Assembly: GCA_015665415.1 (NCBI GenBank)
Contig: JADFAE010000007.1
Location: forward strand, 62,001 to 126,000
Direction of reading: 5' to 3'
Source of the DNA: Roseobacter sp.
Lineage (GTDB): Bacteria; Pseudomonadota; Alphaproteobacteria; Rhodobacterales; Rhodobacteraceae
Length of the DNA: 64,000 nucleotides
Shown: piece by piece, positions 1 to 64,000 of the stretch
Layout: every line of letters begins with the position of its first letter
How positions within the stretch are numbered: the stretch's first letter is position 1
Made by a program: the position numbers and the translations under genes
The notes under the pieces: model-generated
What the model saw: only the letters and a program-made list of their open reading frames with translations
Database searches by the model: none
Told to the model about the DNA's origin: nothing

Positions 1-1545
1 GTCGTTTTCATAAAGATAGAGCCCGGCCTGGGTGGAGGCCACGGCCAGATCGATGTCGCCATCGCGGTCGAAATCGCCCGAGGCCAGGCTGCGCCCTTCC
101 CAGAAGGGGGGCCACATGTCGCGCATGGAGAATTCCAGCGGCTTGTCGATGCCGATGCGGGTGGCCTCCAGGCGGGTAAACAGCGTCTCGGCAGGCGGCG
201 AGGGTGGAGCCAGGGGCTGGCTGCTGATCTGTATCTCGGCGACATCAGCGCTGAGGATCTGCGGCAGTGGCGCGGGATCTGCCTGGGCTGTGTCCAGCGT
301 CGCGGCCTGGGCAGCCCCCCAGAACAGCCCGGAAGCGGGGGGCGGGGCCGGGCGCGCCTCGCTGTGCAGCAACATCTCCAGGGCGCGTTGGCTTTGCCAG
401 TGGTGATAGCCCTGGGCCCCCAGTCCGGCCAGCACGCCCAGGGCGGCAATCGACGCCGCCATCAGGGCGGCCAGGCGCAGCCCCAGCATCTGGTGAATGA
501 TAAAGAAGGAATAGATCGAAAAGCTGCCAAGGCAGATCAGCAGCGCCATGACATAGCCCTGGGCCAGTCCACTGGCGATCAGCACCCCACAGAGCACCAC
601 GTCAAAGCCCATCGGCACCGGCAGGAACAGCCCCACCAGGGCAATCAGCACCAGCAGCCCCAGCCCAAAGGGCAGCCCGGTGATCAGATCCGGTGGCAGC
701 AGCGTCGCCACCAGGGCACCAAGAAAACCGGCCAGCAGCATCAGGGGCACTGTCAGGCGCAGGATATACCAGAGATTTCCAAGATAGGCGCGCGCCACCG
801 CCAGGGTGGCCGCGATCACCCCCTCTGGCGAGGGGCTGTCTGATGCCAACTCGGCAGCGCTCCAGGGCTGTGGCAACTGTTCGGGGGGCTGAACCTGCCG
901 CTGATCCGGGCCCAGGACACGGCAGATCAGCGGCACCAGCCCCAGGATCACCACCAGGCTGAGGAAGATCTTGGCCAGCACCATGTAAAAGGGCAGCAGG
1001 CTGAACAACATGGTCAGCACCACAAAGTTCAGACTGGGCGAGGCCACCATCGCCGCCAGCGCTGTCTCGACCCGCATCCCCGAGGCATAAAGCCCGCGGC
1101 CGATGGGAGCGGCGCAATTGGCGCAGACCCCAAGCGGCGTGCCAATGAACAGCCCCAAAAGCGCATTGGCCAGCGGGCTGGCAAAGGCGCGCTGGCGCAG
1201 TTGCGCCAGCAGGGTCATGAACCCAGCGGCAAAGAGAATGCCAAATGTCATCCCCTGTTTGTTGGTATAAAGCCAGTTCAGGGTGGAATAGATCACCCGC
1301 TCCGGGATCGACATGGTCTCGTTCAGGGCAAAGCGCGCCTCAAAGCTCAAGGGATCCTCGAGCTGGATGGCCCCGGACATCATCAGTTTTTCATTCAGCG
1401 CCGGATAGCGCGAGCCTGTCCAGAACAGGGCGCAGAGCAGCGCCAGGATCGCCAGGGAGATCCCCAGGCGCAGAGGACTGGGCAGAGGTTGGCGCAGATG
1501 GGTCTGGTCGGAGGGGGCGGGCATGCGCAAAGGGTTTGCTCTCAT
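1..1545 (-). CDS. Permease fused to FG-GAP/VCBS-like repeats (partial)
   Basis: The reading frame is open from an ATG at 1545 through the left edge, so at least 515 codons are present and the C-terminus is missing. The first ~350 residues form many hydrophobic segments and contain the stretch GTPLGVCANCAAPIGRG. This resembles the predicted permease family (DUF318/ArsP_1, PF03773), whose conserved cysteines lie in such a loop. A Pro/Ala-rich linker follows, and the last visible residues (GDFDRDGDIDLAVAS) match an FG-GAP/VCBS calcium-binding blade as in ASPIC/UnbV-type proteins. A membrane permease fused to extracytoplasmic FG-GAP blades is unusual. The substrate is unknown. A weak GAGAG lies upstream of the start. 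The permease call is moderately sure and the repeat call good. Confidence 0.7.
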   Translation of the reverse strand, partial: MRANPLRMPAPSDQTHLRQPLPSPLRLGISLAILALLCALFWTGSRYPALNEKLMMSGAIQLEDPLSFEARFALNETMSIPERVIYSTLNWLYTNKQGMTFGILFAAGFMTLLAQLRQRAFASPLANALLGLFIGTPLGVCANCAAPIGRGLYASGMRVETALAAMVASPSLNFVVLTMLFSLLPFYMVLAKIFLSLVVILGLVPLICRVLGPDQRQVQPPEQLPQPWSAAELASDSPSPEGVIAATLAVARAYLGNLWYILRLTVPLMLLAGFLGALVATLLPPDLITGLPFGLGLLVLIALVGLFLPVPMGFDVVLCGVLIASGLAQGYVMALLICLGSFSIYSFFIIHQMLGLRLAALMAASIAALGVLAGLGAQGYHHWQSQRALEMLLHSEARPAPPPASGLFWGAAQAATLDTAQADPAPLPQILSADVAEIQISSQPLAPPSPPAETLFTRLEATRIGIDKPLEFSMRDMWPPFWEGRSLASGDFDRDGDIDLAVASTQAGLYLYEND

Positions 1546-1809
1546 GGATAGGCTCTCGGGGATCTGGTGCCCAGGTCCGGCACCCGCGGTCTGATGGCGG
1601 TTTTGCCGCCAAGCTAGAACCGGCAGCGCCGCTTGCCAAGCCACAACAGGGGCTGGCGCCGCGAGCGAGGCGCTGGCCTGCAGGCCCCCAGTCAGATCAG
1701 ATCCAGACAGATCCCGTCAGATCAGACCCTGTTCAGGCCAGAAGGGGCGACAAGGCTCCGCGCCTTGCCAACCCCGCCCTTTGCGACTGTTTTTGAGTGT
1801 TGCGGCTGA

Positions 1810-3135
1810 TCACTGCGACTGCAGGCGGGTTTCCAGCTCTGAAATCCGCCGGGTCAGCTGTTCGATCTGCAAATCTGCGGCATCCCGCTCTGCCATCCGG
1901 GTATTCAGCTGTTCGATATAGATATGGGCGGTCTCCAGCTCATTGAGCATCCGCAGCAGTTTCTGCGAGACATTGACCGGAATGCCGGGGCCGGTTGGGC
2001 CAACGGCGGGCAGATGTTTGTCTTCCCACATCGCGGCGGCATGCGCTTCGATCGAGGGCACCTGATAAATTTCGGGGTCAAACACCGCGTCACAGGGATC
2101 GGCCACGGTACAGACACCGCCGCCGCCGGTGGTGATCAGATTGCCGGGGATGATCATATTGCCGTCGTCAAAGAGCTCCAGTTCAGCGTCGCCGGTGCCG
2201 GCAAAGGACAGCCGGAAGGTGCCATCTTTGAGGACCATTTTGAGATCGGGGCCGACATTGGAGGTATCCGACAGGGTGACGGTGGCCTCGCCGGCATTGG
2301 TGACCATCAGACTGCCGCCGCCTGAGGCGATGATATTGCCGCCCGTGGTTGCGCTGCCACGGCTTGCGGTAATATTGCCGCCCCCCGAGGCGGTGATATT
2401 GCCCGTGACCGGGGTCGCGGCGATGTCCGTTGCGCTCCGGGTGGCCGTGACATTGCCGTCATTGGACACTGTGATATCGCCGCGGACGTCCAATCTTGCC
2501 GTTGGGGATGGCGTGCCCAGGCCGATATTGCCGCTGGCTGCAATATAGACAGAATCGTCCGGAGCCCCGGGCTTGATCCGGAAGGGCAAGTTGCTGCTAT
2601 TGGTGACGTCACGGATAAAGAAATTGGTCTCATTGCCGGATATATCCCAGGTCTGCGGGGCAAAGCCGGAGGAGCCGTCCTGCTGCAGACGCAGGCTAGG
2701 GCTGTTGCCCTGGACCATATGCAGATCGACAACCGGGGTGCTGGTGCCAACGCCAATTCGTCCAGCGCTATCGACATAGAGCGTATGAGAGGGGGTATTC
2801 GCCTCAACGGTAAAGGGGATTTTGCCATTGGTGATGTCATCGATGGAGAATTTATTGGCACCGCCATTGCCGCTGTCATTGGCGGTCAGCTGCCAGTCAT
2901 TATTGGGGAAACTGCCGGTGCTGGAGGTGTCATCGAATTTGAGGCGCAGGTTGTTTTCCTTCAGGCGAATGGTGTCAAAGCCAAAGCTTTCGCTGCTGGC
3001 GCAGTCAATGCCGACACAGAGGCTGCCCTGTACGATCTGGTCCGTGGCAACCACATCGGCGGCCTGGGCGGCACCGGCGATCAGGCCCAAAGCACTGACA
3101 CCAGACATGAGGGAGAGATTGAAAAAATGTCGCAT
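1810..3135 (-). CDS. Secreted tail-fibre-like protein with C-terminal coiled coil (copy 1)
   Basis: A 441-residue protein with a Sec signal peptide (cleavage near AGAAQA-AD). The middle carries motifs typical of phage tail fibres and bacterial adhesins: GRIGVGTSTPVVDLHM and GNIGLGTPSPTARLDV. A Gly/Asn/Ser repeat stretch (residues ~225-275, GNITASGGG-like units) suggests a beta-helix. The C-terminus (~395-441) is a heptad coiled coil that would trimerise. It is a paralogue of the protein at 3552-4670, nearly identical in the last ~150 residues, but the Gly-rich insertion is found only here. It resembles proteins that end in S74-type chaperone domains, but I see no complete S74 catalytic region. 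It probably acts as a secreted or surface fibre; the exact role is unknown. Start chosen at the ATG after AGGAA. Confidence 0.75.
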   Translation of the reverse strand: MRHFFNLSLMSGVSALGLIAGAAQAADVVATDQIVQGSLCVGIDCASSESFGFDTIRLKENNLRLKFDDTSSTGSFPNNDWQLTANDSGNGGANKFSIDDITNGKIPFTVEANTPSHTLYVDSAGRIGVGTSTPVVDLHMVQGNSPSLRLQQDGSSGFAPQTWDISGNETNFFIRDVTNSSNLPFRIKPGAPDDSVYIAASGNIGLGTPSPTARLDVRGDITVSNDGNVTATRSATDIAATPVTGNITASGGGNITASRGSATTGGNIIASGGGSLMVTNAGEATVTLSDTSNVGPDLKMVLKDGTFRLSFAGTGDAELELFDDGNMIIPGNLITTGGGGVCTVADPCDAVFDPEIYQVPSIEAHAAAMWEDKHLPAVGPTGPGIPVNVSQKLLRMLNELETAHIYIEQLNTRMAERDAADLQIEQLTRRISELETRLQSQ

Positions 3136-3212
3136 GAAATTCCTGTTCCGTAATGCGGCGCAGCCTTGATCTGGGCGCAGTTTTCTGAATCGCCTGGGGA
3201 CATCAATTTATT

Positions 3213-3250
3213 GGCCCGTACAGATGGCCTGTACAAAAACGGCCTGTACA
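3213..3250. repeat. Three GGCC(C/T)GTACA direct repeats
   Basis: GGCCCGTACA at 3213-3222 and GGCCTGTACA at 3226-3235 and 3241-3250 are spaced 13 and 15 bases apart. They lie 78-115 bases upstream of the start codon of the 1810-3135 gene. Each copy includes a GTAC palindrome core. The spacing and position fit binding sites of a regulator, but no match to a known operator is claimed. Confidence 0.45.
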
Positions 3251-3443
3251 AATCGATTGAGCGGCTCCCCCGGCTTTGCCCGGCAGGCTACGGGGAAAAG
3301 ACAAAAAATCTAAGCGGTTTTTCCACCTTGGAGTGGTTTTTTTCTCACGTTTCATCCCTAGGGAGATCCTGGCCCGGGGTCAAATTGCAGCAGAGGCGCT
3401 GACAGAGCCGCCAGAACAGGCGGGACCAAAGGAGGATCTGATG

Positions 3444-3476
3444 ACAAAAAAGCGCGCACCCCGGGGCACGCGCTTT
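3444..3476 (-). terminator. Rho-independent terminator after the 3552-4670 gene
   Basis: Read on the minus strand, AAAGCGCG and CGCGCTTT flank a CCCCGGGG core, giving a ~14-bp near-perfect hairpin with two G-T wobbles, followed by a T run. It begins about 75 bases after the stop codon at 3552. Confidence 0.85.
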
Positions 3477-3551
3477 CTCTTTGTTGGGATCAGGACTTTG
3501 GCAGGATCGATTGCTGCGCCTGGGTCAAAAGCCCGCGCAGCCGCCGCGCTG

Positions 3552-4670
3552 TCAGCCCTCTTGCAGCTGTACCTCCAGCTCGGAAATCCGGCTGTTCAGC
3601 TGTTCGATGTAGATATGTGCGGTCTCCAGCTCATTGAGCATCCGCAGCAGTTTTTCGGAGACATTGACTGGAATGCCAGGGCCGGTTGGGCCAACGGCGG
3701 GCAGATGTTTGTCTTCCCACATCGCGGCGGCATGCTCTTCGATCGAGGGCACCTGGTAGACTTCGGGGTCAAACACCGCATCACAGGGATCGGCCACGGT
3801 GCAGGCACCGCCGCCGCCGGTGGTGATCAGATTGCCGGGGATGATCATATTGCCGTCGTCAAAGAGCTCCAGTTCAGCGTCGCCGGTGCCGGCAAAGGAG
3901 ATCCGGAAGGTGCCATCTTTGAGGAGCATTTTGAGATCGGGACCGGCATCGGAGGCATCCGCCAGGGTGATGGTGGTATCCCCGCTATCCACACCCGCGA
4001 TCAGCATGCCGTTGCCAACGAGATGCAGGCCCGCAGTGGGGCTGGCGGTGCCCAGGCCGATATCCCCATCGGTATCGACATAGATCGCGTTGCTGGGCGC
4101 GCTGGGGCGGATCCGGAACGGCAAGGTAGAGCCATTGGTGGCGTCACGCACAAAGAAATTGGTCTCATTGGCGGCCACATCCCAGGTCTGCGGGGTAAAG
4201 CCGGAGGTGCCATCCTGCTCCAGGCGCAGGGTCGGGGTGTCGCCATCGGGCACATGGATTTCAACCACCGGGGTGTTGGTGCCAATCCCGATCCGGCCCG
4301 CATCATCGACATAGAGGCTATGCGAGGGGGCTGAGGCCTCGATGGTAAAGGGGGTGCGCCCGCCATCAATATCATCAATGGAGAATTTATTGGCGCCACC
4401 ATTGCTGCTGTCATTGGCGGTAAGCTGCCAGTCATTGGTCGGGAAACTGGCCGAGTTCGATGTATCCTGGAATTTGATCCGCAGATTGTTTTCCTTCAGG
4501 CGGATGGTGTCAAAGCCAAAGCTCTCGCCATTGACGCAGTCCTGCCCCGCACAGATGCTGCCCTGTACGATCAGATCGTCGATAATCTGCTGATCCGCCT
4601 GCGCGGCCCCGGCCACCAGGCCCAGCGTGCTGACTGTGGCGATGAGATTGAGTTGGAACAAATTTCTCAT
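3552..4670 (-). CDS. Secreted tail-fibre-like protein with C-terminal coiled coil (copy 2)
   Basis: A 372-residue paralogue of the 1810-3135 product with a signal peptide (AGAAQA). It has the same order of segments: an N-terminal beta-rich domain containing SFGFDTIRLKENNLR, two G(I/L)GT-x-(T/S)P units (GRIGIGTNTPVVEIHV, GDIGLGTASPTAGLHL), a conserved ELELFDDGNMIIPGNL segment, a Cys pair (ACTVADPC), and a coiled coil (NELETAHIYIEQL). It lacks the ~50-residue Gly-rich insertion of the other copy. A strong terminator separates the two genes, so each has its own transcript end. Likely an extracellular trimeric fibre or matrix protein; function inferred only from fold-like motifs. Confidence 0.75.
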   Translation of the reverse strand: MRNLFQLNLIATVSTLGLVAGAAQADQQIIDDLIVQGSICAGQDCVNGESFGFDTIRLKENNLRIKFQDTSNSASFPTNDWQLTANDSSNGGANKFSIDDIDGGRTPFTIEASAPSHSLYVDDAGRIGIGTNTPVVEIHVPDGDTPTLRLEQDGTSGFTPQTWDVAANETNFFVRDATNGSTLPFRIRPSAPSNAIYVDTDGDIGLGTASPTAGLHLVGNGMLIAGVDSGDTTITLADASDAGPDLKMLLKDGTFRISFAGTGDAELELFDDGNMIIPGNLITTGGGGACTVADPCDAVFDPEVYQVPSIEEHAAAMWEDKHLPAVGPTGPGIPVNVSEKLLRMLNELETAHIYIEQLNSRISELEVQLQEG

Positions 4671-4757
4671 GAAATTCCCTTTTCTTCGGTGCTGCGCAGT
4701 TCTGCTCTCTGCGTGGCGGTGTCTTGATGTGGTATTATGTGGCGGTTGCGGCGCAGA

Positions 4758-5174
4758 TCAGTCTTCGCGGATTTCTTCGGGGGTGATGATCACCCCGCGC
4801 GAGACCATGAACGAGCCATTCAGATAAAAGCCCTTGGATCTTGAGCTGGCGACCTCGCCGCGGCCATTGTCGATTGGGTTGACGATCTCGACCTGCTCCT
4901 CGGTCGCGGCCTTCAGCTCGTAGCGGTAGATGCCGTCCTGCACCTCGGCGCGGTCCAGCTCATAGACCGGGGTGCCGGAGGCGGCAAAGATCTGGGTGAT
5001 CTTGCCGTTGGGGGCAGAGACCACCAGCTGGGCATTGCTGAGACCGGTCCAGTTTTCGAACCAGACCGCATTGGAATTATGCTGCTGCACCGGATCGACG
5101 CTCAGCGCGCTTGCGGCACTGGCAAGGCCCAGTCCTAGCCCGAAGATCAGAGATCGAAGTGAGTTTTGCATCAT
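4758..5174 (-). CDS. Small secreted protein of unknown function
   Basis: 138 residues from an ATG at 5174 preceded by GAGG. An in-frame start further up at 5258 would add a non-signal-like stretch and is not preferred. A clear signal peptide (SLIFGLGLGLASAASA) is followed by a soluble ~115-residue domain with no cysteines, containing AVWFENWTGLSNAQLVVSAPNGKITQIF. It lies 87 bases upstream of the tail-fibre-like gene ending at 3552, on the same strand, and may be co-transcribed with it, suggesting a chaperone or matrix partner. I do not recognise the family. Confidence 0.65.
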   Translation of the reverse strand: MMQNSLRSLIFGLGLGLASAASALSVDPVQQHNSNAVWFENWTGLSNAQLVVSAPNGKITQIFAASGTPVYELDRAEVQDGIYRYELKAATEEQVEIVNPIDNGRGEVASSRSKGFYLNGSFMVSRGVIITPEEIRED

Positions 5175-5344
5175 CAGGTACACCTCTGCGAATTTACACG
5201 TCATCGAAAAGCGCCACGGCCAGACCTCTAGCCAAGAGCAGGGGCAGTTTTCCACCAAATTTCTGCGAGATTACGGGGAAAACCTGCGAACTTTAAGCAA
5301 TTTTTAATCTTAACGTTAATTTCGCTTTTGAAACGCGCTCTTTA

Positions 5345-5361
5345 GGTGACGCAGGGTCACC
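5345..5361. other. Inverted repeat downstream of the OPX gene
   Basis: GGTGAC-GCAGG-GTCACC forms a perfect short hairpin 46-62 bases after the stop codon of the polysaccharide export gene. There is no following T run, so it is either a weak terminator or a protein site. Confidence 0.3.
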
Positions 5362-5406
5362 TCAGTCTGGCGCGGCCGCCTCAGGCCGCCGGAGCTGCGC
5401 TGCGCC

Positions 5407-6522
5407 CTACAGCACGCCCGCGCGGCTGAAGACGCCAAAGAAATTGCCGATGATATTGGAGATGGTGAGCGCGTCATTGATCGGAGATTCGGTGGCCATG
5501 ACCAGGTCTCCGGGGTTGATCTGAAACTGGCGGGCCGAGAACAGCCCATCCGCCGAGGTCAGATCCAGACTGAAGACCACCCGGGTCTGGCGCGGCCCCC
5601 GCAGCCCCGGGGCCACCGCCGCCGCCTCATATTCGCGCAGCACCAGCAATCCCTGCGGATCGGCCTTGCCGTCCTGAAAGCCCCCCGAAATCGACATTGC
5701 ATCCATCGCCGACAGCGCATCCTTGCTGAAGATATGCAGATCTTCCCGGCCGGTGGCCCCAAAGGAGAGAAAATAGCGCTCATCTTCTTCGACAAAGACC
5801 CGGTCACCGCCGCGCAGCAAAGTGTCCAGCCGCGGATCATTCAGCAGCGCATCCACCGAGGTGCCATAGATATGGTGGCCGCGCACCAGGCGGATCTGCG
5901 GATTGTTGAGCCCCGAAGAGATGCCGCCCCCCGCCGAAATCAGCCCCATCACCGAGAAGTTGCGGTTGGGCATCGGATAGGTGCCGGGCTGGGCGACGCC
6001 AGAGACCAGATCCACCGAGTTGTTGCGCCCCTCGGCCATGTCCAGCTGCAGCTGCGCCGAAGGCACGATTGCTTCCAATGCGTCCTGCAATTTCTCCCGG
6101 GCCAGATCCGGGGTCAGCCCCAAGACATTCACATTGCCCACATAGGGCATGAAGATACTGCCATTGGCCGCCACCCGCACATCCTGCAGCTGCACCATCT
6201 TCTGCTCCTGCGAGGTGAGCAGGGAATTGTCGCTGCTGTCCCAGATCCGCAGTGTCAGCTGGTCGCCGGACTGGATGATCTGGGTCTTGGCCCCCGTGCT
6301 GGCCGGGATCCAGCTCAGCCGTTCCTGCGTGCCGGTGGTGGGCCATTGCGCCACGCTGGGCAGAAAGGCCCGGGTCACCGAATAAAGCGCAAAATCGGCA
6401 TCGGCGGCGCTGGCGCCCCGGACGATCTCTTCGCTGGCGGGGGCACCACCGGGCAACCGCCCGCAAGCCGCCGGCAACAGAATCAGGCTGACGGCGGCAA
6501 CAAGGGAAAGCAGAAGGCGCAT
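5407..6522 (-). CDS. Outer-membrane polysaccharide export lipoprotein (OPX, Wza/KpsD type)
   Basis: 371 residues from an ATG at 6522. The N-terminus is a lipoprotein signal with a lipobox ending LPAAC, so the mature protein would be anchored in the outer membrane. Residues ~80-175 (QSGDQLTLRIWD through LAREKLQDALEAI) match the polysaccharide export domain PF02563. VDLVSGVAQPGTYPMPNRNFSVMGLISAGGGI is the first SLBB domain. Proteins of this class form the outer-membrane channel for exopolysaccharide or capsule. It is divergent from the epimerase/sugar-transferase pair that starts at 6627, with only ~105 bases between. It could serve the YjbEFH-type system nearby or the KpsEMT exporter at 57-60 kb, which lacks its own OPX gene here. 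Confidence 0.9.
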   Translation of the reverse strand: MRLLLSLVAAVSLILLPAACGRLPGGAPASEEIVRGASAADADFALYSVTRAFLPSVAQWPTTGTQERLSWIPASTGAKTQIIQSGDQLTLRIWDSSDNSLLTSQEQKMVQLQDVRVAANGSIFMPYVGNVNVLGLTPDLAREKLQDALEAIVPSAQLQLDMAEGRNNSVDLVSGVAQPGTYPMPNRNFSVMGLISAGGGISSGLNNPQIRLVRGHHIYGTSVDALLNDPRLDTLLRGGDRVFVEEDERYFLSFGATGREDLHIFSKDALSAMDAMSISGGFQDGKADPQGLLVLREYEAAAVAPGLRGPRQTRVVFSLDLTSADGLFSARQFQINPGDLVMATESPINDALTISNIIGNFFGVFSRAGVL

Positions 6523-6626
6523 GGAGGCTCTTTTCAGGAACGGTCTTGATTTTTGCTGCCCGCAAGATACTGGGCTTGGACGGAGCGTCAACAGGGCAGC
6601 GACCCGCAAGCAATGAGAGGCGACAA

Positions 6627-7622
6627 ATGGGTTTTCCGGTCACAGTTGTTCTGGGGGCCTCGGGGCGGATCGGGTCGGTGCTGCGTCAAGAGTGGCAGCC
6701 CTATCATGACATGATCCGCTGGCAGGCGCGCCGAGCCGCGCCGCGCCCGCGCGCCGATGAAGACTGGCATCTGGATGAAGACTGGCACCTGCTGGATCCC
6801 CTGGCGCGCGCGCCCAAAGGCCTGGCCGCCCGTGATGATCTGGCGCAGCTGATGACAGGGGCCGAGGTGCTGCTGTGCCTTGCCGGCAGTATTCCGGGGC
6901 GCGGCAAACCCGGTCAGGATGTGGATCTGGCGGACAACAGCCGCCTGGCCCTGGCCGCGGTTGAGGCCGCAGCCGAGGCCACAGGTGCCGCCGCAGGGAC
7001 AACAGCCCCGGCGCGGGTGTTTCTCTGCTCTTCGGCGGCGGTCTATGGCAATCAATCCGGACTGCTGCAGGAAAGCGCCGCGCTGCGGCCCGCCAATGCC
7101 TATGGCGAGGCCAAGGCCGAGATGGAACAGCGCGCCGCGCGCCGCGCCCAGGAACTGGGGGTGCAGCTCTGTGCGCTCAGGATTGGCAATATCGCCGGGC
7201 TGGACGCGGTGCTGGGCGGCTGGCGACCGGGATTTCGCCTGGATCACTTCGCCGATGGCCAGAGCCCCGGGCACAGTCCGCGGCGCAGCTATGTCGGGGT
7301 GCAGGCGCTGGCGCGAATTCTCGCCGCTTTGGTGGCGGTGCCAAACCTGCCCCGCATCCTCAACCTGGCGCAGCCGGGGGGGGTTGAGATGGCCGCCCTG
7401 CTGCGCGCCGCCGGGCGGGACTATGAGCCGGTGCCAGCCCCCGATCACGCCATTGCCGAGGTCCAGCTGGACCTGGAGCTGCTGCAACAGATCCTGCCGG
7501 GCCATCCCGATCTCATGACCGCAGCAGATCCCATCCGCCTGGTGGCCGAATGGATTGCATTGAACCCGGCCTCTGGCCCCCTTCAAACCGCCGCCGCAAA
7601 CCGCAAGGAGCCCCAGCGCTGA
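6627..7622 (+). CDS. NAD-dependent epimerase/dehydratase family protein
   Basis: 331 residues from the ATG at 6627, chosen because GAGAGG lies six bases upstream. An extended SDR fold is shown by the N-terminal nucleotide-binding motif GASGRIG, an SSAAVYG strand, and the catalytic YxxxK (YGEAKAEMEQ). It probably acts on a nucleotide sugar, but the sugar cannot be read from the sequence. A perfect 18-bp tandem duplication at 6756-6791 gives the peptide repeat DEDWHL-DEDWHL. The stop codon overlaps the start of the sugar transferase by one base (TGATG), so the two are translationally coupled. Confidence 0.85.
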   Translation: MGFPVTVVLGASGRIGSVLRQEWQPYHDMIRWQARRAAPRPRADEDWHLDEDWHLLDPLARAPKGLAARDDLAQLMTGAEVLLCLAGSIPGRGKPGQDVDLADNSRLALAAVEAAAEATGAAAGTTAPARVFLCSSAAVYGNQSGLLQESAALRPANAYGEAKAEMEQRAARRAQELGVQLCALRIGNIAGLDAVLGGWRPGFRLDHFADGQSPGHSPRRSYVGVQALARILAALVAVPNLPRILNLAQPGGVEMAALLRAAGRDYEPVPAPDHAIAEVQLDLELLQQILPGHPDLMTAADPIRLVAEWIALNPASGPLQTAAANRKEPQR

Positions 7623-8233
7623 TGACCTGGCACAAACGTCTGTTCGACCTTTTCTTTGTCACCCTGCTGATCGTGATCCTGGGGCCGATCCTGCTGGCGC
7701 TGCTGCTCTGGCTGTTGCTGAAAGAGGGGCGGCCGCTGTTTTATGTCGCCGAGCGCATGAGCACCCCAACGCGCGGCTTTGGCCTGTGGAAACTGCGCAC
7801 CATGACCGTGGTTGCAGAGGATGCCGGCGTCTCGGGGGGCGACAAGAGCGCTCGGATCACCGCAACCGGTGCCTGGCTGCGCGCCAAACGGCTGGATGAG
7901 TTTCCGCAGCTGTGGAATATCCTGCGGGGGGATCTGTCCTTTGTCGGCCCGCGCCCGCCGCTGCGCCAATATGTCGAGGCCCACCCAGAGATCTACGCCG
8001 AAGTGCTGAAATCGCGCCCCGGCGTCACCGGCCTGGCTTCGATCATCTACCACAAACACGAGGCGGCCCTGCTGGCGCGCTGCGCCACGCCACAGGAAAC
8101 CGATGCAACCTATTCGCGCATCTGCGTGCCCGCCAAGGCGCGGCTGGACCTGATCTATCAGCGCCACCAAAACATGTGCTTTGACTTTGACCTGGTGTTC
8201 CAGACCATCGGCAATATCTTCCGGCGCCGTTAG
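7622..8233 (+). CDS. Initiating sugar transferase (undecaprenyl-phosphate type)
   Basis: 203 residues, the usual length of the catalytic part of bacterial sugar transferases (PF02397; ExoY, WcaJ and WbaP C-termini). One N-terminal membrane helix (FFVTLLIVILGPILLALLLWLLL) is followed by the family signature LWKLRTM, the KRLDEFPQLWNILRGDLSFVGPRP block and KSRPGVTGLAS. These enzymes attach the first sugar phosphate to undecaprenyl phosphate on the inner membrane and so start repeat-unit synthesis. The gene is coupled to the epimerase upstream. The transferred sugar is not determinable here. Confidence 0.93.
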   Translation: MTWHKRLFDLFFVTLLIVILGPILLALLLWLLLKEGRPLFYVAERMSTPTRGFGLWKLRTMTVVAEDAGVSGGDKSARITATGAWLRAKRLDEFPQLWNILRGDLSFVGPRPPLRQYVEAHPEIYAEVLKSRPGVTGLASIIYHKHEAALLARCATPQETDATYSRICVPAKARLDLIYQRHQNMCFDFDLVFQTIGNIFRRR

Positions 8234-8331
8234 GGCTCCTGCAGGTTCTGGCCCTGAAATTCCCCTTGAACCAGCCAGACCCCTGCGCAAAGAGGGGGCT
8301 GTTCATTTGATTTTTTCCAAAGGTTTTTCAT

Positions 8332-9246
8332 ATGCCTCGCTCAGCAAAACAGAAAGTAACAAAGGCGATATTTCCGGTTGCGGGTCTGGGGACGCGGTTT
8401 TTGCCTGCGACCAAATCGGTGCCCAAGGAAATCATGACCCTGGTTGACCGCCCGCTGGTGCAATATGCCATCGACGAGGCGCGCGCGGCCGGCATCAAGG
8501 AGTTCATCTTTGTCACCTCGCGCGGCAAGGGGGCGTTGGAGGACTATTTTGACCACGCCCCGGCGCTGGAGCAGGAGCTGCGCAAAAAGGGCAAGGACGC
8601 GCTGTTGGAGGTGTTGAAAGACACCAATATGGACAGCGGCGCCATCGCCTATATCCGCCAGCACAAGGCCCTGGGCCTGGGCCATGCGGTCTGGTGCGCG
8701 CGCCGTCTGATCGCCAATGAACCCTTTGCGGTGATCCTGCCCGATGACGTGATTGCCGCCGAAAAACCCTGCCTGCAGCAGATGGTCGAAGCCTACGCCG
8801 AGACCGGCGGCAATATGGTGGCAACGATGGAGGCCTCGCCCGAGCAGACCTCCTCTTACGGGGTGCTGGACCCCAGCGCCGGGGCCTCGATCTCGGGGGC
8901 GGTGGTTGCCGCCCGCGGCATGGTGGAAAAGCCGGCACCCGGCACCGCGCCGTCGAACCTGGCGGTGATCGGCCGCTACATCCTGGGGCCCTCGGTGCTG
9001 CGCAATCTCAATCAGATGAAACAGGGGGCGGGTGGCGAAATTCAGCTGACCGATGCCATCGCCGAGGATATCGCCGCCGCGGTGCCAACCCATGGGTTCC
9101 GCTTCAAAGGAGAGCGCTATGACTGCGGCTCCAAGGCCGGGTTCTTGCAGGCCACCGTCGCCTTTGCCCTGTCGCGCCCCGAATTGCGCGAGGATTTGAT
9201 GGGTTACCTCAACCGGTTGACCCCGCAGCGCCAGGCGGCGGAATAA
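8332..9246 (+). CDS. galU: UTP-glucose-1-phosphate uridylyltransferase
   Basis: 304 residues, full length for GalU. The nucleotide-binding motif FPVAGLGTRFLPATK, the DRPLVQYAIDEA block, LPDDV, MVEKP and a GGEIQLTDAI segment are all present. It makes UDP-glucose from UTP and glucose 1-phosphate, and so would supply UDP-glucose and, through GalE elsewhere, UDP-galactose for the mutase at 52998. AAAGG lies about eleven bases before the ATG. Same strand as the sugar transferase, 98 bases downstream. Confidence 0.95.
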   Translation: MPRSAKQKVTKAIFPVAGLGTRFLPATKSVPKEIMTLVDRPLVQYAIDEARAAGIKEFIFVTSRGKGALEDYFDHAPALEQELRKKGKDALLEVLKDTNMDSGAIAYIRQHKALGLGHAVWCARRLIANEPFAVILPDDVIAAEKPCLQQMVEAYAETGGNMVATMEASPEQTSSYGVLDPSAGASISGAVVAARGMVEKPAPGTAPSNLAVIGRYILGPSVLRNLNQMKQGAGGEIQLTDAIAEDIAAAVPTHGFRFKGERYDCGSKAGFLQATVAFALSRPELREDLMGYLNRLTPQRQAAE

Positions 9247-9705
9247 GCCGCCAGGATCTCTGTCCTGAGGCTGATCCGCCATCGGATGAGGGTAAAAATG
9301 CAGCCCCAGGCGGATTGCTTGGGTCAGAGTGCAGGCATCAGAAAATCAAAGTGTATTTTTCGTTAAATTTCAACCATTACGAGAGTAATTCTTCGTGGTT
9401 CTCTTTGCCTATGCCCCTGTCCTGTGCTAGAGGAAGACAATGCAAAAACAAATAGAGTGACGGATATCTGATTTAAAACACGGCCCCGCCAAGCCTATAG
9501 AACCTGCTGCCGCAAACAGGCCTTGCCTCTCCAAACAGTGACATTGGCCAGACCTGGCCAATCACCAAAACACGGGCCGCCATCAGGACGGACCATACCA
9601 TTCTGGCCACATCGATCTGACCGCTGAGGCAGAAATCGCAAATTGCGCCCCGCTATTCGGCCTGCCCGCGCAGGGCTGGGCGCCAAAGCACTGGACCATC
9701 CGGGG
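9247..9705. other. Non-coding region upstream of the dehydratase gene
   Basis: 459 bases without a convincing gene. The centre (9340-9480) is A+T-rich compared with its surroundings and includes a perfect hairpin ATTAC-GAGA-GTAAT at 9376-9389. This is likely a promoter/leader for the 9706 gene; a small RNA cannot be excluded. No clear terminator follows galU. Confidence 0.4.
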
Positions 9706-11580
9706 ATGTTCAACCTGATCAGCGCCTTGTCGCGCAAGCAGAAATCCTACATTTTTCTGGCGATCGACCTCGCCCTGGTGCCGCTGTCGCTGCTGTTCAC
9801 CCTGATTCTGCAGCCCCGGCCCGAGACCGCTGTGGCGACGCTATCCACCCTGCTGCCGGTGCTGCCCTATGTGCTGCTGGCCATGGCCCTGGCCTCGCTG
9901 CGGCTGGGCCTGCCGATGGTGCAGCTCAATGCCTATGAGCGTCACGCCGTGGGGCTGACGGCGCTGGTGGCCAGCTTTACCGCATCCGTGCTGGCGCTGC
10001 TGACCGCCGGGTTTGGCCCCCATCTCAGCCCCGGAACCTATGTGGTTTTTGCCATCAGTCTGATTTTGTTCATGATGGCCATACGGGCCCTGATGCATCA
10101 GGTGGTGCTGATCATCTACCGCCGCGCCAGCCCCCGCTGCCGGGTGCTGATCTACGGGGCGGGCACCACCGGCACCCAGCTGGCCCAGGCGCTGAAATCC
10201 CATGACGGCATCGACCCGGTGGCCTTTGTCGATGACAACAGTTCGCTGCAGGGCATGACCCTGGTCGGGTTGCCGGTCTTTGCCCCAACCGGCATCCAGG
10301 AACTGATGAGCAGCCGCCAGATCAACCGGGTGCTGCTGGCGATGCCCTCGCAAAGCCAGCCCAGGCAGGCGCAGATCATCCAGCGGCTGCAGGCGCTGCA
10401 GCTGGAGGTACAGGCGCTGCCCTCCTTTGCCCAGCTCATTGGCGAAGAGGCGCTGGTCGACAAGCTGACCCCGGTGGCGCCGCAGAGTTTTCTGGGCCGC
10501 GCCGCCCGCACTCTGCCCCTGAACGAAGCCGCCAGCTCCTATGCCGATCGGGTGGTGCTGATTTCCGGCGCCGGGGGCTCGATCGGCTCAGAGCTGTGCC
10601 GCCAGGTGCTGACCTGCCGCCCGCAAAAACTGGTGCTGTTCGAGCTCAGCGAGCTGGCGCTTTACACCGTCCACCAGGAGCTGCTGCAGCTGGCCCGGGG
10701 CAGCGATGTCGAGATCGTGCCGGTGCTGGGCTCGGTCACCGATCCGCGCCAGGTCCGCATGGTGCTGGCCAGCCAGGGCGTGCAGGTGGTGCTGCATGCG
10801 GCCGCCTATAAACATGTGCCTCTGGTCGAGGCCAACCCATTGCCGGGGCTGGCCAATAACGTCTTTGGCACCCAGACCCTGGCCGCGGCCTCGCTCAGCG
10901 CCGGGGTGGAACGTTTCATCCTGATCTCCTCGGACAAGGCGGTGCGCCCAACCAATGTGATGGGCGCCTCCAAACGCCTGGCCGAGCTGGTGCTGCAGGA
11001 TCAGGCCCTGCGCAGTGGTCAGACCATCTTTACCATGGTGCGCTTTGGCAATGTGCTGGGCTCCTCCGGCTCGGTGGTGCCGCTGTTTCAGGATCAGATC
11101 AGTCGCGGCGGCCCGGTGACGGTGACCGATCCGCAGGTGCGGCGCTATTTCATGACCATCTCCGAGGCGGTGCAGCTGGTGCTGCAGGCCGGGGCAGAGG
11201 CCCAGGGCGGCGAGGTCTTCGTGCTTGATATGGGCGAGCCGGTGTCGATCCTGCAGCTGGCCCGGCAAGTGATCGAAAGTGCCGGCCATTCGGTGCGTGA
11301 TGCCGACAATCCGGAGGGTGATATTGCCATTGATATCATCGGGTTGCGCCCCGGCGAAAAACTGGAAGAAGAGCTCAGCCTGACCGGAGAGCTGATCACC
11401 ACCCGCCACCCCAAGATCTTTTGCACCCGCGAAAGCGTGCTGTCGGAGATCGAGGTGGCCGGGGCGCTGCGCGGGCTGCGCCAGGCGGTGGCCGCCGGCG
11501 ATGAGGCCGCTGCGCGCCAGGGTCTGCAGCGTTGGGTCGAAGGCTATGGCAGCCAGGACACAACCCGCAAATCTTCCTGA
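9706..11580 (+). CDS. Membrane nucleotide-sugar 4,6-dehydratase (WbpM/PglF/CapD type)
   Basis: 624 residues from the ATG at 9706. An in-frame start at 9643 lacks better support. About four membrane helices come first, then a CoA-binding-like Rossmann domain (VLIYGAGTTGTQLAQAL), then an SDR catalytic domain with GAGGSIGSELCRQ and SSDKAVRPTNVMGASKR. The residue four before the catalytic lysine is Met, not Tyr. That is the normal state in the large WbpM subfamily and does not indicate loss. These enzymes convert UDP-GlcNAc to a 4-keto-6-deoxy sugar at the inner membrane, the first step to bacillosamine or FucNAc-type residues. Confidence 0.93.
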   Translation: MFNLISALSRKQKSYIFLAIDLALVPLSLLFTLILQPRPETAVATLSTLLPVLPYVLLAMALASLRLGLPMVQLNAYERHAVGLTALVASFTASVLALLTAGFGPHLSPGTYVVFAISLILFMMAIRALMHQVVLIIYRRASPRCRVLIYGAGTTGTQLAQALKSHDGIDPVAFVDDNSSLQGMTLVGLPVFAPTGIQELMSSRQINRVLLAMPSQSQPRQAQIIQRLQALQLEVQALPSFAQLIGEEALVDKLTPVAPQSFLGRAARTLPLNEAASSYADRVVLISGAGGSIGSELCRQVLTCRPQKLVLFELSELALYTVHQELLQLARGSDVEIVPVLGSVTDPRQVRMVLASQGVQVVLHAAAYKHVPLVEANPLPGLANNVFGTQTLAAASLSAGVERFILISSDKAVRPTNVMGASKRLAELVLQDQALRSGQTIFTMVRFGNVLGSSGSVVPLFQDQISRGGPVTVTDPQVRRYFMTISEAVQLVLQAGAEAQGGEVFVLDMGEPVSILQLARQVIESAGHSVRDADNPEGDIAIDIIGLRPGEKLEEELSLTGELITTRHPKIFCTRESVLSEIEVAGALRGLRQAVAAGDEAAARQGLQRWVEGYGSQDTTRKSS

Positions 11581-11736
11581 ATTTCAGACCGGGCGACAGC
11601 CGTGCTGCGTTGATCCCGGCGCGAATTCCATGCTCTAACCGCTGCAACAGCAGACCAGTCCGGTCTGCCCCCGGCATCAAACCACAGGCCTGTTCAGGCC
11701 AGGCCAGTTTGCACAGTAAAAGGCAGTTCCAACCCC

Positions 11737-13959
11737 GTGACCCGCAGCTCTTCCTTCACGTTCCGGATCGCCCTGGGCAGCGCCGCGGTGCTGGCCTGTG
11801 CCGCCTCTGCCACCCTGGCCTGGGGCCCCGAGATCACCCAGGAGGTGCAAAATCCGACCCCCGGCAGCGCCGCAGCCGCGCCCCGGTTCAAGCCGCTGCC
11901 GCCACCCAGTCTCAATTTCTACGGCAGTGCCGGCCTCATCGACATGCCCTCTTCGGAGATGCTGGCGGATGGCACCTATGCGGTGGGCTATTCCTGGTTT
12001 GGCGGCCAAAGCCGCTACAATATCACCTTTCAGGCGCTGCCCTGGCTGTCGGCCTCCTTTCGCTACAACGGCATCCGCAATCTCAACCTCTTTGGCTTTG
12101 ATACCTATTACGACCGTGGCTTTGACGTCCGTGCCCGGCTGTGGCGCGAGGGCAGATACCGCCCCGAGGTCACCATGGGGCTGCAGGATTTTGCCGGCAC
12201 CGGGGTCTATGCGGCGGAATATTTTGTCGCCACCAAACGGTTTCAAACACCGGCCCTGTCGCGGCGCAGCGGGCCCGGCACCCTCAAGGTCTCGGCGGGC
12301 TTGGGCTGGGGGCGGCTGGGCTCTTATGGGGCCATTGGCAATATCGGCGGCAAACGCCCCACATTTGTCGGCGGCTCCACCGGCGGTGAGCTGTCTTATG
12401 ACCAATGGTTTCGCGGTGATTTTGCCCCCTTTGGCGGCATTGAGTGGCAGCCCAACGAACGGCTCAGCCTGAAGGCGGAATATTCCTCCGATGCCTATGT
12501 CACCGAGACCCAGGTCTCTGATGTCTTTGAGCGCAAATCCGCGCTGAACTTTGGCCTCGAGTATCAATATAGCGACCGCACCCGGCTGGGGGCCTATTAT
12601 CTCTATGGCTCCGAGATCGGCTTTAGCGCCCAGTTCCAGCTCAACCCGCGCCAGCCGATTGCCCCGGTGGTGGTGCCCGCCGCCCAGCCGGTGGTGCCGC
12701 GCAGCATCTGGGCCAAAACCCAGGCGCATTGGGGCCAGGGTTGGAGCCAAAGCCAGAGCCAGAAGACGATCTACCGCGATCAGGTGGCTGAGCAGCTGAA
12801 GAAGGATGGGCTGATCCTCGAGGCCATCGATCTGCAGGGCACTGTCGCCGAGGTGCGCTTTCGCAACCCGCGCTATCGCTCCACCACCCAGGCCATGGGC
12901 CGGGTGGCGCGGGTGATGGCCAATTACTTGCCCGCCTCGGTCGAGACCCTGCGCGTCACCCCAGTGCAGGGCGGCATCGGTGTCTCGACCCTGGAGGTGC
13001 GGCGCTCCGATCTGGAGGCGCTGGAATTCGACCCCGAGGCCAGCGCGGCGCTGGTGGCGGTGGCCGGCCTCAGCGAGGCCCGCCCGCTGGCGCAGGACGC
13101 GCTGCATTCGGATGAGCTGTACCCGGCCTTTTCCTTCAGCACCGGCCCCTATACCCGGCCTTCCTATTTTGATCCCTCGCGCCCCTTCCGCATCGATGTC
13201 GGCGTTGATCTCAAGGCCAGCTATGCCCCGGCTCCGGGCTGGATCCTGGCCGGCACCCTGCGCCAGCGCCTGGCCGGCAATACCGCCCAGGGCCGCGCCT
13301 CGAACTCGGTTCTGCCCCATGTGCGCACCGATATCTCCAGCTATGCGCAATATGGCACCACCCTGGAGAACCTGTTTGTAGGCCGGACCTGGAAGCCGGG
13401 ACAGAACCTCTATGCCCGCGCCAATATCGGCCTGTTTGAAACCATGTTTGGTGGTGTCTCCGGCGAAGTGCTGTGGAAGCCGGTGAACAGCCGCCTGGCC
13501 CTCGGCGTCGAGGGCAACTATGTCATCCAGCGCGATTATGATCAGCGCTTTTCCTTCCGGGATTACAAGACCTTCACCGGTCATGCCTCGGCCTATTACG
13601 AGATGGGCAACAACTATATCCTGCAGCTTGATGCCGGGCGCTATCTGGCCGGTGATTATGGCGGCACCGTCAGCATCGACCGGGTGTTCAACAATGGCTG
13701 GAAAGTGGGTGGTTTTTTCACCCTGACCAATGTCTCGGCCGCGGATTTTGGCGAGGGCTCCTTTGACAAGGGCTTTCGCTTCACCATGCCGCTGGACTGG
13801 ATGCTGGGCAAACCCAGCCGCCGCGGCTTTGGTCTCACCATCCGGCCCACCCAGCGCGACGGCGGTCAGCGGGTTGCGGTGCCGGGCCGGCTTTATGGCG
13901 GCATCCGCGCCAGCCACCGCGCCAGCCTGCAGGATCAAGCCGCGAGGTTCTGGGAATGA
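11737..13959 (+). CDS. yjbH: YjbH-family outer-membrane exopolysaccharide protein
   Basis: 740 residues starting at a GTG, with a signal peptide (ALGSAAVLACAASATLA). The mature start NFYGSAGLIDMPSSEMLADGTYAVGYSWFGG is the signature of the YjbH/DUF940 family. The rest is rich in aromatic-ended beta strands and duplicated barrel-like halves around a central periplasmic segment (QVAEQLKKDGLILEAIDLQG). In E. coli the yjbEFGH operon is linked to exopolysaccharide production; YjbH is thought to be an outer-membrane barrel. Its last four bases overlap the start of the yjbF-like gene. A Q/S-rich stretch (WGQGWSQSQSQK) lies mid-protein. Confidence 0.88.
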   Translation: MTRSSSFTFRIALGSAAVLACAASATLAWGPEITQEVQNPTPGSAAAAPRFKPLPPPSLNFYGSAGLIDMPSSEMLADGTYAVGYSWFGGQSRYNITFQALPWLSASFRYNGIRNLNLFGFDTYYDRGFDVRARLWREGRYRPEVTMGLQDFAGTGVYAAEYFVATKRFQTPALSRRSGPGTLKVSAGLGWGRLGSYGAIGNIGGKRPTFVGGSTGGELSYDQWFRGDFAPFGGIEWQPNERLSLKAEYSSDAYVTETQVSDVFERKSALNFGLEYQYSDRTRLGAYYLYGSEIGFSAQFQLNPRQPIAPVVVPAAQPVVPRSIWAKTQAHWGQGWSQSQSQKTIYRDQVAEQLKKDGLILEAIDLQGTVAEVRFRNPRYRSTTQAMGRVARVMANYLPASVETLRVTPVQGGIGVSTLEVRRSDLEALEFDPEASAALVAVAGLSEARPLAQDALHSDELYPAFSFSTGPYTRPSYFDPSRPFRIDVGVDLKASYAPAPGWILAGTLRQRLAGNTAQGRASNSVLPHVRTDISSYAQYGTTLENLFVGRTWKPGQNLYARANIGLFETMFGGVSGEVLWKPVNSRLALGVEGNYVIQRDYDQRFSFRDYKTFTGHASAYYEMGNNYILQLDAGRYLAGDYGGTVSIDRVFNNGWKVGGFFTLTNVSAADFGEGSFDKGFRFTMPLDWMLGKPSRRGFGLTIRPTQRDGGQRVAVPGRLYGGIRASHRASLQDQAARFWE

Positions 13960-14738
13960 GCATGCAGATTACATGGGCCTTTGGCTGGGCAAAATGGGCC
14001 TTTGGCCGGCGGGCAGCCTGTACCCTCGGGCTTGTGCTTCTTGCCGCCTGCGCCAAGGGGCCGGGCGAACCCAGCGCCGAAGTCGAGCTGTCCCAGGCCA
14101 TCGGCCAGGTCATCCGCCAGAGACTGGCGCCCAAGCCCGAGCCCCTGGTGCTGACCCGGGCCATGTTGGACGCGCAGGCGGTGCCACATCTGGAGGTCGT
14201 GCTCGAAGATCAGGAACTGACCGGCTATCTTGGTCTGCTGTTGTCGCGGCGCGATGATCTGCCCGGCGAGATCACCCATTGGAGCGCGGCCGATGGCACC
14301 GCGCTGATCTTTCGCAACGGCATGCTGATCGCCAGTCGCGGGATGGCGGACAATCTGCTGTCGGCGGAGGTTGCCGCCAAGGGGTTGCAGCCAGGTCCGG
14401 CCCATGGTGGTCAGCGCAGCTATCAGCTGCGCAGCGGCGATTTCAGCGCCCGGCAGGTGGTTCTTGCCTGTGTCCTGCAGGATCTCGGCCCCGCCACCCT
14501 GGAGATCGTCGAGCAGAGCTATCCCACCCGCCACCTGCAGGAGCGCTGTGAAAGCCAGGCCGCCGGAGCCGCGCCAAAAATTGTCATCAATGAGTACTGG
14601 ATCGATTCTCAGCCACGCCCGCCCTCCGGGCCCCAGACTGATTATCTGGCCCGGCATCAGACCAGGCTGGTGCGCCAATCGCGGCAATGGGCCGGGCCGG
14701 GCCTGGGGTATCTGCGCATTCGCGACCTCTCAAGCTGA
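13956..14738 (+). CDS. yjbF: YjbF/GfcB-family lipoprotein
   Basis: 260 residues, overlapping yjbH by four bases (ATGA). The N-terminus is a lipoprotein signal (LGLVLLAACAKG). The body matches the YjbF/GfcB family in length and in its end, FRNGMLIASRGMADNLLS through the C-terminal INEYWID segment. In E. coli, GfcB and YjbF belong to group 4 capsule and Yjb exopolysaccharide operons and are placed in the periplasm or outer membrane. Its partner here is the YjbH-like protein. No yjbG-like gene is visible next to it. Confidence 0.85.
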   Translation: MSMQITWAFGWAKWAFGRRAACTLGLVLLAACAKGPGEPSAEVELSQAIGQVIRQRLAPKPEPLVLTRAMLDAQAVPHLEVVLEDQELTGYLGLLLSRRDDLPGEITHWSAADGTALIFRNGMLIASRGMADNLLSAEVAAKGLQPGPAHGGQRSYQLRSGDFSARQVVLACVLQDLGPATLEIVEQSYPTRHLQERCESQAAGAAPKIVINEYWIDSQPRPPSGPQTDYLARHQTRLVRQSRQWAGPGLGYLRIRDLSS

Positions 14739-14821
14739 GTGTTTTTGCCACAGATTTGAATTTTTCACGCTGTGTTTGGGCAAAAAACCATTTCTCAAGC
14801 AATTCCTCTCTATTCCTTGCG

Positions 14822-14850
14822 TTGAAATAGACCCGCAGCTCGCCTAGAGT
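14822..14850 (+). promoter_or_regulatory. Sigma-70-like promoter of the yjbE-like gene
   Basis: TTGAAA at 14822-14827, then 17 bases, then TAGAGT at 14845-14850, 34 bases before the ATG at 14885. The match is good at -35 and fair at -10. A separate promoter would let this small abundant protein be made independently of yjbHF. Confidence 0.5.
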
Positions 14851-14884
14851 TCTGACAAGCACCTTTCCAATGGAGATTTGGATT

Positions 14885-15178
14885 ATGAAAAAGATCTTTG
14901 CAGCCCTGGCCGTGACCGCCCTTAGCGCAACCGGCGCACTTGCCCAGGACATCGACGAAGCAGCCGTCGACCCGACCATCACCAACCAGGCAGTTCCCGG
15001 TGCAGGTGTCGGCGCGGGTGCCGGTGGCGGCGGTCTGGGTGTAGGCGGCGGCCTGGGTGCAGGTCTTGGCGCTGGCGGTCTGGCCGCAGCGGGTCTGGGT
15101 CTTGCGGTTGTTGCGGGTATCGCAGGCAACAGCGATGATGCGACCACAACAACCACGACAACCACAACAACCAACTAA
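14885..15178 (+). CDS. yjbE: YjbE-like small secreted Gly-rich protein with poly-Thr tail
   Basis: 97 residues from the ATG at 14885 with GGAG eight bases upstream. A classic signal peptide (AALAVTALSATGALA) is followed by a Gly/Ala/Val/Leu-rich region of about 45 residues and an end of ten threonines and one asparagine. E. coli YjbE and GfcA are also tiny secreted Gly-rich proteins with a Thr-rich tail, so I assign it by architecture and neighbourhood rather than alignment. The order H-F-E is the reverse of E. coli E-F-G-H. A terminator follows directly. Confidence 0.7.
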   Translation: MKKIFAALAVTALSATGALAQDIDEAAVDPTITNQAVPGAGVGAGAGGGGLGVGGGLGAGLGAGGLAAAGLGLAVVAGIAGNSDDATTTTTTTTTTN

Positions 15179-15235
15179 GCAGAGCGCACTCCTAGGTTGG
15201 GAGGTCCGCCGGTTTCTGTGGCGATTGAAACGTTC

Positions 15236-15266
15236 AAAACGGGTCTTGGCGGGCCCGTTTTCTTTT
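15236..15266 (+). terminator. Rho-independent terminator after yjbE-like gene
   Basis: AAAACGGG at 15236-15243 pairs with CCCGTTTT at 15254-15261, followed by CTTTT. It begins 58 bases after the stop codon and closes the yjb group. Confidence 0.85.
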
Positions 15267-15333
15267 GCTGTGCTGCCCCACGCAAAATTCCGCCCAACGC
15301 CGCCGCCACCGCTCTGGCAGTGCGGGCCCAGTA

Positions 15334-15359
15334 CGTTATGATCCCCTGCGTTATGATCC
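15334..15359. repeat. CGTTATGATCC direct repeat upstream of glmM
   Basis: CGTTATGATCC occurs at 15334-15344 and again at 15349-15359, a 15-base period, about 100 bases before the glmM start codon. It may be a regulator site or a slippage product. Confidence 0.35.
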
Positions 15360-15459
15360 GGTGCTTTGTACCCCGGGCCACACCTGCGGATCCGCCCAGA
15401 CTTGCTCTCTCATAGGCCTGCCCTCATCATAGGCCCGCCCCCTTATAGGACTGAAACAC

Positions 15460-16803
15460 ATGCGCAAATTCTTTGGCACCGACGGGGTACGCGGGACCGC
15501 CAATATCTACCCGATGACCGCGGATATGGCCCTGCGCATCGGCGCCGCTGTTGGACGCTATTTCCGCCGCGAAACGGGCGGGGTGCACCGGGTGGTGATC
15601 GGTAAGGATACCCGGTTGTCGGGCTATATGTTCGAGAATGCGCTCACCGCCGGGCTCACATCCACCGGCATGAATGTGCTGCTCTTGGGACCGGTGCCAA
15701 CCCCGGCGGTGGGGCTGATGACCCGTTCGATGCGCGCCGACCTCGGGGTGATGATCTCTGCCAGCCACAACCCGGCCCAGGACAATGGCATCAAGTTCTT
15801 TGGCCCCGATGGCTTCAAACTCTCAGATCAGGCCGAAGCAGAGATCGAGGCCCTGATCGAGACCGGAGTGGAACCGGCCCAGGCCCAGAACATCGGCCAT
15901 GCCAAGCGCATTGATGACGCCCGTTTTCGCTATGGTGAGAGGGTGAAATCCTCGCTGCCACGCGGCATTCGCCTGGATGGGCTCAAGGTGGTGCTGGACT
16001 GTGCCAATGGCGCCGCCCATCGCACCGCACCAGAGGTGTTGTGGGAGCTGGGTGCCGATGTGGTGCCGCTTGGCGTCGCCCCCAATGGCAACAATATCAA
16101 CCTGGGCTGCGGCTCGACCCAGCCCGAAGCGGCGGCGGCGGCGGTGGTGGCCCATGGGGCTGATGTCGGCATTTGTCTGGATGGGGACGCCGATCGGGTG
16201 ATCATGATCGACGAGACTGGCCAGGTCGCCGATGGCGATCAGCTGATGGCGCTGCTGGCCAGTCGCTGGGCCGAAGCTGGCAGCCTGACCGGCAAGACCC
16301 TGGTCGCAACCGTGATGTCGAACCTCGGGCTCGAACGACATCTGGCCAGCCAGGGGCTGCGGCTGGAACGCACTGCGGTGGGGGATCGCTACGTGGTGGA
16401 GCGGATGCGCGCGGGCGGCTTCAACCTCGGTGGCGAACAATCCGGCCATATCGTGATGAGCGATCACGCCACCACCGGCGATGGGCTGATGGCCGGGCTG
16501 CACATGCTGGCCGCCATGGTGGAGACGGGCCGCAAAGCCTCCGATCTGCTGACTCAGTTCACCCCGGTGCCACAGCTGTTGCAGAATCTGCGCTTTGCCG
16601 AAGGCAAGGCCCCGCTCGAGGCCGCTTCGGTGCAGACAGCGATCAAATCCGCCGAAGTGGCTCTGGCCGGCAAGGGCCGCCTGCTGATCCGCAAATCCGG
16701 CACCGAAGCGCTGATCCGGGTGATGGCCGAATGCGAGGACGAGACCCTGCTCAATACAGTGGTGGGTGAAGTTGCCGCCGCAGTTGAGGCCGCCGCCGAC
16801 TAA
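15460..16803 (+). CDS. glmM: Phosphoglucosamine mutase
   Basis: 447 residues, full length. The start [13 protein letters not shown], the phospho-serine loop [17 protein letters not shown], the metal loop GDADR and the phosphate-binding end [15 protein letters not shown] mark an alpha-D-phosphohexomutase of the GlmM subfamily. It converts glucosamine 6-phosphate to glucosamine 1-phosphate for UDP-GlcNAc, the substrate of the dehydratase at 9706. GlmM is essential and usually chromosomal, often beside folP or ftsH. Here it sits among exopolysaccharide genes, so it may be a second copy dedicated to polysaccharide supply, unless this window is chromosomal. Confidence 0.95.
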
Positions 16804-16836
16804 AGTCCGGTCCCGCACGCACCACTCCTGCACCAA

Positions 16837-16992
16837 GAGGGGGCCTTGCCCCCTCGCGCCAAAGCGCTCACCCCCAGGATATTTTCAGCCAAATGAAGAC
16901 CCAAAGGAAGGTCCCCGTTTCATTTGGCCCCAAATATCCCGGGGGGTGAGGTCCGGTCCGCCAGAGGCGGCAAAGCGTCCACAGGACGCTTT
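16837..16992. repeat. Cluster of intergenic inverted repeats
   Basis: Three elements lie in tandem: a hairpin GAGGGGGC-CTT-GCCCCCTC (16837-16855); a ~31-bp imperfect inverted repeat whose arms run 16867-16897 and 16919-16950 and carry CTCACCCCC, GGATATTT and CCAAATGAA; and a perfect hairpin AAAGCGTCC-ACA-GGACGCTTT (16972-16992). Elements with CCCCC-GGATATTT arms are dispersed between genes in many Rhodobacterales genomes, probably as REP-like or terminator sequences. Confidence 0.6.
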
Positions 16993-17054
16993 GAGGAGTG
17001 AACGGGGCAGAGCCCCATAAGGCCGGGGGCCGGGCGCGTCTTTCTTCGATACTG

Positions 17055-17093
17055 AAAAGCCGTCGCTCAGAGGTTCTCCCAGCGACGGCTTTT
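17055..17093. terminator. Bidirectional terminator between glmM and the helicase gene
   Basis: AAAAGCCGTCGCT pairs perfectly with AGCGACGGCTTTT around a 13-base loop. The A and T ends allow termination from either side. It lies between two convergent genes, 24 bases after the helicase stop codon. Confidence 0.85.
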
Positions 17094-17117
17094 CATTTGT
17101 TTTCCAATCTTGGGCGC

Positions 17118-19217
17118 TTATCCCTTGGGGCGGCGCGGTTTGGCAGCACCGCCTTTGGCAGCTTTGGCAACAGCGGCGCGGGCCTTGTTCTTCTTGCTGT
17201 TGGCCTTGCCTTTGGGCGGGGGCGGGCCTTTGGGACCGCGCTCATCGCTGGATTTTCCGCCAAATTTGCCAGCCGGTTTACCCGCAGGCTTACCTGTGGC
17301 TTTGCCGCCCTCTTTGCGCCAGCTCTTGCCGGGATCCGCAGCCCCCGCGCGATAGCTGGGTTTGCTCTCGGCTTTTGGAGCTGCCGGTTTGGCAGCGGGT
17401 TTGCTGCGCGGGCTGACTTCGTTCACCACCGCATTGGGTTCCCGCGGGGCCGCCGGCTTATGGCGTGGCCGATCAGCGCGATCTTTGCGTTCGGGGCGAT
17501 CAAACCGGTCGCCACGGGGTTTGTCACCGCCATAGGGTTTCTTGTCCCGGGACCCGCCCTCGCGAGGGCCATCCTGGCCCCGATGCGGCCGCTTGCCCTC
17601 ATAGCCACCGGATTTGCGTGGGCCCCCCGAAGGACGGCCAGCAGGCAGATTGGGCGGCGTTGCCAGACGGGTCACTTTGGTGCCGTCGTCCAGCACCATG
17701 TCAGCTCCCATGGCTTTCAGGAAACCATCGACATGGGTTTCGCGGATCTCGGCAAAGCTCTCGCTCTGCTGGATGCGGATGGCACCAATATCGCTTTTGG
17801 TGATGTCCCCGGCGCGGCACAGCATTGGCAACAGGCGGCGCGGGTCGGCGCCATTGTCGCGTCCCGTGGCCAGAGAGAACCAGACGCTGGGGCCAAAAGG
17901 CGCGCGGGGTTCGGGCTTGGCATTGGCCGCCGAAAGCTCCTCAGGTGCCGAGCGGCCGGCATTCCACAGGCGCAGATAGGCGGCAGCCAACTGGCTGGGG
18001 CTGAATTCTTCGGCCAGCTTGGCAATCATCGCCTCTTCGCTGCTGGCAGGTGCCTCAGCCCAGGCCGGATCGGCCAACATGCGCTCACCGTCCCGCTCTT
18101 TGATCATCTCAGCCGAAGGCGCATTGCCCCAGACCGCCTGCAGCTTGGCCATCTTCAACAAGCGCTCGGCCTTGCGCAGGGCTTTTGGTGGCACCACCAG
18201 GGCGCTGACGCCCTTGCGACCGGCCCGGCCGGTGCGGCCTGAGCGGTGCAACAGGGTCTCGTGGCTGTTGGGCAGCTCGGCGTGGATCACCAGATCCAGA
18301 TTGGGCAGATCGATGCCGCGCGCGGCCACATCGGTGGCCACACAGACCCGGGCGCGCCCGTCCCGCATTGCCTGCAACGCATGAGAGCGCTCCGCCTGGG
18401 ACAGCTCACCGGAGAGCGCCACCACCGAAAAACCGCGGTTGGACAGGCGGCTCAGCAACCGGTTAACCATGGCGCGGGTGTTGCAGAACACGATGGCATT
18501 GGGCGATTCAAAATAGCGCAACACATTGATGATGGCGTTTTCATCATCGCGCGCCGCCACCGACATCGCCTGATATTCGATATCGCTGTGCTGGCTTTTC
18601 TCGGCCACAGTCGAAATCCGCTGAGCATCGCGCTGATAGCTTTTGGCCAGACCGGCGATGGCCGGGGGCACGGTGGCGGAAAACAGCAGGGTTTGGCGTT
18701 CATCGGGGCTCTCGCCGAGAATGAATTCCAGATCCTCGCGAAAGCCGAGGTCCAGCATCTCATCGGCCTCGTCCAGCACCACGGCGCGCAGATCCGACAG
18801 ATCGATCGAGCCGCGCATGATATGGTCGCGCAGACGGCCCGGGGTGGCCACCACGATATGGGCACCGCGCTCCAGGGCGCGGCGCTCGTCGCGCATATCC
18901 ATGCCCCCCACACAGGAGGCCATCACCGCGCCTGCTTCGCCATAAAGCCAGGCGAGCTCACGCTTCACCTGCATCGCCAGTTCGCGGGTTGGCGCGATCA
19001 CCAGCGCCAGCGGCGTCGCTGCAGGGGCGAATTTATCCTCCTCCCCCAAAACCGTATCGGCAATGGCGAGACCAAAGCCCACGGTCTTGCCAGATCCGGT
19101 CTGGGCCGAAACCAAGAGATCGACCCCGGCCAGGGCCGGGTCGGAGACCGCCTCTTGTACGGGGGTCAAAGATGTATATCCACGGCGCTCAAGCGCCAGA
19201 GCCAATGTGTGTTTCAA
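17118..19217 (-). CDS. DEAD-box ATP-dependent RNA helicase (DeaD/CsdA type)
   Basis: 699 residues from a TTG at 19217, giving the expected start KHTLALALERRGYTSLTPVQEAV. An ATG at 19292 would add 25 residues of non-conserved sequence. Helicase motifs are in order: Q motif, AQTGSGKT (I), PTRELA (Ia), TPGR (Ib), DEAD (II), SAT (III), ARGID and HRSGRTGRAGR (V, VI). A DbpA-type RNA-binding domain (residues ~460-540) and a long basic, low-complexity tail with Lys/Pro/Gly repeats follow. It would unwind structured RNA during ribosome assembly or in the cold. It is the only housekeeping-type RNA gene here and convergent with glmM. Confidence 0.93.
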   Translation of the reverse strand: MKHTLALALERRGYTSLTPVQEAVSDPALAGVDLLVSAQTGSGKTVGFGLAIADTVLGEEDKFAPAATPLALVIAPTRELAMQVKRELAWLYGEAGAVMASCVGGMDMRDERRALERGAHIVVATPGRLRDHIMRGSIDLSDLRAVVLDEADEMLDLGFREDLEFILGESPDERQTLLFSATVPPAIAGLAKSYQRDAQRISTVAEKSQHSDIEYQAMSVAARDDENAIINVLRYFESPNAIVFCNTRAMVNRLLSRLSNRGFSVVALSGELSQAERSHALQAMRDGRARVCVATDVAARGIDLPNLDLVIHAELPNSHETLLHRSGRTGRAGRKGVSALVVPPKALRKAERLLKMAKLQAVWGNAPSAEMIKERDGERMLADPAWAEAPASSEEAMIAKLAEEFSPSQLAAAYLRLWNAGRSAPEELSAANAKPEPRAPFGPSVWFSLATGRDNGADPRRLLPMLCRAGDITKSDIGAIRIQQSESFAEIRETHVDGFLKAMGADMVLDDGTKVTRLATPPNLPAGRPSGGPRKSGGYEGKRPHRGQDGPREGGSRDKKPYGGDKPRGDRFDRPERKDRADRPRHKPAAPREPNAVVNEVSPRSKPAAKPAAPKAESKPSYRAGAADPGKSWRKEGGKATGKPAGKPAGKFGGKSSDERGPKGPPPPKGKANSKKNKARAAVAKAAKGGAAKPRRPKG

Positions 19218-19635
19218 GAGATGTTCTGCTTTTCTATTGCGGCGGAGGCCGAACCAGGGCTGCCGCTCAAAAGGGCGGGACCCCGGCAGCAATTGGCCGC
19301 GTATAGGCCATTCATTCCGCCATGTATAGCCATCTCAGGCACGCGCAACCCGGCTTTGCGCCCAAAGCGCGCGCAACAGGCCCAGAGCCCGCGCAACAGA
19401 ACTGTTGCGCCACCGCAGCGGCGGGCTCAGCACCGGGCAAAGCAGGTTCCCCCTTCTGGCGGAGCGCGCGTGCCCCAAACAACCCAAGGACCATTCTCCA
19501 ACTGGTTTGAGACAAATTGCCCCTTCTATCAGGCCCTGTTTCAGCCGGTTCAGGCCAATATCCAATGCTGACATACCTTCGCTTAACGATCTTTTGTCAC
19601 ACTCAGCCAGTATCAATTTGAGAGGTCCGAGCGCC
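19218..19635. other. Divergent intergenic region, helicase / binding protein
   Basis: 418 bases between divergent genes. It holds a GCGCAACAG palindrome array (19343-19410) and no convincing coding sequence. Promoters for both sides must lie here. Confidence 0.55.
19343..19410. promoter_or_regulatory. GCGCAAC(AG) operator-like array with perfect palindrome
   Basis: GCGCAACAG at 19391-19399 and CTGTTGCGC at 19402-19410 form a 20-bp palindrome with a two-base centre. A further GCGCAACAG lies exactly 20 bases upstream at 19371-19379, and GCGCAAC occurs at 19343-19349. The pattern suggests cooperative binding of a dimeric regulator controlling the helicase, the c-di-GMP pair, or both. Confidence 0.5.
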
Positions 19636-20448
19636 ATGTGGCTGATCCGCCTTCTGACAGCTGCCCTGCCAGCCGTGATCCTGCCCCCGACCGCCCCTGC
19701 GGTCCTGGGGTTTGCCGCCCTTACCCTGTGGGGGGGGGCCTATCCGGCCCGCGCCGATGTGATCGAGTTGCGCGCCGACCAATGGTGCCCCTTCAACTGC
19801 GTCCCCGACAGCAGCGCCCCGGGCTTCATGGTAGAGCTTGCCCGCGAAGCCCTGGCCCCCTTTGGCCACGAGGTCCGCTATGCCAATCTCAACTGGTCCC
19901 GCAGCCTGGCCGAGGTCCGTGTCGGCACCGTCAACGGCGTCATCGGCACCGACACGGATGAATCTCCCGATCTCGTCTTTGGCGCGCCCCTGGGTCAATA
20001 TCAGGAGGCCGCCGTCTTTCGCCGCAACGAGGCCCGCCCGATCGCAACCCCGCAGGATCTGCAGGGGCTGCGCCTGGGCGGCATCCAAGACTATGACTAT
20101 GCCGCCGCGCTGCTGGATTACATCGAAAGCAACGAGACAGATCCCACCCGGGTCCAGCTGCTTAGTGGCGACAACGGGCTGACCCGCAATCTGCAAAAGC
20201 TGCTGACCCATCGCATTGACCTGATCCTGGAGGAGCGCTCGGTGCTGCTGCATGCGCTCAACGCCCTGGGGCTGCGCGATCAGGTTGATGTCATCGCACA
20301 AGAGGCGGTGACCCCGCTCTATATCGGATTTTCCCCTGCTCTGGACAGCTCGGCGCTCTATGCCAGCCAGCTGAGCCAGGGGCTGGAGCGGCTCAAACTC
20401 TCGGGGCGCTACGATGAAATTCTGACCCGCTACGGGTTGGAAGGCTAG
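19636..20448 (+). CDS. Periplasmic solute-binding protein (family 3) paired with a c-di-GMP enzyme
   Basis: 270 residues from the ATG at 19636 (GAGGT upstream). A long hydrophobic signal peptide ends near YPARA. The mature protein has the type 2 periplasmic binding fold of amino-acid-type binding proteins: ADQWCPFNCVPDSSAPGFMVELAREAL, then LQGLRLGGIQDYDYAAAL and LTHRIDLILEERSVLLH. The CPFNC pair could form a disulfide. No ABC permease or ATPase is adjacent. Instead the next gene, four bases on, encodes a membrane GGDEF-EAL protein. This resembles NspS-MbaA of Vibrio cholerae, where a periplasmic binding protein reports ligand to a c-di-GMP enzyme. Ligand unknown. Confidence 0.85.
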   Translation: MWLIRLLTAALPAVILPPTAPAVLGFAALTLWGGAYPARADVIELRADQWCPFNCVPDSSAPGFMVELAREALAPFGHEVRYANLNWSRSLAEVRVGTVNGVIGTDTDESPDLVFGAPLGQYQEAAVFRRNEARPIATPQDLQGLRLGGIQDYDYAAALLDYIESNETDPTRVQLLSGDNGLTRNLQKLLTHRIDLILEERSVLLHALNALGLRDQVDVIAQEAVTPLYIGFSPALDSSALYASQLSQGLERLKLSGRYDEILTRYGLEG

Positions 20449-20452
20449 GCGC

Positions 20453-22822
20453 ATGGGGGGCTTTGGCATCTCTTCCTTTCGTGGTCGCCTGCTCCTGGGC
20501 TTGCTGATTCCGGTCCTGGTGATCCAGGCGCTCAGCATTGCCCATGAGATGCTGGAGCACAAAGAGGTCTACCAGCAGGCCTTGCAGGAAGAATCCAACC
20601 TGGTGCTGCGTTTTGCCGGCGAGGCCCTGGCCCGACCGATGTGGGACTATGACTCGGATCAGATCCAAAGCATCCTCAAGGGCATCGTCAGCGAGGGCCG
20701 CACCGCCCAGGTGGGTATTTTCGACAGCGGTGATCGCCAAATCTACCTTGAACAGGCCCCCACCTACAGTCCGGCAGAGGGATACCTGCAGGCCAGCAAG
20801 GACATCCTCTACCAGGTTGGCGATCAACAGATGCCCCTGGGGCGGCTGGAAATCTCCCTGCCGGCCTCCAGCATTACCGAGCCTCTGCGCGCCGCGATGC
20901 AGCACCATCTCATGGTCTCTGGCTTCATGCTCTGCCTGATTGGCTGCGTGGCCTATCTGGTGCTGTCGCGCCTGGTGCAGCCGATGACAGCGCTGACCCG
21001 TGCCCTTGTCGACATCCGTCATGACCGCTTTGAAGGCGAGATCCCCGGTCTGGAGCGGCGCGATGAATTTGGCCTGATGGCCCAGGCCCTGAATCAGCTG
21101 CGCCAAAACAAGATCGAGGTCGCCGAACTGCGCGCCCAAAGCGATGAGAGCACCCGGCGCGAACACAAGCGGATCATGCGCGCTCTGCAATCCACCCGCG
21201 ACGGGGTGCTGCTGGCCGATGAGACCGGCAAGGTGGTGCTGTGCAACCCCAATGGCGAGGCCTTCTTTGGCGACACCCGCGCCGGGCAACAGCTGAACCT
21301 CTATTCCTGGCTGCCGCTTGATCAAGCCGAGCAGATCGAAAGCAATATCCAGCATCAGGAGAGCTTTGCCTTTGAGGCCTCCCCCCCGCAAGCCGCCAAC
21401 GGACAGGTGCTCAATCTTCTGGTGCGCGGCGGGCCGATCCGCGATGAGCAGGGACTTTATCTTGGCACCATGCTGCTGGCCTCGGATCACTCGGATCAGG
21501 CCCGCCAGGCCGAACGGGTGCGGTTTCTGGCCGAACATGACAGTCTGACCGGGCTACCCAACCGCCGCCTGATGGAACAGACCCTGGCCAAATGGCTGCA
21601 GGACGAGGGCGATCAGGTCTCTATCCTGCTCGCCGATCTCGACCATTTCAAATTGATCAATGACACCCTGGGCCATCCGGCGGGGGATGCGCTGTTGCAG
21701 GTGGTGGCACAGAAGTTCGAGGCCTGTGCCAGCACTCAGGTGCTGGCCGCACGCCTGGGCGGGGATGAATTCGCCATCCTGGTCAAAGGCGCCAGCAGCC
21801 TGGAGCGGCTGACCCATATCGCCAAACGCCTGGTCACCGAGATGGCGCTGCCCCAGCAGGTGAACGGCCAGGTGCTGCACACCGGCATGTCGGCCGGCAT
21901 CGCCACGCTCTCGGGCGTGCAGGCAGATCCCTCCGAAGGCATGCGACGCGCCGATCTGGCGCTCTATGAGGCCAAGCGGGCCGGGCGCGGCACCGTCGAG
22001 GTGTTCCACGCCGATCTGGAGACCGAAATCAAACGCAAGACCCTGCTGGAGCGCGAGTTGCGCCTGGCGCTCGAAGAGGGCGACATCCGGCCGGTGTTTC
22101 AGGTTCAGACCGATCTCGCCAGCGGCGACATCATCGGTTTCGAGTCCCTGGCGCGCTGGCATCACCGCCAGCTCGGCTCCATCTCGCCCGCCGAATTCAT
22201 CCCCATCGCCGAGGACAGTGGTCTCATTCGCGAGCTCACCCATCAGATCACGATCCGGGCCTTCTCCACCGCTGCCAAATGGTATGATCTGGGCTTTCGT
22301 GGTCGGGTGGCGGTCAATCTTTCGCCCAAGCTTTTTGGCGCAAACGTCGATGAATTTGTCAATGACTGCCTGTTTGAGACCAATTGCCCAGCCTCTGCGG
22401 TAGAGGCCGAAATTACCGAAACCGTGGTGCTGGCCAGCGGTCAATCCGCCCTGCGCGAAATCCAGGCGCTGCAGGAATTGGGCATCACCGTGGCGCTGGA
22501 TGATTTTGGCATGGGCTATTCCTCACTCAGCTATCTGCAGAAATTCCCGGTCGACAAGATCAAGGTCGATGCGGCCTTTGTCTCCAAACTGCCGGAATCG
22601 GCGGAAACCCGGGCCATTGTCAGCGCCATCGCCGAGCTGGGCCATGCGCTTGGCATGAAGGTGACCGGTGAAGGTGCCGAAACCGAAGACCATCGCCGCG
22701 AGCTGCAGGCCTGCGGGGTGGATTATCTGCAGGGCTATTTCGACGGCCCCCCCCTGGCCGAACGCGCCGCCACCCAGCGGCTGTTCCCGGCCGAGGACCA
22801 GCATCTGAAACTGCCGGGCTGA
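20453..22822 (+). CDS. Membrane GGDEF-EAL protein with periplasmic sensor, HAMP and PAS
   Basis: 789 residues. Helix 1 (~10-30), a periplasmic domain of ~125 residues, helix 2 (~155-175), HAMP (~178-225), PAS-like segment (~240-350), GGDEF (~365-530) and EAL (~545-780). The GGDEF signature RLGGDEF is intact, with DLDHFKLINDTLGH before it. The RxxD inhibitory site upstream is absent. The EAL domain has ESL for EAL and keeps EITETV, DDFGMGYSSL, KVD and GEGAET, so phosphodiesterase activity is plausible. It would make or break c-di-GMP in response to the binding protein encoded just upstream, and so set the attached versus motile state. A GC hairpin follows the stop. Confidence 0.93.
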   Translation: MGGFGISSFRGRLLLGLLIPVLVIQALSIAHEMLEHKEVYQQALQEESNLVLRFAGEALARPMWDYDSDQIQSILKGIVSEGRTAQVGIFDSGDRQIYLEQAPTYSPAEGYLQASKDILYQVGDQQMPLGRLEISLPASSITEPLRAAMQHHLMVSGFMLCLIGCVAYLVLSRLVQPMTALTRALVDIRHDRFEGEIPGLERRDEFGLMAQALNQLRQNKIEVAELRAQSDESTRREHKRIMRALQSTRDGVLLADETGKVVLCNPNGEAFFGDTRAGQQLNLYSWLPLDQAEQIESNIQHQESFAFEASPPQAANGQVLNLLVRGGPIRDEQGLYLGTMLLASDHSDQARQAERVRFLAEHDSLTGLPNRRLMEQTLAKWLQDEGDQVSILLADLDHFKLINDTLGHPAGDALLQVVAQKFEACASTQVLAARLGGDEFAILVKGASSLERLTHIAKRLVTEMALPQQVNGQVLHTGMSAGIATLSGVQADPSEGMRRADLALYEAKRAGRGTVEVFHADLETEIKRKTLLERELRLALEEGDIRPVFQVQTDLASGDIIGFESLARWHHRQLGSISPAEFIPIAEDSGLIRELTHQITIRAFSTAAKWYDLGFRGRVAVNLSPKLFGANVDEFVNDCLFETNCPASAVEAEITETVVLASGQSALREIQALQELGITVALDDFGMGYSSLSYLQKFPVDKIKVDAAFVSKLPESAETRAIVSAIAELGHALGMKVTGEGAETEDHRRELQACGVDYLQGYFDGPPLAERAATQRLFPAEDQHLKLPG

Positions 22823-22832
22823 GGGACAGACA

Positions 22833-22847
22833 GGGGGCTGAGCCCCC
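22833..22847. terminator. GC hairpin between convergent genes
   Basis: GGGGGC-TGA-GCCCCC lies between the GGDEF-EAL stop and the CpXC stop. It has no T run, so termination is probable but not certain. Confidence 0.4.
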
Positions 22848-22852
22848 AACTC

Positions 22853-23605
22853 TCAGGGGGATGGCGCAGCTGCTGCGGGGCTTTCAGACGGCGGCGGTGC
22901 AGCTGCACCGTCCCCCATGAAGAGTTTCTGCATGTCGACAAAGATGCCTGCCGCCAGCATGGCGCGCACCGGCACCCAGGGATCGGGATTGGCGGCAATC
23001 TCGTCATACAGCCCACGCGAGACCTGAAAATGGTTCAGCACCTCTTCGCTCTCGGAGCGCACCCAGACCAGATCCAACAGCGCCTCCTCGTCGCCGGCCT
23101 CACTCAGGCCCATCAGGCGCAGTTCCACCCCCTCGGCCAGAGGCGCCTCGGGCAGGCTGCGCAGCAGATCCAGCTTGGCCACTTCCCACAGCAGATCATC
23201 AAAGCCCAGCTCCGCCAGCACCAGCTTTTCACGTAGGGCAGGCCAGCCAAAGACCAGACGCCGGATCAAATCCTTGCCCACGCCCTGGGCCGCGCTGGGG
23301 GCCGCATCCCCATAGCTCAGATCAAAAATCGCCTGTTTCCCGGCGGCGATCTCCAGATGGTCGCGCAGGGCCTGGGCGGGCAAGGCGGCAATCCACTGAC
23401 CACGCCCGACATCAAGATAGTTGAAATCCGGCTCTAGGCGGAACTCATGGTCGCAGGCGCTGCAGGTGGCGGTCTGAAAGCTCTGCTCCAGGATCTCATC
23501 ACGCAGATCGGGGCGGCGGTCGGCGTTGACGCTGCCCACCGCCTCAAAGCTGAAAACCTCTGCACAGTTCGGGCAGGTCAGGTTCATTTCGACAAAAAGC
23601 GACAT
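22853..23605 (-). CDS. CpXC-domain protein
   Basis: 250 residues, starting 14 bases after the stop of the giant gene with a strong GGGGG-AT-GAGAGA leader. The N-terminal ~60 residues carry CPNC and CSAC (residues ~11-14 and ~48-51) in the CpXC pattern (PF14353), likely a zinc site. The rest is mainly helical and ends in a Pro/Ala/Ser-rich tail. The family has no established function. Tight coupling to the HExxH giant suggests a partner, for example an accessory or protective protein. That role is inference. Confidence 0.8.
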   Translation of the reverse strand: MSLFVEMNLTCPNCAEVFSFEAVGSVNADRRPDLRDEILEQSFQTATCSACDHEFRLEPDFNYLDVGRGQWIAALPAQALRDHLEIAAGKQAIFDLSYGDAAPSAAQGVGKDLIRRLVFGWPALREKLVLAELGFDDLLWEVAKLDLLRSLPEAPLAEGVELRLMGLSEAGDEEALLDLVWVRSESEEVLNHFQVSRGLYDEIAANPDPWVPVRAMLAAGIFVDMQKLFMGDGAAAPPPSESPAAAAPSP

Positions 23606-23619
23606 TCTCTCATCCCCCC

Positions 23620-26600
23620 TCAGGTCAGCTTTTTCAGCCAGTCAACGGCTGGGTGCTGATCTTTCAGTTTCTTGCTGTGATAGGCGGCATAGAGCTCCGA
23701 GAACCACTCACCCGGAGCGCGGAACTGATAGCCGGTGATCGCCTGTTTGCGCGCTGCAAAGGCATAGCTGTTCCAGGTGCCGCCCTTGTAGCTCTCATGG
23801 TAGACCCGACCGCCGATATTGAGCTTGGCGGCAATGATGGCGCTGGCCCAGGGGTTGTTGCCTGCCCGGGCCATATCCACATGGGCACAGCATTTGCTGC
23901 GCCGGCGCTCCCAGGTTTCCGGATCCACATCAGTGGGGCATTCCGGCAGTGCCAGATTCGCCGCACCACTCATATATTGCGCCACATAGGCAGCGTCATA
24001 TTGGTAGTGACCGGCAATGGCATCGGCCACCGGTTTGACGATCTGGCCATGTTCCTGCCAGCCCCCATGGGTCGCACTGCCCGCCACCCCCTTCATGAAA
24101 CTGCGCTGATCATCCACCGCATGGCCGGCCTCGTGCAGGGTGTTCCAGGAGAAGAAATCCACCTGCTCCTGATCCGCCGGTTTGCAATTGTCATCGACCT
24201 CACCGACCTCATGCGGACGACCAAACCCATAGACACCGCTGAGATGGGCATCGCCTTCGCGCATCACCACCGCCTTGGGCCCACCGGAATAGACGGAGCC
24301 CTTTTGCGTCTCCACATCCTCGTAGCCAAAGATCTTCATCGAGGTATTGTCGCGGGTGTCTTTTGGCGGCAGCACCGACATCACCTCATAGAAGCGCCGG
24401 ATATTGGGGCCCTTCTTGGCATCGGCAGTGCGCAGATTGCCCGCCGCATTGCGATCACGAGAGGCACCGGTGGAATCGGTGCCACTGGCATCGATATAGA
24501 TATTGAGCTTGCAGCCGAACTTGGCCTCAAAGGCCACCTTGAGCACCCGGCGCTGCGCCGAGGCATCCAGCCCCTTGATCATATCGTCGAGCTGTTTATC
24601 GCCATCAGGGCGGTCCAGGATCGCTTTGATGTTCTTGGGATCCGGCGCCACATTGCCGGCCATCTTGTCCTTGGCCACGGCATCCACCGCCTTGTCCTTG
24701 GCGGCTTTGACATGGGCCTCTGCCCCGTCGTGATCGCGTTTGGATGCGGCCTCGCGGGCCTGGAGGATCAGCCCGTCGAGCTGCTCCAGATCCTCGCGGA
24801 TGGCATAGCGCTGCTCGCTGCCCAAAAGCGTCTTGTGCTGCGCCTCAAGGGCATCGCAATCCGTGATCACCTGGTCATGGCGCGCGGCCATCCCCATCAG
24901 CGCGTGATGCTTGTCCATCACCGCCTCGATGGCGGCACTGGCCGCAGTCACATCACCACCAGAGCGGGCCGATTTGAGCGCCGTTGTGACCTCTGCCTTC
25001 AGCGCCTCGGCATCCTCCTGGATGATGCTATATTTGACAAAGGGCGCGGTCTTGGCGGTGATGCGGGAAATCACCCGGGTTGCCAGCTCATCCAGTTGCT
25101 TGTGATGGCTGATCTCCACCTGCAGGGCCTCGCAGGCCTTCAGCGCCGCCGGCAGCGCCGCTTTTGCCGCCTTAGGCTCTGTTTTCAGCTGTGCCTCGAT
25201 GGCATCGACCTGGTTTTCCGCCGCATCCAGCCCTTTGGCAAATTCCGCCTCACTCTCCCATTTGAGCGCATCAAAGACCGCGCGCAGCTGTTCCACGGCA
25301 GCGGTGATGGCCGCGGTATCGCTGTCCTCCATCCCCTCGAGATCGTCACCAATCCCGGCCAGGGCGGCGTTGTTCCTGGCCGCCACCAGCGCCGCGGCAC
25401 AATCCTGCGGCAACACATCCAGCAGCGCCTGGGCCTGGCCCATGCGCCCCTGGGTGGCCAGCTCCATCATATTGTCATATTTGCCCTCGATGCGGGCGAT
25501 CAGCGGCGCAATATATTTGGCCTGTTCGTGATCCTTGACCTCCTGGATCTTGACCACCGCCGCCTTGCAGGCCTCTTCAAAAATCTTGTGGCCCTTGCAA
25601 TCATCAATCACCGGAGCGCAGTCGGTGACCAGCTGATCCATCGCCGGGCTGGCCGTGGCAAAGGCGCGCTGCGGCACCGCCGTCGAGCCATGCTGATCGC
25701 TATAGGTCTTGCGCAGGGCGGCCACCCGGGCCCCCAGCCCGGCATGTTTCGCCAGTTTGGCATATTCCGCCTCCGCCTCCTTGACCTTGTTCTCTGCCGC
25801 CAGCCGCTTGGGCTCATAGGCGGTGCGGGCAGCCAACATGTCCTTGCCCCGGTCAATGGCCCAGGAATCGTCATTGACCACCTTGGCGGCGACCTTGAAG
25901 AGACGCTGCTGCAGCAGATCGGCAATTTTCACCTTGGCGGCGGCAATCTCGTCGCGCTCTTTCTGCACCAGCGGATCGGCAGCGATATTGACCTCATCAT
26001 CATAGATCCACTGCTGACGGCGCTTGATGGTGGTGACATAATCGACCCGCCCGGCCTCATAGGCCTGGGCCCGTTTCACATCCGCCTTCAGCTTGGCCAC
26101 CGCTGCCGCATGTTTGCCCGCCGCCCAGTCGGTATCAAACTGGGTACGAAAGCCAATGACCTTATCGACCTCGATCTGCAGGCTTTCCTTGGCGTCGATC
26201 GGATTGGTGAAGGTCAGCGCCTTGTCACGGCTACGGATCAGGCGTCGTTCAGGGGCGGCCAACAGCGCCTTGAGCGGCTTGGCCTCGGCAAAATGCGCCA
26301 GCTTCTTGCGCGCCGCCGCAACCTGGGTCTGGGCCTCATTGACTTTGGACAGGCCGGTGCCGAAATCCAGACCCGGTGCCTTGGCGGCATCATCTGCCGC
26401 CGTCAGCAGCGCATTGATCGCCACAAGCTCTGCCGCCAGGCAATTGTCATTATTGCTGCTGCCATCCTTCAACTCGGTCTCCACTGCAGGCCGTATGGCG
26501 GCCCGCTGACTGGTGAAACTGGCCTTGCAGGCCACCCGTTCCAGAATGCCCTCCAGCTGTTTGATCGCTTCGCCGAGATGGCTGCGCACCTTATCGAGAT

Positions 26601-29337
26601 CGGGGCTGGCCCCGGTGGAGGCATCGCGGCCCTTCTGCGCCTCGGCAGCGGCTGTGGTGCGCAGGGCGGCAAAAGAGCCGTCATCCTTGCCCTCGACATA
26701 TTTGGCCAGCTCTTCGTAGTTCTTGAAGGCCGCGACCACATCCTTGTCGACCGCCGCCAGCACATCATCCTTTTTCAGCTTGGCCAGCTCGGCGCGCATC
26801 TCGATGAGGTTTTTGGCCACATCCGCCGCGCCGTCGCCTGCGATGACGCTGTCGCGCGCGCTTTTGTAATCGCGCGCCGCCCCTTGGGTCGAGGCCTGGC
26901 GCAGATAGCTGTCACAAGAGGCCAGCTCATCCGTGGCGGCGGCGGCCTCCGGCAATTTGCGCAGATCAACCAGCCGGGCCTCCAGCGCGTCGCGCTTGGT
27001 CTTATAGGCGAGATAGTCATCAGCGCGGGTCTTATAGGCGGGCCAATCGCCCTGGCTGGCGCTCAGGATGCGGGTGGCGCTGTCGAATTTGCGCAGAATC
27101 GCATCCGAGGCGGCACTGGCGGATTCCGCCTCCATCCGGGTGATCACGTCATCAATGCCCGCCTTGCCGGCATGGGCCTTGAAGTCGTTGAGTTTGGCAT
27201 CAAACAGCGCCCGGATCTCGACATAGCCCTTGGCTTTGCGGCCCCGGTTGAGCAGATCCCAGGATTCGCGCTGCGCCAGGTCCAGTTTTTCCGCCGCCTT
27301 GAGCATATCGGGCTGCTTGGCCGGCTGGTTGGCATCCAGCGCCGCCTGACAGCGATCGATCCCCGCCTTGAGCAGGGCTTTGACATTGGCCGGAAAGCCG
27401 TTGAGCTCATTGAGATTGGCCTGCACCACCTTCAGCAGCCCGTCCTTTGCCACCCAATAGGTGGCACTGGGGTCGCCATCCAGCGCCAGGGCGCGGTGTT
27501 CCAGCACCTCCACATGCTGGTGCAGATCCGGCACCTTGTTCATCGCGGTGACTGCGGCCTCATAATCCTCAGCCGCCGCCTGGGTGACCCCGCCGTCATA
27601 GGCCGCAACCAGCGCCGCGATGGCCTTTTGGATCTGAGCCCGCGCCGGGGTGGCAGCGCGTTTGGGATCCACCAGGGTTTTGCGATCGGCCTGGATCTTG
27701 CGGTAATGGGCAAAATCATCCGCCAGCGCTTCCAGCATATCGCCGCGGGTCAGGAAAGAGACGATGCCACCGGACGCCTTCTGGAACTCGAATTTGGCCG
27801 CATCGGCCTCGGCGGCCACGATCTCGGCCTCCATCGCCGCCAGCTTGGCCTTGACCGGATCAACGCCTTTCAGCGCATGGGCCTTGATCGGCACCAGACG
27901 GGTGGCAAACAGCGGATGGGTCTGCTCCCAGGTCTGCTTGTCCTCAGTCAGCTGTTTCACCTTGGGCTCCAGATCCACCATCAGCTTGGTGGCAGCCGCC
28001 GCCGCCTGTTCCAGCTCTGCCACCTCTTTTTCGGGGGCGATCCCCAGATGGGTTGTGGCCTGCTGCACCGCCGTGGCCCAATCGCCCGGGGCAGGGGTGC
28101 CAAATGCGGCAATCAGCGCCTGAACCCGGGTCTTCACACCGCGCGCGGTCTCGAGTTTGGCCAGGGCCTGTTTCTTGGCCGGATCCTCGGTCTCGGCCTC
28201 AGGCTTGTCGGGCGTCTCGCTCTGTTTCTTGGGGGCTGCCGTTTCCGGTGCAGCCGCAGGCGATTTCTCTGTCTGCGGGGCTGTGTCAGACTGGGTTGTA
28301 TCAGACTGGGATGTGTCAGACGGGGCTGTGTCAGGCGGGGAGGCCGTCTCTGTTTCCGTCTCCTGCGCCGGGGCAGTGGCAGCGGCTTTGGCGGCCTCTA
28401 CCGCCGCCGCCAGCAGCGTCGACAGCGGACCGACCGATTTCAGCGCGGCGGCAAAATCACCCGCCCCGGCCTTGCCCTTGGCAAAATCCCAAACCGCCTG
28501 GATCTTGGCAATCTCACCATGGGTTCCGGCCAGAACCCGGCTCACATGGGGCTCCAGCTTGGCACAGGCCTCTTGCCAGCGGATCGCGCGCAGATCCTCC
28601 TGCGGCGGCGTCCCGTCATCATCCCCGGGTGTGGTCTTACCAGCGGCCTCCGTTGCCGCATCCGGCGGCGACTTGGCAGCCTGGGCCTTTTCAACCTGGG
28701 CCAGCGCCTTTTCCAGCTGGGTCAACAGCGCCTCGGCCTTGGGCAGCTCTCCCTTGGACACCAGTCCCGCCGCCCGTTTCAAGCCATCAACCAATTTGGC
28801 CTGGATCGCGCCTGTGAGCGGCGCAATTGCATCACGGCAGCGGGTCAGCCGCAGCTTCAGCGCGGCCGCCTCCTCTGAGGCGGCGCTGTCCGCCTGGGTC
28901 GCGGCGGCGCTGTCTTCGCTGTCTTGTGCCTGCCCCTGGGGGGCTGCGGCGGGGGCCTGCCCCGCCTCCTCCTGGTCCTCGGGGTCCTGTTGGAATTCGC
29001 TTTCTCCCGGCGCCAGCACCGCCAGTTTCATCTGGATGCCATTGCTGCGAAAGAAGATGCGGAAGTTTTTCAAAAGCCCGGCGGGTGGGTCGCTGAGACA
29101 AGAGAGTTTGAGCAGCTGGCCTTCCACCGCCAGGGTGCCATGGCAGGATTTCTGCGGCTGTACCCCGTCGGTTTTCTTGACCTGCAACAGCAATTTGTCG
29201 CTGCCGCGTTCCTTATGCATGATCAGGGCGCAATCTTCGGGTTTCTTGCCCAGAGCCAGCGCAAACTTGAGCTCCTTGTTGCGGGCCAGTTTGATCTTCT
29301 GTTTCAACTCTTTTACGGATTCTGCATCTAACGGCAC
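23620..29337 (-). CDS. Giant helical-repeat protein with C-terminal HExxH metallopeptidase-like domain
   Basis: 1905 residues from a GTG at 29337; further in-frame sequence to 29649 reads like intergenic DNA. There is no signal peptide. An N-terminal domain (~1-115) contains ELKFALALGKKPEDCALIMH. Then come a helical part (~115-330), a Pro/Thr/Ser linker (~330-380, SDT-rich), about 1150 residues of Ala/Lys/Asp-rich helices with apparent ~100-residue periodicity, and a C-terminal domain (~1560-1905). That domain has TLHEAGHAVDD (HExxH at 1735-1739) and GEWFSELYAAY near 1877, which could supply the third zinc ligand as in gluzincin-type toxin peptidases. Family not recognised as a whole. It could be a secreted effector or a cytosolic protease. 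Confidence 0.75.
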   Translation of the reverse strand: MPLDAESVKELKQKIKLARNKELKFALALGKKPEDCALIMHKERGSDKLLLQVKKTDGVQPQKSCHGTLAVEGQLLKLSCLSDPPAGLLKNFRIFFRSNGIQMKLAVLAPGESEFQQDPEDQEEAGQAPAAAPQGQAQDSEDSAAATQADSAASEEAAALKLRLTRCRDAIAPLTGAIQAKLVDGLKRAAGLVSKGELPKAEALLTQLEKALAQVEKAQAAKSPPDAATEAAGKTTPGDDDGTPPQEDLRAIRWQEACAKLEPHVSRVLAGTHGEIAKIQAVWDFAKGKAGAGDFAAALKSVGPLSTLLAAAVEAAKAAATAPAQETETETASPPDTAPSDTSQSDTTQSDTAPQTEKSPAAAPETAAPKKQSETPDKPEAETEDPAKKQALAKLETARGVKTRVQALIAAFGTPAPGDWATAVQQATTHLGIAPEKEVAELEQAAAAATKLMVDLEPKVKQLTEDKQTWEQTHPLFATRLVPIKAHALKGVDPVKAKLAAMEAEIVAAEADAAKFEFQKASGGIVSFLTRGDMLEALADDFAHYRKIQADRKTLVDPKRAATPARAQIQKAIAALVAAYDGGVTQAAAEDYEAAVTAMNKVPDLHQHVEVLEHRALALDGDPSATYWVAKDGLLKVVQANLNELNGFPANVKALLKAGIDRCQAALDANQPAKQPDMLKAAEKLDLAQRESWDLLNRGRKAKGYVEIRALFDAKLNDFKAHAGKAGIDDVITRMEAESASAASDAILRKFDSATRILSASQGDWPAYKTRADDYLAYKTKRDALEARLVDLRKLPEAAAATDELASCDSYLRQASTQGAARDYKSARDSVIAGDGAADVAKNLIEMRAELAKLKKDDVLAAVDKDVVAAFKNYEELAKYVEGKDDGSFAALRTTAAAEAQKGRDASTGASPDLDKVRSHLGEAIKQLEGILERVACKASFTSQRAAIRPAVETELKDGSSNNDNCLAAELVAINALLTAADDAAKAPGLDFGTGLSKVNEAQTQVAAARKKLAHFAEAKPLKALLAAPERRLIRSRDKALTFTNPIDAKESLQIEVDKVIGFRTQFDTDWAAGKHAAAVAKLKADVKRAQAYEAGRVDYVTTIKRRQQWIYDDEVNIAADPLVQKERDEIAAAKVKIADLLQQRLFKVAAKVVNDDSWAIDRGKDMLAARTAYEPKRLAAENKVKEAEAEYAKLAKHAGLGARVAALRKTYSDQHGSTAVPQRAFATASPAMDQLVTDCAPVIDDCKGHKIFEEACKAAVVKIQEVKDHEQAKYIAPLIARIEGKYDNMMELATQGRMGQAQALLDVLPQDCAAALVAARNNAALAGIGDDLEGMEDSDTAAITAAVEQLRAVFDALKWESEAEFAKGLDAAENQVDAIEAQLKTEPKAAKAALPAALKACEALQVEISHHKQLDELATRVISRITAKTAPFVKYSIIQEDAEALKAEVTTALKSARSGGDVTAASAAIEAVMDKHHALMGMAARHDQVITDCDALEAQHKTLLGSEQRYAIREDLEQLDGLILQAREAASKRDHDGAEAHVKAAKDKAVDAVAKDKMAGNVAPDPKNIKAILDRPDGDKQLDDMIKGLDASAQRRVLKVAFEAKFGCKLNIYIDASGTDSTGASRDRNAAGNLRTADAKKGPNIRRFYEVMSVLPPKDTRDNTSMKIFGYEDVETQKGSVYSGGPKAVVMREGDAHLSGVYGFGRPHEVGEVDDNCKPADQEQVDFFSWNTLHEAGHAVDDQRSFMKGVAGSATHGGWQEHGQIVKPVADAIAGHYQYDAAYVAQYMSGAANLALPECPTDVDPETWERRRSKCCAHVDMARAGNNPWASAIIAAKLNIGGRVYHESYKGGTWNSYAFAARKQAITGYQFRAPGEWFSELYAAYHSKKLKDQHPAVDWLKKLT

Positions 29338-29812
29338 GACAGTTCCCCCCAACCAATAACCTAAGGCAACGCATAAAAACGAGGACATCGGGGCCGCCCA
29401 AAACACGGGGCCCCAAATCAGGATGCACGCAGATCCGGGTTCGGTCCAGTTTTTTACCCCCCGGCGCCTGACAGCCCCCCGCTCCCGACAGGCCCTGATG
29501 TCCCGCCACACCGAGGCCCCGGGCCCAGGATCAGGCCCAGAACCGAGCGCGGGAAAAAAGGTCGGGAGGGGCCTGAGAGACGGTTGCCAAATTGCAGACG
29601 CGGGACCCAAGGGCCCCGCGTCAACAAAAAGGATAGGTGCTAAAATCACCTTTTCGACATGCCACCACTCACGGTTTTCAAAGCTGCCGGACTGCTGTCG
29701 AGTGTAGGTAACCTCATGATAGTGTCAATATGATACCCAAAAGGGCGAAAGTCTGTTTACTTTTACGCAACAGTCCGCAATCTAGACGGATAGGCACCAT
29801 GCTGGGGTGAAA
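29338..29812. other. Divergent intergenic region
   Basis: 475 bases between the giant gene and the winged-helix gene. The middle third is G+C-rich without coding signs, and the last ~110 bases are A+T-rich with ATGATA repeated (CATGATAGTGTCAATATGATA-like). Promoters in both directions are expected. Confidence 0.45.
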
Positions 29813-30106
29813 ATGTCTGAGATTTCAAAGCTGACGGAATTGAGAAAGCTGTTGCTGAACATGGAACACTCCATGGGCCTGCAGGATTTGTCTACGGTAG
29901 AGCGCGACATCTATTATGCCGCCAGCGATCACGCCATCAGTGCCGGGGCAGTGAAGACCACCGTGCTGCAGGATCACGCGCTGCTGGCCAGTGTCTCGCG
30001 CCCGACTTTTTTTCGCGCCCTGAAATCGCTGCAGGGCAAAGGCTACCTGGAGCAATGTGCGAACTCCGTACGGGGTTATTACATTGTTAAGACTCCCAAG
30101 CGATAA
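29813..30106 (+). CDS. Small winged-helix DNA-binding protein
   Basis: 97 residues from the ATG at 29813 with GGGGTG just upstream. The pattern LSTVERDIYYAA, then SVSRPTFFRALKSLQGKGYLEQ and a short beta wing (YYIVK), is a winged helix of the MarR/GntR-like fold with nothing added, so it would act as a dimeric regulator. It may control its own divergent region, the giant gene, or the polysaccharide genes. Followed after 66 bases by a membrane protein gene on the same strand. Confidence 0.7.
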   Translation: MSEISKLTELRKLLLNMEHSMGLQDLSTVERDIYYAASDHAISAGAVKTTVLQDHALLASVSRPTFFRALKSLQGKGYLEQCANSVRGYYIVKTPKR

Positions 30107-30172
30107 CCCCAGATAGCCGACATTTGGGCAAACCACATGTAGGCCATAGTGAGGCAACCACCGAGGGCTATC

Positions 30173-30721
30173 GTGACAACACAAGATCTGGCAAAAGAGA
30201 CCGCTGTGGTATCTCTGGCCTATCTGGTTGCCTTCTTTGCCACCTTCGAGATCCTGATGCCGGTGCAAACCGTGTTCTTTCCCGATTTTGGCAGCCGTGC
30301 CAGCCTGTTGTTCCTGCCCCATGGGGTGCGGGTGCTGGCCGCCTGGCTGCTGGGCTGGCGCTCGCTGCTGGCGCTGCTGCCCGGCGTCGTCACGGTCTTT
30401 GTCTATGTCGCCGGGATAGGTGCCTTTGTCCCCAGCCGCATCGCCGCCATTGTCATCGCCGTCACCGTGCCCGCCGCTGTCTTTCACCTGCTGCGTCTCA
30501 TCGGCTGGGATCTTTTCCCCGCGCGGCATCGGCGTCCCTGCTGGCCCTGCATCATGGTTGCCGGCCTGGTGATCTCTCTGGTGACATCGCTGCTGACCAA
30601 TTATGCCTTTGGCAGCGCGCCCGAGGATTATATCGCCTATCTGATCGGGGATGTCTTTGGCCTGTTCTTCCTGATGCTGATCCTGATGCTGAGCTTCCGC
30701 CATCTGCGCCGGGATATCTGA
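30173..30721 (+). CDS. Integral membrane protein, MASE1-like
   Basis: 182 residues from the GTG at 30173, chosen because GAGGG lies six bases upstream. Five to six hydrophobic helices are separated by short loops. The segment SLLFLPHGVRVLAAWLLGWRS resembles the conserved loop of MASE1 sensor domains, which usually sit at the N-terminus of signalling proteins. Here it stands alone, without kinase or GGDEF output. It could be a free sensor or a partner of another membrane signalling protein. The family call is tentative. Confidence 0.55.
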   Translation: MTTQDLAKETAVVSLAYLVAFFATFEILMPVQTVFFPDFGSRASLLFLPHGVRVLAAWLLGWRSLLALLPGVVTVFVYVAGIGAFVPSRIAAIVIAVTVPAAVFHLLRLIGWDLFPARHRRPCWPCIMVAGLVISLVTSLLTNYAFGSAPEDYIAYLIGDVFGLFFLMLILMLSFRHLRRDI

Positions 30722-30997
30722 TCTACTGCGCAGGGGTTGCCCCAGCAGACAGACCGGATGATCCAACAGGCCAAATCATCTGGACGGAGCCCCCTGTCAT
30801 GGCTCCCCCCTGACACCCGGGCCGCAGCGCAGACTCTGATGCGCTCCTGAGCCTGCACAGGTTGAATCCCACGTGGCTGAATCCGACGTGGCTCAAAACA
30901 CCTTGAAACAGATCATCCTACCCTGCCCCCGCAGCGCTCCGAGACCGGGGCGGGCGGCAGCAGCAACAGTCATCTCAGCCGCTGCGCTCACCTGAGC

Positions 30998-33784
30998 TCA
31001 ACTGGCCTGGCGCGGGGCCTCCTGATCCCAGCCACTGTCCTGATCCCAGCCACTGTCCGGATCACTGCCCAGATCACGGCCCCAGCCCATGTCCAGATCA
31101 GCCTCCTGATCGCGGCCCTGATCCTGGCTGCGGTCAAAGGCCTGCCCATCCGCAACCGCCGCGGTGCGAAAGCCGCCAAGCGCGGCATCCATCGCCTGGG
31201 CCTCCTGCGACAATCCGATGCTGGAGGAGGTCACCTCCTCGAAGAGGGCGGCATTCTTGGCGGTGGAATCATCCAGATGCCCCATCGCCTTGTTGATCTC
31301 CTGCAGGCTGCCCGATTGCTCCGAAGAGGCCTCGGAAATCTCCTGCATCAGGCTGGCGGCACTGCTCACAGAGCCCGAAATCTCGCCGATCACCTCGCCG
31401 GTGCGCGCCACCAGATCGGCCCCCAGCTCGATGTTCTGCCCGCTTTCGGCCACCAGGGTGGAAATCTCGGTGGCGGCTTCCTTGGAGCGATGCGCCAGGG
31501 TGCGCACCTCCGAGGCCACCACCGCAAAGCCCTTGCCGACATCGCCGGCCCGGGCCGCTTCGACCCCAGCGTTCAGCGCCAGCAGATTGGTCTGCTGGGC
31601 AATGCTTTCGATCATGCCGATGATCTGGGAAATCTTGTATGAGCTTTCCTTGATCCCCTCCATGGCGACATGGGTGCGCTGCACCACATCCAGGCTTTCT
31701 TCGGCGTTCTGACGCGCCACCTCCACCGAGGTCGAGGCCTCTCCCGAGGCCTTGGCGGTATGGGTGATCGAGACCGAGAGCTGGTTCACCGCGGCGGCGG
31801 TACTGGCCAGGGTCTGGGCGGTGCGTTCAGAACGTTCCGACAGATCGCGCGAGGCGGCGGAGATTTCCGAGGTGCCGCCGGCGATGGAGCGCCCATTGAG
31901 GCTGAGGCTGCTGACCGATTGCTCGAGCCCGTCCAACGCGGCGTTGAAATCATCCCGCAGCTTGGCGTAGCCCGCGCTCATCGGGGTGTCGATGCGGGTG
32001 GTCAGATCGCCCTGTGACAGCTGCGCCAGGCCTTCGCCAATGGCGGTCACGGCGGCGGTCTGATCGGCCTGGCGTCTTTCCCGCTCTGTGGCGGCGGCTT
32101 TTTCGTTGTCCGCCTTTTCCACCAGCCCATCGCGGAACACCGACAGGGCGCGGGCAATGCGATAGATCTCATCGCTGGCGCGCTCAAAGCCACTGACCGG
32201 GCTCATGTCGCCTGCGGCCAGATGTTCGGTGGTTTCGCTGATCCGGGCCAGCGGTCGGGTGATCAGGATCCGGGTCAGCACCAGGGCCAGTATCAGCACC
32301 CCGCCCGAGACCAGCATCAACAGTTGCATGCGCTGCTCGGCGAGGCCCATTTCGGCGGTGATACTGGTGGCCATCTGCGCGATCTCTGTCTGGCTGTCGG
32401 CCCCCAGATCGGCGGCATGCTCGGCAATGCTCAGCACCACCTCGGCGGTTTCCTGCGAGGCCAGCGCCGCAACCGCCGTGGCCTCCAGCTCCGCCACTTT
32501 GAAAATCGCCAATCCCTGGGCCGGATCCGCCATCGCGATCAGCCCTTCGAATTCGGTCTTCAGGCGGCCGCCGTCAAAGCGGACATAGCCCTGCAGCACC
32601 TGAGCGGCCTCGGCCAGCGGCGCGGCGGCCACACGGGTGGTCTGGACATCCCCGGATGCGGCCACATCCAAGGCCGCCAGCTGAAAGGCACTGATCACAC
32701 CATTGATCTCCAGCAGCCGGTGCAACATGCCAACCTGATTGTCCAACAGCCCCTGAATCGCCGTCTTGTTGTTGTCACTGGCCTGGCTGGCCGCCACCGA
32801 GAGGGTAAAGACCATCTTGTCCAGCGCCCGCGACAGCGGCGCAGAGCTGCTCTGGCGTGCCTTCATCACGATCTTGCGGTTTTCCTTTTGATCCTTGCGG
32901 CTGGCGCTCAGGGTCTCCTTGAAGACCTCGATACCGGCCCGCACCCGTTTGGCACCAAAGGCGTCCAGCCCGATCTCTTCCAGCTGCGCCAGCACCGGCT
33001 CCAGCCGGGCGACGGCATCGCGGGCCATGACCTCCAGCGCCTTGCGGGTCTGCACATCGCGGACATGACCCAGGGCCAGCGCCGCACCGGACAAGACATT
33101 GATGTCGCCGCGCGCCTCCAGCAGGGTCTGCAGGCCGCCAAACTGTTTTTCCACCAGATTGCTCAGCACCGTATCCACCTCGGCGATGGTCTCGCCACCC
33201 CCCGTCATCAGATTGGTATGGGCCTCATCCGCAATCTGCACCAACTTGCCCTGCAAATCAGCGCTGAGATTTTGCAGCTCGGCGCTTTGGGTCTCAACCC
33301 AGGCCTGGTTGCGAAACGCGCTCTGGCGGGCCGCAACCAGCGCCTGGAGGGTCGCGCCCACCTCTGCCGCCTCACTCTCAAAGCTTGTGCGCCGCGCCGC
33401 GGGCAGGGCGGCGACGCTCTGGTTCAACAGCTCCGTGGCATGGGTGATCTGCGCCTCGGCCTCGGTCAACTGGCTCTCGTCCTGGGCCAGCAACACCGCG
33501 GTCATGGCATTTTTGATCTCAGAGGCCGCGCCCCCCAGCGCATTGCTCATTTCCAGCTGCGGCAGCTTGTGTTCCGACAGGTCCTGCATGCGGCTGCCAA
33601 CACTGCCAAAGACCAGCGAGACCAGCACGCCACCTGCAACCGAAGCCGCGCCCATGGCCAGCAGGATCAGGGTGATCTTTGCGCCGATACTGGAAAAGGG
33701 TCGCCATCTGCGCTTGCCCGCGCCTGCATCTCCCGCTCCCAATTGACCTGCCTCTGCGGTGTCTGCTGCCTTATCTGCCGTCAT
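30998..33784 (-). CDS. Methyl-accepting chemotaxis protein
   Basis: 928 residues from the ATG at 33784 (GGGTGAT before it; a TTG twelve bases further up is less likely). Helix 1 (~35-60), an unusually long periplasmic region of ~430 residues that is mostly helical, helix 2 (~488-510), two HAMP units ([17 protein letters not shown] and [14 protein letters not shown]), then the signalling domain with the hairpin tip [37 protein letters not shown]. The C-terminal ~45 residues are an Asp/Gly/Trp/Gln-rich tail with a perfect 18-bp tandem DNA duplication at 31021-31056 ([12 protein letters not shown]). No other chemotaxis gene is near, so it would use the chromosomal Che system. Confidence 0.93.
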
Positions 33785-34187
33785 GATATCACCCAAGAAT
33801 TCGCATTTTTCCGGTCCAATTTCACCTGACCAAATATCGCAAAGACGGATCGCGGCTGGGCGCTACATATGTCGTCGCGCCAAGGCACTGTCCGGGCAAA
33901 GAGAGTCAGACCTGGCCCCTAGGCAGGCCACAAGAGAGTAAAAATACCATGAGTAACGCATAAGGAGTCCGGCAAATTTTAGCTAATTCCGCCCTCATTC
34001 AGGGCTGTTCCCCCCATAGGCCGGGCCCGCTCTGGGGCTCTTTACGGCCCTTTCCAAAACCTGTTCCGCCCGCTTGCACAGAGTAGAAATGGTTTGATGT
34101 CACCCCTTCTCTATTGGATAGAGGACCCGTTTATTCGACAGTGCGACATGTCATTTGTTGAAGTCAAAACAGGACGGCAGCCCCAAA
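33785..34187. other. Intergenic region at the edge of the low-GC patch
   Basis: 403 bases. No convincing gene. The composition becomes less G+C-rich here. It contains the chemoreceptor promoter side and the leader of the dead sulfotransferase-like gene. Confidence 0.4.
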
Positions 34188-34740
34188 ATGATGGTTTTCT
34201 TTAAAGAGCGTCTGGTTGTTCTTGCGGTTCCCAAGACCGGGACCTGCGCCTTGGAAAGCGCCCTGAGCCCAAAGGCCTCGGTGGCATTTCGCAATCCAAC
34301 CTATCTCAAACACACGCGGGCCCGCGGTTTTGAATCCGATTATCGCAAGCTGTTTGAGCGTCCCAATCTGCCACCTCTGGAGACCATGGCCGTCATGCGC
34401 GATCCCCTGGATTAGCAGGGCAGCTGGTTCCGCTATCGCCAACGCGCCAATTTGAACGGAGGCCCCACCAGCTCTGCCGGGGTGAGTTTCGATCAATTTG
34501 TGGAGGCCTATCTGGCGAAGGAGCGCCCCCCCTATGCCCGCATTGGCCGCCAGTCGGATTTCACCACCAACCAGGCCGGAAAACTTATCGTAGATCACCT
34601 TTTACCTATGAAAACCCGCCCTGCGCGCTTCAGTTCCTCGAGCAGAAACTGAAGCGGAAAATCACTCTGAAACCGGTCAATGCATCGCCGAAAAAGATCT
34701 GCCCCTCTCGCCTCAAGGCGCAGCAAAGCAACCGCCTCCC
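34188..34740 (+). pseudogene. Decayed sulfotransferase-like gene
   Basis: The frame begins MMVFFKERLVVLAVPKTGTCALESAL, with the PKTGT phosphosulfate-loop motif of sulfotransferase-like proteins common in Rhodobacterales. A TAG at 34413-34415 interrupts AVMRDPLD / QGSWFRYRQR where related proteins have Trp (TGG). After KLIVDHL one T is missing from the run at 34600-34603, and the frame resumes as TYENPPCALQFLEQKLKRK. A second one-base loss is likely at the A run 34691-34695 (NASPK / DLPLSPQ). The 3' end then runs into the opposite-strand TetR gene. Three lesions plus truncation indicate a fossil, although two are homopolymer events that could be read errors. Confidence 0.8.
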
Positions 34741-35373
34741 TCACGGTCGCGTCGCCGCCCCGGAAGCTGCGACAGATCCCTTTTCATCAAGCACCGATAC
34801 GGCGAGATCGATAAAGGAGGTCAAACGCGTCATGTCTGCGCCAGCTCTTGCCATGCCGGTGATCGCAAGCGCCTGGCCGGTGAGAAAATGCGCCAGGGCT
34901 TCCACATTTAGGTCCCTGGCCAACTCCCCGCGCTCCAAGGCGGCCTCGAGACATTGGCGAAACACAAGGGACTGCCGATCTATCAAGGATTGACTAAAGT
35001 CACGTGGCTTTTCCGGCAGCTGATGAGCGTCCAGAAAGCTGGCAGATATAAAGCAGCCGTTGGGCAAGTCCGCACAGGTCACGGTCGAGGCAATGCCGAT
35101 GAAAAGAGCCCGGAAAGAATCCGCAATCGGGGCTGGAGATTGCACAAGATCCGCCAGCATCGGTTCAGCGATCGTTTCAGAATAATTCTGCAACGCCTTG
35201 ATGAAGAGCTCCTCTTTATTTCCGAAATTCGCATAAAAGCCAGGCTTTGCCATTCCCGTCAGCTTTGACAGATCATTCAAACTGATCTCGCTATATCCCG
35301 CTGTCCAAAAATTGCTCATCGCAATCTGCAAAATGTCTGCAGGGTTGGATTTTTGTGGCCTTCCACGCGGCAT
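34741..35373 (-). CDS. TetR-family transcriptional regulator
   Basis: 210 residues. The N-terminal helix-turn-helix is clear: ILQIAMSNFWTAGYSEISLNDLSKLTGMAKPGFYANFGNKEELFIKAL. A helical ligand-binding domain follows, with a cysteine-containing TVTCADLPNGCFISASF stretch. Codon use is less G+C-rich than the polysaccharide genes. The gene is bracketed by a dead gene and a transposase remnant, so it was probably brought in by transfer. The leader has an A+T-rich stretch with AATCGGTATTTTA that may include its own operator. Its target is not apparent nearby. Confidence 0.88.
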   Translation of the reverse strand: MPRGRPQKSNPADILQIAMSNFWTAGYSEISLNDLSKLTGMAKPGFYANFGNKEELFIKALQNYSETIAEPMLADLVQSPAPIADSFRALFIGIASTVTCADLPNGCFISASFLDAHQLPEKPRDFSQSLIDRQSLVFRQCLEAALERGELARDLNVEALAHFLTGQALAITGMARAGADMTRLTSFIDLAVSVLDEKGSVAASGAATRP

Positions 35374-35478
35374 TTGACGTCTTCCTTAAATTAAATTCCA
35401 ATCGGTATTTTATATATTGACGGTGCCACCTTCAATCGACAAATACAATACCACTTGGTGTTCCTACCAGGTAACATG

Positions 35479-35927
35479 TCAACAAACCAAATGTGAGAGA
35501 TCCCATGCCCCAAAGGCCACGGGTCGACCATACTGAAGCAGGTAGCTGTCCAGCGCCTCGAAATAGCTGAAGGAGCTTTCCGACTTCACAAAACGCAGCT
35601 CCATCAAGGTGCTGGTGGCATCATCGATGAAGACGAACAGGGTGCAGGGCGGGGCACGATCCTCAAACCAGCGATGATCCGAACCATCGATCTGGATCAG
35701 CTCACCGTAGCATTCTCGGCCAAGCGTGGTTGGTGGAATGTTCGGCGATGTTTGCGCGATAGCCAAATTCCGTCCTCAATCATCCATTTGCGCAAGGTCT
35801 CGCGAAAGATCGTCGATTTATGGCGCTTGAGGACACGCGCCATCTCTCTGACAGGCACCTTTGCATGCCTCCAACGTTCTATTCTGCGCCGTTCTGTGAT
35901 AGATAGCTGGCTGTAAACACGCCCCAT
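35479..35927 (-). pseudogene. Chimeric transposase remnant (IS30-like head, ISNCY-like body)
   Basis: From 35927 the frame reads MGRVYSQLSITERRRIERWRHAKVPVREMARVLKRHKSTIFRE, an IS30-type helix-turn-helix. From about 35804 it continues in frame as TLRKWMIEDGIWLSRKHRRTFHQPRL, which matches the end of the DNA-binding part of a different family (ISNCY type). A one-base deletion near 35718-35722 shifts to the frame with GRECYGELIQIDGSDHRWFED and LFVFIDDATSTLMELRFVKSESSF, the DDE core of that family. It stops at YGRPVAF, where related proteins continue with YSDKH, near 35509. The remnant is inactive. The in-frame join of two families suggests recombination between elements. Confidence 0.75.
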
Positions 35928-35936
35928 AGTCGATTC

Positions 35937-35971
35937 CTCTTGTCAGTTAACATACTGTTTTATAACAAGAG
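35937..35971. repeat. Short inverted repeat beside the transposase remnant
   Basis: CTCTTGT at 35937-35943 and ACAAGAG at 35965-35971 flank a 21-base A+T-rich spacer just before the IS30-like start. It could be part of an old element end or a transposase promoter region. Confidence 0.3.
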
Positions 35972-36057
35972 TCTCAGTTGAGGGTCGCGTGCTCCCCGCT
36001 ACACAAACACATCCCTCGTAATACATATTATGTTAAAAACACTACCTCACTCTCATA

Positions 36058-38466
36058 TCAGAACAGAAAATCATCCGCCGTGATATCGGCCAGCAGCAGC
36101 CCCTGCAACAGGATCTGACCATTGCCGGTCGCCACCAACACCCCGCTGGCAAGCTGGCTGATCTCCAGGTCCGAGAAATCATCCCCCGCCACCCCCATGC
36201 CGCTGAGGTCGATCAGATCCTCGCCGGGGGTGAAATCGAGGATCTCATCCTGGCCATGCACCTTGCCAAAGACAAAGCTATCCGCGCCGTCTCCCCCGGT
36301 GAGCCAATCACCGCCCATATCGCCCGACAGCTGATCATTGCCAGTGCCGCCAAACAGATTGTCGCGGCCGCGCCCCCCCTTGAGCATATCATCCCCATTG
36401 TAACCCCAGGCCCAGTCGGGATCGGCGCCTCCCTTCAGGGTGTCATTGGCGGCGCCGCCCATCAGGCTGTCGCTGCCCGCCTGCCCCACCAGCAGATCGG
36501 CACCCTCCTCGCCCCAGAGCTGGTCATTCTCGGTGCCGCCGCGGATATCGTCATTGCCAAGACCGCCATAGAGGTGGTCCGCTCCCATATTGCCCTTGAG
36601 ACTGTCATTGCCGGGACCGCCCCAGAGCGTGTCATTGCCCTTATGCCCCTGCACATCGTCATTGCCCTCATTGCCATAGAGCAGGTCATTGCCGCCGCCA
36701 CCCAGCACCATGTCATCGCCGAGCTCGCCACAGACCGTATCCGCGCCCCAGCCGCCGCGCAGGATGTCATTGCCATCGCCGCCCATCAGCTCATCGGCGC
36801 CGCCCTGGCCGCGCAGCTCATCATCGCCCCCCAGCCCCCAGATCCGATCCGCGCCACCACTGCCCTCCAGCAGATCGGCGCTGCCGCTGCCATAGGTGAT
36901 ATCCTCCGCAGCGCTATCCCCCAGCGCCAGCCGGTCGGCACTGTCAAACCGTCCATCGGGCCAGAGATCCTCCAGCGTCAAATCGGTGCCGCTGGCGCTC
37001 TGCACCACAATGCGGGTGCTGCCAAAGCGCAGCTCGAGGCCACCCGAGTGGCTGTGCTGCTGCAGCTGGGCCGGGCTGTAGAGCCCGGTAAAAAGCGACA
37101 GGTCCAGCCGGTCCTCGCCGGGGGTGAAATCCAATACCGTGATCGCGCCGCCGCCCGGGTCGGCAATTGCCCCCAGCGCAAAGAGATCGGCACCCAGGCC
37201 GCCCGTCAGCCGGCTGCCCGCGCCACTGGCCACCAGGGTGTCATCGCCCCAGCCCCCCTGCAGGGTCACCGCGCCGCTGCCGCCCTGCAGCAGATCATCT
37301 CCGGCGCTGCCCTGCAGTGTTCCGGCCCCCTCCAGCAGACTGTGCTGCCCCCCCAGGTCGCCCAGATCCAGGGCCAGGCGGGATATCCCGCCGCTGGTGC
37401 CCGAGCTCACATAGATCTCCAGCTGATCGCCCAGCAGGGCGCTCTCCAGCGCCGTCACATTCTGCAGCCCCAGCCCCGCCGCATCAGCCAGGCTGGTGAC
37501 ATGCATGAGCTGGCCCGAGGGCAGCAATCGCAACAGGCTGAGCCCATCATCCGCGCCAGCGGCCAGCACCAGCACATGGCCCTCGACCACCACCAGTTCC
37601 AACAGCGACACCGCGCCAAAACGGGTGGCCAGGGTATCATTGAGCTGATCCACCAGCTGCAGGCTGCCATCCGCCGCCACCCGCATCACCGAGAGGGAGC
37701 CGCTGCCCGCAGAGGCCAGCACCAGCCAATTGGCCCCATGGGCCTGGAGGCTTTGCAGCGCCGTCGGATCCGAGACCGGCAGGCCTTCGCTGATGCCCAG
37801 TTGGTCCGCCGCCTGCAGCGCCCCGCTCTCACTGTCGATGCGATAGCTGCGCAGCCCCTGACCCAAAGGATCCAGCGCAAACAGCAGCCCCGCCTCTGCC
37901 AGGATCTCCAGCCCGCTGCTGCCCGCGCCCGCAGCCGGCAGCTGATAGGCGCTATCCCCGCCGGTGGTGGCCAATTGAGCCTGAACAGTTCCGCTCCCGT
38001 CCAGCCGCCAGCCCTGCAGCACCCCGCTTTCGGTGATGCCATAGACCAGGCTGTCACCGGCATGGGCCCCGGCGCTGAGCCCGCCCACAACCGATGTCTC
38101 CAATCCGCCCGCCGAGGCCGAGGCCAGACTTTGTGTCTGCTGGGCAGAGAGCGCGCCATTGCCGCCGATGTCATAAGACAGCAGATCGCCACTGCTGCTG
38201 CCCTCAAACAGCAGTCGCATCTCGCCGCCGATCTCGCCCAGAGCAAAGGCCCCGGTGCCCAGGTCCGCCCCCTCGTGCCAATAGCGCTGCATCAGCTCAG
38301 GAGGGGCGGCGCTGCCATCCAGGCGAAACAGGCTGATGCCGCCATTCACCCCATTGACCGCATAGAGCCAGCTGCCGCTGTCGTCCTGCAACACCTCAAG
38401 ATCGCGCAGATCGATGTCAAAGCGGTCGCTGCCGGTCTGAAAGCGCTGCAGAAACTGAAACTCCAT
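36058..38466 (-). CDS. RTX calcium-binding protein with beta-propeller-like N-terminus
   Basis: 802 residues with no signal peptide, as expected for type I secretion. Residues 1-~385 contain repeated LEV-LYAVNGVNGGISLFRLDG-like blades resembling a beta-propeller. Then comes a short RTX block (~395-435), a serralysin-type ITVLDFTPGEDRLDLS segment, and more than twenty nonapeptide units of the GGxGxDxLx type (~530-745). The end repeats EILDFTPGEDLIDLSGMGV and closes with DDFLF, typical of C-terminal secretion signals. It probably binds calcium outside the cell and acts in the matrix. No type I ABC exporter is present in the window, so it would use one elsewhere. Divergent from the DUF2793 gene. 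Confidence 0.9.
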   Translation of the reverse strand: MEFQFLQRFQTGSDRFDIDLRDLEVLQDDSGSWLYAVNGVNGGISLFRLDGSAAPPELMQRYWHEGADLGTGAFALGEIGGEMRLLFEGSSSGDLLSYDIGGNGALSAQQTQSLASASAGGLETSVVGGLSAGAHAGDSLVYGITESGVLQGWRLDGSGTVQAQLATTGGDSAYQLPAAGAGSSGLEILAEAGLLFALDPLGQGLRSYRIDSESGALQAADQLGISEGLPVSDPTALQSLQAHGANWLVLASAGSGSLSVMRVAADGSLQLVDQLNDTLATRFGAVSLLELVVVEGHVLVLAAGADDGLSLLRLLPSGQLMHVTSLADAAGLGLQNVTALESALLGDQLEIYVSSGTSGGISRLALDLGDLGGQHSLLEGAGTLQGSAGDDLLQGGSGAVTLQGGWGDDTLVASGAGSRLTGGLGADLFALGAIADPGGGAITVLDFTPGEDRLDLSLFTGLYSPAQLQQHSHSGGLELRFGSTRIVVQSASGTDLTLEDLWPDGRFDSADRLALGDSAAEDITYGSGSADLLEGSGGADRIWGLGGDDELRGQGGADELMGGDGNDILRGGWGADTVCGELGDDMVLGGGGNDLLYGNEGNDDVQGHKGNDTLWGGPGNDSLKGNMGADHLYGGLGNDDIRGGTENDQLWGEEGADLLVGQAGSDSLMGGAANDTLKGGADPDWAWGYNGDDMLKGGRGRDNLFGGTGNDQLSGDMGGDWLTGGDGADSFVFGKVHGQDEILDFTPGEDLIDLSGMGVAGDDFSDLEISQLASGVLVATGNGQILLQGLLLADITADDFLF

Positions 38467-38926
38467 GGCCTGTCTCTCCCCGGTTGCCCCCAGCCCTGCT
38501 GCGCCCCAGGACCACCTGAGACGCAGCGGGGGATAGCTTTTGTCATCCAGAGACAGGATCGCCGCGCCCCACGGCCAATTGCGGGATCAAATTTGGGCGA
38601 AACAGCGGAGATTGTTTACAGATTGAAGACAATGCCTAAAGCCCTGAGGGCAGGAAACAATCCGCAGGCTTTCTTTCCGGATCAGAACCAATGCGGCGAG
38701 GTTTGCCGCCGCCTTGCAGCAGATTACCCGCTGCTGGCCGCCCCCTGCCCCTCCCATTTTTCCACCGGCGCTCTCCCTGGCGCTCTCCCTGGCGCACGCA
38801 CTGGCAGCCACTCTTGTTGCAGGCTGCACGCGCGCCGCCTTAGCGCCGCCTTGACCCCCGCGCGCAATGCTGGCGGGCAATTCTACTGTCGCTGCCCAGA
38901 TCCCCTTGTTCAGGAACCCGCGCCCC
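38467..38926. other. Divergent intergenic region, RTX / DUF2793 genes
   Basis: 460 bases. It includes an A+T-richer centre (38590-38640), probably the promoters, and a 12-bp tandem duplication GGCGCTCTCCCT at 38767-38790. No gene is recognised in it. Confidence 0.45.
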
Positions 38927-40111
38927 ATGTCCGAGACCTCTGCCATCCTCGCTCTGCCCTATCTGATGCCCTCGCAGGCGCAGAAACATGTCACCCATAA
39001 CGAAGCGCTGCAGCTGTTGGATGCGCTGGTGCAATTGCGCGTCACTGCCTTTGACGCCGAGACCCCGCCGCTGGACCCGGCCCTGGGCGCCGCCTATGCG
39101 CTGGGGGCCAGCCCCAGTGCCGCCTGGGCCGGGCAGGCCCAGGATCTGGCGATCTGGCAGGGCGAGGGCTGGCTGTTCATTCCGCCGCAACCCGGTTGGC
39201 GCGCCTGGGGGCAGGAGGCGGGCGAACTGCGGATCTGGCAAGGCAGCGCCTGGGAGCAGGTTCTGGGCCAGACCCAGAACCTGCCCCAGCTTGGCATCCA
39301 GACCAGTGCCGATGCCTCCAACCGGCTGGCGGTTGCCTCTGCGGCCAGCCTGTTCAGCCATGCAGGGGCAGGCCATCAGCTGAAGCTGAACAAAGCCGCC
39401 AGCGGCGACACCGCCGCACTGCTGATGCAATCCAACTGGGGCGGGCGCGCCGAGATCGGGCTGTTGGGCAATGATGATCTCAGCTTCAAGACCTCTGCCG
39501 ATGGCAGCAGCTGGGGCACCGCGCTGGTGCTGACATCGGACGGCCATGCCGGCTTTGGCACCGCCAGCCCCACGGCGCATCTGGAGATTGCCGGCACCGG
39601 TTCGGATTATCTGATCGCCGGGGATGGCAGCGGCGCGGCCTTTCGACTGGCAGCAGATGGCAATGGCGCTTGTGATGGGGCCTGGTCGGGGGGCGGGGCG
39701 GATTACGCCGAATGGTTCGAATGGGTTGACGGCAACCCCGATGAGGAAGACCGCCGCGGCATCTCGGTGGTGCTGGAGGGGGCGCATATCCGCCCGGCGC
39801 GCTCAGATGAGGACCCGATCGGGGTGATCAGCGCCGCCCCGGCCCTGATTGGCGATGGCGACCTGGATGAGTGGAAACAGCGCTGGCTGCGCGATGAGTT
39901 TGGCGCGCTCTTGCTGGATGCGGCGGGCCAGCGCCAGCAGAACCCCGATTATGATGCCGCCCAGCCCTATCGCCCCCGCAGCACGCGGCGCGAATGGGCC
40001 CTGGTCGGGCTTTTGGGCAAGCTGCGCCTGCGCGCGGGCCAGCCCCACAGCGCCTGCTGGCTGCCAATGCGCCAGATCTCAAAAGAGATCGAGGAATGGC
40101 TGATCCGCTAG
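38927..40111 (+). CDS. DUF2793 / peptidase G2 (tail-spike-like, self-processing) protein
   Basis: 394 residues from the ATG at 38927. The start LALPYLMPSQAQKHVTHNEALQLLDALVQL is the DUF2793 signature seen in phage and gene-transfer-agent tail proteins. Then comes a G(F)GTASPTAHLEI unit like those in the two tail-fibre-like proteins at 1.8-4.7 kb. The C-terminal part (GGADYAEWFEWVDGNPDEEDRRGISVVL through DPIGVISA) matches the peptidase G2 intramolecular chaperone that cuts itself after helping trimer folding. No phage structural genes are nearby, so it is probably a cell-surface or secreted fibre. Hairpin around the stop codon. Confidence 0.85.
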   Translation: MSETSAILALPYLMPSQAQKHVTHNEALQLLDALVQLRVTAFDAETPPLDPALGAAYALGASPSAAWAGQAQDLAIWQGEGWLFIPPQPGWRAWGQEAGELRIWQGSAWEQVLGQTQNLPQLGIQTSADASNRLAVASAASLFSHAGAGHQLKLNKAASGDTAALLMQSNWGGRAEIGLLGNDDLSFKTSADGSSWGTALVLTSDGHAGFGTASPTAHLEIAGTGSDYLIAGDGSGAAFRLAADGNGACDGAWSGGGADYAEWFEWVDGNPDEEDRRGISVVLEGAHIRPARSDEDPIGVISAAPALIGDGDLDEWKQRWLRDEFGALLLDAAGQRQQNPDYDAAQPYRPRSTRREWALVGLLGKLRLRAGQPHSACWLPMRQISKEIEEWLIR

Positions 40112-40123
40112 AGATCAGCCATT
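40095..40123. terminator. 11-bp perfect hairpin over a stop codon
   Basis: AATGGCTGATC (40095-40105) pairs exactly with GATCAGCCATT (40113-40123) around CGCTAGA, which contains the TAG stop of the DUF2793 gene. It lies between convergent genes and may terminate both, although the following T run is weak. Confidence 0.45.
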
Positions 40124-40129
40124 GGCGAT

Positions 40130-41572
40130 TTACCCTTTGGCCCCCTGGCCGCGGGCATAGACATCCTCGTAGCGGATGATGTCATCCTCGCCGAGATAAC
40201 TGCCGGTCTGCACCTCGATCAGCACCATCGGCAGCTTGCCGGGGTTTTCCATCCGGTGCACCGCGCCCAAGGGAATATAGACCGACTGGTTTTCGCTGAA
40301 CAGCTGCACCTTGTCATCGACGGTGACCTTGGCGGTGCCTTCGACCACGATCCAGTGCTCTGAGCGGTGGTGATGGCTTTGCAGGCTCAGCGCCGCGCCG
40401 GGATGCACATGGATGCGTTTGACCTGAAACCGCTCGCCCACGGCGAGGCTCTCGAACCAGCCCCAGGGCCGGTGGTCCTTGGGGAATTCCGTGGCCTGGC
40501 GCGCGCCCTTGGCTTTCAGCGCCGCAACCGCCTGTTTCACGTCCTGGGCGCGGCTGGCATCCGCCACCAGCACCGCATCCGGCATCGCCACCGCAATCAC
40601 ATCTTTCAGCCCGATGCCAACCACCTCGAGACTGTCATCCTCTGAGCGCAACAGGCTGTCGTGACAATCGATGGCGCTGGCATTGCCGCTGGTGACCACG
40701 CCCTGATCATCCGGGCTGGCCTCGCGCCAGACCGCGTCCCAGCCGCCCAGATCGGACCAGCCCGCCGCAAAGGGCACCACCGTGAGGTTTTTGGCCTTTT
40801 CCATCACCGCATAATCGATGGAGATATCTTCCAGCGCCGCCCAGGCCGTGGGGTCGAGCCGGAAAAAGCCAAGATCGCTATGACCTGCCTGGATTGCGGC
40901 CTCAACCGGGGCCATCAGATCCGGCGCATGAGCGGCAAACCCGGCCAGAATGGTCTTGACCGAAAACAGGAAAATGCCGGCATTCCACAGGAAATTGCCC
41001 GAGGCCAGCATCGCCTCTGCCGTCTCGGCGTCGGGCTTTTCGACAAAGCGTTTGAGACCGATGGCGCGGGGCGAAAAATCGCCCGGATCCCCGGTCAGCT
41101 CGAGATAGCCATAGCCGGTTTCCGCATGGGTGGGCTTGATGCCAAAGGTGACGATCTGGCCCTGGGCGGCCGCCTCGCCTCCCACCGCAACGGCGGCGCG
41201 AAAGGCGGCATCATCCGGCACCACGTGATCGGAAGGGGCCACCAGCATCAGCGCCTCCGGGTCCTGCTGGTGCAGCCACAATGCCGCCGCCAGCACCGCC
41301 GGCGCTGTATTGCGCCCGGCAGGCTCGATCAGGATGGCCCCAGGATCGATACCCGCCTCTGCCAGCTGCTCGGTGACGATAAAGCGGAAATCGGAATTGG
41401 TCAGCACCATGGGGGCTGCAAAGCCCGCACCGGCCAGCCGCTGGGCCGAGGCCTGAAACAGGGTGGTCTCGCCGACCAGGGGCACAAATTGCTTGGGGTA
41501 GCTTTTGCGCGACAGCGGCCAGAGCCGGGTGCCGGAGCCGCCACACAATAGGACCGGGGTAATCTTTGCCAT
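40130..41572 (-). CDS. manC: Mannose-1-phosphate guanylyltransferase / mannose-6-phosphate isomerase
   Basis: 480 residues, the standard length of bifunctional ManC/CpsB/AlgA. The N-terminus has the nucleotidyltransferase signature LCGGSGTRLWPLSRKSYPKQF, then FVEKPD. The C-terminal cupin with RPWGWFESL, KRIHVHPGAALSLQSHHHRSEHWIVVEGTA and IPLGAVHRMENPG is the phosphomannose isomerase part. It makes GDP-mannose and feeds Gmd encoded 2 kb upstream on the same strand. It is the last gene of the gmd-colC-colD-manC group, with only 17 bases between it and the preceding gene. Confidence 0.96.
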   Translation of the reverse strand: MAKITPVLLCGGSGTRLWPLSRKSYPKQFVPLVGETTLFQASAQRLAGAGFAAPMVLTNSDFRFIVTEQLAEAGIDPGAILIEPAGRNTAPAVLAAALWLHQQDPEALMLVAPSDHVVPDDAAFRAAVAVGGEAAAQGQIVTFGIKPTHAETGYGYLELTGDPGDFSPRAIGLKRFVEKPDAETAEAMLASGNFLWNAGIFLFSVKTILAGFAAHAPDLMAPVEAAIQAGHSDLGFFRLDPTAWAALEDISIDYAVMEKAKNLTVVPFAAGWSDLGGWDAVWREASPDDQGVVTSGNASAIDCHDSLLRSEDDSLEVVGIGLKDVIAVAMPDAVLVADASRAQDVKQAVAALKAKGARQATEFPKDHRPWGWFESLAVGERFQVKRIHVHPGAALSLQSHHHRSEHWIVVEGTAKVTVDDKVQLFSENQSVYIPLGAVHRMENPGKLPMVLIEVQTGSYLGEDDIIRYEDVYARGQGAKG

Positions 41573-41589
41573 CCTGTTTCTCTCTATCT

Positions 41590-42756
41590 CTAAAGGGCTG
41601 CCAGTGCCTCGACGGCCTCGGGAATGGGGTAATGGTGGTTGCCCACAAACAGCCCGTTGGCATCAATGTAATCGGCATTGCTCAGGCTGCCGTGGATCTC
41701 ATAATCGAAATACTGCATCACCTCGTTCTTGGCAAAATTGCCCGCCACGATGGGGCGGCATTCAAAGCCCTTGGCCAGAAGCTGCTTCACCAGATCGGCG
41801 CGGGCAATCCCTGCGCCTTCGCGGATGACCAGCGAGAAACCAAACCAGCTGGAGGCGCCGATCTCCTGCTGGATGGCAAATTTGGGATGATTGGCCAGCC
41901 GCTCCTGCAGCAAGGCGCCATTGGCGCGTCGCCCTTTGATGAGATCCGGCAGTTTCTTCAGCTGTTCGCGCCCCAGCGCCCCGGACATCTCCAGCGGGCG
42001 CAGATTGTAGCCCGGCAGCACAAAGCGAAAGCTCTCCTCAAAGGGATCCTCAGATTTCTCGCCGGTCACATGGTTGAATTTGGGCAGGTTGCGGGTCCAA
42101 CCATGGGCGCGCAGAGACAGCATCACATGATAAAGCTCTTCGTCATCGCAGGTCACCATGCCGCCTTCCATGGTGGAGATGTGATGCGAGAAGAACGAGG
42201 AATAGGAGCCCATGACGCCAAAGGTGCCGGCCTGTTTGCCGTCAAAGGTCGCGCCCATGGATTCACAATTGTCCTCGATCATCACGATGCCGCGCGGCGC
42301 ACAAAGCGCCTGCAGCACCGCAAAATCATTGGGGTTGCCCAGGAGGTTCACCACCATCAGGGCGCGGGTCTTGTCACTGATCGCCGCCTCCAGCGCGTTC
42401 AGATCATAGTTCAGCGTGGCGCGGTCGATATCGACGAATTTCAGGTGCAAGCCGTACTGCTGCAGCGGGTAATAGGTGGTCGACCAGCTGACCGCGGGCA
42501 CGATGATCTCATCGCCGGGCATCAACCGCAGATCGTCATTCTTGGTGTAGCGCAGCGCCGCCAGCATCAGCAGGTTGGCCGAGGAGCCGGAATTGACCAT
42601 CACCGCATGTTTGCTGCCAAAATAGGCGGCAAACTCGTCTTCAAAGGCCCGCACCTCGGGGCCCATCGAATACATGTCACTGTCGATGACGCGCTGCAGC
42701 GCATCCTGTTCCGCCTGATCCCAGGAGGAGGTGGCAAGAGGGTAAATCGGGCTCAT
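41590..42756 (-). CDS. colD: GDP-4-keto-6-deoxy-D-mannose 3-dehydratase-like (ColD type)
   Basis: 388 residues of the DegT/DnrJ/EryC1/StrS fold. In sugar aminotransferases a catalytic lysine precedes the TxGEGG-like loop. Here that position is His (SSFFSHHISTMEGGM, His191 by my count), exactly the change that defines ColD, which uses PLP and glutamate to remove the C3 hydroxyl. The EDNCESMGA loop with the PLP-binding Asp and PGYNLRPLEMSGALGREQLKKLP are also as in ColD. Neighbours supply substrate (Gmd) and the next step (ColC/Fcl family). It overlaps the upstream gene by four bases. Confidence 0.85.
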   Translation of the reverse strand: MSPIYPLATSSWDQAEQDALQRVIDSDMYSMGPEVRAFEDEFAAYFGSKHAVMVNSGSSANLLMLAALRYTKNDDLRLMPGDEIIVPAVSWSTTYYPLQQYGLHLKFVDIDRATLNYDLNALEAAISDKTRALMVVNLLGNPNDFAVLQALCAPRGIVMIEDNCESMGATFDGKQAGTFGVMGSYSSFFSHHISTMEGGMVTCDDEELYHVMLSLRAHGWTRNLPKFNHVTGEKSEDPFEESFRFVLPGYNLRPLEMSGALGREQLKKLPDLIKGRRANGALLQERLANHPKFAIQQEIGASSWFGFSLVIREGAGIARADLVKQLLAKGFECRPIVAGNFAKNEVMQYFDYEIHGSLSNADYIDANGLFVGNHHYPIPEAVEALAAL

Positions 42757-43703
42757 GCGTATCCGCTTTCCAAATAGTGGCGATAGGTCTGCGCGATGCC
42801 GTCCCGCAGAGAGGTCGGGGCCTGCCAGCCCCAGTGGTCCTGACGGTCGGTGGCGCAGAGTTTCTGCTTCATGCCAACCGGTTTGCTCAGATCATGGCTG
42901 AAGTTTCCGTGCCAGCCAATGACCTCGGCGACGGTGGCGTAATAGTCGTTGATACTATGATCCTGGCCCAGACCGATGTTCATGCTATCGGGCAGGCTCT
43001 CCATATCGGCGGCGGCGCGCAGCACCGCATCGGCCAGATCAGCGGCATACATGAATTCACGCCGCGCGGTGCCATCGCCCCAGATCTCGACGGTTTGTTC
43101 GCCCGTCTTCTGCGCCTGATGCACCTTGTGGATGATGGCGGGCAACAGATGCGAGTGTTTCGGGTCGAATTTGTCATGCGCCCCATAGAGATTGCAGGGG
43201 ATCAGCGTCTTGTATTGGGCGCTCTCATCCTCGCGGCGGATGTATTCGCACAGGCGCAGTGCCAGGATCTTGGCAATGGCATAGCCCTCATTGGTGGGCT
43301 CCAGCGTCCCGGTCAGCACCATCTCTTCGCGCAAAGGGTTCTCAGCCGCCCGCGGATAGATGCAGGTGGAGGCCAGGTTGAGGAATTTGCGCACCCCACC
43401 GCGATGGGCCCCCATGATGATATTGCGCCCGATGGCGGTGTTTTCATCCAGAAAGGCCACCGGATTGGCCATATTGGCCTGAATGCCGCCGACCCGGCCC
43501 GCCGCATGCACCACCAGATCTGGCTGGTGGCGGGCAATATAAGCATCAACCGCCGCCGCATCCGTCAGATCCAACGCGGCGCTGCGCGGGGCCAGGATCT
43601 CCCAGTCGGCGGCACGGGGGTGCTCTTGAATATTGCGCCCCACCAATCCGCCGCCGCCGGTCAGCAGCATCCTCGCCTTACGGCTGCCCTGTCCTGCACT
43701 CAT
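42753..43703 (-). CDS. colC: GDP-L-colitose / GDP-L-fucose synthase family enzyme
   Basis: 316 residues of the Fcl/WcaG SDR family. GGGGLVGRN is the nucleotide-binding loop, LASTCIYP has the catalytic Ser and the epimerising Cys, EGYAIAKILALRLCEYI has the YxxxK, and KHSHLLPAIIHK has the second epimerising His. These residues catalyse C3/C5 epimerisation and reduction in GDP-fucose synthase; ColC does the C5 epimerisation and reduction. The adjacent ColD-like gene makes the colitose role more likely than fucose. The start at 43703 is three bases after the gmd stop codon, with GAGG in place. Confidence 0.88.
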   Translation of the reverse strand: MSAGQGSRKARMLLTGGGGLVGRNIQEHPRAADWEILAPRSAALDLTDAAAVDAYIARHQPDLVVHAAGRVGGIQANMANPVAFLDENTAIGRNIIMGAHRGGVRKFLNLASTCIYPRAAENPLREEMVLTGTLEPTNEGYAIAKILALRLCEYIRREDESAQYKTLIPCNLYGAHDKFDPKHSHLLPAIIHKVHQAQKTGEQTVEIWGDGTARREFMYAADLADAVLRAAADMESLPDSMNIGLGQDHSINDYYATVAEVIGWHGNFSHDLSKPVGMKQKLCATDRQDHWGWQAPTSLRDGIAQTYRHYLESGYA

Positions 43704-43706
43704 GGC

Positions 43707-44825
43707 TTAATCCTCGCGTGCGACGGGTTCGTCATAGCCGTGATCCTTCAGCACCCGGGCGCGCTGCGCCGCCTTCAGATCCGCAGCTGCCATTTCGGCG
43801 CACATCTCCTGCACCGTGATCTCCGGCACCCAGCCGAGCTTTTTCTTGGCCTTGGCCGGATCGCCCAACAGGGTCTCCACCTCAGCGGGGCGGAAATAGC
43901 GCGGATCGATGCGCAGCACCACATCGCCAACCTTCAGGGCCGGAGCCTTGTCGCCTGTGATCGCGGCAACGGTGGCGATCTCATCCACGCCAGAGCCGCT
44001 GAACTCCAGGCTGATCCCCAGTTCGGCCGCCGACCATTCGATGAACTGGCGTACCGAATATTGCACCCCGGTGGCGATGACAAAATCCTCAGGATTGTCC
44101 TGCTGCAGCATCATCCACTGCATGCGCACGTAATCCTTGGCATGGCCCCAGTCGCGCAGCGCATCGATATTGCCCATGTACAGACAGGGCTCCAGTCCCT
44201 GGGCGATATTGGCCAAGCCGCGGGTGATCTTGCGGGTCACGAAGGTCTCGCCGCGGCGCGGGCTCTCGTGGTTGAACAGGATGCCGTTGCAGGCATACAT
44301 GCCATAGGCCTCGCGGTAGTTCACGCAGATCCAATAGGCATACATCTTGGCCACCGCATAGGGGCTGCGCGGATGGAACGGGGTGGTCTCGGTCTGCGGT
44401 GTTTCCTGCACCAGGCCATATAGTTCCGAGGTCGAGGCCTGATAAAACCGGGTCTTTTTCTCCAGCCCCAGAAAGCGCACCGCTTCCAGCAGGCGCAGCG
44501 TGCCCATGGCATCGACATCGGCGGTGTATTCGGGCGATTCGAAGCTGACGGCCACATGGCTTTGGGCACCCAGATTGTAGATCTCGTCGGGCTGCACTTC
44601 CTGAATGATCCGGGTCAGGTTGGAACTGTCGCTCAGATCGCCGTAATGCAGTTTGAACCGGGCCCTGTCGGTATGGGGATCCTCAAAGATGTGATCGACC
44701 CGCTGGGTGTTGAAGGAGGAGGCCCGACGCTTGATGCCATGCACCTCATAGCCTTTGTCCAGCAGAAACTCCGCCAGATAGGATCCGTCCTGGCCGGTCA
44801 CACCGGTGATGAGCGCTTTTTTCAT
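43707..44825 (-). CDS. gmd: GDP-mannose 4,6-dehydratase
   Basis: 372 residues from the ATG at 44825, which has AGAAGGA at proper spacing. The motifs are [15 protein letters not shown] (NADP loop), [20 protein letters not shown] and [12 protein letters not shown] (YxxxK), followed by [19 protein letters not shown]. It converts GDP-D-mannose to GDP-4-keto-6-deoxy-D-mannose, the branch point to fucose, rhamnose, perosamine and colitose. First gene of a four-gene operon (gmd-colC-colD-manC) with overlaps or tiny gaps. Confidence 0.97.
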
Positions 44826-45270
44826 CCGCATTCCTTCTCTGCCTGTGCCCCTGCCTTGCCCCGATGAGATTGCCGGGGCCGCAGGCCACCAAGACAGGCA
44901 TCGGAGAGGACCCGCAACCGGATCCGCAACAGGGGTCTCAATAGCGGGGTACGATCCCAGCTGCCATTGTGCAAGCCTCACCCGGGCTGCAAGCGGCGGA
45001 TTTCATCCGGGATTGGCCCGGGAATGCGCCAGGATTACACCAGGCCCAGGACAGACCCCCTGTCCCGCCCCCCCTGTCCGCCCCCCGTCCAGTCCGCATC
45101 CTGGCCCCTCTCCTGCGGGCCTGCCAGTCCCGTTTCCAGTCCCGCTTTCGTTGCAGGCTTTCAAAGTTTCTGATTGCATGCAAATATTTGCACACCCTCA
45201 AAAGTTGTCCTCCACAGCTGCTCTCCCAAGGGTCCCCGCCACGGGGATCGCCACAAGGTCAAACGCAACG
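44826..45270. other. Divergent intergenic region with palindromes
   Basis: 445 bases between gmd and the first sulfotransferase-like gene. It has a C-rich stretch (45055-45090) and the palindrome pair at 45174-45192. No gene seen. Confidence 0.5.
45174..45192. promoter_or_regulatory. Overlapping palindromes TTGCATGCAA and TGCAAATATTTGCA
   Basis: TTGCATGCAA (45174-45183) and TGCAAATATTTGCA (45179-45192) are both perfect and share five bases. They are the A+T-rich point of the divergent region, where a promoter is expected, about 80 bases before the sulfotransferase start. A regulator binding here could control both transcripts. Confidence 0.5.
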
Positions 45271-46419
45271 ATGTGCAAAAAGACAGTTCATCTTCATATC
45301 GGGTCGCATAAGACCGCCACCACCACGCTGCAGAACACCCTGGCCGCCAATGCGGATCTGCTGGCCCGCGCCGGGCTGCTCTATCCACAGACCGGGCGCA
45401 GCTTCAACGGCCATCATCCGCTGGCGCTGCAGCTGCGCGACCCGGAGCTGCAGGATCAGCCCCTCGAGAGCCGGGGCGACTGGCCCGCCCTGCTGCAGGA
45501 GATCGAGACGGCGCAGACGCCGCATGTGCTGCTGAGTTCGGAGAATTTCGAATGGCTGCAACAGCTCGCCCCGCTGCAGGCGCTGCAGCGGCGCTACCGG
45601 GTGCGGGTGCTGTTTTACATGCGCAGCCCCCAGACCTATCTGGAGAGTTTCTACAACCAGGTGGTCAAGGATCTCAAAACCCGGGAATCGCGCACATTAG
45701 AGACCTATATCTGCGAGCACGGCCTGTTCTTTCTCGACAATGAAAAACTGCTGAACCGCTGGAGCGACGCCTTTGGCCAGGAGGCCGTCCAGGTGCAGCT
45801 CTATGAAAAATCCAGCAGCCCCGAGGCGCTGCTGGAGCGGTTTCTCGATGCTCTGGGCTGCCACAGCCGCTTACCGCTACTGCTGCCGCCGCAAACCGCG
45901 TTGCAAAAGGTCTCGCTGCCGCCCGATGCGCTGGAATATCTGCGATTGCGCAATCTGCATCAGGCCCCCACCAATGGGCAATATCACCTCACCATGGCGC
46001 TGGCGCAGATCGCCCGGCACAAGGCCGCCGCGCTGCAGCGCACCCGCGCCGGGCTGTTGTCACTGGCGGCACAGCGCAATCTGCTGAACCGGTTCAGCGC
46101 AGGCAATCGCCGGGTGGCCCGGCGCTATCTCGGCAGCGACCGGTCGCCTTTTTTGCCCAGCCAGGCCCGGGCCCATGCGCAGTTCGACAGCCGCCTGCCC
46201 CAGGGCGATGACGTGATGATTTCCAAGGTGGAGGCGCTGCTCAGCCGCTTTGAACGCAGCGCCGAGCCCACAACCACCGCCTCAGGTGCGGGCAGATCCG
46301 GACCAAAGCCGCCGCAAGATCCGCCGCCTCAGAGCAGGCGCGCACCGCCAACCTCCTCAGCCCCTGCATCTTCGGCCCCGGATCTGCCCTTCGCCCTTTC
46401 CCTGCCTCCAACACGTTAG
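45271..46419 (+). CDS. Sulfotransferase-like protein 1
   Basis: 382 residues from the ATG at 45271. VHLHIGSHKTATTTLQNTL matches the phosphosulfate-binding loop (HIGxxKTGTTxLQ) of bacterial carbohydrate sulfotransferase-like proteins. VLFYMRSPQTYLESFYNQVVKD resembles the second (3'-phosphate) motif with R-S/P. The last ~60 residues are a Pro/Ser/Ala-rich low-complexity tail. It could transfer sulfate from PAPS to the exopolysaccharide. First of four consecutive genes of this kind, eight bases before the next. The family is broad, so sulfotransfer itself is inferred. Confidence 0.75.
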   Translation: MCKKTVHLHIGSHKTATTTLQNTLAANADLLARAGLLYPQTGRSFNGHHPLALQLRDPELQDQPLESRGDWPALLQEIETAQTPHVLLSSENFEWLQQLAPLQALQRRYRVRVLFYMRSPQTYLESFYNQVVKDLKTRESRTLETYICEHGLFFLDNEKLLNRWSDAFGQEAVQVQLYEKSSSPEALLERFLDALGCHSRLPLLLPPQTALQKVSLPPDALEYLRLRNLHQAPTNGQYHLTMALAQIARHKAAALQRTRAGLLSLAAQRNLLNRFSAGNRRVARRYLGSDRSPFLPSQARAHAQFDSRLPQGDDVMISKVEALLSRFERSAEPTTTASGAGRSGPKPPQDPPPQSRRAPPTSSAPASSAPDLPFALSLPPTR

Positions 46420-46427
46420 GTTGCAAC

Positions 46428-47564
46428 ATGCATGTCGTGGTTCACATCGGCCCCTATAAGACCGGCTCCACTGCGATTCAGGCGGCCCTGCGCAGCGGGC
46501 AACAGGCGCTGGAGCAACAGGGCTGCTACTATTATCACGCCCCCTTGATGCCAGAGTTTGCGCTGCAGACCCTGGGTCTCAGCGCGCCTGAACAGATGGT
46601 CCCGGATCTGCGCCACCGCTTTGCCACCCTGGAACAGGCCCAGGCCTGGAGCGCACGCTGCTGGCAAGAGTTCGAGGCCCAGGTGCAGGCACGACGCCCC
46701 CTGCTCAGCCTGATTTCGAGCGAGCATTTCTCCGGGCTGCGCAACCCGGCCCCGCTGTTTGACCGGCTGCGGCGCAGCTTTTCGCGGATCACCGTGCTGG
46801 CCTATCTGCGCGCCCCTGCCAGCCTCTATCGCTCCACCCTGCAGCAGCGCATTCGCGGCAATGGTGAGCGGCTGGCAGACCTGCCCAGCCCGCTCAGTTT
46901 TGTCTATCCCGCGCGCCAGCAGCTGGAGCCCTTTCTCAACCTGGTGGGGCGCGACAATATGGTGGTGCGCCGCTTTGGCAGGACCACCCAAGCCTCGCAG
47001 CCCTGGGATGTGGTGGCGGATTTCGCGGCCATGCTTGCGGATCTGGAACCGGGGTTGGCCGGACCCTGGCTACAGGCCCGCCAACAGGCCAACCCGCAGG
47101 CCGATCCGCGGGTCAACAGATCCCTGCCCGGGGCCCTGCTTGCCTGGCTCTTGACCCAGAACGAGCTGCTGGACAGCCGCGGGCCCGGCACCCGTCGCCA
47201 CCAGTTGCTGGCGCGGCTGGAACAGGACCCCGCCCTGCAGGCCCTGCCCCGGCTCGCGTTCAACGACCCCGCCCTGCCCGCGCTGATCGAGGCCAGGGCC
47301 CGCCCCGCCTGTGCCTGGCTCAACCAGACCTTCCTGGCCGGGCAGACGCCCTTGCCGCTGGCCGCCGATGCTCCAGGCCCAGAAACCTCAGGCCCAGAAA
47401 CCTCGCCCCAGGCTCTGCGCGCCGCGCAAGAGGCCCTGCGCGACTGGCTGCTGGCCCAGCTCACCCCCGCGGCCACCCAGGTGCTGGCCCGCGCCCTCCT
47501 CACGCTGGATCCCCCGCCACGGCCTGCGCCCCCCCAGGAACCCCAGGAGCCCCCATGCCCCTGA
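46428..47564 (+). CDS. Sulfotransferase-like protein 2
   Basis: 378 residues. MHVVVHIGPYKTGSTAIQAAL carries the phosphosulfate-binding loop, and VLAYLRAPASLYRSTLQQRI the second conserved segment. The C-terminal ~60 residues are Pro/Ala-rich and include a 15-bp tandem DNA duplication at 47375-47404 (GPETS-GPETS). The gene overlaps the next one by ten bases, so they are in one operon. Probable role: sulfation or decoration of the polysaccharide. Confidence 0.72.
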   Translation: MHVVVHIGPYKTGSTAIQAALRSGQQALEQQGCYYYHAPLMPEFALQTLGLSAPEQMVPDLRHRFATLEQAQAWSARCWQEFEAQVQARRPLLSLISSEHFSGLRNPAPLFDRLRRSFSRITVLAYLRAPASLYRSTLQQRIRGNGERLADLPSPLSFVYPARQQLEPFLNLVGRDNMVVRRFGRTTQASQPWDVVADFAAMLADLEPGLAGPWLQARQQANPQADPRVNRSLPGALLAWLLTQNELLDSRGPGTRRHQLLARLEQDPALQALPRLAFNDPALPALIEARARPACAWLNQTFLAGQTPLPLAADAPGPETSGPETSPQALRAAQEALRDWLLAQLTPAATQVLARALLTLDPPPRPAPPQEPQEPPCP

Positions 47565-48241
47565 ACAGCTATCGCTACATCTTCATCATCACCTATGCCC
47601 GCTCCGGCTCCACCCTGCTGATGAGCCTGCTGAACCAATGCGCGGGCGTCTGCATCCGCGGCGAAAACAAGGCCACGCTCTATCACCTGTTTCGCGCCAG
47701 CCAGGCCCTGCGTGAGACCTTTCGGCGCGGCCAGAACAGCCCCCAGGAAGACCCCGACCGCCCCTGGTTCGGGGCCGGAGCCACCCGGCCAGCCCGCTTC
47801 CGCCGCCAGCTGCTGCAGGGGTTTGTCCGCGACGCCCTGGTGCCGCCAGCGGGCACAAAAGTGACCGGCTGCAAGGAGATCCGCCACCATCACCCCTTTG
47901 CCGATGACGTGGAATTTGCCGCCTATATCCGCTTTCTGCTTGAGAATTTCCCGGATGCGCGGCTGGTGTTCAACAGCCGCAACCGCGCGGATGTCTGCCG
48001 TTCCGCCTGGCTGGCTCAGCGCCCCCGCGCCCAGGTCGAAGGGATGATCACCACCTGCGAGCGCCGCTTTGCCAGTGCCATGGCCGCCCATCCCGAACAG
48101 TGTTTCTGGGTCGATCATGACGCTTTCACCGCCACACCGCAGCGCTATGAGGCGCTGTTCGCCTTTCTGGATCTGCCCCATGATTCCGCCCGCATAGCCC
48201 AGGTACTGGACAAGCCGCTGCTGCATCAGCCGCAGAAATAA
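47555..48241 (+). CDS. Sulfotransferase-family protein 3
   Basis: 228 residues. IIFIITYARSGSTLLMSLLN-type start (YARSGSTLLMSLL) is the phosphosulfate loop of the Sulfotransfer_3 group, and ARLVFNSRNRADVCRSAWLA fits the second motif. FWVDHDAFTATPQRYEALFAFLDL near the end is the usual loop before the C-terminal helices. It is smaller and of a different subgroup from its two upstream neighbours, with which it overlaps. Likely sulfates a sugar or lipid; acceptor unknown. Confidence 0.78.
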   Translation: MPLNSYRYIFIITYARSGSTLLMSLLNQCAGVCIRGENKATLYHLFRASQALRETFRRGQNSPQEDPDRPWFGAGATRPARFRRQLLQGFVRDALVPPAGTKVTGCKEIRHHHPFADDVEFAAYIRFLLENFPDARLVFNSRNRADVCRSAWLAQRPRAQVEGMITTCERRFASAMAAHPEQCFWVDHDAFTATPQRYEALFAFLDLPHDSARIAQVLDKPLLHQPQK

Positions 48242-48363
48242 CCCCCCGGCCCCAAAGCCCCCTCTCAAAAGCCCTGTCAAAACCCCCTGTCGGCCCTCGT
48301 CAGCGATTTGACTTTGCGCTAGGGTCGCGCCGAAACAGACGACCCAAAGGCCTTGGCTTTCTT

Positions 48364-49176
48364 ATGACGCAGACAGGATCACCGGGCCCGCAGACAGGTA
48401 GCCCACAGATAGGCGACCCACAGACAGACAGCGCCCAGGAGGTGCAGACCGTCCTGGTGCATATCGGCAAATGTGGCGGCTCAACCCTGCGCCAGGCGCT
48501 GGAGGACAGCGCCAGCGGGGTGGATCTCGTCACCCATGTCCGCCAGCCGCCAATCGGGCCTCAGTATCGCTATTACATCACCCTGCGCTGCCCGCTGCGA
48601 CGGGCGATCTCGGCCTTTTACTGGCGCCGCAAACTGGTCCTGCGCGAGGCCAGCCAGGCCACTCGGTTTCCCGGCGAGGCGCAGATCCTGGCCCATTATG
48701 TCAGCTTGGATAATCTGGCGCGGGTGCTGTTTCACAAGGATGGCAGCGTCAATGCCATGGTCCAGGGTCAGTTCCGCGCCCTGCATCACCTGGGCGAGGG
48801 TATCAGTTTTTACCTGCAGGATCTGTTGGCAGCGGTGCAGCCCGATCAGATCCTCGGCGTGCTGCTGCAAGAGCAGCTGGAGGCGGATCTTCTGCGCCTC
48901 TTTGGCCTCTGCAGCCCCGGGCGGCTCAACGATAACAGCCAGCCGGATCTGCACCCGGCCCATTCCGAGGACCGCCGTCTCAGCCTGCAGGCCCAGAACA
49001 ATCTGCGCCGCTTCCTGCAGGCCGATTACGCCTGCATCAAAACCCTCGACGCCTGGGGCAAACTGCCGGCGGGCTACCTCCAGGGGCTGGACGAGGCGCT
49101 GCCAAGCCCCCCGCAGGACGGTGCGGATGGCTGGCGCGCCTGGGCCAAACCCCGCGGTCATGCCCTGTTCCCCTGA
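48364..49176 (+). CDS. Sulfotransferase-like protein 4
   Basis: 270 residues. The first ~25 are an imperfect Gly/Pro/Gln/Thr/Asp repeat (GSPGPQTGSPQIGDPQTD) encoded by slipped CAGACAG units. Then TVLVHIGKCGGSTLRQAL is the phosphosulfate loop, in the form found in sulfotransferase family 2-like proteins (HIxKCGGST). ITLRCPLRRAISAFYWRRKL is the R-x-P second motif. It lies 122 bases after the previous gene and is convergent with the methyltransferase-glycosyltransferase gene. Confidence 0.75.
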   Translation: MTQTGSPGPQTGSPQIGDPQTDSAQEVQTVLVHIGKCGGSTLRQALEDSASGVDLVTHVRQPPIGPQYRYYITLRCPLRRAISAFYWRRKLVLREASQATRFPGEAQILAHYVSLDNLARVLFHKDGSVNAMVQGQFRALHHLGEGISFYLQDLLAAVQPDQILGVLLQEQLEADLLRLFGLCSPGRLNDNSQPDLHPAHSEDRRLSLQAQNNLRRFLQADYACIKTLDAWGKLPAGYLQGLDEALPSPPQDGADGWRAWAKPRGHALFP

Positions 49177-49214
49177 TGGGCCCCACATAACCGGGCCCAG
49201 CCAAAGACCTGCCC

Positions 49215-51110
49215 CTAGCGCATCGCGCCCATCATCTCGATGAATTCGGGTTGCCAGCGCCAGTCCTCCATGTGCAGCATGCCACAGCCCTGGGGCAGAT
49301 CCGCCATCTGGTTCAACCGCCGCTGCACCAGAAAGGCCAGCCCCTCGATGCCGCTGCGCTCCAGCTGGGCCGTGCTCAGCACCCCCGGACCAAAGGCCTT
49401 GGCCAGCATCGCCAGAAAACCAACCGCCGCCTCGCGGTAGATCTGCTGCAGCTCCGCAGGCAGCCCGGCATGGGACCAGCGCAGGGTATTGATCAGCGCG
49501 CTCACCACCGGCTGCAGATCCGGCCAGGCCTCGGCTTCGGCCCGCAAGAACACCTCGCGGAACATGTTGAAACTGTAGAAATGGCGCGCATCCCCCTGTT
49601 TGATGTCCTGGGCCGCGTGCTGGCGATAGTGATAGCTCTGGCCAAAGACATGGGCCATCTCGCCACCATGCTGGGCACAGAGCAGCTGAAAGACCTGATC
49701 GTCAAAGGCGCGCACATGTTCGGGAAAGCCGATCTGCCAGTGATCCAGAAAATCACGCCGGTAGATCCGCCGCCAGATGCTGGGCTGGCCCTGCATCAGA
49801 TCCAGACTGGGACTGAGAGCATAGCGGATCTCCCCCAGCCGCTGCAGCGGCCCTTCGGAAAAACGCGCCTGCTCCGCCTGCGGATGGCGCTGCTCTGCCC
49901 CGGTCGCATCCACCTCAAAGGCAAAGAACTCTCCCTCCACCATGTTAAAGCCGCCATAGCGGGCCAGTTCCAGCAGGCTGGAAAACAGCCCCGGATCGAC
50001 CCGGTCATCGGCATCGACAAAAGCAATATGGGAGGCGTCGGAACAGGCGCGACCATGGTTGCGGGCCGAGGCGCAGCCGCCATTGGCCTTGGGCAACAGC
50101 TGCAGCCGGGAGCAGTCACGATAACGCTCTGCCACCAGATCACCGCTGCCATCGGTTGAGCCATCATCCACCACCAGCACCCGGATATCAGGATTGTCAT
50201 CCGCCAGCAGGCTGTCGAGGCAGGCACCGATGAAATCCCGGGCGTTATACATCGCCACCACCACATCCAGCCCCGGGCGGCGCGCGCCCAGGCTGTCCTC
50301 ATGATCACGCCGCAGTGCCAGGTCGCCATGGAGCAGATAGATCTGCCGCTTCACCTCGGGGTCCTGCGGCAGCAGCGCCGCACTGGGAACATGCGAGACC
50401 AGCCGACCGGTGACAAAGGCAGTGGAAGTCGCATGCATCGCCTGGGCCAGCTCGGTCTCGACGCCGGGCGCATCCAGCTTGACCAGATCCGGGGCCAGCG
50501 CCGTCAGCAGACCGGGCGGCAGCGCCGGGCAGCTCTGAACGGCGCCATCGCCCGAGACCGCAGTGGCCGGGGCCAAACGCCCGCCCAGCCCCGGCAGGGC
50601 GCAAAAATCGCCCCATTGCGGTTGCGCCAGAAACTCAGAGAGGATTGCAGAGAGAATTTCAGAGCGCTCAAAGGCGTGATTTTCCCGTTTTAGGCTCTGA
50701 TATATTGGAATGTCAGAGGCTGTGGCCTCGGGGTGAAAGCCGCCCTGCAGGCATGAAATATTCTCCAGCCCGCTGCGCTGCACCGTCTCCTGCAGGGCCT
50801 GATAGCGCGCACTGTCCGCCTCGATGCACAGCACCTGCCAGCGCGGAAAGGCAGCGGCGAAGGCCAGGCCAAACCAGCCCGCGCCCGCCCCGATATCCAC
50901 ACAGAGCCCCTGGAGGGGCAGCACCCGCGAGGCCAGGAACAGCTCATAGATCTCTCTCAGATCCTGTCGCCGCTGCTGCACCTCCAGGGCCTCCTCGCGG
51001 TGCCAGATCTCCACCTGCTGGCCAAAGGCCTGCACCGATGCACGCTGCAGGCTATCGCCCGCGGGCCTCGGCAGCGGCGTTGCAAGCGGTGGCGAGGTCC
51101 AGAATTTCAT
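49215..51110 (-). CDS. Fusion: FkbM-like methyltransferase + family 2 glycosyltransferase
   Basis: 631 residues. The N-terminal half (~60-240) is a SAM-binding fold with VDIGAGAGWFGLAFAAAFP, VLCIEAD and ALAPDLVKLDAPGVETELAQAM, like FkbM-type methyltransferases. The C-terminal half (~280-630) is a GT-A glycosyltransferase: DVVVAMYNARDFIGACLDSLL, VDDGSTDGSGDLV, CASARNHG and the metal site FVDADD. One protein could add a sugar and methylate it, or pair two consecutive decorations. Same strand and 49 bases downstream of another family 2 transferase. Confidence 0.85.
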   Translation of the reverse strand: MKFWTSPPLATPLPRPAGDSLQRASVQAFGQQVEIWHREEALEVQQRRQDLREIYELFLASRVLPLQGLCVDIGAGAGWFGLAFAAAFPRWQVLCIEADSARYQALQETVQRSGLENISCLQGGFHPEATASDIPIYQSLKRENHAFERSEILSAILSEFLAQPQWGDFCALPGLGGRLAPATAVSGDGAVQSCPALPPGLLTALAPDLVKLDAPGVETELAQAMHATSTAFVTGRLVSHVPSAALLPQDPEVKRQIYLLHGDLALRRDHEDSLGARRPGLDVVVAMYNARDFIGACLDSLLADDNPDIRVLVVDDGSTDGSGDLVAERYRDCSRLQLLPKANGGCASARNHGRACSDASHIAFVDADDRVDPGLFSSLLELARYGGFNMVEGEFFAFEVDATGAEQRHPQAEQARFSEGPLQRLGEIRYALSPSLDLMQGQPSIWRRIYRRDFLDHWQIGFPEHVRAFDDQVFQLLCAQHGGEMAHVFGQSYHYRQHAAQDIKQGDARHFYSFNMFREVFLRAEAEAWPDLQPVVSALINTLRWSHAGLPAELQQIYREAAVGFLAMLAKAFGPGVLSTAQLERSGIEGLAFLVQRRLNQMADLPQGCGMLHMEDWRWQPEFIEMMGAMR

Positions 51111-51159
51111 CGCAGCTCTCCTGTCGCCAGCGACGGCCTTGTGATGCAGGGGGGCCGTC

Positions 51160-52143
51160 TCATGCTCTGCCCGCCATCAGATGCGCCTGGGCATAGCTCT
51201 GCAGGCTCTGGCGTTCATTGCGCGGATCAGGCGTCTCGGGGGAAATCACAAAGAACTGCGGATCCACCTGCCCCAAAGAGGCCCGCAAGAGGGCACGGTA
51301 AGCCCCCAGCTGATGCCGGGCAATGCGCTCCTCGCACCATTTCAGCAGCCGCAGGGCGCCAATGGAAACCGCACCGCGAAACCGCGCATTGGCACAGTCG
51401 GGATGCGCGGCCAAAAGCTGGAACATCACCGTCGTGGTGGCAATGACATCAAAGCGGATCTCAGAGCTGGCGCCGGTCAGCTGTGGCCGCAGCTGGCGGC
51501 GGAAATAGGTGAAACTGCGCGAGGCCAGCAAATGCACCGACCGGGCCTGGGCAATGCAGAGCGTGTGAAACAGGATATCCTCGAAGAAGTGATCATTGGG
51601 AAAGCACAAGCGCGCGCGCGCCAGCAGATCGCGGGCGATGAACTTATTGGCCGATTGCGGCTCATGGCTGGCGGCCCAGGCCTTGGTGGCGGCCAGATCC
51701 AGCCCCACCTCCCCCGCCTCTGCCGCTTCGGCCTCGGCCTGCAGCGCGCTGTCCTCATCCATGAAGCAGGCCAGCCTGCCCTGCGGCGGTGCCATCACAC
51801 CGCGTACCAACAGCAGCTCTGCGGGCTGCGCCTGCAGCGCCTGCGCCACCTCGGCAAAGGCCCAGGGCGCGCGCAGATCATCGCCATCCAGAAAGCAGAT
51901 GTAATCACCGCTGCAATGGCGCAGGCCCCGGTTGCGCGCCGAAGACAGCCCGTCATTGGCCTGTTGCAACAGGGAGATGCGCGGGTCCTGCAGCCCCTGC
52001 AGCACCGCGCGGGTCTGGGCATCGGCCCCATCATCGACAATCACCAGCTGCAGGTCCTCATGGGTCTGGTTCAGCACCGAGGCGATGGACTGCGCCGCCA
52101 GCGCGCCTTCGTTGAAAACCGTCATGACACAGGAAAATTTCAT
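51160..52143 (-). CDS. Family 2 glycosyltransferase
   Basis: 327 residues. The start MKFSCVMTVFNEGALAAQSIASVLNQTHEDLQLVIVDDG, the SSARNRGL segment and the DXD motif FLDGDD identify a GT2 enzyme. The acceptor and sugar are unknown. It sits between the fusion gene and a protein of unknown function, all three on the minus strand with small gaps, so probably one transcript. Confidence 0.9.
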   Translation of the reverse strand: MKFSCVMTVFNEGALAAQSIASVLNQTHEDLQLVIVDDGADAQTRAVLQGLQDPRISLLQQANDGLSSARNRGLRHCSGDYICFLDGDDLRAPWAFAEVAQALQAQPAELLLVRGVMAPPQGRLACFMDEDSALQAEAEAAEAGEVGLDLAATKAWAASHEPQSANKFIARDLLARARLCFPNDHFFEDILFHTLCIAQARSVHLLASRSFTYFRRQLRPQLTGASSEIRFDVIATTTVMFQLLAAHPDCANARFRGAVSIGALRLLKWCEERIARHQLGAYRALLRASLGQVDPQFFVISPETPDPRNERQSLQSYAQAHLMAGRA

Positions 52144-52156
52144 CAGTATTGCCCCT

Positions 52157-52777
52157 TCATGCCACCCCGGTCACCGCAAAATCGCTGATCTGCAAATCGC
52201 CACTGCCCGGGGGCAGAAACAGATGCAGATCCAGCGCATGGGCCTGCTCCAGCATCGCAACCGGTGGCGCGATCTCGGCGCTGACCCAGCTCAGGCCGGG
52301 CTGCAGCGCCAGCGCGGTGGCGGCAAAGATGTCGGTGAACCCGCCCTCCTGATGCAGCCTGAGCGCCAACCGCGCCTCCAAAGGCGGTGCCTCAGAAAAA
52401 TCTGCCGCCTCAGCCTCTGGGGGCGCTGCTGTCTTGGCGGGGGAAATGGGCTGCAGCGCCAGTTGCAAGCGGCAATAAAACCGGCTGCAGTCCAGCCAAT
52501 CGCCTACGCCCCGATCTGATCCCTGGCCTGATCCCTGGCCTGATCCCCGGCCCAATCTCCGGCCGGTTCTGGCACCCAGCTTGATCCCCACCTCCAACCA
52601 TTGCGCCACCGCGGTGACAGCGCGGATCTGCAGATCAAGACCGGCGCTGCGGCGGGCGGAAATCTGCCCCTGATCCGGCTCCACCGCCGCGTGAATGCGG
52701 CGCGAGAGGCGAATGTGATCCGCCGCCCGGCAGGCCGGAAAACACTCGGTTTCGCGCAGATCAAAATTCACCAGCAT
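52157..52777 (-). CDS. Protein of unknown function in glycosyltransferase operon
   Basis: 206 residues from the ATG at 52777 (MLVNFDLRETECF); an ATG at 52864 gives a poor-looking extension. No signal peptide. The protein has paired beta-like segments of similar shape (GLDLQIRAVTAVAQWLEVGIKLGA; SRFYCRLQLALQPIS; RLALRLHQEGGFTD; DLHLFLPPGSGDLQISDFAVTG), which suggests a beta-sandwich, perhaps carbohydrate-binding. A Gly/Gln/Ser stretch is encoded by three 12-bp tandem repeats at 52516-52551. It ends 13 bases before the GT2 gene. I do not recognise the family. Confidence 0.6.
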   Translation of the reverse strand: MLVNFDLRETECFPACRAADHIRLSRRIHAAVEPDQGQISARRSAGLDLQIRAVTAVAQWLEVGIKLGARTGRRLGRGSGQGSGQGSDRGVGDWLDCSRFYCRLQLALQPISPAKTAAPPEAEAADFSEAPPLEARLALRLHQEGGFTDIFAATALALQPGLSWVSAEIAPPVAMLEQAHALDLHLFLPPGSGDLQISDFAVTGVA

Positions 52778-52997
52778 GCCCTGTATGCTCCCCCTCCCCG
52801 CAAAAACAACACAACCATATAGTGCAATGACGCACTCCGACATTGCAAGAGATTGATCACCCATAGGTTGCCTGTCGAGAATTCGATCGCGCGCAGGCCT
52901 GATTGCTCAGCTGAGGGAGCGCGTGAACGCGAGCCGCAATCCCGCCTGCGGCCGGGCGCTTCTGCACCTGGCCTGCAGGCGTTCTGCGCCCGTTTTG

Positions 52998-54254
<1,257 letters not shown>

Positions 54255-54298
54255 TCAGCAGCCCAGGCCCCGCAGCAAGGGGGTGGGCAGTGGCGCGC

Positions 54299-55303
54299 TC
54301 AGCTCGCCCCCTCCCCGCCCTGCTCCGACCTGTGCTGCGCGATCATCGCCCGCAAAAGCGGGGTGACAAAATCTGCCATCAACTGGTTGCTGTCGGCAGG
54401 CAGCGTCATCTCGGCCAGCGGCATCTCGACCCCCGGCAGCGGATCAAGGAACAGGGCCTCGCGGTCGAAATAGCGCCGGGCCAGGGCCCGGTTGCCGCGC
54501 GCATATCCGTTAAGGATCCGCTCTCTCTGCGCATGCGGGATCAGCAGCTGAGACGGGGCCTGTTGCCCCGCGGCGGCACCAATCTTAGCGCAGGCCTCGG
54601 TCAGCAGGGCGCGATAGGGCTCTGGGGCCTCATCCAGCGGCAGGCGGCGCATGAATTCCGAGACCTGCGGCGCAAAACTGGGGTTCACCGGTGGGCCGCT
54701 GCCAAAGCGCTCAGGCGGCGGCAGATCGATACTGGTGCAGAACATCTCAACCGCGCCCCCCGGCGGCATCTGGCTGGGCTCATAAAGGTTGAGAATGACA
54801 TTCTCGCGGCCAAAAATCTGCTCCAGGTGGCGCACGTAACGGTCATAATCGATCCAGTGGAACTGCTGCCGCTGGGCCAGAAACTCGGGCAGGGTGCAAT
54901 GGCTCAGGCGGGGGTTCCACTGCCATTTGATATTCTGCAAATACCAGCTTTCCAGCCAGAGATCCTGACGCCGTAAAGCGAACACAACTTTTACGTTAAA
55001 ATACTTGCGGAACTCTCCTAGAGCGCTAAGGTTTTCCCGTATGCAGATATCTTCATCACTCAGAATAATCGTATGCAGCTCCATCTCATGGGCCGCGATG
55101 CGCCGCATCAACTCGGCGCAGAGCTGCTGCGGGCTTTTGCGGCCCGAAAACAGCGCATTGATCAGATGCACGTGACGGCGGGCCTTGAAGGGATAAAGCA
55201 CCCCCTGCTGTTTCAGCGCCGCGATATTGCGATGCAGATACTGCTGCACCGCCGAGGTGCCGGTGCGATGGGCCCCGATATGAAAGATGAGGTTGCGCGT
55301 CAT
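54299..55303 (-). CDS. Sulfotransferase-like protein 5
   Basis: 334 residues from the ATG at 55303. LIFHIGAHRTGTSAVQQYLHRN carries the phosphosulfate loop, VVFALRRQDLWLESWYLQNIK the second segment. A bulky C-terminal region contains DREALFLDPLPGVEMP. It lies upstream of glf on the same strand and is divergent from the galactofuranosyltransferase gene, so galactofuranose residues are possible acceptors. Fifth intact member of this broad family in the window. Confidence 0.75.
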   Translation of the reverse strand: MTRNLIFHIGAHRTGTSAVQQYLHRNIAALKQQGVLYPFKARRHVHLINALFSGRKSPQQLCAELMRRIAAHEMELHTIILSDEDICIRENLSALGEFRKYFNVKVVFALRRQDLWLESWYLQNIKWQWNPRLSHCTLPEFLAQRQQFHWIDYDRYVRHLEQIFGRENVILNLYEPSQMPPGGAVEMFCTSIDLPPPERFGSGPPVNPSFAPQVSEFMRRLPLDEAPEPYRALLTEACAKIGAAAGQQAPSQLLIPHAQRERILNGYARGNRALARRYFDREALFLDPLPGVEMPLAEMTLPADSNQLMADFVTPLLRAMIAQHRSEQGGEGAS

Positions 55304-55534
55304 GTCGTCTCTGCTCACGGCTGCGTTTCCCCTCTGCGCTGTCTCATGGCTCGCTCTGCGCGCCCCAGGACAGCAAGACAGCACAACCAGAATGAAATGT
55401 CACACCAAATTTTTCTCCAAAAACGTGCACTTCATTTCCCTTTCAAGCCCTGTGCTCAGCCCCAATCCTCCGGCCCCAATCCCCGCAATAGGCGTGCCAA
55501 GTAAGCGCCCCAAATCGTCATCAAGGCCCCTTCG

Positions 55535-57340
55535 ATGCTGACATTGCAAAACATCATTGCTCCCGAGCCGGGCGTCTGCAGCGAGCCGGACCTCTATTAT
55601 CATGCCACAGGCGCGGCGCAGATCTGCCAGCAGGGATCCGGCTTTTGCCTGCTAACCGGCAGTCGGATCCGTTTTGATACCTATTTCAATCTGTTCAACC
55701 TCGGCACCTGGACCCAGGCCTGCCTGCTGGAGGGGCTGATCCTCGAGATCACCGCCCGGGGGCCGGGCGAGATCCGGGTGCTGCATCTGCGCCAGGGCCA
55801 TCCCGCAGAGATCCTGCATCAAAGCCGCCCCCAGCTGCACCCGGACAGCCCATATCAGATTGACCTCTCTGCCCTGCTCAGCGGCACCCCAGAGGGGCTC
55901 TTGGCGCTGGAGCTCGTCGCTTTGGGCCCCGAAAAACTGCAGCTTTATACGGCCCGCTTTGCCACCCGCCGCCAGCCGCCCTCCCTGCCCCGGCTGGCGA
56001 TCTCCATCACCACCTTCCAGCGCGAGCACAAGGTGCGCGACACCGTGGCCCGGCTGGACACCTTCCTGGCGCGCTCTGGCTTTGGCGACAACATCCATGT
56101 CCAGGTCATCGACAATGGCCAAAGCGCTGATATCCGCGCCGGGCCCCGGGTCACCGCCTATGCCAATCGCAATCTCGGCGGGGCTGGCGGCTTTGCCCGC
56201 GGCCTGCTGGAGGCCGAGGACCGTGGCTTCAGCCATTGTCTGTTCATGGATGACGATGCCAGTTTCCACATGGAGAATATCCTGCGCAGCTATATGCTGC
56301 TGACCCTGGCCCGCGATCCTCAAACCGCCCTGGCCGGGGCCATGATCGGCAACCGGCGCCAATGGGAGATGTGGGAAAACGGGGCCTATTTCGACGGCTC
56401 CTGCCATCCGCTGTTCAACGGCATTGATCTGCGCTGCCCGCAAGCGGTGCAACAGATGGAGCTGCGCAGCACCCAGGCCCGGCCCGCAACCTTCTATGGT
56501 GGCTGGTGGTTCTTTGCCTTCCCGCTGGCCGGGCTGCGCCGCCACCCGTTTCCGTTTTTTGTACGTGGCGATGACATCAGCTTTTCGCTGGCCAATGATT
56601 TCAACATTTTCACCCTCAATGGCGTGGTCTCCTTTCAGGATGATTTCATCGAAAAGGAAAGCGCCCAGACGCTCTATCTCGATCTGCGCAACCACCTGCT
56701 GCATCACCTGATCTTCGCGCAATTGGAGCGCTCGGCGCTTGGCACCGCGCGGATTGCCTGCCGCTTCATGATGCGCTCGATGCTGCGTTGCAAATATGAG
56801 AGCGCCGCCGCCCAGCTGATGGCCTGGCGCGATGTCATGCAGGGGCCGGTGTTTTTTGATCGCAATATCGACATGCAGGCCCGTCAGGCCAGTATCCGAG
56901 CGCTGATCAAGCAGGAACATTGGCAGCAGAACACAGACACCGCGCCACAAGAGCGACGCTGCTTCAGCCGCCTGCCCCGGCGTCTGCGCCATCTTCTGGG
57001 CCTGTTCAGCCTCAATGGCCACCTCTTGCCCTTCTGGAGCCGGGTCGGCGATCAAATCGTGCTGGAGATCGACGATCGCGGATTGGTCTTTCCCGCCTTT
57101 GGCGCCGCCCGGCTCACCTATCGCAATGGCACCGGCACCCAGGCCTATACGGTGCGCCATTCCAAGGCCCGTTTCTTTGCTCTGGCCTGGCAGATGCTGC
57201 TGGCCCTGACCCATTGGCTACGCCATCACGAGGAGCTCAAGCGCGCCTATCGGCGGGGCTATGGTGACATGACCACACGGCCCTATTGGGAGGCCAAGCT
57301 GGGCCCCGCGCGCGCGCCCCGGGATCAGGCCGCCGAATAG
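55535..57340 (+). CDS. Galactofuranosyltransferase, GlfT2-like
   Basis: 601 residues. A beta-rich N-terminal domain (~1-145) precedes a GT-A domain with ISITTFQREHKV, ANRNLGGAGGFARGLLEAE, the triple-Asp metal site MDDDA, GGWWFFAFPL and RGDDISFSL. This is the pattern of mycobacterial GlfT2 (GT2 family), which polymerises galactofuranose. The C-terminal ~200 residues are helical. Context with glf and a second GlfT-like gene supports UDP-galactofuranose as donor. It ends one base before the convergent kpsT-like gene. Confidence 0.88.
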   Translation: MLTLQNIIAPEPGVCSEPDLYYHATGAAQICQQGSGFCLLTGSRIRFDTYFNLFNLGTWTQACLLEGLILEITARGPGEIRVLHLRQGHPAEILHQSRPQLHPDSPYQIDLSALLSGTPEGLLALELVALGPEKLQLYTARFATRRQPPSLPRLAISITTFQREHKVRDTVARLDTFLARSGFGDNIHVQVIDNGQSADIRAGPRVTAYANRNLGGAGGFARGLLEAEDRGFSHCLFMDDDASFHMENILRSYMLLTLARDPQTALAGAMIGNRRQWEMWENGAYFDGSCHPLFNGIDLRCPQAVQQMELRSTQARPATFYGGWWFFAFPLAGLRRHPFPFFVRGDDISFSLANDFNIFTLNGVVSFQDDFIEKESAQTLYLDLRNHLLHHLIFAQLERSALGTARIACRFMMRSMLRCKYESAAAQLMAWRDVMQGPVFFDRNIDMQARQASIRALIKQEHWQQNTDTAPQERRCFSRLPRRLRHLLGLFSLNGHLLPFWSRVGDQIVLEIDDRGLVFPAFGAARLTYRNGTGTQAYTVRHSKARFFALAWQMLLALTHWLRHHEELKRAYRRGYGDMTTRPYWEAKLGPARAPRDQAAE

Positions 57341-57341
57341 G

Positions 57342-57995
57342 CTATTTCATCAGCCTCTCATGCAGGTCGATCGCCTCGTCCAGATCCTCGAAATAAGACA
57401 CTTTGCCATGTTCCAGAACCAGACCTGAATCGCAGAACTGGCGCAGCTGAGGCATCGAGTGATTGACCATGATGGCACCGGAATGGCGCATCCGCTGGGC
57501 AAAGATGGCGCGGCTTTTGGCGCGGAAGCTGGCATCACCTACCGCCGTGACCTCATCCACCAGATAGGTGTCAAAGCGGATCCCCATCGAGGCGCCAAAG
57601 GCCAGCCGCGCCCGCATGCCGGAGGAATAGCTGCGCAGCGGCATATGGTAGGATTTGCCCAATTCGGAAAATTCACCAACAAAATCCACCAGCTCCTCGG
57701 TATCCACCCCATAGACCCGGGCGACAAAGCGGATGTTTTCGACCCCGGTAAGCTGACCGTGAAACGATCCCGCCAGCCCAACCTGCCAGGAGATGGTGCC
57801 ATCAGAGACCACCCGGCCGTGATCCGGGCGCATGGTGCCGGAGATAATCTGCAACAGGGTTGATTTGCCCGCCCCGTTGCGCCCCAAGAGCGCCAGCGAG
57901 CGCCCGGTGGGCAGGGTGAGGTTGAGATCATCGATGACGATCTTGCGCTCCCCCTTGAGCCAGAAGCTCTTGGTCAGATTCTCGAACCGGATCAT
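57342..57995 (-). CDS. kpsT: Capsule-export ABC transporter ATPase
   Basis: 217 residues, the short KpsT/CtrD length without a C-terminal carbohydrate-binding domain. Walker A GRNGAGKST, signature YSSGMRARLAFG, Walker B-like TYLVDEVTAVGD and the H-loop MVNHSMPQLRQF are present. With the KpsM-like permease (59650) it would drive polysaccharide through the inner membrane. It lies 25 bases after the KpsE-like gene, same strand. Confidence 0.95.
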   Translation of the reverse strand: MIRFENLTKSFWLKGERKIVIDDLNLTLPTGRSLALLGRNGAGKSTLLQIISGTMRPDHGRVVSDGTISWQVGLAGSFHGQLTGVENIRFVARVYGVDTEELVDFVGEFSELGKSYHMPLRSYSSGMRARLAFGASMGIRFDTYLVDEVTAVGDASFRAKSRAIFAQRMRHSGAIMVNHSMPQLRQFCDSGLVLEHGKVSYFEDLDEAIDLHERLMK

Positions 57996-58020
57996 GGCAA
58001 TGGGATCTCCCGGGTCAGTC

Positions 58021-59448
58021 TCAGCTGCGGTCGCGGATGGAATAATAGATCAGCGACAGGATCGACCAGCCCAGCACCAGGAACAGCGCCACCAGCCCGC
58101 TCAGCACAAAGCGCTCGGGATATTCTGCCTCCTGGGCCCGGGTCGGATTGATATAGGTGGCCAGATAGCGGCTCTGGCGGCTGGCCTCATCCCGGGCCAG
58201 CGCCAGCCCGGTCAGCGCCGCGCGATAGGCCTCTTCGCTATATTCACGATCCACCGTCAGCCGTTCGAATTCGGAAATCAGCGAGGGGTAATCTTCGCCG
58301 ACGCCGCCGGTATCGGTATTGGTCGAGGTAAAGGTCTGACGCTCGATATCGATCCGCTGGCGGATCACGTCGATGCGCTGCTGAGCCTTTTTCAGACGCG
58401 GATCGCCGGTGGCCACGGTGCCGCGCAAAAGATCATATTCGATCAGGGAGGTGGCCAGTTCCTGCTGCAGATTGTTCATCACCCCCATGCGGCCTTGAAT
58501 ATCGGCCTCCGGATCGACAATCCGGGTGCGGGTGCGAAACCGGGTCAAGGCCTCGCGCGCCGCCTTCATCTCTTCCACCGCCTCCTCGAGATCAGCCTGG
58601 GCATAGCCGATGGCATCGGCGCGGGCCTGCTGGTTCAGCGCATTGATGCGGGTCTGGCTTTCGGCAACAATCGCCCGGGTGATGGCCTGGGCGGTTTTGG
58701 GATCAAACCCCAGGGCCTGCACCTCGATGAGGCCGGAACTGCTGTCAAAGGAAATGCTGACAATGCGTTGCCAATACCAGATCATCTCTTCCTGGGTCGC
58801 CTCCGGCCAGATCGAGAAGGCCCAATCGCTGGGCCAGTGTTGGCTGTAATGGGCGCGCAGATCGATCTGCGCATCCACCGCTTCCATCATCTCCTGGCTC
58901 TGGATGAATTCATAGAGGATATCGCTGTCCGAGGCCGTGGAACTGCCGGCAAAACTGGCCAAGCCGCCCAACAGATCATTGGCAGAGCTGCTGTCCTGGC
59001 TGCGCACGGTAAAACCGGTGGTCGACTGATATTGGTCCTCGGCCACGGTTGCGAGATAGAAGATCACCGCCGCCAGCGGGGCCAGCACCAGCACCACAAA
59101 GCTGGCAATCAGCCCCCAGTGGCGTTTGCGCATCTTCGCCGGTCCTGCCAGCGGATAGCTCTGGGCCTCGACTTTGGCTTCAGCCGCGCTGCGTTTTTGA
59201 TCGGATATTTCGGCGGCGGCTTCGGCGGCCTTCAGCCGCGTTTTCAGCTCCTGCACCTGCCGGTCGATGGGGCGGTTGCCTTTCTGCGCGACTTTGCCCG
59301 GATTGGCACCTGCCAGATTTGCAGCAGATGTCTGCCCCATATCCTGTCCTGCGGTTTGAACCGCAGTCCGCTCCCCCTCCGGCTGCGGCTTACCGCCCGG
59401 TTTTGAACCTGCGCCACCGCCCTGTTTTTTTGCTCCGGCCGCTGTCAT
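58021..59448 (-). CDS. kpsE: Capsule-export periplasmic adaptor (KpsE/CtrB, PCP-3 type)
   Basis: 475 residues from the ATG at 59448 (GAGGAG upstream, slightly long spacing); ATGs at 59487 and 59529 are possible. A hydrophilic cytoplasmic head of ~105 residues with Lys/Ala heptads is followed by a membrane helix (HWGLIASFVVLVLAPLAAVIFYLATVAEDQYQSTTGFTVRS), a periplasmic part with long coiled coils (~240-400), and a C-terminal helix (FVLSGLVALFLVLGWSILSLIYYSI). These span the periplasm and connect KpsMT to an outer-membrane OPX such as the one encoded at 5407. The usual KpsE is shorter at the N-terminus. Confidence 0.9.
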   Translation of the reverse strand: MTAAGAKKQGGGAGSKPGGKPQPEGERTAVQTAGQDMGQTSAANLAGANPGKVAQKGNRPIDRQVQELKTRLKAAEAAAEISDQKRSAAEAKVEAQSYPLAGPAKMRKRHWGLIASFVVLVLAPLAAVIFYLATVAEDQYQSTTGFTVRSQDSSSANDLLGGLASFAGSSTASDSDILYEFIQSQEMMEAVDAQIDLRAHYSQHWPSDWAFSIWPEATQEEMIWYWQRIVSISFDSSSGLIEVQALGFDPKTAQAITRAIVAESQTRINALNQQARADAIGYAQADLEEAVEEMKAAREALTRFRTRTRIVDPEADIQGRMGVMNNLQQELATSLIEYDLLRGTVATGDPRLKKAQQRIDVIRQRIDIERQTFTSTNTDTGGVGEDYPSLISEFERLTVDREYSEEAYRAALTGLALARDEASRQSRYLATYINPTRAQEAEYPERFVLSGLVALFLVLGWSILSLIYYSIRDRS

Positions 59449-59583
59449 GGGATGTTGTTTCTCCTCATCCACCTTGCCTCCGTCCATGCTGGCCCCGCTT
59501 GCAGTGCTGGCGGGCCTCGACATCTGCACCCGGACGGGTCACATCCTAAACGCCCTGCGATCAGAGCTGTTTGTAATTGCCTG

Positions 59584-59600
59584 TACTATGACCCATAGTA
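59584..59600. promoter_or_regulatory. TACTATG-ACC-CATAGTA palindrome between divergent kps genes
   Basis: Seven-base perfect arms around ACC lie in the short divergent region between the kpsE-like start (59448) and the kpsM-like start (59650). The position and the TACTAT/ATAGTA content suggest an operator overlapping a -10 element. Confidence 0.45.
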
Positions 59601-59649
59601 TCGCCTGCCAACCCCTCCTTCACAACCACAGAATCCCGCAAGCCCGCAT

Positions 59650-60522
59650 ATGTCCAATCCCCCCTCCGCCGCCCCCCAACCGGAGGGCTCCGCCGCCAGT
59701 CCGCACTCCTCTGAGCCGCAGTTCCCGCAGGCCCAAGAGCCCCGCGCCAAGGGCGGGCGCAGCTTTGCCCCCCTGCGCAGCATCACCGCCCTGATCCTGC
59801 GGGAGATGGCAACCCGCTACGCCCGCACGCCCGGCGGCTATATCTGGGGGCTGCTGGAGCCGCTGGCGGCAATCATCTTTCTGTCGGTCGGCTTTTCCCT
59901 GATCATCAGGACCCCGTCCCTGGGCAATAGTTTCCTGTTGTTTTACGCCACCGGCTACATGCCCTTCGATCTCTACGGCAGCGTCTCAACCAAGACCTCC
60001 CAAGCGATCAACTTTTCCAAACCCCTGCTGCAGTTTCCCGCCGTCACCTGGATTGATGCGGTGCTGGCCCGGTTCCTGCTCAACAGCCTAACCTCGATCC
60101 TGGTCTCCGCCATCCTGCTCACCGGCATCCTCAGCGTGATCGACAGCCGCACCATCATCGCGCTGCCCACCATCGTCCAGGCGATTGCGGCGACCCTGGT
60201 GCTGGGACTGGGCGTCGGCACCCTGAACTGCGCCCTGACCGGGCTTTATCCGGCCTGGGGCATCGCCTGGTCGATTTTCACCCGGCCGCTGTTTCTGGCT
60301 TCGGGGATTTTCTATCTCTATGAGGATCTGCCGCCGCTGGCGCGCGATATCCTGTGGTACAATCCGCTGATGCACATCATCAGCCTCGCCCGCAGCGGGT
60401 TTTTCCCAAGCTACAATCCCAGCTATGTGAATATGGCCTATGTGTTTTCGGTTGGGCTGATCCTGCTGGTCTTGGGTCTCTTGCTCATGGGGCGCTATCA
60501 CCGCGACATCCTGCAGAACTGA
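59650..60522 (+). CDS. kpsM: Capsule-export ABC transporter permease
   Basis: 290 residues. A Pro/Ser/Ala-rich ~40-residue head precedes six membrane helices. LILREMATRYARTPGGYIWGLLEPLA is the cytoplasmic coupling segment of ABC-2 capsule exporters (KpsM/CtrC). LYPAWGIAWSIFTRPLFLASGIFYLYEDLPPLARDILWYNPLMHIISLARSGFF is also typical. Works with the KpsT-like ATPase. It is transcribed away from kpsE-kpsT. Confidence 0.94.
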   Translation: MSNPPSAAPQPEGSAASPHSSEPQFPQAQEPRAKGGRSFAPLRSITALILREMATRYARTPGGYIWGLLEPLAAIIFLSVGFSLIIRTPSLGNSFLLFYATGYMPFDLYGSVSTKTSQAINFSKPLLQFPAVTWIDAVLARFLLNSLTSILVSAILLTGILSVIDSRTIIALPTIVQAIAATLVLGLGVGTLNCALTGLYPAWGIAWSIFTRPLFLASGIFYLYEDLPPLARDILWYNPLMHIISLARSGFFPSYNPSYVNMAYVFSVGLILLVLGLLLMGRYHRDILQN

Positions 60523-60583
60523 CCCTGTACTCGCCACAGGGGCCACCATGACAGGGGGCCACCATGATCTCGGCCCGGGGCCC

Positions 60584-61636
60584 TCACCCGGTCTTGGGCG
60601 GCTTTGCCAGCTCCAGCACCGCAGCATGCGGCACCGCCCGGCGGCGCAACAACCCGTCCCGGATCGCCCGTAGCATCAGACGCAAAAAGGCGCGGCGCTC
60701 CCCGGGATGGGCCCTCAGCTTGGACAGCCATTTCGGCACCACCAGCAAAAGCACCGGCCAGAACAGCCAGCCCGCCGCCATCCGATAGAGCAGCAACAGG
60801 TTGCGGTGATAATAATAGACCTTCCACAGCGGGATAAAGCGACCCCGCTGAGCCCCCTCAGCGCCATCCTTGGCGGCAAAGGTGGTGAGATCATGCTCAA
60901 AGCGCACGCCGGGCTCAAAGCCGATGCGCCCGCCCGATTTGGTCAGCCCCAGAGTATAAAGCCCGTCATCGCCATAAATGAACAGATCCGGGTCCGGATA
61001 ACCGATGCGCCGCACCGCCGCCGCCGAGATGAAAAAACCGACAAAGGAGGTGACATCGATCTGCATGCCGTCCCCTTCGTAGTCGGCAGGCTGCACATGA
61101 AAGCCGGAGCGGCCGCCGCCAAACAGCGTACGCAGGAATTCACGGCTATGCCAGAAGGGGTTGCGCGAGGGCCGGTTCATCTCGCAGATGCCCCCTTCGG
61201 GAAAATAGACCGCTGCGGCCACCGCATCCCAGGTACGGGCCGGATCGCGATGAGCGGGCAGGGCATGGAACGCGGCCAGCCCCCCCGCGGCAGGGCGGCC
61301 ATCGTCATCCATCACCACCAGCCAGTCGGGGGCATGGGCCTGCATGGCATGGCGCATGCCCATCTCAAAGCCACCGGCCCCGCCCCGGTTGCGGGCGCTG
61401 CTGCGGATATCAAGCCGCGGCTCTGACAGGCTGGCGAGCCAGGCAGTGGTGCCATCGGTGGAGGCATTGTCCACCACCACCACGGCAGCAAGCTCCGTTG
61501 CTGGGCTTTCCAGCAGCCGCGCCAGGGTGGGTTTCAACTTGTCGAGCCGATTGTAGGTCACCACCACCGCCACCAGACGGCCAACAGGGGACACAGCGGG
61601 TGCCCCGTCCAGCTCCACGGCTTTTTCCAATGTCAC
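60584..61636 (-). CDS. Galactofuranosyltransferase, GlfT1-like (GT2)
   Basis: 350 residues. VAVVVTYNRLDKLKPTLARLL, VVVVDNASTDGT, SSARNRGGAGGFEMGMRHAM, the metal site VMDDDG, FVGFFISA and IYGDDGLYTLGL form the GlfT1-like galactofuranosyltransferase pattern. A hydrophobic segment near residues 280-305 may bind the membrane. It would start or extend the galactofuranose part of the polymer, with the GlfT2-like enzyme at 55535. Convergent with kpsM. Confidence 0.87.
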   Translation of the reverse strand: MTLEKAVELDGAPAVSPVGRLVAVVVTYNRLDKLKPTLARLLESPATELAAVVVVDNASTDGTTAWLASLSEPRLDIRSSARNRGGAGGFEMGMRHAMQAHAPDWLVVMDDDGRPAAGGLAAFHALPAHRDPARTWDAVAAAVYFPEGGICEMNRPSRNPFWHSREFLRTLFGGGRSGFHVQPADYEGDGMQIDVTSFVGFFISAAAVRRIGYPDPDLFIYGDDGLYTLGLTKSGGRIGFEPGVRFEHDLTTFAAKDGAEGAQRGRFIPLWKVYYYHRNLLLLYRMAAGWLFWPVLLLVVPKWLSKLRAHPGERRAFLRLMLRAIRDGLLRRRAVPHAAVLELAKPPKTG

Positions 61637-61818
61637 GCCCGGCTCTCCTCATTTTGCCGCCCCAGCCCCCCCGGCTCGGGACCGGATCCGGGGCTGTCGG
61701 TTCCTCTGGCAAAACTCATACTTGCCGCAGCATGTCAAATATTTTGCCCGCCGATTCAGGCCGTGACCTCAGGCTGCACCAGCCCCGCTGCGGACGAAAG
61801 TCTCACTTGGAACCCACT

Positions 61819-61846
61819 CCAAATGTTTCGCGCGCGAAACATTTGG
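61819..61846. other. parS-like 28-bp perfect palindrome
   Basis: CCAAATGTTTCGCG followed directly by its exact reverse complement. The core TGTTTC-GCGCGC-GAAACA resembles the chromosomal parS (TGTTTC-ACGT-GAAACA) with a longer centre. It lies 117 bases beyond the parB stop codon, where plasmid centromere sites are often found. Confidence 0.75.
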
Positions 61847-61895
61847 GCAAAAAAGAACTCACACCACAGTGGCACAAATTAGCAAGTTAGAGACT

Positions 61896-61924
61896 AAAAA
61901 GGAGCTGCACGGATGTGCAGCCCC
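61896..61924 (-). terminator. Rho-independent terminator of parAB
   Basis: On the minus strand GGGGCTGCAC pairs with GTGCAGCTCC (one G-T wobble) around ATCC, followed by TTTTT. It begins 39 bases after the parB stop codon. Confidence 0.9.
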
Positions 61925-61962
61925 ACAGGCAAGACAGGAGGCAAGACATGCTGTTTCAGATC

Positions 61963-63066
61963 TCAGCGTTGCCGCAACCAGACCTTCAGATCTTCCACGA
62001 GTTTCGCATCCACTGCCGCGCCACTCAGCTCGATGCGCCGGGCATCGGGCTGAAACCCCAGCCGCAGACCGGCGGCGATCTGGCTGCTGATCCGCTCCTG
62101 CGGGGCCGTCTCAGCAGCAGGCTGGCGGATTTGCGGCGCAATCTCTGCGCCAGATTCCTCAGGAGGTTGTGGCTCTAAACGTGCCTTTAGAGCCTGTTCA
62201 TTCTGCAGATCTTCCAGCGCCGCAGTCAACACCGCCAGTTCCTCAACTGCCGTGGGGCGCGCGGCTAACTGCAGCGCCGCTTTTAGGCGGGGCGCAAACT
62301 CCGCATCCTCGCCCATCTGGCGCACCAGGGCCAGGCCCAGCTTCTCGCTGATCGCGGCGGGAAAATACAGCACCGCGTCCAGCGCCTCGACCAGGGTGAC
62401 AAAACTGCCGATCTTGGAGCGCTTGGCCCGTGGTGCATTGGCAAACAGCCCCTGCAGCGCTTTCTTCTGGGTTGGGAACACCCCCTCCTTGAGCGCGCGC
62501 ACCGCAATGCGGGCGCGTTCATAATGGGATAGATTGACCCGGATTTCATTCTCTTCGACCATGGCCACATAGGCCGCCTCGGCGCTGTCAGGGCGGATCA
62601 CCAGCGCCTTGATCTGGGAGAATTCAGGCTCTGAATTCTCAGCATAGAGTCTGCGCAGCGCGCTCAGCCGGCGCCAGCCCGAAATCAGCCCCCAGGATTT
62701 TCCGTCACGCCGCCCGCTCAGGGGCACCACTTCGATCGGGGTCTGCTGGCCGCGGGCGCGCAGGGATGCCATCAGCGCTGCCATTTCCTCTTCGTCCTGA
62801 CTGATCCGGTCGCGCACCAGATGGGTCTCATCGATCGCCTCCAATGCGATCTCTTCCACCATCAACCCCTTGGCACGGGCATTGCTCAGCACATCCGACA
62901 ATTCCTGCAGGGCGGCTTGGCTTGCGGCCTCGGAAGCTACCTGAGCAATGGGGGCGGGGGCAGCAGCGCTGGGGCTGGCCAGGGCCGGTCCCAGCGCCGA
63001 TTTGCCCTCAGGCGCGCCGGAAAGATAGCTGTTCTGTGCCGGGGTAAGCCGCTTGCGTTTTGCCAT
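61963..63066 (-). CDS. parB: Plasmid partition protein ParB/RepB family
   Basis: 367 residues from the ATG at 63066 (GGAGACAAGG upstream). MAKRKRLTPAQNSYLSG is a typical start in Rhodobacterales plasmid ParBs. The ParB/Spo0J nuclease-like N-domain includes RARGQQTPIEVVPL, GLISGWRRLSALRRL and MVEENEIRVNLSHYERARIAVRAL (the CTP/ENxxR-like motif region). A helix-turn-helix domain and a C-terminal region ending VDAKLVEDLKVWLRQR follow. It binds parS and works with ParA to segregate the replicon. It follows parA after 73 bases. Confidence 0.92.
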   Translation of the reverse strand: MAKRKRLTPAQNSYLSGAPEGKSALGPALASPSAAAPAPIAQVASEAASQAALQELSDVLSNARAKGLMVEEIALEAIDETHLVRDRISQDEEEMAALMASLRARGQQTPIEVVPLSGRRDGKSWGLISGWRRLSALRRLYAENSEPEFSQIKALVIRPDSAEAAYVAMVEENEIRVNLSHYERARIAVRALKEGVFPTQKKALQGLFANAPRAKRSKIGSFVTLVEALDAVLYFPAAISEKLGLALVRQMGEDAEFAPRLKAALQLAARPTAVEELAVLTAALEDLQNEQALKARLEPQPPEESGAEIAPQIRQPAAETAPQERISSQIAAGLRLGFQPDARRIELSGAAVDAKLVEDLKVWLRQR

Positions 63067-63139
63067 CTGCCTTGTCTCCTCCTCATGCGATCCCGGGGGC
63101 ATTTGCGCCGCACCCTGGGCTTTCTACCTTGTTAGAGCC

Positions 63140-64000
63140 TTAAGCGCCCGCACGCGCGCTTTGCGCTTTACCCTGATCTTCAGCCTGTGCTTCCAGCTCT
63201 GCCCGCCGCCAGACCCCCAGCAAAAGCCGCTTGAAGGCCGCATAGGTGGCGTCAAATGTTTCACGCCCACGGGCGTAGGTCTCGCGGTTGAAATCGCGGT
63301 AATCGGCCTCATAGATGCCGCTGACCTGCTCCCCCGCCTGGCCGATCAGGGCGGTGAAGTCCTGTTTATGCGGAGAGAGCACCGGGCCCATATAGGCCTG
63401 CATCAACCCGGCCAGCTCGCCCTGCTGGGCGCTGTCATAGCGGGTGATCACCGCGCGCACTGCATCCCATTCAAAACCCATCTCTGGCCGCCCCAGCGCG
63501 CGTGCGGCCAGGTTCTCGCCGTCTTCAATGGAGGCAAAGGTCGAATGCAGCATGTCAAAGAACCGACCGGTGCTGTCGAACTCCAGAAAAGACGCCCCCA
63601 TCGGCACCAGCAGGATATCCGAAGCCGCCAGCCCGTTGATGGTGAGATAGCCCAGGGCGGGCGGGGTATCGATAAAGATCACATCATAGTCATCCAGCAC
63701 CCCATCCGCCTCCAGCCGGTCGGTGAGCGCATCCCACAGTTTCCAGCTGCGCGCGGCCATGCGCCAGACCGGGATCTGGAACTCGGCCCAGTACAAATTC
63801 AGCTGGGCGCCAATCAGATCGATATTGGGCCAATGGGTGCCCTGAATGACATCCCCAGCGGTCATCTCCATGGCAGTGCTCAGCGAGTCTTCCAGCGGCT
63901 GCGGGGCCTCACCACGCTCCAGTCGGCGCTGGTTGTCTGCGCGCAAATGCTCGCCGTAATGGCGCGCCAGCAGCGGAAAGGCGGTCTGCCATTCATCCTC
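63140..64000 (-). CDS. parA: Plasmid partition ATPase ParA (partial)
   Basis: The frame is open to the right edge (EDEWQTAFPLLARHYGEHLRAD at the cut), so 287 codons including the stop are present and the N-terminus with Walker A is missing. VIFIDTPPALGYLTINGLAASDILLVPM is the Walker B/A' region of ParA ATPases. EFDSTGRFFDML, RAVITRYDSAQQGELAGLMQAYMGP and the end with ETFDATYAAFKRLL fit plasmid ParAs of Rhodobacterales. Drives segregation together with ParB. A replication initiator gene would be expected near, beyond the window. Confidence 0.92.
   Translation of the reverse strand, partial: EDEWQTAFPLLARHYGEHLRADNQRRLERGEAPQPLEDSLSTAMEMTAGDVIQGTHWPNIDLIGAQLNLYWAEFQIPVWRMAARSWKLWDALTDRLEADGVLDDYDVIFIDTPPALGYLTINGLAASDILLVPMGASFLEFDSTGRFFDMLHSTFASIEDGENLAARALGRPEMGFEWDAVRAVITRYDSAQQGELAGLMQAYMGPVLSPHKQDFTALIGQAGEQVSGIYEADYRDFNRETYARGRETFDATYAAFKRLLLGVWRRAELEAQAEDQGKAQSARAGA

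What the first reader, a model, noticed from the sequence alone, without database searches (positions are those of the whole stretch)
22853..29337. Two-gene unit: 1905-residue HExxH protein plus CpXC protein
The giant has no signal peptide, a small N-terminal domain, about 1150 residues of Ala/Lys-rich helices and a C-terminal domain with TLHEAGHAVDD and a later EWFSELYAAY. The last looks like the zinc-ligand glutamate segment of toxin-type peptidases. A CpXC protein follows after 14 bases. The layout (N-terminal tag, long filament, C-terminal enzyme) resembles a delivered effector, but no T6SS or contractile system is in the window. The CpXC protein could be a partner or protector. Seen: motifs and operon. 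Known: HExxH zincins; CpXC is uncharacterised. Inference: effector or protease-based system.
Basis: partly seen in the sequence, partly recalled or inferred. Interest (0 to 1): 0.8.

Follow-up and report, generated by a model that had tools for sequence, protein, structure and literature searches.

The report
Giant type VI effector with partner
A marine bacterium's 1905-residue protein looks like a toxin fired by a needle-like weapon at neighbouring cells; it carries a probable delivery tag shared with many otherwise different proteins and is encoded next to a small zinc-binding-type protein that may protect its maker.

Summary
Confirmed and strengthened. The C-terminal domain of the giant was aligned in 22 proteins (own included); each has a CpXC gene beside it. 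In surveys of 295 and 248 genomes, 13 of 13 such domains and 13 of 13 CpXC relatives are neighbours. HExxH is kept in 21 of 22 and the (E/D)WF(S/A)EL segment in 22 of 22. The zincin fold was not confirmed (pLDDT 54.5).

The delivery system missing from the window exists: the same genome has a type VI secretion cluster on another contig. The ~100-residue N-terminal domain ("ND", my label) recurs beside tssA there and in 28 of 295 family genomes; 27 of these have TssK, against 45 of 267 without ND. ND proteins have differing C-termini, one a MafB19-like deaminase, and small partner genes mostly follow the C-terminus. ND also occurs as a separate protein, once as ND, metallopeptidase domain, CpXC, much like RIX in vibrios.

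Best reading: a polymorphic T6SS effector with immunity protein, marked by a secretion domain I did not find described. Delivery, toxicity and immunity are inferred. Two giant-bearing genomes gave no TssC match.

The parts
23620..29337 (-). Giant protein gene, 1905 aa, GTG start: ND + linker + Ala-rich repeat region + HExxH C-terminal domain
   Evidence: genus relatives 64-72% identical over main segments
29014..29310 (-). ND: N-terminal ~100-residue domain (residues 10-108), shared with many other proteins
   Evidence: Profile match; 28 of 295 family genomes
28603..29007 (-). Ala/Gln-rich linker (residues 111-245)
   Evidence: Composition of residues 116-245
24658..28602 (-). Ala-rich, presumably helical region with degenerate internal repeats (residues 246-1560)
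   Evidence: Composition and repeat search; helicity inferred
23623..24657 (-). C-terminal metallopeptidase-like domain (residues 1561-1905)
   Evidence: 22 members aligned, own included; 11 of 295 family genomes
24121..24135 (-). HExxH motif, residues 1735-1739, followed by AVDD
   Evidence: HExxH in 21 of 22
23695..23709 (-). EWFSE, residues 1877-1881: candidate third zinc ligand segment
   Evidence: EWFSEL 18, EWFAEL 3, DWFAEL 1 of 22; second Glu invariant; ligand role inferred
22853..23605 (-). CpXC-domain protein, 250 aa: candidate cognate immunity protein
   Evidence: PF14353 E 1.4e-20; four invariant Cys in 14 members; one-to-one pairing

Best explanation
The pair is a T6SS effector and its immunity protein. 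ND at the N-terminus is the loading and secretion tag for a roseobacter-type T6SS, the long Ala-rich repeat region is the passenger stalk, and the C-terminal domain is a zinc metallopeptidase that acts in the recipient cell. The CpXC protein, encoded 14 bases downstream on the same strand, binds the peptidase and protects the producer and its kin. Shown by sequence: architecture, motif conservation, ND-T6SS association, differing C-termini on ND proteins, strict CpXC pairing. Inferred: co-transcription, secretion, proteolysis, toxicity, immunity and the role of the stalk. The target is unknown.
For: (a) The own genome carries a T6SS on contig C18: TssK PF05936, TssC/VipB, and by Pfam ImpA_N (TssA), VipA (TssB), Hcp, ImpE, gp25 (TssE), a ClpB/ClpV-type ATPase, a VgrG-type hub and IcmF (TssM), with an ND protein divergent from tssA. 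(b) TssK in 27 of 28 ND genomes versus 45 of 267 others, Fisher p = 8.5e-18; not corrected for relatedness, and it assumes that both 295-genome draws are the same set, as the listed handles suggest. (c) In 14 of 28 genomes an ND match lies within 40 kb of tssK; in 13 of 69 mapped loci ND is next to a tssA homologue (75 loci, 6 unmapped). (d) ND is fused to differing C-termini: the metallopeptidase domain (12 ORFs), a group of 3 of which L035 is a MafB19-like deaminase (E 1.6e-9), and an unknown domain (5 ORFs). A double-ND protein precedes a protein with a CdiA_C toxin end (L107, E 4.8e-9). (e) Small downstream genes mostly group by C-terminus. (f) 13 of 13 C-domain genes and 13 of 13 CpXC genes are mutual neighbours. 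(g) C-domain genes lie within about 30 kb of T6SS genes on the same contig in G016, G079, G228, G266 and G279.
Against: G008 and G062 carry the giant but gave no TssC match; G062 has no TssK match either (TssK was not searched in G008). The own giant is on a different contig from the T6SS. Seven of 22 C-domain proteins lack ND. No zincin fold was obtained, and the Pfam ATLF match is far below its cut-off (11.3 bits against 27.4). HExxH is degenerate in L105, yet its CpXC gene is kept. Of nine other ND C-termini scanned, only L035 passed a Pfam cut-off, and of 38 partner C-termini only one matched a toxin family. No secretion or toxicity data exist.
Confidence: 0.72

Rival explanations
1. T6SS effector as above, but the CpXC protein is not an immunity protein. 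It is a zinc-handling maturation factor or chaperone that folds or loads the metallopeptidase before export.
For: CpXC is a four-cysteine, zinc-ribbon-like protein. In the surveys it occurs only next to the metallopeptidase domain.
Against: Other ND proteins have unrelated small partners that mostly follow their own C-terminus, the pattern expected of immunity genes. L105 has a degenerate HExxH but keeps CpXC.
Confidence: 0.2
2. The giant is a loading or scaffold component of the T6SS whose peptidase domain processes T6SS parts inside the producer; it is not a delivered toxin.
For: An ND protein is part of the T6SS cluster beside tssA, and 41 of the 81 ND ORFs fall in one C-terminal cluster of ND proteins of at most 761 residues, for which I recognised no toxin.
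Against: Patchy distribution (11 of 295). A two-gene cassette on three Leisingera plasmids with no T6SS gene among the annotated features viewed (that gene table is incomplete). A toxin domain on one ND protein and one ND-associated protein.
Confidence: 0.1
3. A protease-based anti-phage defence pair unrelated to T6SS.
For: Two-gene cassette with a protease-like domain and a zinc-ribbon-like partner. It persists in G008 and G062, where no TssC match was found.
Against: No PADLOC match for the giant, and only E 0.078 for CpXC. ND is tied to T6SS genomes and clusters.
Confidence: 0.05

Closest known systems
RIX-domain T6SS effectors and secreted adaptors of Vibrionaceae (PMC10435454; passages read)
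   Same: A short N-terminal domain with polymorphic C-termini; nearly all carrier genomes have a T6SS; three-gene operons of tagged adaptor, cargo effector and immunity gene.
   Different: RIX corresponds to residues 1-55 of Tme1, is arginine-rich, was found only in Vibrionaceae and Moritellaceae, and lies outside T6SS clusters. ND is about 100 residues, centred on the Rhodobacteraceae/Roseobacteraceae, and one copy lies inside the T6SS cluster. No RIX sequence was aligned here.
WHIX, MIX, FIX and PAAR effector classes (WHIX: PMC12135965 passages; others recalled)
   Same: A marker domain that identifies T6SS cargo effectors.
   Different: WHIX is bipartite and mostly fused to peptidoglycan-targeting domains. 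A Pfam scan of 13 ND sequences gave no T6SS family; whether Pfam holds models of these classes was not checked.
M34-like zincins (Pfam PF07737 ATLF, anthrax lethal factor domain; MEROPS assignment recalled)
   Same: HExxH followed by AVDD and a later Glu-containing segment (latter recalled). Two members, L126 and L111, give an ATLF match that begins one residue before HExxH.
   Different: The score is far below the cut-off (11.2 and 11.3 bits against 27.4) and the fold is not confirmed. No such protein was fetched for comparison.
Roseobacter T6SS with TssCL (PMC9515649; passages read)
   Same: The own cluster carries the TssB-TssC fusion: VipA and VipB in one 1274-residue protein.
   Different: The passages read describe the machine and say that T6SS functions in these bacteria were undescribed; they mention no ND or CpXC effector.

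Membership tests
T6SS polymorphic cargo effector | Shared N-terminal domain with differing toxin C-termini | tested here: met
   81 ND ORFs; C-terminal clusters with metallopeptidase, deaminase and unknown ends
T6SS polymorphic cargo effector | T6SS present in host genomes | tested here: met
   27 of 28 ND genomes have TssK; exceptions G062 and, for the giant within the genus, G008 by TssC
T6SS polymorphic cargo effector | Cognate immunity gene beside the effector | tested here: inconclusive
   Pairing is strict, but protection was not assayed
T6SS polymorphic cargo effector | T6SS-dependent secretion and toxicity | not testable with these tools
   Needs bench work
Zincin metallopeptidase | Conserved HExxH plus a distal third ligand | tested here: met
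   HExxH in 21 of 22; (E/D)WF(S/A)EL in 22 of 22; that one of these Glu is the ligand is inferred
Zincin metallopeptidase | Zincin fold | tested here: inconclusive
   pLDDT 54.5; 29 Foldseek hits, none at E <= 0.001
ATLF / M34 family | Pfam PF07737 above cut-off | tested here: not met
   2 of 15 members match at all, best 11.3 bits against 27.4
CpXC family (PF14353) | Pfam match above cut-off | tested here: met
   73.9 bits against 25.4
RIX effectors | RIX domain sequence | not tested
   Length and taxonomy differ by the paper's description; no RIX sequence was aligned
Known anti-phage systems | PADLOC model match | tested here: not met
   Giant 0 hits; CpXC only E 0.078

The most novel reading that the evidence does not exclude
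ND is an undescribed, Rhodobacterales-centred T6SS secretion domain working both in cis (fused to giant toxins) and in trans (as a tagged adaptor upstream of untagged effectors), with the cluster-encoded ND protein beside tssA as a docking partner. The giant is a metallopeptidase effector of this class, and the CpXC family supplies its immunity protein, which would give CpXC a function.
Probability: 0.5. Interest if true: 0.78.

Novelty: new variant of a known kind. Interest (0 to 1): 0.7.

Why it matters
A 2022 paper states that no function was described for the T6SS of reference roseobacter genomes; its effector search of one Leisingera genome gave 39 hits, several of them to machine parts or housekeeping-type proteins (PMC9515649, passages). 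ND gives a sequence handle on candidate cargo: 75 listed matches in 28 of 295 genomes, up to 14 in one. It also fits a speculation in the RIX paper that other families may have their own T6SS secretion domains (PMC10435454, passages), and offers a testable role for CpXC proteins.

Tried and rejected
Structure: AlphaFold for the C-domain (7 sequences, pLDDT 54.5) and ND (6 sequences, pLDDT 51.3) is too poor to use. Foldseek on the C-domain gave 29 hits, none at E <= 0.001; the ND model was not searched. A PDB sequence search with the C-domain profile gave only E 0.085 and 1.8, CpXC none up to E 1. ND gave 24 sequences, all ribosomal eL22, best E 0.016, and one of 13 members a RapZ C-terminal match (E 5.6e-4). 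I treat both as unproven leads.

Rejected: stand-alone defence system as less likely; a chance frame. The phylum-wide C-domain search found only the own genome in 398, but the 21 genomes listed are all of the same family and the other 377 are not shown, so it says little about other groups. The class-wide ND search found 2 of 385 including the own genome.

Counts: the 81 ND ORFs (75 loci) come from loci longer than 9 kb only. In six loci my gene caller missed the ND ORF in the operon map. The gene caller is a home-made GC-position script. 38 of 43 partner C-termini were scanned; several are unrelated housekeeping genes. The 490-bit TssK split (27 of 40 against 0 of 32) was chosen after seeing the list. 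In one search four of five members of one C-terminal cluster and two of the three of the deaminase group had linked partners; L134 and L035 did not, and L103 is missing from the CpXC group there although one search finds its CpXC gene. L113 and L115 were not scanned for the deaminase. The 22 C-domains are not independent (L002 and L003 are nearly identical). Relatedness was not corrected for. Names exbB and exbD were given by eye; ExbB was then confirmed by Pfam (MotA_ExbB), ExbD was not.

Literature: searches returned 0 papers. Searches were seen as search listings only. Passages were read of three papers; none in full. I saw no description of ND or of a CpXC immunity role in these, but no bioRxiv preprints and few subscription papers are held.

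Searches then confirmed the T6SS gene names by Pfam, the C-domain in the plasmid giants and the motif counts. One search was a filing that lacked fields.
Full report
What is there. The window lies at G000:C2:62001-126000. On the minus strand a GTG-started gene (23620-29337) encodes 1905 residues, followed after 14 bases by a 250-residue CpXC protein (22853-23605). The giant has one copy in its genome and no Pfam or NCBIfam family above cut-off; one PHROG of unknown function matches residues 1157-1202 at E 8.6e-5. The related-genome search gave a match in 12 of 60 genomes, own genome and ND-only matches included. In the genus, giants are in the own genome and seven others (G004 in two contig pieces, one with an internal stop), three others have ND matches only, and G009 has none. 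Named genome records with the C-domain are Pseudophaeobacter (three), Phaeobacter sp. 11ANDIMAR09, Roseobacter sp. SK209-2-6 and Zongyanglinia marina.

The N-terminal domain is a shared module. A profile of 13 ND sequences (A1) gives 75 listed matches in 28 of 295 family genomes, and 2 of 385 class-level genomes including the own one. The other, G344, corresponds by its 801,789-base contig to Hyphomicrobiales bacterium UR115. In the own genome ND occurs twice with confidence, in the giant and at G000:C18:35499-35786; a third match is weak (E 0.04). The second is in a protein divergent from tssA. Pfam confirms TssA (ImpA_N), TssB (VipA), Hcp, ImpE, TssE (gp25), a ClpB-type ATPase, a VgrG-type hub and TssM (IcmF) in that stretch, besides TssK and TssC; tssK is about 22 kb away. 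ND next to a tssA homologue is seen in 13 of 69 mapped loci, often followed by a small protein, an ExbB homologue and ExbD-like genes.

T6SS association. TssK is in 72 of 295 family genomes: 27 of the 28 with ND and 45 of the 267 without, Fisher p 8.5e-18. Among TssK-positive genomes the 27 ND carriers all fall in the group scoring at least 490 bits (27 of 40; 0 of 32 below, threshold chosen afterwards). In 14 of 28 genomes an ND match lies within 40 kb of tssK. G344 has TssC. Against this, G062 has the giant but neither TssK nor TssC, and G008 has the giant but no TssC (TssK not searched).

Differing C-termini and partners. The 81 ND ORFs in loci longer than 9 kb split by C-terminus into a group of 41, 12 with the giant's C-domain, 5 with an unknown end, 4 shorter ones, 3 of which L035 matches MafB19-like deaminase at E 1.6e-9, another 3, and 13 singletons. 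L035 was the only one of nine non-metallopeptidase C-termini scanned to pass a Pfam cut-off. Separate ND proteins stand upstream of large genes: 24 of 58 ND proteins under 800 residues have a downstream partner of at least 400 residues (some are unrelated genes). One of 38 partner C-termini scanned ends in a CdiA_C toxin domain (L107, E 4.8e-9), and one partner contains DUF4781 (E 6.4e-17). Small partner genes mostly group by C-terminus (exceptions under Tried and rejected).

The C-domain and CpXC. The C-domain is in 11 of 295 family genomes, all 11 among the 28 with ND. Twenty-two were aligned, the own one included. HExxH is intact in 21; L105 differs and looks inactive. The segment reads EWFSEL in 18, EWFAEL in 3 and DWFAEL in 1. 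All 22 have an adjacent CpXC gene. The CpXC subfamily profile finds 13 loci in 11 of 248 genomes, each beside one of the 13 C-domain loci. Three Leisingera plasmids and one of Phaeobacter sp. G2 carry the pair, annotated as hypothetical protein plus CpXC domain-containing protein, and profiles confirm ND, C-domain and CpXC in all four. The Leisingera copies stand among unrelated annotated genes, so the two genes behave as a cassette. Of the 22, 14 carry ND, one is cut by a contig end (L021) and seven lack it. Six of these seven start with another element of about 75 residues (N2); the seventh is the second gene of an operon ND (510 aa), C-domain (1079 aa), CpXC (239 aa) (L160). In L105 and L106 the proteins are only 967 and 1108 residues, so the long repeat region is not essential to the arrangement.

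Mechanism. From these facts I infer an effector loaded on the T6SS through ND, in cis or in trans, and a metallopeptidase acting in the recipient, neutralised at home by CpXC. Whether the repeat region is a stalk, a spacer or part of the toxin is unknown. The zincin assignment rests on motif conservation and a sub-threshold ATLF match in two members that begins one residue before HExxH (11.2 and 11.3 bits against 27.4). Structure prediction did not help.

Known versus new. RIX (passages) is the closest precedent in logic: tagged polymorphic effectors plus tagged adaptors in three-gene operons. ND differs in length, in taxonomy and in having a copy inside the T6SS cluster. The roseobacter T6SS and its TssCL protein are known (PMC9515649, passages), but in those passages no ND or CpXC effector is described. 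Literature searches showed me no description of ND or of a CpXC immunity role; the library lacks most subscription papers and bioRxiv. I therefore call it a new variant of a known kind.

Noticed in passing
L029:10931-14755 (G000:C18): A 1274-residue protein with VipA and VipB domains in the own T6SS cluster; a second, weaker VipB match of this kind is in all 10 TssC-positive genomes of the genus. It corresponds to TssCL, described in PMC9515649.
   Followed up: partly
L105:5460-8405 (G279): ND plus C-domain protein whose HExxH motif is degenerate while the DWFAEL segment and the CpXC partner are kept; the same genome has another copy with HExxH (L082).
   Followed up: partly
L151, L153, L154, L155, L156, L157 (N-terminal ~75 residues of the C-domain proteins): A second N-terminal element (N2) on C-domain proteins that lack ND, also on some genes following ND proteins (L079, L093).
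   Followed up: partly
L039:12965-16006: ND protein followed by a small protein, a MotA/ExbB-family gene (Pfam) and two ExbD-like genes (by eye), divergent from tssA; repeated in many T6SS clusters. Why they sit there is unexplained.
   Followed up: no
L036:10590-13979 (G001): Gene after a double-ND protein carries DUF4781 (E 6.4e-17).
   Followed up: no
L116, L122, L123, L133, L134: ND proteins with a shared unknown C-terminal domain, each followed by a gene of about 144-153 residues; candidate toxin and immunity families.
   Followed up: partly
window 29014-29310 (ND): Weak profile similarity of ND to ribosomal protein eL22 in the PDB (best E 0.016) and of one of 13 members to the RapZ C-terminal domain (E 5.6e-4).
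   Followed up: no
window 20453-22822 and 30998-33796; L164: The pair lies between a GGDEF/EAL-type gene and a chemotaxis-receptor-type gene (named by eye). The same kinds of flank are annotated on a 131 kb plasmid of Phaeobacter sp. G2, so the own contig may be extrachromosomal.
   Followed up: no
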